Positions 1 through 44,396 of a stretch of DNA of 44,396 nucleotides are shown here, in pieces; within the stretch, counting starts at the first letter, position 1; the number at the start of each line of letters is the position of its first letter. The stretch comes from Hyphomonadaceae bacterium. GTDB taxonomy: Bacteria; Pseudomonadota; Alphaproteobacteria; Caulobacterales; Hyphomonadaceae. The stretch is from NCBI GenBank assembly GCA_947474455.1, contig CANJIL010000023.1, positions 1 through 44,396 on the forward strand, read 5' to 3'. A program made the translations under genes and the position numbers. Below the pieces are notes generated by a model. It saw only the letters and a program-made list of their open reading frames with translations. It had not been told where the DNA came from and made no database searches.

Positions 1-136
1 GCGTTCGCCGGCGTCAGCACCATCGAAGAGGAAGCCGACAGGTTCGCTCTTGCGCCGCCACCAGCAACGCCGATACTTGCACCGCGCGCGGCCTGAGCCG
101 GTACACTGCTTGGCCGCCCCAATTTACACCACTCAG

Positions 137-748
137 GTGGACGTGACCACCGAGGACCTGCGGCGCATCGACGTGAACAAGCTGCTGCGCGATCGCGTGC
201 TCGATGGTCCGCGTTCGGTGACGGTGAGCTGGTCGCGCGGTGGTGAGCGCGTGGCGTCGATCGGGATCTATGGCGGGCGCGACAGGATTCACATGCACTA
301 CCGCCAGCAAAGCCCCGGCGAGAGCGAAGGGCGGCAGGTGGCGCAGGATATCCAGATCGACTGGCGACCGAACCGCTATGGCGGGACGACGCCCTACTTC
401 GTCTGTCCGCATTGCCGGCGGAGCGTCTGGCACATCTATCTGACGGGAGGTCAGAATGTGTGCCGGCATTGCGCGCGATTGACCTATGAAAGCCGCCGCA
501 GCCGGACCTATGACCGTCTTGCCGAAACTGTGCATCGCCTACGCACCCAGCTTGGCGGCGATGCTGGTTTCGACAGCATCATCGCGCCACGACCGAAGGG
601 TATGCACCGGACGACATATGAACGCACATGCGAGCGCATTCATAGCCTTGAGCGCGCAAGCTGGGATCGATGGGCCGCCTGGCTAGGACGGATCGAGTCC
701 CGCATCGGGCGCGGCCGCAAGCTCAGGCAAGGGAATTTTTGGTCATGA
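137..748 (+). CDS. Zinc-ribbon protein, mobile-DNA-type hypothetical
   Basis: Role unknown. The protein has an N-terminal part rich in beta-type sequence (about residues 1-85) and then a zinc ribbon with two CxxC knuckles, CPHC and CRHC, separated by about 18 residues, followed by a basic helical tail. This layout matches a family of uncharacterised proteins common on integrated elements of alphaproteobacteria (from memory). The frame stays open to the left edge of the window; GTG at 137 puts the start where the family usually begins (VDVTTEDLRRIDVNKL), but no ribosome binding site decides it and TTG at 50 is also possible. The stop overlaps the next start (ATGA), so the pair is translationally coupled. 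Confidence 0.6.
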   Translation: MDVTTEDLRRIDVNKLLRDRVLDGPRSVTVSWSRGGERVASIGIYGGRDRIHMHYRQQSPGESEGRQVAQDIQIDWRPNRYGGTTPYFVCPHCRRSVWHIYLTGGQNVCRHCARLTYESRRSRTYDRLAETVHRLRTQLGGDAGFDSIIAPRPKGMHRTTYERTCERIHSLERASWDRWAAWLGRIESRIGRGRKLRQGNFWS

Positions 749-1536
749 GCACGCTCGCTGTTGTGTCTCCGGTAGCATCTGACCCGCCGCCCGCCCCGCG
801 TCCTGCCGGTCTGTGCCCATGGGAGGATGGCGACGCCTTTGCTGGATTGCTCGAGGCGTTCATAAAGGCCCACGCCCCGGATGGGCCCGCCGAACGCTCG
901 CTGGTCGAACGTCTCGTCTGGATCGAATGGCGGAGGAAGCGCCTGGTTGCAGCCGAGGCGGCCGTGCATGTGGCGCACGCTTTCGACCGCGCATCCGATG
1001 ACCATAGCACCCGCAAGACGCTGAACCGAGCCGGCATCACTGACCGCAAGGCGCGCGACGACATTTCGGTTGGCGAGGTCCTGAGGGGATCCGATACTGA
1101 CGACGCCGAAACCATCGCCGCGATCAGGGAGGGCGTCAGCGATGTCGAAGCGGCCTTGGAGATGATCGACGCAGGCAGGGCCTACAAGACAGTCGTAGCG
1201 CGCCTTGATGAAGACATGCGCGACTGGTGGGCAGGCGAGCTCAACGAGACGGAGGATGGGAAACCCAAGTACCAGGAGGACTGCGCCTCGCTGAAAACGT
1301 TCCTCGCGGGCGACGCCCTGCCCTGGCGCCGCGGCTGGCTCACCGTCAACGCAGCGCGGCCGGCGATCCGGGCGCAAGCCATCGCAGAGAGTTTCGATCC
1401 GGTACGCCTGCGCCAGCTGTGGGACATGGAAGCGCGCCTGGACCGGCAGTTCGAGAAGTCGCTGGGGATGCTGATCCGGTTGCAGGAGATGCGGACGACG
1501 CCCTCTCCCATAGCAGAGCCGGGATCCGGGTCTTAG
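745..1536 (+). CDS. Conserved hypothetical protein, mobile-DNA type
   Basis: Function not recognised. The 263-residue soluble, charged protein contains a segment near residues 25-70 (DGDAFAGLLEAF, then ERSLVERLVWIEWRRKRL) that resembles uncharacterised proteins often encoded next to integrases or on genomic islands in alphaproteobacteria; that resemblance is from memory. ATG 745 is preferred over the in-frame upstream ATG at 670 because it overlaps the stop of the zinc-ribbon gene as ATGA. The gene is the last one before the tRNA-Leu 3' end, so it probably belongs to an integrated element. No catalytic motif is visible. Confidence 0.6.
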   Translation: MSTLAVVSPVASDPPPAPRPAGLCPWEDGDAFAGLLEAFIKAHAPDGPAERSLVERLVWIEWRRKRLVAAEAAVHVAHAFDRASDDHSTRKTLNRAGITDRKARDDISVGEVLRGSDTDDAETIAAIREGVSDVEAALEMIDAGRAYKTVVARLDEDMRDWWAGELNETEDGKPKYQEDCASLKTFLAGDALPWRRGWLTVNAARPAIRAQAIAESFDPVRLRQLWDMEARLDRQFEKSLGMLIRLQEMRTTPSPIAEPGSGS

Positions 1537-1688
1537 GCTTTCGACCGCGGTTAGGCTGGGTGGCGCGGAGGCCAAAGCAGCTTGCTCGGTCCGAAACGCC
1601 CGCAGCGCTCATGGAGGGACAGCTGGAGGGACGGGTCAGGACCAGAATTGCAGTTTCGCTATTTCTGCAACACTTTTCGCATTGACTT
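1537..1688. other. Probable island-chromosome junction zone
   Basis: This gap of about 150 bases separates the last mobile-type gene from the CCA end of tRNA-Leu. No gene is seen in it. Integrases commonly target tRNA 3' ends, so the attachment core should lie at the right end of this zone and extend into the tRNA. The partner copy of the att core would be outside the window. Confidence 0.3.
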
Positions 1689-1775
1689 TGGTGCGGGAGG
1701 TGGGGGTCGAACCCACAAATCCGTTAGGACGGTGGATTTTGAGTCCACTGCGTCTGCCAATTCCGCCACTCCCGC
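1689..1775 (-). tRNA. tRNA-Leu (anticodon CAA)
   Basis: The minus strand folds as a class II tRNA. A 7-bp acceptor stem pairs GCGGGAG with CTCCCGC, followed by discriminator A and an encoded CCA end (1689-1692). The anticodon arm is GTGGA-CTCAAAA-TCCAC with anticodon CAA, which reads UUG. A long variable arm and the T-loop GTTCGACCC are present. The 3' end faces the mobile-type genes at 50-1536, the usual orientation for a tRNA used as an integration site. Confidence 0.95.
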
Positions 1776-2070
1776 GAGCGCAGCAGGCGCGGTGTTAGCG
1801 CAGGTGGTTACCGAGGCAAAGGGGCCTCAGGCGGGACTGATCAGCCGGGGATCGTCGCTGGCGAGATCAGCTGCCAGCTGAAATAAGCGCCCATCGCTGC
1901 AAACAGCACCCAGTGCGGGGCAACTTGCAGCGAAACGGAATGAATGCGGCGAAGCGTGCGCATCGGATAACCCGGAACTCAAAGCACGCCAGACCATCCG
2001 GCGCGTCAGTGGATGTTTGTGTGGACATCGCAAACATCCGGTTCACGGACTGGAGAAATTTCAGTCGAAT
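1776..2070. other. Intergenic, no supported gene
   Basis: About 295 bases lie between tRNA-Leu and the DedA-type gene. The tRNA promoter must lie at its left end, since the tRNA is read leftward. A 68-residue minus-strand reading frame (1827-2033) has no family resemblance and is not called. Confidence 0.4.
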
Positions 2071-2721
2071 TTAGTGTAACAATGCCGCACCCGCGAACCC
2101 GCCGACCAGGATCACGACGAACAGCAGCATGAACAGGCCGACGCGCTTTTCGATCACAGGGGCGAGCGTGGGGCCGAAGGTCTTGAACAGCCAGGCGACC
2201 AGGAAGAAGCGCACGGCGCGCGTGACCAGGCACGCTGCGATGAAGATCGGCAGGTTGAACTCCATCGCGCCGGACACGATGGTTACCAGCTTGAAGGGGA
2301 TGGGGGTCATGCCCTTGAGGAATATGATCCAGACGCCCGCGGCCGCATAAGACGCGCGCAGCTCGTCTTCCTTCCCACCATAGCCGAAGACAGAGATGAT
2401 CGCCGAGCCGACGGCCTCGAACAGGTAAAAACCGATGGCGTAGCCAAGTACCGCGCCCAGCACGGACGAGATGGTGCAGCCAAGGGCGTAGCGCCAGGAG
2501 CGCTCCGGCCGAGCGAAGCACATGGGGGCCAGCATGACGTCCGGCGGGATCGGGAAGAACGAGCTTTCGGCGAAGGAGATAGCCCAGAGTGCGGGTTCCG
2601 CGCTCTTTCCGCCAGCGAGACGGATCACCCAATTGTAGAGGGCGCCCAGGGGACCCCTCGCCTTGGGCGCGTGCGCTGGAGCAACGTCGGATGCGTCAGC
2701 CACAGTTGTCGCATCACTCAT
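2071..2721 (-). CDS. DedA/YqaA-type inner-membrane protein
   Basis: Integral membrane protein of 216 residues in the DedA/SNARE-associated superfamily, closest in layout to YqaA. Members are linked to lipid flipping, membrane homeostasis and small-molecule resistance; the substrate here is unknown. Visible marks are the re-entrant motif FAESSFFPIPPDVMLAP near residues 50-66, a glycine-rich GAVLGYAIGF segment, and the second re-entrant KGMTPIPFKLV, followed by C-terminal hydrophobic helices. ATG 2721 is chosen over 2742 because AGGTG sits about 6 bases before it. It diverges from dsbB across about 170 bases that must hold both promoters. Confidence 0.8.
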   Translation of the reverse strand: MSDATTVADASDVAPAHAPKARGPLGALYNWVIRLAGGKSAEPALWAISFAESSFFPIPPDVMLAPMCFARPERSWRYALGCTISSVLGAVLGYAIGFYLFEAVGSAIISVFGYGGKEDELRASYAAAGVWIIFLKGMTPIPFKLVTIVSGAMEFNLPIFIAACLVTRAVRFFLVAWLFKTFGPTLAPVIEKRVGLFMLLFVVILVGGFAGAALLH

Positions 2722-2891
2722 GGGATCACCTGTTTCCCGCACCGCACAAAACCGGATTTAGCCCTAGCATGGGTCGGGTCACGTGACACCTCAACCAGCC
2801 GCAAGGCCTGCAGCTGACTTCCAATGCAAGTTAAACGGCGCTGCTCTTTGGTCGCATTGCCGCCTACCTCCCCCCCGATACCTTCAAAACC

Positions 2892-3443
2892 ATGAATAAG
2901 TTGCCGCTTGATCGGGCGAGGTGGCCGCTTGGAGCCCTCCTTGTGTCCGCAGCCATGCTCGCGGCGGCTTTCGGCATTTTTGAGACTCTGATGCATCTCG
3001 CGCCATGCCAGATGTGTTGGTGGCAGCGGTACGCCCATTTTGCAACGTGCGCTGTGGCGCTGGCCGCCATTGTGCTCAATTGGCGCGGTGCCGGACCGCA
3101 GCTTATGACGGTTCTCTCGATCCTTATCGGGCTGACGTTCGCGGTAAGTTTCTTCCTGGGAAGCTGGCATGCCCTGTTCGAATGGAACCTTGCCCCGGGC
3201 CCTGACACCTGCGAGGCGGCTTCGGGATCGGAGCCAATTACGGGCAATCTTTCGGATATTCTGAGCCGCCCGTTGGGCATCGTGTCCTGCAAGGAAGCGA
3301 TGTGGCGGTTGCCGAATGCGCCGTGGGGACTTTCCATGGCAGGCTTCAACGGGATCATTTCGGGCGTGCTCATGGTGCTCAGCTTCTATTCCGCCACCCA
3401 GCCGCCAATGCGCGACACAGCCAACGAGCCGGTGCAGCCATGA
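2892..3443 (+). CDS. dsbB: Disulfide bond formation protein, DsbB family
   Basis: Inner-membrane quinone reductase that reoxidises periplasmic DsbA and passes electrons to ubiquinone. The 183-residue protein has four hydrophobic helices. The first loop has the redox pair CQMC (C39, C42) followed by WWQR, and the second periplasmic loop has C107 and C133, the other disulfide of the family. The motif PWGLSMAGFN precedes the last helix. The stop overlaps the coq7 start as ATGA. The pairing is apt, because DsbB needs ubiquinone and Coq7 helps make it. It belongs to the short alphaproteobacterial branch of the family. Confidence 0.85.
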   Translation: MNKLPLDRARWPLGALLVSAAMLAAAFGIFETLMHLAPCQMCWWQRYAHFATCAVALAAIVLNWRGAGPQLMTVLSILIGLTFAVSFFLGSWHALFEWNLAPGPDTCEAASGSEPITGNLSDILSRPLGIVSCKEAMWRLPNAPWGLSMAGFNGIISGVLMVLSFYSATQPPMRDTANEPVQP

Positions 3444-3973
3444 GCCTCACGTCGAATCGCCGCCAGGAGATGCTGCGCGTCGACCATGCCGGCGAATACG
3501 GCGCAGTGGCGATCTATCGCGGACAGCTTGCCGTGTTCGAGCGACAGCAGGGGCGCGAGAAGATCACTGGCCAACTGCAGGAGATGTCGGCGCAGGAGCG
3601 GGAGCATCTCGACGCTTTTGACAAGCTGCTTGTCGCCGGCAGCGTGCGGCCAACGGCGCTGTCGCCGTTGTGGAATGCCGCCGGTTTTGCGCTGGGAGCG
3701 GCGACCGCCCTGCTCGGCGAGAAGGCCGCGCATGCATGTACCGAGTCGGTCGAGACAGTGATCGAGGAGCATTATGGCGACCAGGTCGCCGAGCTTGAGG
3801 CGGCAGGTGAGAGCGAGCTCGCGGCGCGCATGTCTAAGTTCCGCGACGATGAAGTGGCGCACAAGGAGCTAGCGGTCGCCGAAGGCGCAGCGCAGGCGCC
3901 GGCCTATCCGTTGCTGTCGGCGTTGATCCGCTTTGGATGCCGCGCGGCGATCCGGATCAGCGAGAAGGTCTAG
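3440..3973 (+). CDS. coq7: Demethoxyubiquinone hydroxylase (Coq7)
   Basis: Di-iron monooxygenase that hydroxylates demethoxyubiquinone in the penultimate steps of ubiquinone synthesis, bound to the inner face of the membrane. The carboxylate ligands of the ferritin-like fold are visible: E19 in RVDHAGEYGAV, E53 and H56 in EREH, E105 before IEEHY, and E138/H141 in DDEVAH. The 177 residues match the compact bacterial form. ATG 3440 lies in the overlap with the dsbB stop; an in-frame ATG at 3302 lies within dsbB and is rejected. The two genes form one operon. Confidence 0.93.
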   Translation: MSLTSNRRQEMLRVDHAGEYGAVAIYRGQLAVFERQQGREKITGQLQEMSAQEREHLDAFDKLLVAGSVRPTALSPLWNAAGFALGAATALLGEKAAHACTESVETVIEEHYGDQVAELEAAGESELAARMSKFRDDEVAHKELAVAEGAAQAPAYPLLSALIRFGCRAAIRISEKV

Positions 3974-4358
3974 GCGAGTTTCGGCCACGCACTCTCCTTC
4001 GCAAGAGGCTTAACTGACCTGCGGCATGCCGTAGCTATCCCTCAAATGAGGGCGCGGGGCGCGCGTCATGCGCCGTGGGTAGCGCCAGTGCCTGCCTTTT
4101 TGGGCAGGCGGATGCGCGTGAAACGCCCCTTCACTGACCGTTTGTCCCGGTTCGGCTGCACGAGGGGTTGTTTCGGTCATCCGGGCGGCGTGATGCCTGG
4201 CGCCTTGGCTCGACGCCCGTTCACCCGGCTCAGCGTGTTCGGAAGTCATCCGACATAACCCCTGGCGCATGCGTAGCAAGTAGGCGGATCACGGGCGGAC
4301 AAGCGAGACGGGCATGGTGCAGCATGCTCAGCAATTCGTCAGCACGCCCTCGTGGCGG
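3974..4358. other. Intergenic stretch with one hairpin
   Basis: About 385 bases without a supported gene. A perfect 7-bp hairpin, GCCTGCC-TTTTTG-GGCAGGC, lies at 4090-4109 and could end transcription of dsbB-coq7. Short reading frames on both strands (4046-4258 plus; 4010-4279 minus) have mixed third-position base use and no family resemblance. Confidence 0.4.
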
Positions 4359-5730
4359 CTACGCTAGAGTGCGGGCGTTGCGCTGGAGGGCGAGCCAGTC
4401 GCCGGTGATGGCGAGAGTGATGCCGGGTTTCTGGATGTTGACCAAGAGGGTTGCGCCGTCGGGTGAGAAACAGGCGCCGCAGAACTCGGATTTGCCGGCG
4501 TGGGCATTGCGGGCGAGCGTGTAGATCAGGCCATCCGGCGCCACGGCGCGGACAAAATTGTCGCCATCGCTGTCTTCGCAGACGATGAGTTCTCCATGAC
4601 GGCTGGCGACGATGTTGTCGTAATTTTCGAAGTCGGACTCGCCGGTGCTTTCGACGAAAAATTCAAGCGCGCACGGAGCATCGGCTTCGCGGACTGTTTC
4701 CTCATAGGGACTGGGGATGTAGCGCCAGATCTGGCCGAGACTTGCGGCGCCGCCGGAGGTGCAGGCGAAGTAGACGACGGGGCCTGATGCTTCAAGCGCG
4801 AAAGCGATGCCTTCTCCGCGCGCGAAGATGGCGGCGCCAGCCTTGCGGCCGCGAAAGCAAAGGTCGCTGTCTGGGGCTTCGACATCGGCCATGTCGATCC
4901 AGCGTGCAGCATAGCTGCGATTGGGCGCCATGCGGAGCGACAGGTCTCCGCCCCACTCTTTCGACCAGTTACGCGTGTCGGCGCCGGCCTGTTCGACGAG
5001 GGCGAGCGCTTGCAGGCGGCCGCCCTTTGCCAGCTCTCCGTGCGCGGCGGGAAAGAAACGGTAGAGCAGCGAATCCGCCATGTCCTCCGTGCGGTAGACG
5101 ATGCCGGTTGTCGGATCGACGGCGGCGGTCTCGTGCCTGAACCGGCCCATGGCGGCGAGCGGAGCGGGCTCGACCGGCATGGTAAGCGCGGCGGGAACTT
5201 CGAAGATGAAGCCGTGCAACTTTCCGGCTTCGGCGCCTTTCACCATTTCCCTTTCTTCGCAGGAGAGCCAGGAGCCCCAGGGCGTGGGGCCGCCAGCGCC
5301 GTCGTGGTCCCGCCGGCGAAGGGTTTGCCCGCGGGCGAGAGATCTTAGACGCGTTCGCGGGCGATGCGCTGCACGCGCGAGAGATCGGCGCGAAGGCGGA
5401 GACAGAAGATGTTGGACCAAGCTCGTGATTGCGGACAAGCAGGCAACGTGTGGGGTCGCCCTCGACGGGGAAGGTGGCCATGCCGTCGTGGTTGCCGGGC
5501 TCGAGCAGGCCATCGGACATTTCCCGGCCGGCGCGCGAGAGCACGGCATAGGAGAGGCCCGGGGCGAGATCAAGCAGGCCTTTGGGGTCAGGCGTAAGCG
5601 GCAGGCTGGAGACGCGCTGGCGAATCTGAGGCCGCGTCGCGTTGGGCGCGGCGCAGCCCATGAGCTGCAGGGCGGGCGCGGCGATTGCGAGGCTTGCGGC
5701 GGAACGAAGAAGATGGCGACGCGACAGCAT
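4359..5730 (-). pseudogene. PhoX/DUF839-type exported protein, frameshifted
   Basis: Remnant of a PhoX/DUF839-family protein (secreted metal-dependent phosphatase-like enzymes). Frame one begins at ATG 5730 with a Tat signal (SRRHLLRSAASLAIAAPALQ, ending MGCA) and runs through LLVRNHELGP. Near 5413-5418 the family sequence moves to another frame (NIF..., later FAGGTTTAL), which contains a TAA at 5345-5347. It moves again near 5292-5305 to a third frame starting AGGPTPWGSWLSCEE and continuing to the stop at 4359. In intact relatives a longer stretch separates GGTTT from GGPTPWGSW, so bases also appear to be missing. At least three lesions make sequencing error an unlikely full explanation. Confidence 0.82.
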
Positions 5731-5901
5731 GGCCGGGCTCCGTGTTCGATCAGGGCCGAATAGCGCGGTTGGGTCCTCTGATGCGTGAAGATTTTGTGGC
5801 GCTGTGCGCCTGACCACAGCCGATCAGACCAAGTTGCAGGTCAGCGAGACTGTTGCTTCATCGACGGTCTGGTCTGACTTCGATACGTCCGCACGGGCGG
5901 C
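5731..5901. other. Intergenic, nothing recognised
   Basis: The sequence upstream of the PhoX-type pseudogene presumably holds the remains of its promoter. No gene, repeat or RNA is recognised. Confidence 0.3.
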
Positions 5902-6201
5902 TTAGACAAGTTCCTCATCGCCGATTGTCACGCGGAAGGCGGCCCCGGGAATCAAGCGCCACGCGCAATGGTACATGCTGTCCAGGTGGTATGTGACCGC
6001 GCTTTCGCTTGCGCTGGGAAGCATGAGGCTGGTCGCTTACTAGTCCGTATCGATCTCATCGCCGGTGATCTCGTCGAGATCGACTTCGGCGGCGCTTAGA
6101 TTCGTGGCGGTGTCGTCGCAGGACGCCTGGGCGTGGGCGGCGGGTGCAAGCACAGCGATTACAGTCGCTGCAGCGAAAAAGTGAGCTTTCGTCGGTCGTA
6201 C
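5902..6201 (-). pseudogene. Small exported protein, broken (no start, two stops)
   Basis: One minus-strand frame from 6201 reads RPTKAHFFAAATVIAVLA then PAAHAQASCDD, a textbook Sec signal peptide ending AHA|Q. An acidic stretch to GDEIDTD follows, then tandem stops TAG TAA (6042-6037), and the same frame continues as a 40-codon piece from ATG 6024 (MLPSASESAVTYHLD..., one Cys) to TAA at 5904-5902. The codon where the start should be reads GTA. The pieces look like one secreted protein of about 95 residues, now defective. Family unknown; short length limits certainty. Confidence 0.35.
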
Positions 6202-6261
6202 CCTCGGCGCCGCAGATGTCGCACGCCCGCGGGGACGGTAAAGGTTGACAGGCGGTGGAGA

Positions 6262-8940
<2,679 letters not shown>

Positions 8941-8960
8941 GCTTGTCGTCCGCTCAGCCT

Positions 8961-9075
8961 GTCATCCCGGAAACGCGAACCCCGGATCAAGTCCGGGGCA
9001 TCCGGGAACCATTCATCTGTTCGTCCCTGCCTCCCGATGGGTCCCGGCGCGCCGCTTCGCAGCGGCCGGGATGAC
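8961..9075. repeat. Palindromic intergenic element between glyS and ppdK
   Basis: The element is bounded by an outer 10-base inverted repeat, GTCATCCCGG (8961-8970) and CCGGGATGAC (9066-9075). It contains an inner perfect hairpin CCCCGGA-TCAAG-TCCGGGG (8980-8998). The wording resembles the dispersed TCATCCCGG...CCGGGATGA palindromic repeats of many alphaproteobacterial genomes (from memory). Sitting between two co-oriented genes, it could stabilise mRNA ends or attenuate read-through into ppdK. Confidence 0.75.
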
Positions 9076-9085
9076 AACAGGAGGG

Positions 9086-11188
9086 TTAGCCCTCGATCTT
9101 GCTGAAATCCGCAACGCGCCCCAGGGCGTCGCGTATCTGCGAGAGGATTTTCAGGCGATTCTCGCGAACGTCGGCCTTGTCGGCGTTCACGGTGACCTTG
9201 TCGAAGAAAGCGTCCACGGGGCCGCGGAGTTTCGAGAGCGCGCGCATGGCGCCTGCGAAATCTTCCTTTTCGAGCGCCGCGGAGGCATCGGGCGCCGCCT
9301 TGTTGAGCGCGGAGACCAGTGCATCGACCTCCGCCGGATCGCCGGCCATCGCTGTGCCCTCCCCCGAATGGGATTTGCCGTCCTTCTTTTCCTCAATGGC
9401 GAGGATGTTGGCGGCGCGTTTGTAGCCGGCAAGGAGGTTCTTTCCGTCTTCGGTGGAGAGGAATTCGCCGAGGGCTTCGACGCGTTTGACGACGAGGACG
9501 AGGTCGTCCTCGCCCAAGGCAAAGACAGCGTCGATCAGGTCGTGGCGAGCGCCTTGTTCGCGGAGGTGAACTTTGAGGCGGTCGGCGAAGAAGGCGAGAA
9601 GGTCGGTGACAACCGCATCAATACGCGCCTTAACAGCATTCTTCTCTTCACCGTCTTCTCCAATCAGAGCCAGCCCGCCATAAAACAGGTTGTCGCGAAG
9701 CGAGAACGCCAGACCGGTGTTGAGCAATATTCGCACAGCGCCCAGTGCCGCCCTGCGGAGCGCGAAAGGATCTTTTGAGCCCGTAGGCTTCTCATCGATG
9801 GTCCAGAATGCGACCAGCGTGTCGAGTTTGTCTGCGAGCGCGACACTCGCCGAAACAGGATTGGACGGCGCCTCGTCGCTTGGACCTTTCGGCTTGTAAT
9901 GGTCGCGCACAGCATCAGCGATCGCCTGCGGTTCGCCCTGCAGTGTCGCATAGTACCGCCCCATCACGCCTTCGAGTTCGGCGAACTCGCCGACCATGTC
10001 AGAGACCAGGTCGCATTTGGCGAGCTTAGCGGCGCGTTCGGCCTGGGCGGGATCGGCGCCGACTTTCGGCGCGAGTTCCTTTGCCAGCGCCATCACGCGT
10101 TCGGCCTTGTCCTTCACCGTTCCCAGCTTCTCGTGAAAGACGATGTTGCCCAGTTTCGCGAAGCGGTCTTCGAGTTTGATCTTGCGATCATTGTCCCAGA
10201 AGAATCTTGCGTCGTTGAGGCGGGCCGACAGGACGCGGCTGTTGCCTTCGGCGATCTTCTGGCCGCCGTCGGCGGCGTCGAGGTTGGCGACGACGATAAA
10301 CTTCGGGGCGAGGCGGCCGTCATGCCAACTGGGGTCGCGCACAGCGAAGTATTTCTGGTGGGTGCGCATAGAAAGCTTGATCACCTCCGGCGGGAGATCG
10401 AGGAAGCTCTTGTCCATGTCGCCGATGATGACGACGGGATGTTCTGCGAGGCCGGCGACTTCCTCGAGCAGGCCGATGTCTTCGACCAGTTCAAGGTTCT
10501 GCGCGTGGCAGAGCTGTTTCGCCTCAGTGAGGATGATTTCCTTGCGCTCTTCCCTGTCGAGGATCACGCGGCCCTTGTTCTTGATCGTGTCTTCGTAGTC
10601 ATCGAAGCGGCGCACCTTGAAGGGGCCGCGACCCATGACGCGGTGGCCTTCGGTGATGTTGTCGGACTTGATGCCTTCGATCTCGAAGGGAACGACTTCG
10701 CCATCGAACGTGCAGAGGATGCGGGAGATTGGGCGGACCCAGCGCAGGTCTCCCGAGCCCCAGCGCATCGACTTGGGCCAGTGGAAACCACGGATGATCT
10801 GGGGGACAAGCGCGGCGATGACGTCGGTTGTCTGCTTGCCCGGCTTGCGGACGTGGGCGGTGTAGATGCGGCCCTTTTTAGGGACGTCGTGGACGTGCGC
10901 CTGTTCGATCGAGGCGAGCCCCGCCTTGCGGAGGAAGCCGTCGATGGCGGCCTGGGGGGCGCCTTCCTTGGGGCCCTGAATCTCTTCGGCGACATCGGCG
11001 GATTTAACCGGCAGGCCTTCGACCACGGCGACGAGGCGGCGGGGGCCGGAGAAGCCCTTGATTCCTTCCGGGATCAGGCCGGCGCCGGCGAGCCCGTCCA
11101 TCAGCGCCTTAACGAGATCGGCCTCGGCCTTCGCCTGCATGCGGGCCGGGATTTCTTCCGAAAGGATTTCAAGCAAGAGCTGGGGCAT
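9086..11188 (-). CDS. glyS: Glycine--tRNA ligase, beta subunit
   Basis: Beta chain of the heterotetrameric bacterial glycyl-tRNA synthetase, which binds tRNA-Gly and edits, with GlyQ supplying the catalytic site. The 700-residue chain opens with the hallmark [15 protein letters not shown]. It includes GFSGPRRL near residue 45, [11 protein letters not shown] near 135, and an HD-like [11 protein letters not shown] segment; the C-terminal third is the anticodon-binding helical region with [19 protein letters not shown] 11188 is the conserved start. Unlike the usual adjacent arrangement, glyQ lies about 3.9 kb upstream, separated by small accessory genes on both strands, so glyS must have its own promoter within 11189-11324. 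Confidence 0.97.
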
Positions 11189-11324
11189 CGGCCTTGTTCG
11201 CAGTCGCGGAATTGGATGCGTGAGTGCAGTGGAACGGGGTTAAATGCAAGCGTTCACGGGGAGCTGGCGTGTGATGTTGCGCGTACGTGGCAAATCAGGC
11301 CTGACTAGGTGGGATTGAACGGGG

Positions 11325-11816
11325 ATGGACATGCGGACACGGGCTCTGGCGGCGGCGATAGTTACGGCGGCGGTGATAGGGAGCAGCAGCGCGGCCGCCC
11401 AGCAGGATGCAGTCGAGCACTGGGAAATGGTCGCCATGAAAGGCGGCGCGCTGGGCTGGGAAACCGAGAGCATTGCGGAGGACGACGACGTCTACACCCT
11501 GACCCGGCTGATGTATTTTGCGGCGGGTCAGCCGTTCACGAACGGGGGCGGCGCCTTCACCTTCCTCATGCAGGACATCTCGTTTGATTGCCTGAGCGAC
11601 CAGTTCCAGGTGGGCGATTCAATGATCATGGATGCCGATGGCGAAATCGTCGGCAATGGCGAACCAGGTGGAGAATGGCTGGACGTGGAGGAGGACACGG
11701 TGGAGGAGCTGCTTGAAGCAGTCGTTTGTTATGGCGAGTCCATCGGGGACATCTTCCAGTACGATAGTTCTGACGCCGCGATGGCTGGGGCCAAGCAGAT
11801 CGCCCTGCCGGAATAG
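11325..11816 (+). CDS. Exported protein of unknown function
   Basis: Not recognised. The 163-residue protein has a Sec signal peptide (residues 1-25, ending SSSAAAQQ) and an acidic mature part with two cysteines (in SFDCLSD and VVCYGES) that could form a disulfide in the periplasm. ATG 11325 and the second ATG at 11331 are both plausible; ACGGGG just upstream fits the second slightly better. It diverges from glyS across about 136 bases and stops 3 bases before the end of the convergent gene, so no terminator separates the two. Confidence 0.7.
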   Translation: MDMRTRALAAAIVTAAVIGSSSAAAQQDAVEHWEMVAMKGGALGWETESIAEDDDVYTLTRLMYFAAGQPFTNGGGAFTFLMQDISFDCLSDQFQVGDSMIMDADGEIVGNGEPGGEWLDVEEDTVEELLEAVVCYGESIGDIFQYDSSDAAMAGAKQIALPE

Positions 11817-11819
11817 ACC

Positions 11820-12191
11820 CTACTCCGCCCTCTGTTCGGGGTCGGGCTGGACGATGGGCGCGAGGTCGAGATCGACCGGCTCGAACTCGGTGAACATGTC
11901 GGCGGATTCAATGAGCACGTTGAGCGGAGTGTAGTCGCGGCAGGCGGCGAAGCGGCCCCACATGGCCTGCACGCGCGGACTGTTGTACCCTTCGTCGACG
12001 GCGCAGGGCGAGGCCCATTCGAACACTTCGATGATGGCGCCGTCCTCCGCACGCATCACAACGGCTGGGCGATCCGTGGCGAGGCCTTCGGAGCGCAACA
12101 GGTGCAGGTGGTCGCGCGGTTTGGCGAGAGGACGGTCTCCTTCCCGGGCTTCGGGTGGTAGGCGACAGTGACGAGGCGGGGGGATGGTCAT
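11820..12191 (-). pseudogene. Dimeric alpha-beta-barrel-type small protein, probable double frameshift
   Basis: The 123-codon frame carries a good C-terminal domain (residues about 31-123: RSEGLATDRPAVVMR, GAIIEVFEW, AMWGRFAACRDYTPL), like a family of about 110-residue uncharacterised proteins of antibiotic-biosynthesis-monooxygenase type. The first 30 codons of this frame look wrong (MTIPPPRHCRLPPEAREG). The expected N-terminal strand, RLVTVAYHPKPGKETVL, is instead readable in the +1 frame at about 12130-12180, between a run of six G and a second shift near 12125. The two shifts restore the frame, so a protein with a garbled N-terminus might still be made. Sequencing error or a decaying gene are both possible. 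Confidence 0.5.
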
Positions 12192-12259
12192 GGATGGCTC
12201 CTGTTCTAGGAGATGGAGTGAAAACGCGGCTTCTCATCTGCCGGTGAGCCGATCGACGG

Positions 12260-12739
12260 TCAGACCCCGTCGGGTGTTTCGGATAGCAACGGACGGAGCC
12301 ATTCCGCCTGTTGCGGGTCGAGGTAGGGGAGCATGACGCGGGTGGTGTAGTGGCCCAGCAGGGCGTTGCCGCGCATGAAGGCCCAGTCGACGATCTGGCC
12401 TGGCTGGAATTCGACGATGGCGCCTTCGCGCAACGCGCCAAGGTATTTCGGATTCACGACCAGCTCGCCGATAATCTTGTCGGGCGCACGCGCGATGTTT
12501 TCGAGCCAGGCCTGCTCGGCGCCGGGCTGGCCGTCGCGGCGTGGGATCGCGGCCTTGAGGGAGAAATCATACTCGTCGGCTTCCGGCATATCGAAATGCT
12601 GCCAGAAGAAGGAAAGTTTCGCGCGTGCACGGTCGGCGGCGGCGGCGAGGTCTTTCTGATATTGCGCGTCGAGGTTGGCGGGCTCGCCCGAGCAGGCGGC
12701 GAGGGTAAGACAGCAAAGAAGAAGCAGTGCACGGATCAC
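12260..12739 (-). CDS. DUF2314-type lipoprotein
   Basis: Probable envelope lipoprotein of unknown role. A GTG start at 12739 gives a 159-residue protein beginning IRALLLLCCLTLAAC, with lipobox LAAC and the lipidated cysteine at residue 16. The mature part matches the DUF2314 pattern: a helical start with SFFWQHFDMP, then IIGELVVNPKYLGALREG and IVDWAFMRGNALLGHYTTRVML. An in-frame ATG at 12844 would erase the signal peptide and overlap the upstream gene. The start lies four bases after the stop of the glutaminyl cyclotransferase gene, so the two are co-transcribed. Confidence 0.75.
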   Translation of the reverse strand: MIRALLLLCCLTLAACSGEPANLDAQYQKDLAAAADRARAKLSFFWQHFDMPEADEYDFSLKAAIPRRDGQPGAEQAWLENIARAPDKIIGELVVNPKYLGALREGAIVEFQPGQIVDWAFMRGNALLGHYTTRVMLPYLDPQQAEWLRPLLSETPDGV

Positions 12740-12743
12740 AGCA

Positions 12744-13553
12744 TCAGTTGGGCTTCGCAGGCGGAGCCGGATCCTTGAGTTTGATCTCGAAAATTTTGGG
12801 CCAGTATTTGCCTGTGACGAAGATACGTTCACCGGCGCCGTCATAGGCGATGCCGTTCAGGACATCGACGCCGCGCCGATCTTGCGGGCTCAGGAGGTTG
12901 GCGAGATAGACGACGCTGGCGACATTGCCCGTGGCGGGATCGATGCGGAGGATGCGATCCGACTGGAAGACATTTGCCCAGATCTCGCCCTTGATGAATT
13001 CGAGTTCGTTGATCTGGTCGACCGGGCGGCCGTTCATATTCACGTCGATAGCGCCGTTTTCCTGAAGCGTGGCGGGATCGAAGGTGCGGATGCGGCTGGT
13101 GCCATCGCTCATGAAGACGCGGGCGCCGTCCGTCGTGAGGCCCCAGCCCTCGCCGGTGTAGGTGAACTCGCCCTTGGGCGCGAGCGTGGCGCGGTCGAGT
13201 ACGAAGCCCTTCTGGCTCTTCCAGGTGACCGAGATGATCTTGTCGGGCAGGACGACCATGCCTTCGCCGAAATACTGGCTATCGATATTGTGCTGCGCCT
13301 GCACGGCGCCGGTCGCGAGGTCGAACTTGCGGACCCAGGACGTGCCTTCCATGCCGGTGCTTTCATACATCGCGCCGTCGGCGAATTGCAGGCCTTCGGT
13401 GAAGGCGGCCTTGTCGTGGGGATAGGTGGCGACGACCTGATAGCTATAGACCGGCACGGCGGGCGCGGCTGACGCCGTCGGCGCCAGGGCCGGGGCCGGC
13501 GCGGGTGAGCACGAGGCGAACGCGAGGAAAATGCCGGCCAGCAGGGTTCTCAT
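12744..13553 (-). CDS. Glutaminyl-peptide cyclotransferase (beta-propeller type)
   Basis: Exported enzyme of the plant/bacterial glutamine cyclotransferase family, which cyclises N-terminal glutamine of peptides to pyroglutamate. The 269-residue protein starts at ATG 13553 with a lipoprotein-like signal (LLAGIFLAFASCSPAP). Propeller blades follow with FTEGLQFADGAMYESTG, FGEGMVVL, GWGLTTDG, INELEFIKGEIWANVF and DVLNGIAYD, the family's typical Gly- and Asp-rich turns. The frame stays open upstream to 13895, but that part is Arg-rich with no family match and is left out. It precedes the DUF2314 lipoprotein by four bases. Confidence 0.85.
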   Translation of the reverse strand: MRTLLAGIFLAFASCSPAPAPALAPTASAAPAVPVYSYQVVATYPHDKAAFTEGLQFADGAMYESTGMEGTSWVRKFDLATGAVQAQHNIDSQYFGEGMVVLPDKIISVTWKSQKGFVLDRATLAPKGEFTYTGEGWGLTTDGARVFMSDGTSRIRTFDPATLQENGAIDVNMNGRPVDQINELEFIKGEIWANVFQSDRILRIDPATGNVASVVYLANLLSPQDRRGVDVLNGIAYDGAGERIFVTGKYWPKIFEIKLKDPAPPAKPN

Positions 13554-13646
13554 GCAGCTTTCTCTAGCGTGTCCGGCGTCAGTTCGCCAACTGGCGGATT
13601 GCAACGCCGGGATGCATCCTGGGGCTCCGGCGCGCGTTCCTGTGGG

Positions 13647-13808
13647 ATGAGCACCCTGCCCCCCCCAGAAGAACCCGATGCTTCCCGGCCGAAACTGGGC
13701 CCGGAGCCCGACCGCAAGGACCCACCCAGCAAGCCGCCCGCGGAAATACCTCCGGGGCCCGTGGCCGATCGGCCGGTATCGCCCGGAATGCCGCCTGTCG
13801 CGGCCTGA
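13647..13808 (+). CDS. Possible short proline-rich protein
   Basis: A 53-codon frame beginning MSTLPPPEEPD is dominated by Pro, Glu, Asp and Lys, with repeated PP and IPPGP-type motifs. Small proline-rich proteins of this style occur in alphaproteobacteria, but the composition could also arise from GC-rich noncoding DNA. The ribosome site is weak (GTGGG immediately before ATG). It diverges from the cyclotransferase gene. Function unknown. Confidence 0.3.
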   Translation: MSTLPPPEEPDASRPKLGPEPDRKDPPSKPPAEIPPGPVADRPVSPGMPPVAA

Positions 13809-13812
13809 CAGC

Positions 13813-14223
13813 TCACGGCCCAAACAAGGTGTCGTGCGTAGTGGCTTTTGCTGCAGCAGATGGCGGCGCCGGCTTCTTTTTCGTTGAGGCGACAATGTCG
13901 AGCACGATGCGGCCGAGTAGGGCCGTGGCGAGCGGCGCGAAAGCCAGCAGCAGCGTCGCCTGGCCGAGCTGCGGCGCGAAGCCCAGACCGAGCAGCATCA
14001 GCGACGCCATCACATAGAAACCCAGGATGATGACCGTAACGGGCCGGCCGACGAATCGCTTCCAACCCATCGCGACGCCGAGGGCGAACATCCAGTAGAA
14101 GCAGACGCCGAGCCAACCCGTCCAGGCAATATCATGCTGGCCCAATGTCGCGATAATCGCGATGTCGGCGGCGATGCACGCAACGCCCATCAGATGGAAC
14201 AGGATGAACCAGCCGAGTTTCAT
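13813..14223 (-). CDS. Small membrane protein, about four helices
   Basis: Not recognised. The 136 residues contain four hydrophobic segments (about 1-27, 33-53, 60-83, 88-112) and a charged, Ala/Pro-rich cytosolic tail (TKKKPAPPSAAAKATT). ATG 14223 overlaps the stop of the DUF2809 remnant upstream (ATGA), so the two were built as one operon. If that upstream gene lost its promoter, this gene may be poorly expressed. Confidence 0.65.
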   Translation of the reverse strand: MKLGWFILFHLMGVACIAADIAIIATLGQHDIAWTGWLGVCFYWMFALGVAMGWKRFVGRPVTVIILGFYVMASLMLLGLGFAPQLGQATLLLAFAPLATALLGRIVLDIVASTKKKPAPPSAAAKATTHDTLFGP

Positions 14224-14432
14224 GCTCCCCTTTCTGACGCCGCCCGTTCAACAAGAACAATAACGATGGCGCCAGTGGCGTAGGCAAGAAGATCAAAAAC
14301 GTCAAACCATCCGCCGAGAACGGTTCTGGCCAGTTTATTGTCGCCAAGTCCCAGCAGACCGAGGAGATTCGCCGCCTGCGAGATTTCGATCACGAACGCA
14401 ATGGCGAGGGCGAGGGTGCTCGGCGTCATCAT
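14220..14432 (-). pseudogene. DUF2809-type membrane protein, N-terminal half missing
   Basis: The 70 residues (LALAIAFVIEISQ, LGLLGLGDNKLARTVLGG, FDVFDLLAYATGAIVIVL) match the C-terminal half of DUF2809 membrane proteins, which are normally about 120-135 residues. The first two helices are absent. The upstream sequence instead belongs to a plus-strand membrane gene that also seems to lack its start, so both appear cut at about 14430-14440. The remnant is still coupled to the next gene through ATGA. Promoter loss is inferred. Confidence 0.6.
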
Positions 14433-15084
14433 GGGTTTCGGCCCGGCGGTGGCTGCCCGATTCTCGGATCATGAAGACTATCCAGCATCGGTCGTGCTGC
14501 AGATCCACGCCATCATCTTTCCGGGCTGGCTCGTGCTTTTCACACTGCAGGTCCTGCCGGTCGGCTTGCGCAGGCCGGCGCTGCACCGCGCGCTTGGCCT
14601 CGCCGGCTTTGCGTTCATTCCCGCGATGGCGATCGCAGCCGTCTGGTCGGAAATCCTCAGCCAGCGCTTCTATTCGGTGGACGATCCGAGAAACCAGAGT
14701 TTCTTCATCGTACCACTGACCTACATGGTGGTGTTCCCCTTGCTCGCGGGCGCGGCGCTCTGGTTCCGCAAGTCTCCCGCTACACACAAGCGCCTGATGC
14801 CGCTGGCCAATGCATTTATCGTCGGCGCAGCCTATGCGCGCTGGTGGGGTGAGGCGATCATCGCGACCGTTGGCGACGACCACATCGGAATGCTGCTGAA
14901 CAGGTATGCGGGCTTTTATCTGCTCACCGCGGCGGCCCTCGCCTACGATGTCATCACGCGCGGTCGCATTCACCGATCCTACTTGATCGCCGCCCCGCTG
15001 ATCCTGGCTGGCCAGATCGTCGTCACGATTCTCTATCACGCCGAGGCGTGGCGCCCCGTCGCTCGCTGGATCGCAGGCATCTGA
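14401..15084 (+). CDS. Multi-helix membrane protein, N-terminus uncertain
   Basis: Member of a group of uncharacterised alphaproteobacterial inner-membrane proteins of six to seven helices. Landmarks are LQIHAIIFPGWLVLFTLQ, RPALHRALGLAGFAFIPAMA, FFIVPLTYMVVFPLLAGAAL and a C-terminal HAEAWRPVARWIAG. The usual first hydrophobic helix before GFGPAVAARF is largely missing. In-frame ATGs at 14338, 14401 and 14431 all lie in or next to antisense DUF2809 coding DNA, none with a good ribosome site. It may therefore be a 5'-truncated gene. It converges on glyQ, whose stop lies 7 bases beyond. Confidence 0.55.
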   Translation: MARARVLGVIMGFGPAVAARFSDHEDYPASVVLQIHAIIFPGWLVLFTLQVLPVGLRRPALHRALGLAGFAFIPAMAIAAVWSEILSQRFYSVDDPRNQSFFIVPLTYMVVFPLLAGAALWFRKSPATHKRLMPLANAFIVGAAYARWWGEAIIATVGDDHIGMLLNRYAGFYLLTAAALAYDVITRGRIHRSYLIAAPLILAGQIVVTILYHAEAWRPVARWIAGI

Positions 15085-15091
15085 GCCACAG

Positions 15092-16003
15092 TTATGCCTG
15101 CTGCGACTTCTGCCACGCTTCGGCACTGCCCTTCGCGAGGTCGCGGACGCGTCCGATGAAGCTCTGGCGTTCGGTGGGGGAGATGACGCCGCGGGCGTCG
15201 AGCAGGTTGAAGATGTGGCTGGCTTTCAGGGCCTGTTCGTAGGCGGGAAGCGGAAGCGGTTTTTCCAGAGACAGGAGTTTCTTGCAGACCTTCTCGCAGT
15301 CGCTGAACCAGCGCTGCAGGACTTCGGTGTCGGCGTGTTCGAAGTTGTAGGCTGACTGCTGCTTCTCGTTCTCGAGGAAGACGTCCCCATAGGTGAGCGG
15401 GTATTGGCTCTGCGGGTCGTTGAACGGCAGGTCGTAGACACGATCGAGGCCGAACACGTACATGGCGAGGCGCTCAAGGCCATAGGTGAGTTCGCCTGAG
15501 ACGGGGCGCACGTCCAGGCCGCCGACCTGCTGGAAATAGGTGAACTGCGAGACTTCCATGCCGTCGCACCAGACTTCCCAGCCGAGGCCCCAGGCGCCTA
15601 CGGTGGGGTTCTCCCAGTCGTCCTCGACGAAGCGGATGTCGTGGACGGTGGGATCGATGCCGATCTGGTAGAGGCTTTCGAGATAGAGGTCCTGAATGTC
15701 GGGCGGGTTCGGCTTCAGGATGACCTGGTACTGGTAATAGTGCTGCAGCCGGTTCGGGTTTTCGCCATAGCGGCCATCCTTCGGCCGGCGCGAGGGCTGC
15801 GGATAGGCGGCGTACCAAGGCTTGGGCCCGAGCGCGCGCAGCGTGGTGGCGGGGTGGAGCGTGCCGGCGCCGACTTCCATGTCGTAAGGCTGAAGGATCG
15901 CGCAGCCCTTGGAGGACCAGTAGTCCGAGAGTTTCAGGATGATGTCCTGAAAGCTCTTCGGCTTGATGATCTGACGCTTGGGGACGGCGGGCGTGGCGGG
16001 CAT
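15092..16003 (-). CDS. glyQ: Glycine--tRNA ligase, alpha subunit
   Basis: Catalytic alpha chain of the alpha2beta2 glycyl-tRNA synthetase, which activates glycine with ATP and charges tRNA-Gly with GlyS. The 303 residues match the family length. Signatures are [33 protein letters not shown] (motif region, residues 17-49), [42 protein letters not shown] and [15 protein letters not shown] 16003 gives the normal N-terminus. Its promoter must lie within 16004-16164, which holds a short inverted repeat ACTTCC-AATCC-GGAAGT at 16031-16047. Confidence 0.97.
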
Positions 16004-16164
16004 GTGGACCTCTGATTTGCGCGATCCATAACTTCCAATCCGGAAGTGAGCCAGCGTGATTGAGACGCCGTGGCCACCCCTAAAAACCCATTGCCCCCGA
16101 ACAACGGTCGGCTAATGGGTCTGCAGCATTTATGCTATTGGCACACATAAAAGGCGCCATTCCC

Positions 16165-17225
16165 ATGCTCGCAGCTTTCAAACCCCGTAATGTTCAGACT
16201 GTTGCCGCGCCGGCCCTGCAGGCGCCGCCATCGCATAATCTGGCGGGATGATGAACGCGGTTGATCGCGTGATGGCGGTCATCGAGTTCAACCCCGATGG
16301 CACGATAGTCTCGGCCAACGCCAATTTCTCTTCCGCCACGGGCTATTGCCTGGACGAAATCCAGAGCAGGCATCACCGGATGTTTGCCGACCCGTCGTAT
16401 GCCGCGAGCGACGAGTATCGGCGTTCTGGGAGCTGCTGAACGGCGGCGAGTATGTCAGCGGCGAGTTCGAGCGCGTCGCCCGGGGGGCAGCCGCCAGATC
16501 TGGCGGCGGGCCAGCTACAACCCCGATCATGGATGCTTCAGGAAAGGCGACGCGCGTCGTGAAATTCGCGGCCGATATTACCGGCAGAAGAACCGCGATG
16601 GATGCGATGGGCCATCTCGAGGCCATCAACCACGGCTAGGCCGTGATCAAGTTCAACCTTGATGGCGCCAACATCACGGCGAACCCGACCTTCTGTAAAG
16701 CGATTGGCTATGCCTTGTCCGACATCAAGGGGCGGCATCACCGCATGTTCGCGGAGCTGGCCTATGGCTCCAGCGGGCAACACCAGCACTTGTGGGAAAA
16801 CCTGCACCGCTGCGAATTCCAGGCCGCGGAATACAAACGTGTCGGCTCCGGCGAGCGCAGGCGAAGCGAGACGCGGTTTCGCAGTCGTGAGGGCGGAAGT
16901 TAAGCAGCTTGTGGCCCCACGTTTCGGTCGCGACGAAAACCATCTCCAGCGAGATCCATGGCGTGCAATCGGTTTCGGCGGATTGGTTTCGTCGCTGAAA
17001 ACGATCCAGACGTCGGTGACGATGATCTCGTCTAGCATCTCCCAGGCGGCCACGGCTGTTCAGCAGCAATCGTCGGCGACGTTAGAAATTTCGGCGAGGA
17101 TGGAGATGGCATGAGGCTCGATCAACGCGATCGACAAGGGCATCGGCGCAAAGGCGAACGTCATGCCGTCAGCCTCCAACTCCACGGAGCCGGTACTCGG
17201 AAATATACTGGTGCTGGTCAGGTAG
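16165..17225 (+). pseudogene. PAS-PAS methyl-accepting chemotaxis receptor, degraded
   Basis: Remnant of a soluble chemoreceptor with two PAS domains followed by a signalling domain. ATG 16165 opens a linker that shifts frame near 16243 into PAS1 (VMAVIEFNPDGTIVSAN, HHRMFADPSYAAS). Further shifts near 16420, 16485 and 16525 link FWELLNGGEYVSGEF, RQIWRRASYNP and DASGKATRVVKFAADITG. PAS2 begins after an in-frame TAG (16637-16639) where relatives have a glutamine. After EYKRV the sequence jumps, through an apparent large deletion, to the signalling piece GFAVVRAEVKQL, TKTISSEIHGVQSVSAD and SSSISQAATAVQQQSSATLE, with shifts near 16915 and 16985 and a TGA at 17112-17114. It is certainly nonfunctional as a full receptor. 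Confidence 0.88.
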
Positions 17226-17239
17226 GCGCACGGAGCCGC

Positions 17240-17329
17240 CTAGCGGCGGCGGCCATCCGGGCGCACCGCGAGCACAGCCAGAATGCCGAAGGCGACGATC
17301 AGCGAAATGCCCCGAACAAAAACCCGCAT
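17240..17329 (-). CDS. Possible 29-residue single-helix membrane peptide
   Basis: The frame MRVFVRGISLIVAFGILAVL followed by AVRPDGRRR encodes one hydrophobic helix flanked by arginines, a common form of small membrane protein. A GAGG lies about eight bases before ATG 17329. It sits downstream of another small membrane gene on the same strand. Too short for a confident call; no family recognised. Confidence 0.35.
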   Translation of the reverse strand: MRVFVRGISLIVAFGILAVLAVRPDGRRR

Positions 17330-17492
17330 GCCGTGAACCTCAGGTCCCTCGCGTTGCTAGCCACTTAAGCGCGCGGGGGCTCCGCCGCAGGACCGGCCGT
17401 CACTACGTCGCAGGACGGCGCGGCCATTTGGCGAGACTCGCCGCCGAATGAGTCAGCGATTTGGCAAAGTCTGGGCGAGCGCGGAGCCGGGC

Positions 17493-17684
17493 TCAGGTGT
17501 CGCGCGGTTCGTCGCGCGGTGTGTTCCGGCGAGCACGGTGATCGTCGAGCCTGCGAACCACGACTTCGTGGGAAGTCTCCTCGCCTTCAGGCGGCGGCGG
17601 GCGCCCATAGCGGGCACGGATCGCTGGCGTAATCAGAACCACGATGAGGATGGCCAACAGCAAGACCAGGATAATGCCGCCCAT
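17493..17684 (-). CDS. Small single-helix membrane protein
   Basis: The 63-residue product begins with one strong hydrophobic helix (GGIILVLLLAILIVVLITPA), then a basic, proline-rich cytosolic tail (YGRPPPPEGEE, ending in Arg- and Asp-rich sequence). ATG 17684 has GGAG about eight bases upstream and lies six bases after the stop of the TrmN6-like gene, so it is the third gene of that operon. Function unknown. Confidence 0.6.
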   Translation of the reverse strand: MGGIILVLLLAILIVVLITPAIRARYGRPPPPEGEETSHEVVVRRLDDHRARRNTPRDEPRDT

Positions 17685-17690
17685 GGCGGT

Positions 17691-18431
17691 TTATCTCCAT
17701 TCCAGCGCGCCGCCCTGGAAGCAGGCGGCTGCCCGAGCCGAAAACGAACCGCCGGCAACATCGTGCAGCGCTATCCCATCATATAGGGTGACCGGGCCAC
17801 GGCGCAGCCCCTTGCGTGCGCGCACGAGAATGCGGCCGGCTGGCGCGCCGGGTAGCGGACGGATAGGCAACACCTCGATTTCGCCGGTGCGGGGATTGAG
17901 CAGCTCCAGCAGATCGGCCAACGCGGCGGCGCGGTGAATCAGTGTGATCCGGCCTCCAGGCTTCGTGACGTGATAGAGAAACAGGATCCAGGCCTTGAGC
18001 GGCGTTTCGGCAAGGTAGGCGTTTTCCTTGCCTGGCGCGGGCGCGCGGACGGCTGCCGGATCGAAGAAGGGAGGATTGGAGAAGGACTGGTCGTAGACGT
18101 TGTCCAGCGCCGACGGGCGATCGGCGACGTCGTGCGCGCGAATATCGACACGCGAGGAAAAAGCGTTGGTCGCGATGCCTTGCCCGGCCAGTGCGCTGAC
18201 AGAGGCGTCCCGCTCGAAACCGGTGAAGTGGCAACCATCCAGCCTGTGGGCGGCGCAGAGCAGAGCCGCGCCGGCGCCGCTGCCGGCCTCTGCCAGCGAT
18301 TCACCATGCTGGGCGGACAGCGAGGCAGCCAGAAGCACGGCATCCATTCCCGCCCTGTAGCCCTTGGCCGGCTGGACCACCGTGACGGCGCCGCCGAGAA
18401 AACGATCATAGGTGACGAGGCCTTCCTTCAC
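17691..18431 (-). CDS. TrmN6/YfiC-type tRNA1(Val) adenine-N6 methyltransferase family
   Basis: SAM-dependent methyltransferase related to the enzyme that methylates A37 of tRNA1(Val). The 246 residues show an early FLGGAVTVVQPAKGYRAGMD motif typical of the family, a SAM-binding loop EAGSGAGAALL near residues 49-58, an acidic FERD at the end of strand 2, and the catalytic NPPFF at 119-123. Exact tRNA target is inferred. ATG 18431 overlaps the stop of the DUF2007 gene as ATGA. Confidence 0.82.
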   Translation of the reverse strand: MKEGLVTYDRFLGGAVTVVQPAKGYRAGMDAVLLAASLSAQHGESLAEAGSGAGAALLCAAHRLDGCHFTGFERDASVSALAGQGIATNAFSSRVDIRAHDVADRPSALDNVYDQSFSNPPFFDPAAVRAPAPGKENAYLAETPLKAWILFLYHVTKPGGRITLIHRAAALADLLELLNPRTGEIEVLPIRPLPGAPAGRILVRARKGLRRGPVTLYDGIALHDVAGGSFSARAAACFQGGALEWR

Positions 18432-18691
18432 GCGGGTCCACCATCGTCGGCGTCGGGGGCTTCATCTGCGCCGGACGAGCGGACAGGCGGTGCATCGAGC
18501 TGCGTCAGCACCTCTTTCGCAGTGGCGGCAAATTCGTCAGGCACGAGAATACGGCGCTCAACTGCGAGAATGCTGCCCTCGGCGGCGGCCATGAAGCGGT
18601 CGGCCACGAATGGATAGCAGCCCGCCTGCTTTAAAAGGACCATGGCGTAGTCGAGTCTGATCGGGTCATTGGTGCGCAGAATCTCTATCAT
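18428..18691 (-). CDS. DUF2007-type putative signal-transducing protein
   Basis: Small cytosolic protein of 87 residues. The family core is visible: IEILRTNDPIRLDYAMVLLK, then GCYPFVADRFMAAAEGSI and RRILVPDEFAATAKEVL, followed by an acidic tail. The family resembles PII-like regulators by fold, but no function is established here. ATG 18691 is used because residues before it in the longer frame are not family-like. It heads the operon with the methyltransferase and small membrane protein and diverges from the polyprenyl synthase across about 125 bases. Confidence 0.8.
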   Translation of the reverse strand: MIEILRTNDPIRLDYAMVLLKQAGCYPFVADRFMAAAEGSILAVERRILVPDEFAATAKEVLTQLDAPPVRSSGADEAPDADDGGPA

Positions 18692-18815
18692 TTTCGCGAC
18701 AACTTGCCACGCCGGTGGCGGGCCCCCCGAATTCCTATTTCTTGACCATCTTCTCACGTGACGAATATCGTATACTAGCTGCGCCCCGTGAAGCGGGTTG
18801 GAAAGCGCAAAAGGG
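18692..18815. promoter_or_regulatory. Divergent promoter region, DUF2007 and polyprenyl synthase
   Basis: The only space available for both promoters. A TATACT at 18771-18776, preceded by TCG, is a good -10 candidate for the plus strand, though no convincing -35 lies at the right distance. A CACGTG palindrome lies at 18755-18760. Confidence 0.3.
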
Positions 18816-19844
18816 ATGGAATTGGCTGTTCACGCCGAAATCCAGACGCACGCGTCGCTGCCTGCAACGCCGATGGACCGCCTTGTGGCGCTGCTGCGCC
18901 CTGAGCTGGCCGACGTAGAAAGGCTGCTTGCGGAGCGTGCGGCGAGCCCGGTCGCCACAATTCCCGATCTTTCGGGCTATCTGATCGCTGCTGGCGGCAA
19001 GCGCCTGCGCCCCGTCCTGACGCTGGCTTCGGCGCGCGCAGTTGGCGGCCGTGGCGGCGAGGCAGTGTGCAAGCTGGCTGCGGCGGTGGAGTTCATCCAC
19101 ACGGCGACGTTGCTGCATGATGACGTGGTCGACGATAGCGACCTGCGGCGCGGCAAGGCGGCGGCAAAGAATGTCTGGGGCGCCTCGGCTTCGATTCTCG
19201 TCGGCGACTTCCTGTTCGCGCGATCCTTCACACTGATGACCGAGACGCGCGACCTGCGCATCCTCGACATTCTCTCACGCGCCGCGTGCGTGATTGCCGA
19301 AGGCGAAGTCCGGCAGCTCGCGGCGCTTGGCAAGGTGGACCTGTCGTTCAACGAATACATGGCGATCGTCGAGGCCAAGACGGCGGCGCTGTTCGAGGCG
19401 GCGGCACGCGCCGGCGCCTATACGGCGACGAACGACGATGCGGTTGCGGATGCGATGGGCGAATATGGCCGCCGGCTTGGCCGCGCCTTCCAGATCGTTG
19501 ACGACCTCCTAGACTATGGCGGGCTGACGTCGGTGATCGGAAAGGCAGTCGGCGACGATTTCCGGGAAGGCAAGCTCACCCTGCCCGTCCTCTATGCCCG
19601 CGAAGCCGCCGATGCGCGTGACCGCAAGTTTTGGGGCCGTGTGATGGGCGATCGCGAGCAGGTCGAGTCAGATCTCGCCCATGCCATTCATCTTATCCGC
19701 TCGTCGGGCGCCGCTGATCGTACGCTGGAGACAGCGCGCGTTGAAGCGGCCGCAGCGCAAGCCGCGCTCGCTCGCGCCGCCCGTGGCGCCTTCCATGATG
19801 AGATGGCCGAGCTGGCCGATCACTGCGTAAATCGGGCGTTCTAG
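18816..19844 (+). CDS. Polyprenyl diphosphate synthase (IspB-like)
   Basis: Trans-prenyltransferase that extends farnesyl or geranylgeranyl diphosphate with isopentenyl diphosphate to make the ubiquinone side chain; chain length cannot be read from the sequence. The 342-residue protein has GGKRLRP (60-66), the first Asp-rich motif LLHDDVVDDSDLRRG (DDxxD at 102-106), and the second FQIVDDLLDY followed by GDDFREGKLTLPVLY. An in-frame TTG at 18798 is possible; ATG 18816 has GGAAAG about 12 bases before it. It fits functionally with ispE and coq7 in the same window. Confidence 0.92.
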   Translation: MELAVHAEIQTHASLPATPMDRLVALLRPELADVERLLAERAASPVATIPDLSGYLIAAGGKRLRPVLTLASARAVGGRGGEAVCKLAAAVEFIHTATLLHDDVVDDSDLRRGKAAAKNVWGASASILVGDFLFARSFTLMTETRDLRILDILSRAACVIAEGEVRQLAALGKVDLSFNEYMAIVEAKTAALFEAAARAGAYTATNDDAVADAMGEYGRRLGRAFQIVDDLLDYGGLTSVIGKAVGDDFREGKLTLPVLYAREAADARDRKFWGRVMGDREQVESDLAHAIHLIRSSGAADRTLETARVEAAAAQAALARAARGAFHDEMAELADHCVNRAF

Positions 19845-19847
19845 CCG

Positions 19848-20894
19848 CTACGCGATATCGGCGCCAACCAGGCCAGCCGCCACGCCCGAACGGCGGACGC
19901 GCCAGTGGATCCAGATCGATACCAGAAGCAGCGCGCCAAATGCAATCGCTGGCATCTGTCCCCCAAGAATGGTGGACGCCACTGCCGCCACCGCGGCGTT
20001 GAGCGCCCAGAACGCGTGGACCAGCGCGACCTGCCAGTGACGGAGGCCGGTTTTCATCGCGATCTGGTAGGTGTGGTCGCGGTGGGCGACGAACAGCTTC
20101 TTTCCGTGCATCAACCGCCAGGCGAGCGTAAGCAGAACGTCTGACAGGAAGGGCAACAGCAGCATTGGCGGAATGAACAGCAAGTCCGGCCGCTGGCGCA
20201 CGAATTCGAGGCTGAGGCCGCCGAGAACCGCACCGGCGAAATAGGATCCGGCGTCGCCTGCGAACAGCCGGCCGGGGATATTCCAGACGAGAAACCCGCA
20301 CAATGCGCCTGCCATCGCGATCGACAGGAGCGATAGCGTCCACGCGCCTGTGAAGCCAGCGCAGATTGCAAGACCCAACGAGGCGATCATCGCCATGCCC
20401 ATGGCAAGGCCGTTGGCGCCGTCCATGAAGTTGACCGCATTGATCACCACCACGAGCCAGAACGCCGATCCCACTATTGCGAATGCGAGCGGAAGCTGCA
20501 CCGCAGCGCCCGGCCAGAAGCAGAGCATCGCGGTGCGGGCGCCAAACGCGGCCATGCCAAGCGTGATCGCGCCGACGAGTAACAATCTGATGGATGCGCG
20601 TAGATGCACGATATCATCGGCAAGGCCGAGCAGCATTGCGATGAGCGCGCCTGCGCCGGTGACGAGGACGAAGCTGTCGAGCGACCAGTCGGTGAACTCC
20701 GTGATCGAAACCGTGGCGAGGCAAGCCGCGATCGCGACGGCGACACCCCCGGAGGTCGGCACGGCCGTGAGCTGGATTTTCCGGGCCTCAGTGGGCGCAT
20801 CCATTATGCGTACGGACATCATTACCCGGCACAGCACCACAGCGGGCACAAAGGCCAGCACCAAGGCAATCAGGATGCGGATGGATTCGCCCAT
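19848..20894 (-). CDS. MraY/WecA-type polyprenyl-phosphate sugar-1-phosphate transferase
   Basis: Polytopic inner-membrane enzyme of glycosyltransferase family 4, moving a sugar-1-phosphate from a UDP-sugar onto undecaprenyl phosphate to start a surface polysaccharide. The 348 residues have about ten helices and the catalytic signatures PTSGG, LGLADD, NAVNFMDGANGLA, FAGDAGS and HRDHTYQ. The HRDH form and lack of the MraY pentapeptide signature favour WecA/TagO-like substrates over peptidoglycan. It ends four bases from the convergent polyprenyl synthase stop. Confidence 0.88.
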   Translation of the reverse strand: MGESIRILIALVLAFVPAVVLCRVMMSVRIMDAPTEARKIQLTAVPTSGGVAVAIAACLATVSITEFTDWSLDSFVLVTGAGALIAMLLGLADDIVHLRASIRLLLVGAITLGMAAFGARTAMLCFWPGAAVQLPLAFAIVGSAFWLVVVINAVNFMDGANGLAMGMAMIASLGLAICAGFTGAWTLSLLSIAMAGALCGFLVWNIPGRLFAGDAGSYFAGAVLGGLSLEFVRQRPDLLFIPPMLLLPFLSDVLLTLAWRLMHGKKLFVAHRDHTYQIAMKTGLRHWQVALVHAFWALNAAVAAVASTILGGQMPAIAFGALLLVSIWIHWRVRRSGVAAGLVGADIA

Positions 20895-20933
20895 GCGTCT
20901 GGCTAGCGCAGATTGATGGGCGCGGCCAACAGC

Positions 20934-21851
20934 CTAGTTGTTCGGCGCGGATGACACACCGCGCAAGGTGGTGGCGCGCACCCAGTATTTGCGCTTGACC
21001 TCCGCGATCTTGCGCGCCGCAGCTTCGGCGGACGCGTCATCGGCGAACAGGCCGAAACAGGTGGGGCCGCTGCCCGACATGCGCGCCAGCAGACAGCCGG
21101 GTTCGGCCCGGATCATGTTCAGTGCACGCTCCACCTCCGAGCAAAGCGCGATGGCAGCGGCTTGCAGGTCGTTGCGATAATCTTGGAGCGCGCCGGCTAG
21201 GGAAGCCACGTCATGCCCCCATGGCGGATCGGTTTCGCGGAACGTGCGGCTGGCGCCGAGCTGGTCGAAGCGGTCGAACACCTTGCGGGTTTCGAGCTTG
21301 ATGCCTGGATTGACCAGCACGGCGGGCAGGTCAGGTGTGACGATGTCCAGCAGCCGCTCGCCCGTGCCGCGCATCACCAGAGGACGCAGGCGCACGCAGG
21401 CGGGAACATCTGATCCGAGCTGTATGGCGAGGCGCTCTAGCGCAGCCTCGCCGAACTCGATGCCCCACATCTCGTTGAGCACATGAAGCGTCGCCGCCGC
21501 ATCCGACGAACCGCCGCCAACGCCGCCGGCGATGGGCAGTTCCTTGTGAAGCACAAGACCAGCGCCCAGACCGCCACGCTCGCACGCATCGCGCAAAGCC
21601 ATGGCGGCGGCCAGGGTAAGATTGTTGGGCGCGTTCTTCAGTTGCTTGGCGCCGGGTCCCTCGACGCGCAGCGAAAGCTGGGGCGCGGGCCGGGCGGAGA
21701 TGCGATCGGCGGCGCGCGTATCTGCGAACACCACGAGACTGTCGAGCGGATGCAATCCGCCAGCGCCTGGCGGGCCGACATGCAGATAGAGATTCACCTT
21801 CGCCGGCGCCCAGGCCGTCGAGAAGTTTGCGCGATGTGGCGTCAGACTCAT
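20934..21851 (-). CDS. ispE: 4-diphosphocytidyl-2-C-methyl-D-erythritol kinase
   Basis: GHMP kinase that phosphorylates CDP-methylerythritol in the non-mevalonate isoprenoid pathway. The 305 residues begin with STAWAPAKVNLYLHV, the substrate-binding start of the family, and have the ATP loop PIAGGVGGGSSDAAATL (106-122) and C-terminal RMSGSGPTCFGLF. ATG 21851 overlaps the stop of the TPR lipoprotein gene as ATGA, so translation is coupled; the longer frame to 21962 lies inside that gene and is rejected. The pathway feeds the polyprenyl synthase nearby. Confidence 0.95.
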   Translation of the reverse strand: MSLTPHRANFSTAWAPAKVNLYLHVGPPGAGGLHPLDSLVVFADTRAADRISARPAPQLSLRVEGPGAKQLKNAPNNLTLAAAMALRDACERGGLGAGLVLHKELPIAGGVGGGSSDAAATLHVLNEMWGIEFGEAALERLAIQLGSDVPACVRLRPLVMRGTGERLLDIVTPDLPAVLVNPGIKLETRKVFDRFDQLGASRTFRETDPPWGHDVASLAGALQDYRNDLQAAAIALCSEVERALNMIRAEPGCLLARMSGSGPTCFGLFADDASAEAAARKIAEVKRKYWVRATTLRGVSSAPNN

Positions 21852-23590
21852 GGCCGCGAAGCTAGACTCGCTGCCGGCTTCGCTGGCAAGCCCTTCTCTA
21901 GCTTGTCGCGCACGGATTGTTCGCGCTCGGGGCCTGGCTTGAGCCGAAGGGCGGCCGTCCATTGATAGCGCGCTTCAGCTTCGCGCCCGGCGCGCCAATA
22001 GGCGTCGCCTAGGTGGTCGACGATCTCGGCGTCAGCGGGCGAAAGACCGGCCGCGCGTTCCAGATAAGTGACAGCCTCTTCGTACTGGCCCAGGATGAAA
22101 TGCGCCCAGCCTAGGCTGTCGACGATGTATCCCTGATCGGGACGGGCTGTGGCGGCCTTCTGGACGAGCTTCATTCCCTCCTCCACCCGTTCGCCGCGTT
22201 CGATCCAGCCGAAGCCCAGGAAGTTTTGCAGCTCGGGCCGGTCAGGCTCGATGGCGAGCGCGGCGAGGACGTCGGCTTCCGCCTCCTTCCAGGCGCCTGC
22301 GGCGCTAAGCGCGTTGGCGCGCGCGAACAGCACGCGCCAGTCGGGCAAATTGGCCTGGAGGTCTGCCGCGATGATCTGGTCGTATAGCTTCCGGGCCCGT
22401 TCGTGATTGCCGTTGATGCGGTTGAGGTCCGCCACGCCGACGATGACATCCCTGCGGCGCGAGGACGCCAGCGCCTGGTCGGCGGCGACGAGCGCCTCGC
22501 CGGGGTGATCGATTCCGTTGAGCATCCAGGCCTGCCGCATCAACGCCTCGGCGCGCCAGGGCGATGTCGCCTGGATCTCGCGCAGCACTTCGACGGCGTC
22601 TTCCGGCCTGTCCTGTTGTTCGAAGGCCTCCGCGAAAGCAAGCCGCGCCGGCGCCAGTTCGGGATCAAGACGCAGTGCGAGCGAGTAGCGCATTGCGGCC
22701 AGCTCCGGGCTCGACCGCGCGATGCCGCCGGCCGAGGCCAGATAGACGACCAAGGCTGCGCCCTGACGGATGGAAAGCTTGGGACGCGACAATGGCTCGC
22801 CGCTGTCGAGCTGAGCCTGCACGGCGTCCGTTAGCGAGCTTGGACCATTCTCCTCGATCTCCAGAGCGATTGCCTTGCGGGCGCCGGCAAGATTGCCCTG
22901 TGACGCCATCAACCGCGCATTGAAAGAAGCGATGAGATCCGTTGAGGCGACCGGCAGGCGCTGGGCCTGGTCGAAAGCGGCGATTGCCTTTTCGTCCTGG
23001 CCATCGTTGAGAAACATGAGCCCCTGTATCGCCGCCTGCTCGCCGGCCAGCTGGCGGCGCGGGGGCGTCTGGGACAAGGCCGCGACACCCTTGTCGACGT
23101 TGTCGCCCGAAGCCGTGAGCCACGCCGAGAGGAAACCTACGAGGTCAGCGTTGATGGCGCCGAGATTGCCGGCCTTGAGCCGCTGGAGCGCCGACTTGGT
23201 CTTGCCGGCGCCGATCTCGTCAACGATGAGAACGAGTTGCGCGCTGGGAGATTGTTGCGAGACCGAGTCGTCTGCGCTTTCGACAAGCCGCGTCGCTTCC
23301 CCAGCGTCACCCGAAATCAGAGTTGCGAACGTCGCGCGCTCCAGCAGGCCGGGATCGGTCGGCGCATTGCCAAAAGCGCGGCGGTAATAGGCGGCTGCAG
23401 CCGAGGGGTCGCCCGACATGCCGGCATATCGGGCTGCGATGAAGTCTGCATATTCCTGCTGGGTTTTGAGCTCATCCAGCATGTCCGCCGAGAACCATGG
23501 CGTATATCCGCTGGAACTGCTGACACAGCCTGCGCCTAGACATGCCGCTGCTGCGAGAAGAGACGCTCGAAAGCTTGACCACATGCGCAC
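21848..23590 (-). CDS. TPR-repeat lipoprotein
   Basis: Envelope lipoprotein of 580 residues built of tetratricopeptide-type helical repeats. The signal SFRASLLAAAACLGAGC has lipobox GAGC. A repeat pattern runs through the chain, clearest in DPSAAAAYYRRAFGNAPTDPG, RPEDAVEVLREIQATSP and GQYEEAVTYLERAAGLSPAD near the C-terminus. GTG 23590 or ATG 23584 may start it. A similar lipoprotein follows immediately upstream, and ispE is coupled downstream. TPR lipoproteins usually scaffold envelope complexes; no partner can be named. Confidence 0.82.
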   Translation of the reverse strand: MRMWSSFRASLLAAAACLGAGCVSSSSGYTPWFSADMLDELKTQQEYADFIAARYAGMSGDPSAAAAYYRRAFGNAPTDPGLLERATFATLISGDAGEATRLVESADDSVSQQSPSAQLVLIVDEIGAGKTKSALQRLKAGNLGAINADLVGFLSAWLTASGDNVDKGVAALSQTPPRRQLAGEQAAIQGLMFLNDGQDEKAIAAFDQAQRLPVASTDLIASFNARLMASQGNLAGARKAIALEIEENGPSSLTDAVQAQLDSGEPLSRPKLSIRQGAALVVYLASAGGIARSSPELAAMRYSLALRLDPELAPARLAFAEAFEQQDRPEDAVEVLREIQATSPWRAEALMRQAWMLNGIDHPGEALVAADQALASSRRRDVIVGVADLNRINGNHERARKLYDQIIAADLQANLPDWRVLFARANALSAAGAWKEAEADVLAALAIEPDRPELQNFLGFGWIERGERVEEGMKLVQKAATARPDQGYIVDSLGWAHFILGQYEEAVTYLERAAGLSPADAEIVDHLGDAYWRAGREAEARYQWTAALRLKPGPEREQSVRDKLEKGLPAKPAASLASRP

Positions 23591-23670
23591 ATGCTGCCCC
23601 AGGCCTCCCCCCCCATCAACAGGGCATGGCTGTACCTGATTGTCGCGTACACGGTTAACTGAATGTAGAC

Positions 23671-25740
23671 TTAGATGTCGCTCGTACCCTCGCGCGAAGG
23701 GGCGCGTGGAACCTCGGGCGTATCGCGGCGAACCGGCGCTGGCTCGGTCAAACCGCCGCGGATCTTTTCCTCAAGCTCGGCGCGGTTTTGCGACGGCGGA
23801 TAGGCTTTCAGCGCATCCCGCCAGAAGGCGCGCGCCTCTTCCTTCTCGTCGAGGCGCCATTTCACATCGCCCATGTGATCCGACAACTCCCAGTGCGCGA
23901 AGGGCGCATAAGCCTCGAGCGCCATCGCGATGAAGCGATGGGCCTCGCGGAAGTCGCCGTACTGATAGTAAGCCCAGCCGACGCTATCGAGCAGGTTCGG
24001 CTCGTCGGGCGTCAGCCGGATGGCCTGCTTGAGCAGCTTGAAGCCTTCGTCGAGCTCCTGCAGGCTCGTATGTCCGTCGACCAGCGAATAGCCGAAATTG
24101 TTCATGAGGCTGGTGTTGTCCGGCTGCTCGGTCAGCATGTGCCGCATGATGGCCAGGCCGTCCGGGCGCTGCGGACCCTCGACCAGCATCGAGGCAAGGA
24201 ATTGCTGTGTCGTCTCGTCGTCCTGGATGGCGCGGGCGGCGCGGGCGGCCTCGACGGCGCCGGCGACATTGCCGTCCTGGATGTGCGCCTGAGCTCGCGA
24301 CATCAGCGCAAAGACCTGCTGAGATGATGTCAGCGGCCCTTGCTTCATCGCCTGATCGACCAGCGCACGCGCACGCGTTGTCTTGTTCGCGCTTGTCAGC
24401 GCGCCCGCGGCCTCGATCTTGGCGTCGGCGCTGGAGTCGATCTTCAGCGAAAGGTCCGTCATCGCCTCAAGCGTCTCTGGCGAACCGAGTTCAAGCGCCG
24501 CAAGCGCAGCCGTCGACAAAAGGGCCGAAGTCACTTCCCGCGACGGGTTGCCGATCTGCGCAAGCCGCAGCGCGGGTTCGAACTTGCCCTGGTCGTAGAG
24601 GCGCCTGACTTCCTGCAAGCGGATCTCGCCATTGTCGGGATCGAGCAGCAGCGCGCTCTGGCGCATGGATGACAGCAGATGGTTGAACGGCGTCTTGCCG
24701 CCGCGACCCGCCATCACCGCCATGATAGCTTCCTGCTCCTCGATCAAGCTGGCTTCGTCGCCCAACGCCTGCGCCATTGCTTGCGCGAGCGAGCGCGGTT
24801 TGCGGCGATCCTGCCCAGCCTTCGCCTTGTTGAGTCGATCCGCAACATAGCCGTCATCGGGCACAGCCGTACTGAGGCGCGCGAGCAGCGCGACCGCTTC
24901 AGCATCGCGATTCAATCCGCGCAGCAGCTCGGCGTGGCGCAACGCCAGGAGACGTTCGCTCTGAAACGCGCGGGCGCGGGCGAAATAGGTGGGAGAGTCT
25001 GCATCGGCCGCGCTTGGCGAATCGAATTTGTCGGACGCTGAACCATAGACTTCGAGCGCAGCAGCGGTATCGCCAAGACCCTCGGCCAGCAGGGCGCGAT
25101 GACCTAGCAGCGTTGCGGACGGCACGACGTTGCGCAGGCGCAGCATCTCCGTCTGCGCGTCGGCGCCGCGACCGTTGTAGGCAAAGACCCAGGCGCGAAG
25201 ATGGTTGGCGCTCATCCACTCGCTCGGACGGCGGCCAGCCATTGCATCGAGCACGACCTGCGCGGTTGCAGGATCGTTCGCTGCGAGGGCGTCGACGATC
25301 ATGTAACCCCACGCGCCGGCATTGGTCTTCCTGGCGAAGTCCTCGCGCACGCGCCCCATGAAGGCGGACATGTCGGCCGATTCCAGCATCTCGTTCGGGC
25401 CGGGATAGACGGCGAGCGCCTTGGCGTAAGGAGCCGTGGCCTTGGCAGCGGCCGAGACCGGCGTCACGGACGCAGGCGCAGCATCCGGATTGGGCGGCGC
25501 GTTTGGATCGGCGGGTGCGGCCTGAACCGCGACCTGTGGGGCGGCCAGGAGGCTCTGCGCCTGCAATGTATCGCGCGGGAGATCGCCGCAGGTATTCATC
25601 GGCTGCACACCGCCGCCCGTGAAGACATAGACCGTCCGGCAGCCATTCTCGCTGAAACCGGGCACGTCCATAGAGACGCAGGCCGAAAGGAAAGCGGTGG
25701 CCGAAACCGCAAGGAACAGGCGAAATTTCACATGTGTCAT
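23671..25740 (-). CDS. Large TPR-repeat lipoprotein, second copy
   Basis: The 689-residue lipoprotein has signal FRLFLAVSATAFLSAC with lipobox LSAC, a short Cys-containing segment (ENGCRTVYVF, MNTCGDLP) unlike its neighbour, a low-complexity Ala/Pro linker near residues 75-105, and then TPR-like helices to the end. The C-terminal repeats (NTSLMNNFGYSLVD, LLDSVGWAYYQYGDFREAH, ELSDHMGDVKWRLDEKEEA) parallel the same region of the downstream lipoprotein, so the two are probably old paralogues. About 80 bases separate them. Role unknown, probably at the outer membrane. Confidence 0.8.
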   Translation of the reverse strand: MTHVKFRLFLAVSATAFLSACVSMDVPGFSENGCRTVYVFTGGGVQPMNTCGDLPRDTLQAQSLLAAPQVAVQAAPADPNAPPNPDAAPASVTPVSAAAKATAPYAKALAVYPGPNEMLESADMSAFMGRVREDFARKTNAGAWGYMIVDALAANDPATAQVVLDAMAGRRPSEWMSANHLRAWVFAYNGRGADAQTEMLRLRNVVPSATLLGHRALLAEGLGDTAAALEVYGSASDKFDSPSAADADSPTYFARARAFQSERLLALRHAELLRGLNRDAEAVALLARLSTAVPDDGYVADRLNKAKAGQDRRKPRSLAQAMAQALGDEASLIEEQEAIMAVMAGRGGKTPFNHLLSSMRQSALLLDPDNGEIRLQEVRRLYDQGKFEPALRLAQIGNPSREVTSALLSTAALAALELGSPETLEAMTDLSLKIDSSADAKIEAAGALTSANKTTRARALVDQAMKQGPLTSSQQVFALMSRAQAHIQDGNVAGAVEAARAARAIQDDETTQQFLASMLVEGPQRPDGLAIMRHMLTEQPDNTSLMNNFGYSLVDGHTSLQELDEGFKLLKQAIRLTPDEPNLLDSVGWAYYQYGDFREAHRFIAMALEAYAPFAHWELSDHMGDVKWRLDEKEEARAFWRDALKAYPPSQNRAELEEKIRGGLTEPAPVRRDTPEVPRAPSREGTSDI

Positions 25741-25880
25741 GGGGCGACGCTATCCGAAGGCTGAACCGGGCTCAACCGAGCCTAGCCTTGAGATTGGGTC
25801 ACATATTGGGGCGTGAGCTAGGCGGACTGACAGCGCGGTGGCGCCGGTTTGTCCGCGGGTAAGCACGCCCGTAGGCCAGA

Positions 25881-27554
25881 TCACATGTTCGGATAATTCG
25901 GCCCGCCGCCGCCTTCGGGCGTGGTCCAGGTGATGTTCTGGTTCGGGTCCTTTATATCGCATGTCTTGCAGTGGACGCAGTTCTGGGCGTTGATCTGGAA
26001 GCGCTTGGTGCCCTTGCCGTCATCGACCCATTCATAAACGCCCGCCGGGCAGTACCGACTGGACAGTCCGCCGAACACGCCGAGTTCGCTTTTCTTCTGC
26101 AGTTCCATGTCCGCAACCTTGAGGTGCGGGGGCTGGTCCTCGCCATGGTTGGTGAAGGAGAAGGCCACGCTGGTGAGGCGGTCGAACGAGATTACGCCGT
26201 CGGGTTTAGGATAGGCAATCTTCTTGTGCTTCGAGGCGGGCTCGAGCGATTTTGCATCCGTCTTGTCGTGCTTCATCGTGCCGAAGAACGAGAATCGGCC
26301 GAACAGCGTGTTGACCCAGAGGTCGAAGCCCGTGAGGGCGATGCCTACGACCGTGCCGAATTTCGACCAGAGCGGCTTGGCGTTGCGGACGGCCTTGAGC
26401 TCCTTGGCGACCCAGCTGGTCTTGAAGGCCTCCGCATAGGCGGTGAGTTCGTCGCCCTCGCGCCCGTCAACCACAGCAGCGAAGGCAGCCTCGCCCGCGA
26501 GCATGCCGGTCTTCATTGCGTTATGGCTGCCCTTGATGCGCGGCAGGTTCACGAAGCCGGCTGAGCAGCCGATCAGCGCGCCGCCAGGGAAGGTGAGTTT
26601 TGGGATCGACTGCCAACCACCCTCGGTGATGGCGCGCGAGCCGTAGGACACGCGCGTCCCGCCTTCGAGATTTTTGCGCACGTCAGGATGGTGCTTGAAG
26701 CGCTGGAACTCCTCGAACGGCGAGAGCCAGGGGTTCTTGTAGTTGAGGTGGACGACAAGGCCGATGGCCACGTAGTTGTCGCCGAAATGGTACATGAAGG
26801 TGCCGCCGCCGGTGGAGTTGCCGAGCGGCCATCCGAAGGTGTGCTGGACGAAGCCCGTGCGGAAATTCTCCGGCTTCACCTGCCAAAGTTCTTTGATGCC
26901 GATGCCGAACTTCTGCGGGCCGCTATCCTTGTCGAGCTTGAAGTCCTTGATCAGCTTCTTGGCTAGCGAGCCGCGCACGCCTTCGCCGATCAGCACATAC
27001 TTGCCGTTGAGCTCCATGCCCGGCGAATAGTCGGGACCCGGCTCGCCATTCTTCCCGATGCCGACCACGCCGGCGATGACGCCCTTCACCGAACCGTCCT
27101 CGCGATAGGTCAGGCCCGACGCGGCAAAGCCCGGATAGATATCGACCCCCAGCGCCTCTGCCTGGCTCGCCATCCAGCGCGTTACATTGCCGAGCGAGCC
27201 GATATACATCCCGTGGTTGTGCAGCATGGGCGGCATCAGGAAGACCGGCAGGGGGATCGAGCCCTCGGCCCCGAGCACGAGGAACGTGTCCTTGGTGACT
27301 TCCGTCTCGAACGGGCAGCCCTTTTCCTTCCAATCCGGGATCAGCTCGTCCATAGCTTTCGGGTCCATAACGGCGCCTGAAAGAATGTGCGCCCCAACTT
27401 CCGAGCCCTTCTCCAGCACGACGACCGAGACGTCTTTGCCGGTTTCGGCGGCCAGCTGCTTGATCCGGATGGCTGCGGCGAGGCCCGCGGGCCCAGCGCC
27501 CACGATGACCACGTCGAAGTCCATGGACTCCCGCTCGACGGCGTCAGCTGTCAT
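25881..27554 (-). CDS. Electron transfer flavoprotein-ubiquinone oxidoreductase
   Basis: Monotopic membrane enzyme passing electrons from ETF, reduced by acyl-CoA dehydrogenases, to ubiquinone. The 557 residues begin with the FAD motif VVIVGAGPAGLAAAIR (GxGxxG at 19-24). Mid-chain are the ubiquinone-site region GVRGSLAKKLI, the FAD segment HFGDNYVAIGLVVHLNY and GCSAGFVNLPRIKGSHNAM. The C-terminus is a 4Fe-4S ferredoxin domain with CPAGVYEW and NCVHCKTCDIKDP, ending EGGGGPNYPNM as usual. GGAGA precedes ATG 27554 by about nine bases. It would serve the Mcd-like dehydrogenase in this window. Confidence 0.96.
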   Translation of the reverse strand: MTADAVERESMDFDVVIVGAGPAGLAAAIRIKQLAAETGKDVSVVVLEKGSEVGAHILSGAVMDPKAMDELIPDWKEKGCPFETEVTKDTFLVLGAEGSIPLPVFLMPPMLHNHGMYIGSLGNVTRWMASQAEALGVDIYPGFAASGLTYREDGSVKGVIAGVVGIGKNGEPGPDYSPGMELNGKYVLIGEGVRGSLAKKLIKDFKLDKDSGPQKFGIGIKELWQVKPENFRTGFVQHTFGWPLGNSTGGGTFMYHFGDNYVAIGLVVHLNYKNPWLSPFEEFQRFKHHPDVRKNLEGGTRVSYGSRAITEGGWQSIPKLTFPGGALIGCSAGFVNLPRIKGSHNAMKTGMLAGEAAFAAVVDGREGDELTAYAEAFKTSWVAKELKAVRNAKPLWSKFGTVVGIALTGFDLWVNTLFGRFSFFGTMKHDKTDAKSLEPASKHKKIAYPKPDGVISFDRLTSVAFSFTNHGEDQPPHLKVADMELQKKSELGVFGGLSSRYCPAGVYEWVDDGKGTKRFQINAQNCVHCKTCDIKDPNQNITWTTPEGGGGPNYPNM

Positions 27555-27666
27555 TATCCCAGTCTCCTAGTCGCTGGGGAATTCCTCCCCACGGCAGAAA
27601 TTTCCATGTACCCTGGGCTACTTATCCAGTGGTTTCAGAAGCAACAAGCAGGGAGAAAAAGCCGGC

Positions 27667-28485
27667 GTGACGCACCCTCAGGCAGCTCTCGCGCTGAAGG
27701 CGCTGGCCGATTTCTGGGCTGATATGGGCCTGGAAGAGGCGCGCGTGCTCCAAGTGCCTCGCGCCGCTGGGGGAGCGCGGCCGGCCGGCCCCACCCGCCA
27801 GACCGAGCGTGCGGCGGCGGGAACCCGCCCCGAACCGAAGCGGCTCAACAACAACCCCATCGCCGATGCGCGACGGCTGGCGGCGGCGGCGAGCACGCTG
27901 GCCGAGCTGCGAGCCGCCATCCAGCAATTCGACGGATGCCCGCTTAAGAAAGCGGCCAAGAACACCGTTGTCTGCGACGGCATGTTCGATGCGGACGTCA
28001 TGATCGTCGGCGAAGCGCCGGGCGGCGAGGAAGACGCACAAGGCCTGCCCTTCGTCGGGCGGGCGGGCAAACTGCTGGACAAGATGCTGGCGACTATCGG
28101 CCTCTCGCGGCAGGAGAATGTCTACATCACCAACCTGATCTACTGGCGCCCGCCGGGGAACCGCGATCCCTCGCCGGCCGAGATGCAGGTCTGCGCGCCG
28201 TTCCTAACGCGCCAGATCGAGCTGAAAAAACCGAAGCTGCTGCTAACCGCAGGCAAGTTCGCGACACAGGCGATGCTGGGAACCGATGACGGCATCATGC
28301 GCCTGCGTGGCCGCAAGTTGCTTTACCGACAGGAAGGCCTGCCAGCCCCTGTAAAATGTGTGCCTTTGCTGCATCCGGCCTATCTGCTGCGCCGCCCTGA
28401 GGACAAGGCGAAGGCGTGGGATGATTTGCGCACGGTTGCCGCCATCTGCGATGAACTGGGTGTCAAACGGGACGCGGCGTTGTAA
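27667..28485 (+). CDS. Uracil-DNA glycosylase, family 4-type
   Basis: Removes uracil from DNA in base excision repair. The catalytic motif GEAPGGEEDAQGLPFVGRAG (115-134) and second motif LLHPAYLLRRP (234-244) are intact. An iron-sulfur cluster is normal in the family. Candidate ligands are C91, C103, C176 and C231; the first Cys of the usual CxxC is replaced by F88. The first 60 residues are a variable, Ala/Pro-rich extension. The start is GTG at 27667 with GGGAG about 11 bases upstream. It diverges from ETF-QO across 112 bases. Confidence 0.88.
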   Translation: MTHPQAALALKALADFWADMGLEEARVLQVPRAAGGARPAGPTRQTERAAAGTRPEPKRLNNNPIADARRLAAAASTLAELRAAIQQFDGCPLKKAAKNTVVCDGMFDADVMIVGEAPGGEEDAQGLPFVGRAGKLLDKMLATIGLSRQENVYITNLIYWRPPGNRDPSPAEMQVCAPFLTRQIELKKPKLLLTAGKFATQAMLGTDDGIMRLRGRKLLYRQEGLPAPVKCVPLLHPAYLLRRPEDKAKAWDDLRTVAAICDELGVKRDAAL

Positions 28486-28508
28486 TATCGAAGAGCAGAG
28501 GTGATGCC

Positions 28509-28988
28509 ATGATGTCTCGCAGGAACTTTCTGATCGCCTCGTCGGCGCTTGGCGTCGTGGCCGCCTTTGGCGGCGCAACGGCCCTCGCGCAGCAACCCTT
28601 CGAGGTGAGGCATACCACCGCCGAATGGCGGAAAATCCTGCCCGAAGACGCCTATATGGTCATGCGGCAGGAACAGACCGAGCCGCCCGGCTACAGCCCA
28701 CTCGACGGGGAAAAACGCGAAGGGGTGTTTTCCTGCGCCGGTTGCGACCTGCCGGTGTTTGCATCCGACAAGAAATACGACAGCGGAACAGGCTGGCCGA
28801 GCTTCTGGGGGCCAATCGACGACAAGGCGCTCGGCACACGCTCGCAGGGCTCGGGCCGCTTCCTCCAGGTCGAAGTGCATTGCCGGCGTTGCGGCAGCCA
28901 CCTGGGCCACATCTTTCAGGATGGCCCGAAACCGACCGGCCTGCGCTATTGTATCAATGGCGTGGCGCTGAAATTCACGCCCGCCTGA
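28509..28988 (+). CDS. msrB: Peptide-methionine (R)-S-oxide reductase, Tat-exported
   Basis: Reduces methionine-R-sulfoxide in proteins. The 159-residue chain starts with a Tat signal (SRRNFLIASSALGVVAAFGG, cleavage near ALA|QQ), so it acts in the periplasm. The zinc site is CAGC (76-79) and CRRC (125-128), GTGWPSFW is conserved, and the catalytic Cys is C148 in RYCINGVALKF, where INSASL is more usual. AGAGGTG lies just before the double ATG. It needs an electron source across the membrane, not seen here. A strong hairpin follows at 29013-29042. Confidence 0.94.
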   Translation: MMSRRNFLIASSALGVVAAFGGATALAQQPFEVRHTTAEWRKILPEDAYMVMRQEQTEPPGYSPLDGEKREGVFSCAGCDLPVFASDKKYDSGTGWPSFWGPIDDKALGTRSQGSGRFLQVEVHCRRCGSHLGHIFQDGPKPTGLRYCINGVALKFTPA

Positions 28989-29012
28989 TTTCATAACTAT
29001 CGGATGAAAATG

Positions 29013-29042
29013 GGCGGCGGACCGGTGTTCCGGTCCGCCGCC
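29013..29042 (+). terminator. Strong 13-bp hairpin after msrB
   Basis: A perfect 13-bp stem, GGCGGCGGACCGG and CCGGTCCGCCGCC, closes on a TGTT loop 25 bases after the msrB stop. No T-run follows, so it may be a weak or Rho-assisted terminator, or a stabiliser of the mRNA 3' end. Confidence 0.65.
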
Positions 29043-29130
29043 TCGCGTTCGGGACGGAGGTGGCTGCGGGCGGCTCCTGTCCCGGGGCCATTTAAGGCGC
29101 AAGCCTTCCAGGGAGGCCCATCCACAAACA

Positions 29131-29157
29131 TACGCAAACGCGGACCTACGTAAACGC
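29131..29157. repeat. 11-base direct repeat upstream of the radical SAM gene
   Basis: TACGCAAACGC (29131-29141) and TACGTAAACGC (29147-29157) differ at one base and are 16 bases apart start to start. They lie next to LexA-like boxes. A second regulator site or chance are both possible. Confidence 0.3.
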
Positions 29158-29163
29158 TTTTTT

Positions 29164-29195
29164 GTTCTTTTTTTATTCCTTTTTTGTTCTAGTTC
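29164..29195 (+). promoter_or_regulatory. Overlapping LexA-like boxes (GTTC N7 ATTC N7 GTTC)
   Basis: GTTC at 29164, ATTC at 29175 and GTTC at 29186 are spaced by exactly seven bases each, with a fourth GTTC at 29192. The alphaproteobacterial LexA operator is GTTC-N7-GTTC, so two overlapping sites, each with one mismatch, lie 28-59 bases before the radical SAM start. The spacers are nearly pure T. SOS control is inferred. Confidence 0.5.
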
Positions 29196-29222
29196 GGGAA
29201 ACGGGGTTACCGGGACGAGCCA

Positions 29223-30371
29223 ATGCCTCCGCAGGAAAAATGGAAAACCCGGTCGAAGGACGCCGACTGGGCGGAGATGCAGGAACGCACACGCGGCCGC
29301 GGCGCGCTTTCCAATGCCTCAGGTCGGTTCGAGAAACAGTACGCTGAACCCTTTGACGACGGCTGGGGCGATGAGGCGGACGAGGACTTCAAGCCCAGGT
29401 CGCTGCAGACCGAAACCATCGTCGAGAAGCCGAAGACGATCATTACTTACAATACGTCGCCCGACATCTCGTTCGACCGGACAATCAATCCCTACAAGGG
29501 CTGCGAACACGGCTGTATCTATTGCTTTGCCCGGCCGAACCACGCCTATCGCGGCCTGTCGCCGGGTCTCGACTTCGAGACGAAGATCTTCGTGAAACCC
29601 TCCGCCGCCTCGCTTCTCGAGAAGGAGCTGGCGAAGAAGAGCTACAAGCCCGGCTGCATCATGCTGGCGGGGGATACGGACATCTACCAGCCGCTGGAGA
29701 AAGAGCTGCGCATCACGCGCTCCATTCTCGAAGTGCTGGCGCGCTACGATCATCCTGTTGCGCTGATCACCAAGTCTGCGCTGGTGATGCGCGATCTCGA
29801 CCTGCTGGCGCCGATGGCGGCGAAAGGACTGCTGTCAGTTGCAATCTCGTTCACGACGCTGGACCGCAAGCTGGCGCGAACGATGGAGCCACGCTGCGCA
29901 GCGCCGCATCGGCGCGTCGAGACAATGCGCGCGCTGAGCGCCGCCGGCATTCCCGTCACCGCGATGACAGCGCCGCTGATCCCTGCCCTCAATGAGCCGG
30001 AGATGGAGCAGCTGCTCGAAGCATCCGCAGACGCGGGCGCCACGCGGGCGGGCTATGTGCTGCTGCGTCTGCCGCTGGAGATCGCGGGACTGTTCACGGA
30101 ATGGCTTGAGGCGAACTATCCTGATCGCGCCAGGCGCGTGATGTCGTTGTTGCGCTCGATGCACAAGGGCGAGGACTATCGCTCGGAATGGAAAGTGCGT
30201 CAGCGCGGCGACGGGCCTTATGCCGAACTGATCGCCGCACGCTTCAGGAATGCAACGAGGCGGCTCGGGCTCAACGCCGTCAGTGTGAGCCTGCGCGCCG
30301 ACCTCTTCCGCCCGCCAACCCCGAAAGACGACAGCGGCCAGCTCAATCTCTTCGACCAGGGCGGTCCATGA
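29223..30371 (+). CDS. Radical SAM protein, PA0069/SplB-like family
   Basis: Member of the PA0069-type branch of radical SAM proteins, distantly like spore photoproduct lyase; the reaction is unknown. The 382-residue protein has the SAM cluster motif CEHGCIYC (C94, C98, C101) in NPYKGCEHGCIYCFARPNHA, then GDTDIYQPLEKELRITRSIL and LITKSALVMRDLDLL of the half-barrel. The sequence GRGALSNASGRFE precedes the core, as is typical of this branch. ATG 29223 follows GACGAG. LexA-like boxes upstream suggest a DNA-damage role. Confidence 0.88.
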   Translation: MPPQEKWKTRSKDADWAEMQERTRGRGALSNASGRFEKQYAEPFDDGWGDEADEDFKPRSLQTETIVEKPKTIITYNTSPDISFDRTINPYKGCEHGCIYCFARPNHAYRGLSPGLDFETKIFVKPSAASLLEKELAKKSYKPGCIMLAGDTDIYQPLEKELRITRSILEVLARYDHPVALITKSALVMRDLDLLAPMAAKGLLSVAISFTTLDRKLARTMEPRCAAPHRRVETMRALSAAGIPVTAMTAPLIPALNEPEMEQLLEASADAGATRAGYVLLRLPLEIAGLFTEWLEANYPDRARRVMSLLRSMHKGEDYRSEWKVRQRGDGPYAELIAARFRNATRRLGLNAVSVSLRADLFRPPTPKDDSGQLNLFDQGGP

Positions 30372-30373
30372 TC

Positions 30374-31150
30374 TCAGCCCAGAAACCAGTCCAGGGCCTT
30401 CGTGATTTCTTCCTCGCGGAACACATGCTTGTCGTCGAATGGCTCGAACCGCACATCGAACCCGCGCCGCTTCATGAGCGGCACGATATTCATGCTCGAG
30501 TTGGTGAAGCTCAGTATCTGATCCTGCCTGCCGTGAGACACGAACATCTTCGCCCGAGCTTCGTCTGCGAAAGGTATGAGGCCGCCCGGCGAGAATCCCA
30601 TGATGTGCGTGAACAGATCCTGGTTGCGCGGGCCAAGCGACAAGGCGTAGCTCGCGCCATCCGAAAACCCTCCGATCGCCACATGCTGGGGATCAATGGC
30701 GTACTGCGTAAACAGCGCGCTCAACGATGCATCGAGACGCTGCCCATCCTCGCTGAAGTCTATCTCATCGCCCCGGAACGAGCGGATGATGTCCCAAGTC
30801 GTGGACGCCGATTTCGGGGCGAGGACAATCACGCCACGCGCCTGCGCCGCCGGCGTGATGCGGGTGAGTAGCCGTTCGGCGCGTTGCCCCGCTCCGTGCA
30901 GCAGCAGGATCATGGGCGCCGGCTTTTTCGCGTCGACACTGTCAGGAACGAACACCAGCGGCTGCGGAAACTCAGCAAGGCTGAACTCACCGCGCCGGTC
31001 GCTTGGTTTGCGCACTGCACCAGGCCGCGCCGCGAGCCGCCCCTCCGCGCCGACGGTAGATTGCGGCATCGCGCTCGCGGTCTGAATCGCGGATGTTGAA
31101 AGCGCTGCGAGCCCCAACTTCGCGAACATCCGGCGCGATGGTCTTTTCAT
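30374..31150 (-). CDS. Exported alpha/beta hydrolase
   Basis: Alpha/beta-hydrolase of esterase or depolymerase type. ATG 31150 gives 258 residues with a Tat-like signal (RPSRRMFAKLGLAALSTSA, ending ASA); an ATG at 31153 is equivalent. The oxyanion strand is PMILLLHGAGQ, the nucleophile Ser is in GGFSDGASYAL, the acid is likely Asp in SHGRQDQILSF, and the His is in FDDKHVFREEE. Substrate unknown. It converges on the radical SAM gene with two bases between stops and diverges from ccrM. Confidence 0.8.
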   Translation of the reverse strand: MKRPSRRMFAKLGLAALSTSAIQTASAMPQSTVGAEGRLAARPGAVRKPSDRRGEFSLAEFPQPLVFVPDSVDAKKPAPMILLLHGAGQRAERLLTRITPAAQARGVIVLAPKSASTTWDIIRSFRGDEIDFSEDGQRLDASLSALFTQYAIDPQHVAIGGFSDGASYALSLGPRNQDLFTHIMGFSPGGLIPFADEARAKMFVSHGRQDQILSFTNSSMNIVPLMKRRGFDVRFEPFDDKHVFREEEITKALDWFLG

Positions 31151-31209
31151 CATTTCCCTCGTCGTCGCTGACTGTCTGCTGGGTCGATGCAAATATGGTA
31201 AACCCCAAC

Positions 31210-31252
31210 TTAACCATTGACTCAACAGGTTATTTACCCGGGTCAGCGACTC
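31210..31252 (+). promoter_or_regulatory. ccrM leader: two GANTC sites and a CtrA-like half site
   Basis: GACTC occurs at 31219-31223 and 31248-31252, 43-76 bases before the ccrM start, and TTAACC, half of the CtrA box TTAA-N7-TTAA, at 31210-31215. In Caulobacter, CtrA activates ccrM and GANTC sites in the leader let methylation reduce expression. The same layout here suggests conserved self-control; this is inferred. Confidence 0.55.
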
Positions 31253-31285
31253 TCATCGCTTCAGTCCATTTCGGGCGTTGCGTGA

Positions 31286-32461
<1,176 letters not shown>

Positions 32462-32560
32462 GTTCAGCGGCGAATAACCCGCGCCCAGCGAACGAACACG
32501 GTATTTGCTGCACCGCCGCAATCAGGTACGGAAAACGTATCAAAACGGGAGTGCGGGCGG

Positions 32561-34246
32561 ATGGCGGACAGCGCAGTCATTGCGAACCTCAGGGCGGTCA
32601 TTCGCCAGGCGGCGTCTGACGCCGAGGCCTATTTCCTTGAATTGCGCAAATCCGTTGCGGAGCGGGTCGCCCCCGGCGGGAAAGTCGATCGCAAGAAGAT
32701 CGACGAGGAACAGCGCGCCACCCACGGCCTCGCCTGGGTGCTGACCTATGTCGAGACGCTCAAGGAAACCGCCAACTGGGCCGACCGCATCGCGGACGAG
32801 GGCAAGTTCGGCGAGATCGAACAGCTGCTGACCCAGATCCTGTTCGGAGAATACCTCTACCAGCTCGGCGGCGGCCTGCCGATGACGCAGCTCGAGATCG
32901 TCCGCCCAAGCGACATGACAGCCAACCCGGCTGTGATCCAGAAGCTGGGCACCCCGGCGATCCTCACCCTGATCACCAGAGGCAACACGGCCGCTGCACG
33001 CATGGCGGCGGCGAAGTTCATCCGCGGCTTCCTCGAAAGCCAGAAGGCAAGCGTGGAATACACCGGCCTTGAGGAGACACTCGAGCAGATCCGCGACCAA
33101 TTCCGCAAGTTCGGCAAGGAAGTCGTCGAACCGCACGCGCATCAGTGGCACATGGACGACGTGCTCATCCCCGACGCCGTCGTGAAACAGATGGGCGAGC
33201 TGGGCGTGTTCGGCCTCACCATCCCGGAAGAATTCGGCGGCCTCGGCCTCGGCAAGACGGCGATGTGCGTCGTCTCGGAAGAACTCAGCCGCGCCTATAT
33301 TGGCGTGGGCTCGCTCGGCACGCGCTCCGAGATCGCGGCCGAGCTGCTGCTCAACGGCGGCACGCGCGCCCAGCAGGAGAAATACCTGCCCGGCATCGCC
33401 TCCGGCGAAATCTTGCCGACCGCTGTCTTTACCGAACCAAACACCGGCTCCGACCTCGGCAGCCTGCGCACGCGCGCCACGCGCGATGGCGACAAGTGGA
33501 AGATCACTGGCGCCAAGACGTGGATCACGCACGCCGCGCGCGCCGACCTGATGACGGTGCTTGCCCGCTCCATTCCTAACACCAGCAACTTCTCCGGCCT
33601 CTCGATGTTCATCTGCGAGAAGCCGCGCGGCACAGACGACAACCCCTTCCCTGCGAAAGGCATGACCGGCGGCGAGATCGAAGTGCTCGGCTATCGCGGC
33701 ATGAAGGAGTACGAGCTCGGCTTCGACGGCTTCGAAGCGCCAATCGAAAACCTGCTCGGCGAAGTTGAAGGTATGGGCTTCAAACACCTCATGACGACGT
33801 TCGAAGGCGCCCGTATCCAGACCGCGGCCCGCGCCATCGGCGTTGCGCAGTGCGCATTCGAACTCGGCCTCAAATACACGCTCGACCGCAGCCAGTTCGG
33901 CCGGCAGATCTTCGACTTCCCACGCTCGTCCGACAAGCTGGTGATGATGGCCGCCGAACTCGTCGGGGTGCGCCAGCTCACCTATTTCTCCGCGCGCCAG
34001 AAGGACGCCGGCAAGCGTTGCGATCTCGAAGCCGGCCTCGCCAAAATGCTTGCGGCGCGCATTGCCTGGAGCGCGGCGGACAACGCGCTGCAGGTGCATG
34101 GCGGCAACGGCTTCGCCCTGGAATATCAGATCAGCCGCGTCCTATGCGACGCGCGCATCCTCAACATCTTCGAGGGCGCAGGCGAGGTTCAGGCCATGGT
34201 CATCGCGCGCCGCACGATCGACGAATTCATAGGCGCGAAGAACTAG
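32561..34246 (+). CDS. mcd: Acyl-CoA dehydrogenase, probable (2S)-methylsuccinyl-CoA dehydrogenase
   Basis: FAD enzyme; by layout the methylsuccinyl-CoA dehydrogenase of the ethylmalonyl-CoA pathway, which assimilates acetyl-CoA without isocitrate lyase. The 561 residues have the extra N-terminal domain of about 165 residues that distinguishes Mcd from ordinary acyl-CoA dehydrogenases (VDRKKIDEEQRATHGLAW, LFGEYLYQLGGGLPM). The standard fold follows: IPEEFGGLGLG, AVFTEPNTGSDLGSL, WITHAARADLMTVL, RSQFGRQIFDFP and QVHGGNGFALEYQISR. Electrons would go to ETF and the ETF-QO at 25.9-27.6 kb. No other pathway genes are in the window, so substrate is by similarity. Confidence 0.85.
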   Translation: MADSAVIANLRAVIRQAASDAEAYFLELRKSVAERVAPGGKVDRKKIDEEQRATHGLAWVLTYVETLKETANWADRIADEGKFGEIEQLLTQILFGEYLYQLGGGLPMTQLEIVRPSDMTANPAVIQKLGTPAILTLITRGNTAAARMAAAKFIRGFLESQKASVEYTGLEETLEQIRDQFRKFGKEVVEPHAHQWHMDDVLIPDAVVKQMGELGVFGLTIPEEFGGLGLGKTAMCVVSEELSRAYIGVGSLGTRSEIAAELLLNGGTRAQQEKYLPGIASGEILPTAVFTEPNTGSDLGSLRTRATRDGDKWKITGAKTWITHAARADLMTVLARSIPNTSNFSGLSMFICEKPRGTDDNPFPAKGMTGGEIEVLGYRGMKEYELGFDGFEAPIENLLGEVEGMGFKHLMTTFEGARIQTAARAIGVAQCAFELGLKYTLDRSQFGRQIFDFPRSSDKLVMMAAELVGVRQLTYFSARQKDAGKRCDLEAGLAKMLAARIAWSAADNALQVHGGNGFALEYQISRVLCDARILNIFEGAGEVQAMVIARRTIDEFIGAKN

Positions 34247-34407
34247 CTTTCCCTCAGGTGCATTCCCAGCACGTGAACCCGCTCATGCGTTAGCGTGATC
34301 CATACTATCGTTTGTTTGGCCCGATCGATCAAAACCGCTCGCAGCTTGCTCTGGCGGCAAGGCGCCAGCCTGCTATCATGGGAGAGATACATCAAGGGAG
34401 CACTGCA

Positions 34408-35583
34408 ATGAAACGCTGGATCGTATTGGCGGCGGTCGTCGCGTTGGCGGGATGCACAACATCGAGCATGTCTGCTGGCGGACCATCGTCGAGCTGGGTT
34501 GCCGCGTGGGGCGCCTCGCCAACTCCGCCCATGCCCGACAGCAAATCATTCGAGAACCAGACCGTGCGCCAGATCGTGCGCGTGTCGACCGCCGGCCAGC
34601 AGCTGCGCGTGCGGCTTACCAATGAATATGGCGAGGCCCCGCTTGAGATCGGAGCGGTCACTGTTTCGCTCGCCGGAGCGAATGGCGCCCCCGTCCCGCT
34701 CACCTTTGCCGGGCAACCTTCCACGAGCATTCCCCGCTTCTCGCCGATGGTGAGCGACCCGGTCGCACTGCCGGTGAAGGCGTTCGACCAGATCGTGATC
34801 ACAACCTATCTGCCCAAGGCGACCGGCAAATGCACGTGCCACGCGCTGGGCGTTTCCAATACAGAAATCTCTGGTCCGGGCGACTTCACGCGCAGCGGCT
34901 TCACTGCGGTCGACAAGTTCACACAGCGCGCTTTCGTATCCGCCATCGAGGTTCAACCCACGACGCCAACCCGCTCCATCGTGACGTTCGGCGATTCGAT
35001 CACTGACGGCCTTGGCTCGACCGTGGACGGCAACAAGCGTTGGCCGGATGTCCTCGCCGAGCGGCTGAACGCCGTCAGAAAGGACCGGTCGATCGTCAAC
35101 GAGGGTATCAGCGGCAATCGCCTCCTCAGCTTCGGCCGGCCCGCGGCGGGCGAGGCAGGCGTTTCGAGATTCGATCGCGACGTGTTGTCGATACCCAATG
35201 CCGGCTGGGTGACGGTGCTGATCGGCGTCAATGACATGCGCAGGGCGGACGGCCGACCCAGCCCCGAAGTGATGATCGCCGGCTATCGCCAGGTCATCGA
35301 TCGGGCGCACGCGCATGGATTGAAGGTCTATGGGGCGACTGTCCTGCCCTATGGCGGCTCGACCGCCTACACGCCGGAGGGCGAAGCCATACGCCAAGCC
35401 GTCAATTCCTGGATCCGCACGAGCAAGGCTTTCGACGCCGTGATCGACTTCGATGGAGTCATGAAGGATCCCGCTGATCCCACGCGGATGGTCGCCAACC
35501 TGCAGGTTGGCGATTGGCTGCACCCCAATGACGCAGGCTACAAGGTGATGGCGGACTCGATCGATTTGTCCCTGTTCAACTGA
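34408..35583 (+). CDS. SGNH/GDSL-family hydrolase lipoprotein
   Basis: Exported esterase-type hydrolase of 391 residues. The signal RWIVLAAVVALAGC has a lipobox, so it is probably lipid-anchored. An N-terminal beta domain (AAWGASPTPP, TVRQIVRVSTAGQQLRVRLTN) precedes the SGNH core: nucleophile Ser in TFGDSITDGLG, the Gly block NEGISGNRLL, Asn in VLIGVNDMR, and Asp/His in GDWLHPNDAGY. The arrangement resembles bacterial lysophospholipase or rhamnogalacturonan-esterase-like SGNH enzymes. AAGGGAG lies eight bases before ATG 34408, better than the longer frame from 34312. Confidence 0.88.
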   Translation: MKRWIVLAAVVALAGCTTSSMSAGGPSSSWVAAWGASPTPPMPDSKSFENQTVRQIVRVSTAGQQLRVRLTNEYGEAPLEIGAVTVSLAGANGAPVPLTFAGQPSTSIPRFSPMVSDPVALPVKAFDQIVITTYLPKATGKCTCHALGVSNTEISGPGDFTRSGFTAVDKFTQRAFVSAIEVQPTTPTRSIVTFGDSITDGLGSTVDGNKRWPDVLAERLNAVRKDRSIVNEGISGNRLLSFGRPAAGEAGVSRFDRDVLSIPNAGWVTVLIGVNDMRRADGRPSPEVMIAGYRQVIDRAHAHGLKVYGATVLPYGGSTAYTPEGEAIRQAVNSWIRTSKAFDAVIDFDGVMKDPADPTRMVANLQVGDWLHPNDAGYKVMADSIDLSLFN

Positions 35584-35688
35584 GACGTCTATTTTTTCGG
35601 GATCGGATTTGCTGCCCGCCGCAATCGATGGCTAGACTAGGCGATGCGCGCGGGCAGCCTACCTTCCTCCTGCAAGAGGAGGTCGCTC

Positions 35689-35955
35689 ATGGGCGAACCC
35701 GTGCGCAAGGATCTGCTGGTATTCCTGCATTACGGCGATGTCGCCATAGGCGCCGTACGCGGCATGAAGGACAACGACCTGATCGTCTGCATCGAGAGCG
35801 CCGGCGACTTTACCTCGCCCCGCAGCGCCGTTCATGATGTCGATTTCGACAAGGTCATCCTCGACGGCCGCGAGCCGGGCAAGAAAACCCGTGCCGCCAC
35901 CGGCCGCGCTCATGCCGCTGAGGACGACGAGGATCACGAGCCAAACGTCGATTGA
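35689..35955 (+). CDS. Small cytosolic protein of unknown function
   Basis: The 88-residue protein starts at ATG 35689 with GAGGAGG seven bases upstream, a strong ribosome site that rules out the longer frame from 35644. It has a beta-rich first half (DLLVFLHYGDVAIGAVRGMK, DLIVCIESAGDF) and a charged, disordered tail (ATGRAHAAEDDEDHEPN). No family recognised. It converges on the yciB gene. Confidence 0.6.
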   Translation: MGEPVRKDLLVFLHYGDVAIGAVRGMKDNDLIVCIESAGDFTSPRSAVHDVDFDKVILDGREPGKKTRAATGRAHAAEDDEDHEPNVD

Positions 35956-35964
35956 CGCGCCGCG

Positions 35965-36669
35965 TCAGCCCGCCGGATTCGGAACCTTAGAGTCTTTCTT
36001 GTGCGCCACTGGAACGCCGGCGGCTGCGGCGGTTACGACGTCATTGCGCTCAGTCGCAGGCAAGGCGTGCTTGGCCATCAGCCGGGTGAGCAGGAAGGCG
36101 TAGAGTCCGCTCGCCGGCATGATGATGGCGATCTTGAACAGTATCCAGACATTGACCCCGTCCATTTTGAAGCCGAACAGGTTGTAGGTGTTGCCCGGCG
36201 CATAGCCGATGCGCACCACCTCGTTCGCTACCGCAGTGGCGACGAAGAACCACGCAAAGCTCCAGGTGAACTGGTCCCAGCCCTTCTGCGTGTAGTGGAA
36301 CGTCTTCTCGAGAATGTATTTGAAGAAATTCTTCTTCACGACCAGCCCGGCGAAGAGGAACAGCGCGAAGCCGGCGTTGAAGATCGTGACCTTGATCTGC
36401 ACCCACATCGGATCGTGCGTGACCAGCGTCAGAATGCCGAAAACCACGGTGACGGCCGAAGCGATAAGCGGGAAGATGGGCAAGCGCTTGAGCACGACCA
36501 GCATCGCGACCACCGCCAGCACGGTCGAGATGATTAGCGCCCACGTTCCGTCCTCGACATTGCCGGTGATCGCATTGACGACGAACAGCGCCACCAGCGG
36601 CCCGAACTCGGACGCGATGTTCACGGTCTGCTCGGCGTTGAACGGATAAACCCGTTTGACCCAGTCCAT
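35965..36669 (-). CDS. yciB: Inner-membrane septation protein YciB/IspZ
   Basis: Polytopic membrane protein of the YciB/IspZ family, implicated in cell division and envelope synthesis. The 234 residues contain five to six helices and the family marks FGPLVALFVVNAITG, RLPIFPLIASAVTVVFG, HDPMWVQIKVTIFNAGFALF, GWDQFTWSFAWFFVATAVANE and a C-terminal ARLT-like LLTRLMAKHALPA. An N-terminal YPFNAEQTVN is somewhat unusual. It lies downstream of the exported-protein array on the same strand but is separated from it by a hairpin and about 375 bases. Confidence 0.92.
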   Translation of the reverse strand: MDWVKRVYPFNAEQTVNIASEFGPLVALFVVNAITGNVEDGTWALIISTVLAVVAMLVVLKRLPIFPLIASAVTVVFGILTLVTHDPMWVQIKVTIFNAGFALFLFAGLVVKKNFFKYILEKTFHYTQKGWDQFTWSFAWFFVATAVANEVVRIGYAPGNTYNLFGFKMDGVNVWILFKIAIIMPASGLYAFLLTRLMAKHALPATERNDVVTAAAAGVPVAHKKDSKVPNPAG

Positions 36670-37046
36670 GGGCGAAAATCCCTGTCCCGCGTCCCGCGTC
36701 CCTCAGGCATCTGAGCAACGCCGCGTCCCGATTCAAGTCCTATCGGGGGCTCTACAGGCCGTAAATACGGCTTGATCAAATGCTTACAGGTGAGGTTCCG
36801 GCGCCGCTTTTCCGGCATTCCGAGCCGTCTCGGGTCGGCCAGGACCCGCCCGATTTACTCAGGAATACGCCAAAAGGTGCGTCGACAGACGATTTCGAGC
36901 TTCTGACCAAGACCGTCGGCGTACTGATTTTGGCCATCCAGACGCACTGCCTGACGTAAATAGCCCCGCTGCCGGTAAGGCTGCGGGGCTATTCCAGTCG
37001 CAACCTCGGCAGCCCGCACACGCAGGCTGGCGATGAATTGCGGGTG
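36670..37046. other. Intergenic region between array and yciB
   Basis: About 377 bases with no supported gene. The right end holds the terminator-like hairpin of the array (36959-36993). The yciB promoter must lie between that hairpin and 36669. A short minus-strand frame (36621-36818) overlaps the yciB start and has no family resemblance. Confidence 0.4.
36959..36993. terminator. Terminator-like hairpin downstream of array copy 7
   Basis: An 11-bp stem, AATAGCCCCGC with GCGGGGCTATT, has an inner GCC/GGC pairing around GGTAA. On the minus strand it is followed by TTACG. It lies about 54 bases past the stop of copy 7, the last gene of the array, and is A/T-flanked on both sides, so it could work in either direction. 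Confidence 0.7.
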
Positions 37047-38138
37047 TTACTGCCCGCCCTTTATGTTCTTGGTCTTGGCCTTGGCGCTCTCCGCAGCCCA
37101 GCGGCGCTCTTTCTCGCGCGCGCCAGCAAGAATCCCGGTCATGCCGTAATTGCCTTCATGGCAAGCGTATTCGTACATGCCCTTCGACGGGTAGAAGCTG
37201 AGCTCGGCTTTCCACGGCTGGGTATACGTGTCCGGGTCGTCCACGGTGAATTCGTAGACGACATCCTTTTCGCTGGCGCGCGTGAAACGCTCGGTGATCA
37301 CGGCTTTCGGAGAGATCGTGAAACCATGGTTCTGCTGCTGCTCGGGATAAACGTTGATAGTCTCCATCACGAACGTGTCGCCTTCCCACCAGCCGACAGA
37401 GTCGCCGAACCAGGGTTTGATGGCTGACGGCTTGTGATGCGCGCGAGCCTCCGCCGCAGTCGCGAAGATCGGCGCGATGCGGGCTTCATGCACCATCTCG
37501 ACGAGGATCATCACGTAGTCCGCGGTCTGAACGAAACGGTAATTGTTGTTGTAAGAGCCGGTGAGCATGCCGGGGCCGCCGGTATTGCCGAGGCCAATCA
37601 GGCAGCGTTCCCCCAGGTTCGGAACTTCAGGGCCTTCATAGGCCACGCCTCCGCTGTCGCTGTTATACTGCTCCCGCAACTCCCGATCGAGCCTGCGCCT
37701 TTCTGCGTCCCCTTTCGGATCCTTGAGCGGCAGCTGTCCGTTGGCAGGTTCGACGATATAGGAGGTGCGATACTCTCCCCTGACGAAGGCGAGCTTGTTG
37801 CCCGGGTCTCGCCAGAAGAAGTCGTAGGCCTGAACGAGCGAATCTTTGCCGCCTTTGGGCGGAGGGCCTGCCTTGGGATCGGAATAGGCTGAGCTGTTGT
37901 ACAGCTCATTGACCGTGTAACCGCCGACCGAATGCCCGTCGACGATCCGCTTGGCCTCCTCCTCGGAGACGACGAGCGTCTTGTTCGCCGGTGCGCGCTG
38001 CAGCGGCGTCACCGAAGCGTGCGACCATATGCCGGTAAGATCCGGCTTTCCGTCCCTGGCGCGCGGGACCTGCGCCATGGCGGGCGCCGCCGCGATCGCA
38101 ATCGCAAACGCAATCAACGCCGGTCTGAGCATAGGCAT
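37047..38138 (-). CDS. Array copy 7: exported family protein, unknown function
   Basis: Last member of the tandem family by transcription order; 363 residues, the longest. It has a Sec signal (LRPALIAFAIAIAAAPAMAQ), then GKPDLTGIWSHASVTPLQRAP, PKGGKDSLVQAYDFFWRDPG, GEYRTSYIVEPANGQLPLKD, a single Cys in ERCLIGLGNTGGPGM, GDSVGWWEGDTFVMETINV, ERFTRASEKDVVYEF and YTQPWKAELSFYPSKGMYEY, ending ACHEGNYGM plus a Lys/Ala tail KGGQ. It carries an extra stretch (RRRLDRELREQYNSDSGG) compared with its siblings. Two conserved cysteines could form a disulfide in the periplasm. Bases 37921-38015 are identical to copy 6. Function unknown. Confidence 0.85.
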   Translation of the reverse strand: MPMLRPALIAFAIAIAAAPAMAQVPRARDGKPDLTGIWSHASVTPLQRAPANKTLVVSEEEAKRIVDGHSVGGYTVNELYNSSAYSDPKAGPPPKGGKDSLVQAYDFFWRDPGNKLAFVRGEYRTSYIVEPANGQLPLKDPKGDAERRRLDRELREQYNSDSGGVAYEGPEVPNLGERCLIGLGNTGGPGMLTGSYNNNYRFVQTADYVMILVEMVHEARIAPIFATAAEARAHHKPSAIKPWFGDSVGWWEGDTFVMETINVYPEQQQNHGFTISPKAVITERFTRASEKDVVYEFTVDDPDTYTQPWKAELSFYPSKGMYEYACHEGNYGMTGILAGAREKERRWAAESAKAKTKNIKGGQ

Positions 38139-38189
38139 CGCTGTTCCTCCTCGCGTGTGTCGATGGGCGTTCGAACGCGCGATTATCTG

Positions 38190-39263
38190 TTATTGTCCGC
38201 CCTTCATCGTTTTCGACTTGGCACTCTGCGCCGCAGCGCGACGCTCTTTTTGGCGCGCGCCTTCCAGAATGCCGATCATCCCATAATTAGCCTCGTGGCA
38301 GGCGTACTCGTACATGCCCTTCGACGGGTAGAAGCTGAGCTCGGCTTTCCACGGCTGGGTGTAGTGCACCGGATCGTTTACGGCGAATTCGTAGAAAACG
38401 TCCTTCTCGCTTGTGCGCGTCAGACGCTCAGTGATGATGGCGTTGGGCGATATCGGGAATGACTGCTGGCTCTCCGCCTGCTCCGGATTGATGTTGGTCG
38501 TCTCCATCACGAACGTGTCGCCTTCCCACCAGCCGACGGAGTCGCCCAGCCAGGGTTGGATGACGTTCGGCTTGTGGCTGGCGCGCGCCGTCTCGGCAGT
38601 CGCGAAGATCGGAACGATGCGCGCGTCGTGCGCCATCTCCACCAGGATCATCACATGATCCGGGGCCTGAACGAACTGGTAATTGTTGTTGTACGACGTG
38701 CTCAGCATGCCGGGGCCGCCGGTATTGCCGAATCCGATCAGGCAACGCTCGGCGATCTGCGGCGCTTCGGGGCCTTCATAGGCGGAGTTGCCGCTGTTGT
38801 AGCGTTCCCGATCGAGCAGAACTCTTTTCTTCTGCCCCTCCGGATCCTTGAACGGCAGCTGGCCGTTGGCGGGTTCAACGATATTCGACGTGCGGTATTC
38901 GCCATTTACGATGGCGAGGCTCGAGCCCGGATCCCTCCAGAAGAAATCGTAGGCCTGAATGAGGGCTTCTTTGCCGCCCTTCGGCAGGGCGCCCTTGGTG
39001 GGATCGGAATAGGCCGAGCCGTTGTAGAGCTCCTTGACCGAGTAGCCGCCGACCGAATGCCCGTCGACGATCCGCTTGGCCTCCTCCTCGGAGACGACGA
39101 GCGTCTTGTTCGCCGGTGCGCGCTGCAGCGGCGTCACCGATGCATGCGTCCACACACCCGTCAGATCTGGCTTGCCATCACTGGTTCGTGGAGCCTGCGC
39201 CGTAGCCGGCGCCGCCATGATCCCAACTGCAAGCGCTGCAAGCGCCGGTCTCAAGACACGCAT
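38190..39263 (-). CDS. Array copy 6: exported family protein
   Basis: A 357-residue paralogue; ATG 39263 begins RVLRPALAALAVGIMAAPAT with signal cleavage near TAQ. The N-terminal third (DGHSVGGYSVKELYNGSAYS, AYDFFWRDPG) is like copy 7, while the middle (EAPQIAERCLIGFGNTGG and ASHKPNVIQPWLGDSVG) is like copy 2, so the gene looks mosaic. The C-terminal motif differs slightly: CHEANYGM and ILEGARQKER where siblings have CHEGNYGM and ILAGAREKER. The longer frame to 39308 adds residues unlike any sibling. Its stop lies about 50 bases before copy 7. Confidence 0.85.
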   Translation of the reverse strand: MRVLRPALAALAVGIMAAPATAQAPRTSDGKPDLTGVWTHASVTPLQRAPANKTLVVSEEEAKRIVDGHSVGGYSVKELYNGSAYSDPTKGALPKGGKEALIQAYDFFWRDPGSSLAIVNGEYRTSNIVEPANGQLPFKDPEGQKKRVLLDRERYNSGNSAYEGPEAPQIAERCLIGFGNTGGPGMLSTSYNNNYQFVQAPDHVMILVEMAHDARIVPIFATAETARASHKPNVIQPWLGDSVGWWEGDTFVMETTNINPEQAESQQSFPISPNAIITERLTRTSEKDVFYEFAVNDPVHYTQPWKAELSFYPSKGMYEYACHEANYGMIGILEGARQKERRAAAQSAKSKTMKGGQ

Positions 39264-39322
39264 GGTTCCTCCTTGCGCGTGCCGGCGCACGCCATCGCGC
39301 GCCGACACCTACGTTCATCGAT

Positions 39323-40384
39323 TTATTGTCCGCCTTTTGCAGTCCTGACCTTGGCCGTCTTGGCGGCTGCCCGGCGTTCCTTTTCACGCGCGCCGGCGAG
39401 AATGCCGATCATGCCGTAATTGCCCTCGTGGCAGGCGTACTCGTAGAGCTGCTTGGCCGGGTAGAAGCTGGATTCGGCCTTCCAGGGCTGCGTGTACGTC
39501 GCGGGATCAACGACGCTGAACTCGTAGAAGATGTCCTTCTCGCTCGTGCGCGTGAAACGTTCGGTGATCACGCCTTTGGGCGACATCGGGAAGCCATGCG
39601 CCTCGGCTTGTTCGGGATGTATGTTGGTCGACTCCACCACGAATGTGTCACCTTCCCACCAGCCGACGGAGTCTCCGAACCATGGGTGCAGCGCCGCAGG
39701 CTTGTGGCCTGCCTTGGCCTTTTCGGCGCTCTCGAAGATCGGCACGATGCGGGCGTCGTGCACCTGCTCGATCTGGATCACCATATGGTCTGGCGTCTGA
39801 ACGAACTGGGAGTTGTTATTGTACCCGCTGCTGAGCATGCCGGGCCCGCTCCTCGGCGGGAAGACAATGCAGCGCTCGCCCAGCGTCGGATCTTCCGGAC
39901 CTTCGTATGCGGCATTGCCGGTGTCATAGCGTTCGCGGTTGGCCAGCCGGGCCTTCTCCTGCCCCACCGGATCGACGAACGGCAGCTGGCCGCTGGGCGG
40001 ATCGACAACGTAGGAGGTGCGGTATTCGCCCTTCACCAAGGCAAGCGAGGTGCCTGGATCCCACCAGAAGCTGTCATAGGCTTGGATGCCGAAGTCCTTG
40101 CCGCCCTTGGGCGGAGCGCCCTTGTTGGGATCGGAGTAGTTGGTTTTGTAGCCCTCTTCCTTGATCCCGCCGACCGCATAGCCGCTCGCGATCCGCTTGG
40201 CCTCTTCCTCGCCGACGACCAGTGTCTTGATCGTCGGCGCGCGCGTCAGCGGTGTCACCGATGCGTTGGTCCAGTTGCCGGTGAGATCGGGCTTGCCGTC
40301 CCTCGTCCTTGGCACCTGCGCCATGGCAGGCGCCGCCATGATCACGACGACAAGCGCAGCCAGCGCCGGTTTCAGCATCCGCAT
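39323..40384 (-). CDS. Array copy 5: exported family protein
   Basis: A 353-residue paralogue starting at ATG 40384 (RMLKPALAALVVVIMAAPAM). It shares GGIKEEGYK and DFGIQAYDSFWWDPG with copies 3 and 4, but the block after the first conserved Cys is distinct: ERCIVFPPRSGPGML instead of the GFGNTGG form. YEYACHEGNYGM is intact. It is the first gene after the duplicated promoter-like region at 40435-40541 and heads the unit of copies 5-6-7, whose gaps are only about 50-60 bases. Confidence 0.85.
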   Translation of the reverse strand: MRMLKPALAALVVVIMAAPAMAQVPRTRDGKPDLTGNWTNASVTPLTRAPTIKTLVVGEEEAKRIASGYAVGGIKEEGYKTNYSDPNKGAPPKGGKDFGIQAYDSFWWDPGTSLALVKGEYRTSYVVDPPSGQLPFVDPVGQEKARLANRERYDTGNAAYEGPEDPTLGERCIVFPPRSGPGMLSSGYNNNSQFVQTPDHMVIQIEQVHDARIVPIFESAEKAKAGHKPAALHPWFGDSVGWWEGDTFVVESTNIHPEQAEAHGFPMSPKGVITERFTRTSEKDIFYEFSVVDPATYTQPWKAESSFYPAKQLYEYACHEGNYGMIGILAGAREKERRAAAKTAKVRTAKGGQ

Positions 40385-40434
40385 CAGCCTCTTCCTCCTG
40401 TGGGGCGGCGTCCTTCGCGGAACGCTCTCTCTTT

Positions 40435-40544
40435 CGCTATCCTACCCCGGAGTCAGAGATCCGCAGAAGCTTCCTTGCACTTGCTGGTGGTAACTTTTTC
40501 TCACGGCAAGCGTCGTGGCCGTGACCTCCAGAATGAGGTCAGGC
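40435..40544 (-). promoter_or_regulatory. Promoter-like region upstream of array copy 5
   Basis: Duplicate of the region upstream of copy 3. On the minus strand a -35-like CTGCGG (40466-40461) and -10-like TAGGAT (40444-40439) are 16 bases apart, with GANTC (40450-40454) in the spacer. Further upstream is the shared GGTAACTTTTTC block (40489-40500 as written on the plus strand). A hairpin, GGCC(G)TGACCTC with GAGGTCAGGCC (40517-40544), lies beyond it and may end the copy 4 transcript. Confidence 0.5.
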
Positions 40545-40586
40545 CATTACGCGTCGGGAACCTTTCAGCGATTGTGCGGAGAGCGG

Positions 40587-41657
40587 CTACTGTCCCCCCT
40601 TCACCGTCTTGGTCTTCGCCTTAGCGGTCTTCGCCGCGTCCAGGCGCTCCTGCTCGCGCGCGCCGGCGAGGATGCCGATCATGCCGTAATTGCCTTCGTG
40701 ACAGGCATACTCGTACATCCCCTGCGACGGGTAGAAGCTGAGCTCGGCCTTCCACGGCTGCGTGTAGTAGGCCGGATCATTGACGCTGAATTCGTAGAAG
40801 ATGTCCTTGTCGCTGGTGCGTGTGAAGCGCTCGGTGACAATGCCCGTCGGCGACAGCGAGAAGGAATGCATTTGTCCCTGCTCGGGCTTCACGTTGGTGG
40901 TTTCCATCACGAATGTGTCGCCTTCCCACCAGCCGACAGAGTCGCCGAGCCAGGGCTCAAGCGCCGCCGGCTTGTGATGCTTGCGCGCTTCCGCCGGTGT
41001 CGCGAAGATCGGAATGACGCGGACCTCGTGGATCATCTCCGTCACGATCAGCATGTGATCCGGCGTCTGCACGAAACGATAATTGTTGTTGTACGCGCTA
41101 CTCAGCATGCCGGGGCCGCCCGATACGCCGAACACAACACAACGCTCCATCAGCGTCGGCACTTCCGGACCGTCATAGTTGTCGTTGCCCGTTTCGTAGA
41201 TCTTCCGGCGGTCGGTGCGCTTCTTGGTTTCTCCAGCCACGTCGATGTAGGGAATCTGTCCGTTAGCGGGCTCGACAATGTTGGAAGTGCGGTACTCGCC
41301 CTTCACCTTGCCGAGCATGGTGCCCGAATCCCACCAGAAATTGTCGTAAGCTTGAACGCCGAAGTCCTCGCCACCCTTGGGCGGGGCGCCCTTGTTCGGG
41401 TCGGAATAGGTCGAGCCCTTGTAGCCTTCTTCCTTGATGCCGCCGATCGCATAGCCGCCCGCAATGCGCTTGGCGTCTTCCTCGTTCACGACCAGCGTCT
41501 TGTTCGTGGGCGCACGCTGCAGCGGCGTCAGCGACTTGTTGGTCCAGAAGCCAGTGAGGTCTGGCTTTCCATCGGCAGCCTTCGGAACCTGCGCCATAGC
41601 AGGCGACGACATGACCGCAATGACCAGCGCCGACAGCGCCGCTTTGAACATCCGCAT
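40587..41657 (-). CDS. Array copy 4: exported family protein
   Basis: A 356-residue paralogue. ATG 41657 (RMFKAALSALVIAVMSSPAM) follows GGAGG by about nine bases; the much longer frame to 41834 runs back into copy 3 and is rejected. Features include GGIKEEGYKGSTYSDPNKG, GGEDFGVQAYDNFWWDSG, ERCVVFGVSGGPGMLSSAYNN and GDSVGWWEGDTFVMETTNV, ending YEYACHEGNYGM and tail KTVKGGQ. The tail matches copy 3 closely (TKTVKGGQ). It is second in the unit headed by copy 3, with a perfect 8-bp hairpin (41680-41704) in the gap. Confidence 0.85.
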   Translation of the reverse strand: MRMFKAALSALVIAVMSSPAMAQVPKAADGKPDLTGFWTNKSLTPLQRAPTNKTLVVNEEDAKRIAGGYAIGGIKEEGYKGSTYSDPNKGAPPKGGEDFGVQAYDNFWWDSGTMLGKVKGEYRTSNIVEPANGQIPYIDVAGETKKRTDRRKIYETGNDNYDGPEVPTLMERCVVFGVSGGPGMLSSAYNNNYRFVQTPDHMLIVTEMIHEVRVIPIFATPAEARKHHKPAALEPWLGDSVGWWEGDTFVMETTNVKPEQGQMHSFSLSPTGIVTERFTRTSDKDIFYEFSVNDPAYYTQPWKAELSFYPSQGMYEYACHEGNYGMIGILAGAREQERLDAAKTAKAKTKTVKGGQ

Positions 41658-41679
41658 CAGCATCCCTCCAGAAAGGCTG

Positions 41680-41704
41680 GCGCACCACCGCTGCGATGGT
41701 GCGC
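41680..41704. repeat. Intercistronic hairpin between array copies 3 and 4
   Basis: A perfect 8-bp stem, GCGCACCA and TGGTGCGC, with a nine-base loop lies about 25 bases before the copy 4 start. A second small stem, CCGCCG and CGGCGG (41743-41761), follows directly after the copy 3 stop. No T-run follows either, so mRNA stabilisation or differential expression within the unit is more likely than termination. Confidence 0.45.
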
Positions 41705-41763
41705 CCGTTGGTCTTCCCGCATTCCAGCGCCTGGCTCGAAGGCCGCCGCCAGAGCCGGCGGGG

Positions 41764-42831
41764 TTACTGTCCGCCCTTGACCGTTTTTGTTTTTGCATTG
41801 GCGCTTTTGGCTGCAGCCCGACGGTCTTTCTCACGGGCGCCGGCGAGGATGCCGATCATGCCGTAATTGCCTTCGTGGCAGGCGTACTCGTATATCGCCT
41901 TAGACGGGTAGAAGCTGAGCTCCGCCTTCCACGGCTGCGTATAGAGTTCCGGGTCGTTGACGATGAACTCGTAGAATATGTCCTTATCGCCCGTGCGCGT
42001 GAAGCGCTCGGTGACGACACCCGTCTGGGACAGCGGGAAGCCGTGGTTCTCAGCCTGCAGCGGCTTCACGTTGATGGATTCCATCACGAACGTATCGCCT
42101 TCCCACCATCCGACAGAGTCGCCTGCCCAAGGCTTGAGAGCCGCGGGCCTGTGATGCGTGCGGGCTTCCACAGCCGTCGCATAGATCGGGATAATGCGGG
42201 TATCCGGGCCCATTTCGACCTGGATCACCATGTGGGTCGGCGTCTGCGTGAACTGGTAATTGTTGTTGTACCCGCCGCTCTGCATGCCAGGGCCGGCTTT
42301 CGAGCCGAACATCACGCAGCGCTCGCCTAAGGTCGGCACTTCCGGACCGTCGTAATCGGCCTTGCCGGTCTCGTAGACGTCGCGGCGCATCTTTCGCTTC
42401 TTCGCATCCGCTTCCGGATCCTTGAGCGGCATCTGGCCGTTGGGCGGATCGACGATGTTGGATGTGCGCCACTCACCCTTTACGAAGGCGAGCTTGGTGC
42501 CCGGATCCCACCAGAAGCTGTCATAGGCCTGGACGCCGAAGTCGTCGCCGCCCTTGGGCGGAGCGCCCTTGGTCGGATCGGAGTACGTCGTCTTGTAGCC
42601 TTCTTCCTTGATGCCGCCGACCGTGAAGCCAGCTGCAATTCGCTTCGCTTCCGCCTCGCTGACGACCAGCGTCTTGTTTTCCGGCGCGCGCTGCAGCGGC
42701 GTCACCGAAGCGTGTGTCCACACGCCGGTCAGATCCGGCTTTCCATCAGAAGCCTTTGGAACCTGCGCCAAGGCGGGCGCCGCCATGATCGCAACAGCAA
42801 GCGCAGTCAATGCCGGTCTCAGCATCCTCAT
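41764..42831 (-). CDS. Array copy 3: exported family protein
   Basis: A 355-residue paralogue starting at ATG 42831 (RMLRPALTALAVAIMAAPAL, cleavage near LAQ). It shows GKPDLTGVWTHASVTPLQRAP, GGIKEEGYKTTYSDPTKG, GEWRTSNIVDPPNGQMPLKD, ERCVMFGSKAGPGMQSGG, an unusual MGPDTRIIPIYA, then GDSVGWWEGDTFVMESINVK and YEYACHEGNYGM. The promoter-like region at 42885-42995 lies directly upstream, making this the head of the copy 3-4 unit. In the longer frame to 42867 the added residues are not family-like. Confidence 0.85.
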   Translation of the reverse strand: MRMLRPALTALAVAIMAAPALAQVPKASDGKPDLTGVWTHASVTPLQRAPENKTLVVSEAEAKRIAAGFTVGGIKEEGYKTTYSDPTKGAPPKGGDDFGVQAYDSFWWDPGTKLAFVKGEWRTSNIVDPPNGQMPLKDPEADAKKRKMRRDVYETGKADYDGPEVPTLGERCVMFGSKAGPGMQSGGYNNNYQFTQTPTHMVIQVEMGPDTRIIPIYATAVEARTHHRPAALKPWAGDSVGWWEGDTFVMESINVKPLQAENHGFPLSQTGVVTERFTRTGDKDIFYEFIVNDPELYTQPWKAELSFYPSKAIYEYACHEGNYGMIGILAGAREKDRRAAAKSANAKTKTVKGGQ

Positions 42832-42884
42832 CGGTCTCACTCCTCTGGGCCGGCTCCTTGTGATCACGGAGCGCTCATCCTCTC

Positions 42885-42995
42885 GTCATTCTATCCCGGA
42901 GTCAGAGGCTCGCAAAAGCTTTCCCGTCTTTGCTTATGGTAACTTTTTTCACACGCCAAACATTCGCGTCCGTGACCTCCGAATGGAGGCCACGG
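42885..42995 (-). promoter_or_regulatory. Promoter-like region upstream of array copy 3
   Basis: On the minus strand, -35-like TTGCGA (42915-42910) and -10-like TAGAAT (42893-42888) are 16 bases apart, about 57 bases before the ATG. A GANTC site (42899-42903) lies in the spacer. Upstream is GGTAACTTTTTTC (42938-42950, plus-strand writing), shared with the region before copy 5. The far end is a hairpin, CCGTGACCTCC-GAAT-GGAGGCCACGG (42970-42995), which pairs best on the minus strand and could terminate copy 2. The similarity over about 105 bases shows that gene and promoter were duplicated together. Confidence 0.55.
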
Positions 42996-43059
42996 ACTTA
43001 CGTTCGGGGGAACCCGACGGATGTGATTAGCGGTCTAAATGGACAGGCGGATAGCTAGC

Positions 43060-44124
43060 CTACTGTCCGCCCTTCGCCGCTTTCTTGGAAGCCACCGAAG
43101 CCGCACGACGCTCTTTCTCACGGGCGCCGGCGAGGATGCCGATCATACCGTAATTGCCTTCGTGGCAGGCGTACTCGTACATGCCTTTCGACGGGTAGAA
43201 GCTGAGCTCGGCCTTCCAAGGCTGAGTGTAGATTTCAGGATCGTTGACCGTGAAATCGTAGAAGATGTCCTTTCCGCTCGTGCGCGTCAGGCGCTCAGTG
43301 ATCACCGCTTTCGGCGAGATGGGGAAGCTCTGGTTCACGGCCTGCAGCGGCTTCACGTTTATGGATTCCATCACGAACGTGTCGCCCTCCCACCAGCCAA
43401 CCGAGTCGCCCAGCCAGGGCTGGATGACGTTCGGCTTGTGACTGGCCCGCGCCTTCTCCGCGCTGTCGAAGATCGGGATGATGCGGGCGTCATGCGCCAT
43501 CTCGACCACGATCATCATGTGCTCGGGCGTCTGCACGAACTGGTAGTTGCTGTTGTACGAGCTGCTCAGCATGCCCGGGCCGCCGGTGTTGCCGAAACCG
43601 ATCAGGCAACGCTCCGCGATCTGCGGCGCTTCTGGGCCTTCATAAGCGGCGTTGCCGGTCTCATAGCGATCCCGGTTCTGCAGAGCCCTTGTCTTCTGCC
43701 CTTCCGGATCCTTGAACGGCAGCGTGCCGCTGGCCGGTTCGACAATATACGAGGTGCGATATTCGCCCTTCACGATGGCGAGCCGGGAGCCCGGATCCCA
43801 CCAGAAGCTGTCATAGGCCTGCACGCCGAAGTCCTTGCCGCCCTTGGGTGGCGCACCCTTGCTCGGGTCGGAATAGGTCGAGCCTTTGTAGCCCTCCTCC
43901 GTGATGCCGCCGATCGCATAGCCGGAGGCGATCTTCTTCGCTTCCGCTTCGTCGACTACGAGCGTCTTGTTGGCGGGCGCGCGCTGCAACGGCGTAAGTG
44001 CAGAGTGGGTCCAGAAGCCAGAGAGATCCGGCTTTCCGGTCGATGCCCTCGGCACCTGCGCCATGGCGGGCGCTGCCACGATCGCAACAGCAAGCGCAAT
44101 CAGCGCCGGTTTGATCATATGCAT
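43060..44124 (-). CDS. Array copy 2: exported family protein
   Basis: A 354-residue paralogue. ATG 44124 (HMIKPALIALAVAIVAAPAM) follows GAGGAG by eight bases. It has GGITEEGYKGSTYSDPSKG, DFGVQAYDSFWWDPG, GEYRTSYIVEPASGTLPFKD, EAPQIAERCLIGFGNTGG, ASHKPNVIQPWLGDSVG and SGKDIFYDFTVNDP, with YEYACHEGNYGM near the end. Its tail lacks the TKTV piece and ends KKAAKGGQ. The middle block links it to copy 6, and the N-terminal third to copies 3-5. About 72 bases separate it from copy 1, with no promoter-like duplicate in the gap. Confidence 0.85.
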   Translation of the reverse strand: MHMIKPALIALAVAIVAAPAMAQVPRASTGKPDLSGFWTHSALTPLQRAPANKTLVVDEAEAKKIASGYAIGGITEEGYKGSTYSDPSKGAPPKGGKDFGVQAYDSFWWDPGSRLAIVKGEYRTSYIVEPASGTLPFKDPEGQKTRALQNRDRYETGNAAYEGPEAPQIAERCLIGFGNTGGPGMLSSSYNSNYQFVQTPEHMMIVVEMAHDARIIPIFDSAEKARASHKPNVIQPWLGDSVGWWEGDTFVMESINVKPLQAVNQSFPISPKAVITERLTRTSGKDIFYDFTVNDPEIYTQPWKAELSFYPSKGMYEYACHEGNYGMIGILAGAREKERRAASVASKKAAKGGQ

Positions 44125-44196
44125 GTATAGTTCTCCTCGTTGCGATCCATCACTTAGTGTTCAGGCATGCGCACGCGATCGGCGCAGGCCGCTATC

Positions 44197-44396
44197 TATT
44201 GTCCACCCTTCGCCATTTTCTTGCCAGTCAGCGCAGCCGCGCGACGCTCTTTCTCACGGGCGCCCGCGAGGATGCCGATCATGCCGTAGTTTCCTTCATG
44301 GCAGGCGTATTCGTACATGCCCTTCGACGGGTAGTAGCTGAGCTCGGCCGTCCAGGGCTTGGTGTAGGTTTCGGGATCGTTGACGGTGAACTGATA
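44197..44396 (-). CDS. Array copy 1: exported family protein, cut by window edge
   Basis: Only the C-terminal 66 residues are in the window: FTVNDPETYTKPWTAELSYY, PSKGMYEYACHEGNYGM, ILAGAREKERRAAALTG and tail KKMAKGGQ with TAG at 44199-44197. The small changes TKPWTAELSYYP against TQPWKAELSFYP mark it as a separate paralogue. The array therefore continues to the right of the window and may hold more members. Confidence 0.85.

Follow-up and report, generated by a model that had tools for sequence, protein, structure and literature searches.

The window analysed here, a 44,396-nucleotide stretch from a Hyphomonadaceae bacterium, carries a tandem array of genes for an exported-looking protein family without a name. 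The family is expanded throughout the genomes of the genus, and the array is one piece of that expansion. Family members outside the array share loci with a small set of partner proteins, and across the order the family co-occurs with DUF6152 and DUF6644. The array protein family is called LONG below and its short paralogue SHORT. The array itself had been recognised in a first-pass annotation; the genome-wide expansion and the partners (DUF6152, DUF6644, SHORT and a CxxCH lipoprotein) go beyond it. Expanded exported-protein families often reveal what a bacterium lives on. The one described here is nameless, and co-occurrence ties it to other unnamed proteins that offer hints of their own: a haem-binding motif, a His-His start and membrane partners. 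The SHORT-LONG-DUF6152 loci and the order-wide co-occurrence are new. They gather several proteins labelled "unknown function" into a single testable system, which is found repeatedly in Alpha- and Gammaproteobacteria.

Organization of the LONG array

Positions 37047-44396 hold six complete minus-strand LONG genes and a seventh clipped by the contig end, in agreement with the earlier claim of at least seven tandem paralogues. The last gene in the reading direction is g1 (37047..38138, 363 aa), preceded by g2 (38190..39263, 357 aa), g3 (39323..40384, 353 aa), g4 (40587..41657, about 356 aa), g5 (41764..42831, about 355 aa) and g6 (43060..44124, 354 aa), so that the complete proteins range from 353 to 363 aa. 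The g4 gene is read from the ATG at 41657, the mechanical ORF (40587-41834) placing the start too early; g5 starts with the ATG at 42831. Of g7 (44196..44396, minus strand) the final 66 codons and the stop are present, and it is 85% identical to g6 across these 66 residues. By eye, a purine-rich ribosome site lies a few bases 5' of the ATG in every complete gene, and all six encode a Sec-like signal with an AxAQ end. The motifs ERC, PKGG and GDSVGWWEGDTFV and the KGGQ end are each found in all six complete copies. Other motifs occur in five of the six: GEYRTS (GEWRTS in g5), YEYACHEGNYGM (CHEANYGM in g2), TQPWKAELSFYP (AESSFYP in g3) and GKPDLTG (GKPDLSG in g6). The clipped copy carries TKPWTAELSYYP and the C-terminal KGGQ.

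The 202-bp gap 5' of g3 (40385..40586, minus strand) contains a hairpin and a promoter-like block, a second copy of which, with the -10-like hexamer TAGAAT, lies in the 228-bp gap 5' of g5 (42832..43059, minus strand); in the promoter scan as a whole, promoter-like sites were no commoner than in shuffles. An inverted repeat with 15-nt arms just past g1 (36959..36993, minus strand), without a long T run after it, may mark where the transcription unit ends. An Rfam scan of 34000-44396 gave no result. Since the window is the entire contig C23, its right end is an assembly break. Contig C4 begins with the first 49 codons of a LONG-type gene, and a by-eye comparison indicates that the genes following this start also flank the array in relatives.

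Beyond g1 lie genes for an IspA-like membrane protein (35965..36669, minus strand; PF04279, E 8.1e-29) and a GDSL-type lipase/acylhydrolase (34312..35583, plus strand; PF13472, E 8.1e-31, scanned from 34405). A similar IspA-like protein is encoded near the array in locus L039, and one is found in 4 of the 80 named loci listed. An acyl-CoA dehydrogenase was noticed by eye near the array in the window.

Divergence among the array copies

The six complete copies form one clade (support 99/96). Their pairwise identity is 64-76% and dN/dS 0.21-0.28 in all 15 pairs, with dS of 0.66-1.01: the copies are under purifying selection. Invariant positions account for 23 of 62 residues in the barrel loops and 35 of 60 in the strands (p 0.03, one test). 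The loops are thus the more variable part, and the picture of constant motifs with divergent loops drawn earlier from the letters holds for a real paralogue set. A chance pattern was rejected on the identity seen in 15/15 pairs, and an assembly duplicate on a divergence of at least 24% of residues between copies.

The first-pass annotation had proposed either variants with different ligands or a dosage expansion. That the copies have long diverged argues against a recent dosage amplification, as do the purifying selection and the promoter-like blocks before g3 and g5.

Expansion across the genus

At E 1e-20, all 15 genomes of the genus (three of them less than 80% complete) contain 15-41 family matches, compared with 1-6 for DUF6152. 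In the 14 same-genus relatives, the broader clade to which the best match belongs has 1-4 copies. Two near-full LONG copies in the window's own genome contain an in-frame stop. A survey of the phylum, with the best five or fewer candidates scored per genome, found the family in at least 7 of 398 genomes, a figure used here only to indicate that it is sparsely distributed. The count of TonB receptors, at least about 31 for 25 of the 41 genomes scored, is uninformative.

Sequence identity and predicted fold of LONG

Searches of the LONG window proteins against Pfam, NCBIfam, PHROGs and PDB sequences returned nothing above cut-off. At E 0.01 none of 111 LONG members matched a Pfam family, lipocalin-type families included, and solute-binding Pfam models matched neither the window proteins nor the 111 members, which bears out the view of an exported-looking family without a name. 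A literature search found nothing on the family, and there is no mention touching it in an excerpt of PMC3174227. A phage or plasmid system was rejected, as no phage or plasmid record matches a window protein. LONG may resemble a secreted Acidobacteria family, as suggested in the first-pass annotation; no Acidobacteria label appears among the matches listed (80 loci).

The structure prediction and Foldseek search proposed in the first-pass annotation gave a weak pointer to a fold. The AlphaFold2 model of g6 (pLDDT 85, pTM 0.83) places eight strands within 193-311 and a further one at 36-39. Its best 40 Foldseek matches are retinoid- or fatty-acid-binding barrels, with a best E of 7.5e-4, only two matches at E ≤0.001, and TM-scores of 0.44 to target and 0.19 to query. 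This weak likeness points to a probable beta barrel of calycin type, in which a large insertion follows the first strand. As in the calycin superfamily (lipocalins, fatty-acid- and retinoid-binding proteins), where the best Foldseek matches lie, the C-terminal half is a predicted strand meander and the first strand contains GxW; LONG differs from calycins, however, in the lack of a sequence match, the insertion of about 150 residues and the conservation of a Cys pair and of many charged residues, and the TM-score to target is low. The G36 and W38 of the GxW motif are present in 6/6 window copies and at least 90% of 111 rows. R172, C173, E208 and R214 are kept in all 23 other near-full LONG copies of the genome. 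E317, C320, H321 and E322 are conserved in 111/111 rows, an overestimate, since the peptides VGWWEGD and YEYACHE had served to find the loci; among the genome's own paralogues H321 is present in 14 of the 21 rows reaching it. The Cys pair perhaps forms a disulfide. SHORT was modelled poorly (pLDDT 67). Foldseek returned for it a mixture of hotdog, calycin and other folds, with the best matches in other folds and none at E 0.001.

Partner proteins of the LONG family

Sixteen loci chosen for DUF6152 matches were surveyed. SHORT, LONG and DUF6152 stand side by side in ten of them, nine of which also encode two DUF6644-type membrane proteins and the CxxCH lipoprotein. LONG is physically linked to DUF6152 in L156-L164 and L170; in L156, four LONG genes lie between SHORT and DUF6152. 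SHORT mostly has a lipoprotein signal, DUF6152 is small and exported, its mature form being predicted to begin with His-His, and the CxxCH lipoprotein resembles cytochrome c'. A HupE/UreJ-type membrane protein is found in some of these loci. NCBIfam gave no match for eight module proteins of L160, and a literature search found no paper naming DUF6152 or DUF6644.

Co-occurrence was scored in 200 genomes of the order, using the best ten or fewer candidates per genome. DUF6152 is present in 21/21 genomes with LONG or SHORT and in 10/179 without; the figures for DUF6644 are 21/21 and 5/179. The control DUF1993 (15/21 versus 132/179) shows no link to the family. Three of the 21 positive genomes have SHORT-like matches only, and one has a LONG with stops. 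The p-values are too small because the genomes are related; counted by genus, co-occurrence in the first set is 5/5 versus 0/15.

DUF6152 lies within the fetched flanks in 7 of the 80 named loci listed nearest to the array proteins and makes up 2 of the 100 nearest same-strand neighbours. It is not near the window array, and the link between array and module is therefore one of family, not position. A locus on contig C1 of the same genome has SHORT and DUF6152 without an adjacent LONG, a LONG a few kb away carrying a stop. In the tree, LONGs from module loci branch apart from those of the array (SH-aLRT 83), and the two may thus differ in function.

Possible roles of the array

Our preferred reading, held tentatively, is that the array supplies an undescribed envelope module with diversified periplasmic subunits, either ligand-binding or catalytic. 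Since genomes with the family nearly always encode a few further unstudied proteins of the envelope, the array may represent the multiplied part of the module. It would provide one exported and presumably periplasmic protein in at least seven divergent forms, this protein being a putative component of a module with SHORT, DUF6152, the DUF6644-type pair, the CxxCH lipoprotein and sometimes the HupE/UreJ-type protein. LONG might bind, and perhaps convert, a small periplasmic molecule, for which the fold makes hydrophobic compounds the first guess; the partners might handle the compound or electrons, and by multiplying LONG the genus may have widened its range of compounds. The analysis establishes the anatomy of the genes, the expansion, the purifying selection, the co-occurrence and the synteny of other family members with the partners; ligand binding, a redox link, metal binding and changed specificity are inferred. 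In a more specific and rather improbable version, the LONG and SHORT barrels, a DUF6152 copper protein binding the metal through its N-terminal histidine, the DUF6644 pair and the c'-type cytochrome lipoprotein would form a new periplasmic redox system, and this genus would have made some 15-41 interchangeable versions of its substrate-binding subunit.

The LONGs might instead be barrel-fold enzymes (a lyase, hydratase or isomerase, for instance) that break down esters, lipids, terpenoids or aromatics in the periplasm, with the conserved Arg, Glu and Asp residues as active site. This is doubtful: the conserved charged residues fit it, as do the GDSL lipase and, by eye, the acyl-CoA dehydrogenase near the array, and beta-lactamase-type serine hydrolases (6/100) and acyl-CoA dehydrogenases (3/100) lead the nearest same-strand neighbours, but these are a broad mixture, with 88 Pfam families in 100 proteins, and LONG has no enzyme-family sequence match and no clear enzyme by fold. 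It is unlikely that the copies share one job and serve to raise the amount of one abundant periplasmic protein. Their layout is the same, none of the 14 family positions checked differs among the six copies, and the head-to-tail order fits the expectation from unequal crossing-over; yet the copies are old and not homogenised, two of them (g3 and g5) have their own promoter-like block, and the loops vary more than the strands. Least probable is birth-and-death of a loosely constrained envelope protein with a structural or coat role, whose copies turn over with little change of function. The wide range of match numbers in the genus and the two stop-bearing copies fit such turnover, but purifying selection in every pair and co-occurrence with DUF6152 and DUF6644 speak against it.

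Bug/TctC proteins are expanded periplasmic binding-protein families in Bordetella and Cupriavidus. Like LONG, they are many paralogues of one exported protein; LONG, however, lacks a solute-binding Pfam match and is a predicted barrel, not a two-lobed fold. The neighbourhoods of DUF6152 (PF19649) and DUF6644 (PF20349) hold other family members, and family genomes have both, whereas the window array is located away from either.

An old tandem array of predicted exported proteins

The genome assembly of this Hyphomonadaceae bacterium totals 3.29 Mb in 103 contigs, and the window takes up the whole of contig C23. Its minus strand carries seven genes at 37047-44396 (g1-g7), six of them complete and one truncated to its last 66 codons, all belonging to a family of predicted exported proteins referred to as LONG. 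The tandem array of at least seven paralogues read from the sequence in the first-pass annotation is thus confirmed. The complete proteins are 353-363 residues long and 64-76% identical to one another. Across all 15 pairs of array genes dN/dS is 0.21-0.28 and dS 0.66-1.01; the copies are old and under purifying selection. A ribosome site lies a few bases 5' of the ATG in every complete gene, including those of g4 (start at 41657, minus strand) and g5 (start at 42831, minus strand), for which a mechanical ORF list begins earlier.

The gap preceding g3 (40385-40586, 202 bp) contains a hairpin and then a promoter-like block, both of which it has in common with the gap preceding g5 (42832-43059, 228 bp). 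Among the 171 fetched loci, exact 18- and 20-base patterns from the block were confined to those overlapping the array. The array may yield two or three transcripts, and the promoter may have been carried along by a duplication. A general scan for promoters and terminators gave no excess over shuffled sequences. An inverted repeat with 15-base arms directly follows g1.

Contig C4 of the same genome opens with the first 49 codons of a minus-strand LONG-type gene, followed by a predicted methyltransferase (PF13847, E 1.7e-6), a second gene of that kind (by eye) and, farther along, a serine hydrolase whose class C beta-lactamase matches fall below cut-off. A comparison by eye shows these genes next to the array in relatives' loci L041 and L043 as well; in L039 and L042 the first two are seen beside it before the contig or stretch ends. 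Since a LONG head opens C4 and C4 genes flank the arrays in these four loci, C23 and C4 are most likely adjacent in the genome. The array, whose copies it had been proposed to count by extending the contig, has seven genes or more; the gap between C23 and C4 may hide others. On the other side of the array, an IspA-like gene, a GDSL lipase and an acyl-CoA dehydrogenase (the last by eye) all recur near relatives' arrays. In four Phenylobacterium and Caulobacteraceae loci (L087, L088, L104 and L106), the end of a beta-lactamase-type serine hydrolase gene (by clustering) coincides with the LONG start or lies within a few bases of it, with operon-like spacing.

LONG copies in the genome and the genus

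In a tree of 69 proteins the six window copies form one clade (support 99/96), nested in a group of 13 whose other members are a broken copy from the same genome and, for each of two sister species, three of the four array copies. Fourteen same-genus relatives carry 1-4 copies of the wider clade around the best match, one array being cut by a contig end; gene order identified the site as the same locus in L039, L041, L042 and L043, and the count covers only the surroundings of the best match. Outside the window, 23 near-full copies were fetched from the genome itself, two of them with an in-frame stop. Twelve of the 23, spread over six contigs, make up a second clade, which was sampled from this genome only and so may not be species-specific. 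Another head-to-tail LONG set, of five copies, lies on contig C40 (L119, 6287-13444), together with a copy akin to the window array that has an in-frame stop. C-terminal LONG fragments of equal score lie at the ends of contigs C18 (L121, 3-146) and C33 (L126, 11089-11232); the assembly is therefore probably broken at LONG repeats, which makes the copy count a minimum.

At a cut-off of E 1e-20, each of the 15 genus genomes gives 15-41 matches. Among ten other genomes of the same family, three have 5, 16 and 31 matches and seven have none. Among the matches listed, the 80 named loci, nearest to the array proteins, come from Hyphomonadaceae, Phenylobacterium, Steroidobacter, Pseudohongiella, SAR86, two Gemmatimonadota-type MAGs and others.

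Fold and conserved residues

Structure prediction and Foldseek, suggested earlier for this family, point to a calycin-like fold, at moderate confidence. The AlphaFold2 model of LONG (111 sequences; pLDDT 85, pTM 0.83) has a core formed by strands 36-39 and 193-311, with residues 40-189 as an insertion. Among solved structures it comes closest to cellular retinol- and retinoic-acid-binding proteins (best E 7.5e-4, TM-target 0.44), and proteins of this type fill ranks 1-40. SHORT, a shorter paralogue mostly with a lipoprotein signal, has little of the insertion and gave a poor model, for which the matches mix hotdog, lipocalin and other folds, with none at E 0.001. Common to LONG and SHORT (54 rows) are two Gly (one in GxW), two Cys, one Arg, two Glu and one Asp. 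In the other copies from the same genome R172, C173, E208 and R214 are kept in 23/23, E277 and D295 in all 22 rows reaching them, and E317, C320 and E322 in 21/21; H321 is present in only 14/21.

A proposed envelope module with DUF6152 and DUF6644

Sixteen loci, most of them chosen for matches to the small exported protein DUF6152, were sampled. SHORT, LONG and DUF6152 adjoin in ten (L156-L164, L170), in the order SHORT-LONG-DUF6152 or SHORT-DUF6152-LONG, with SHORT and DUF6152 enclosing four LONG genes in L156 and with two LONG genes in L162. SHORT and DUF6152 occur without adjoining LONG in L168, L171 and L132, DUF6152 alone in L165 and L167, and other arrangements in L166 and L169. Eleven loci (L132, L156-L160, L162-L164, L168, L170), of which nine belong to the ten above, add a pair of DUF6644-type membrane proteins and a lipoprotein with a CxxCH motif (11/11). 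Pfam identified DUF6644 in both proteins of L156 and L160, in the one scanned from L158 and from L163, and in L132 in one above and one below cut-off; the remaining assignments are from phmmer. The similarity of the lipoprotein to cytochrome c' is weak (best E 9e-5, below cut-off). Four of the 11 loci also have HupE and a one-span "anchor" protein; gammaproteobacterial loci such as L066 have the two as well. In L160 the module genes directly follow the gene for a PQQ-type beta-propeller protein that has a cytochrome domain (2234-4258); PQQ-type-looking clusters were seen by eye in 9/80 named loci among the matches listed.

Sphingomonad plasmids were retrieved with SHORT at 22-30% identity. Five records were examined, two of them without annotated genes: a Novosphingobium humi plasmid has two DUF6644, a SHORT match and DUF6152 together, a Croceibacterium plasmid two DUF6152, a SHORT match and a TonB receptor, and the Sphingobium record no DUF6152 or DUF6644 names.

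DUF6152 lies within the fetched flanks, many on short contigs, of 7/80 named loci (selected by likeness to the array proteins) among the matches listed, and among the nearest same-strand neighbours in 2/100; physical linkage therefore holds for part of the family. In a set of 41 relatives, 19 genomes have the family, and exactly these have DUF6152; the genus-level split in the first set was 5/5 against 0/15 (p 6e-5). An order-wide survey of 200 genomes found LONG or SHORT in 21 (18 with LONG, one of these with stops, and three with SHORT-like genes only). DUF6152 occurred in 21/21 of these against 10/179 others (Fisher p 3e-21) and DUF6644 in 21/21 against 5/179 (p 5e-24), kinship being ignored; all 26 genomes with DUF6644 have DUF6152. 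DUF6152 matches are weak (E 2e-7 to 6e-13) in the ten genomes that have them without the family, and 19/21 family genomes have one better than 1e-20. The control, DUF1993, which itself adjoins LONG in some named loci, was found in 15/21 against 132/179 (Fisher p 0.80, kinship ignored).

DUF6152 has His-His immediately after the signal-peptide AxA, and a later Pro-His, in 25/25 rows (L066, L070, L089, L097, L110, L114, L132, L156-L171; at most 24 distinct loci, L110 and L161 being on the same contig). Copper sites of the CopC/LPMO type typically include a His at the mature N-terminus, and by this likeness DUF6152 might bind metal, a guess open to testing.

Possible role of the expansion

LONG is predicted to be exported and probably barrel-shaped; it would probably bind or convert small molecules, partnered by an envelope module with a putative haem lipoprotein. 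The genus multiplied LONG but not DUF6152, with 15-41 matches per genome versus 1-6, the pattern that would be expected of LONG as the determinant of compound range. LONG may have a catalytic role, and its copies may serve dosage or reflect birth-and-death drift. The open-licence papers found name neither DUF6152 nor DUF6644 and describe no such array; exported families are known to expand, and the LONG family and its module appear undescribed.

The genome's own module locus, on contig C1 (L132, 4399-10998), has SHORT, DUF6152, both DUF6644 genes and the lipoprotein. A short transposase-like ORF (7778-8353, by eye), and no LONG, separates DUF6152 from the DUF6644 genes; the LONG found a few kb off has an in-frame stop. 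We infer that a working module in this species would have to draw on some of the other LONG copies, perhaps those in the array.
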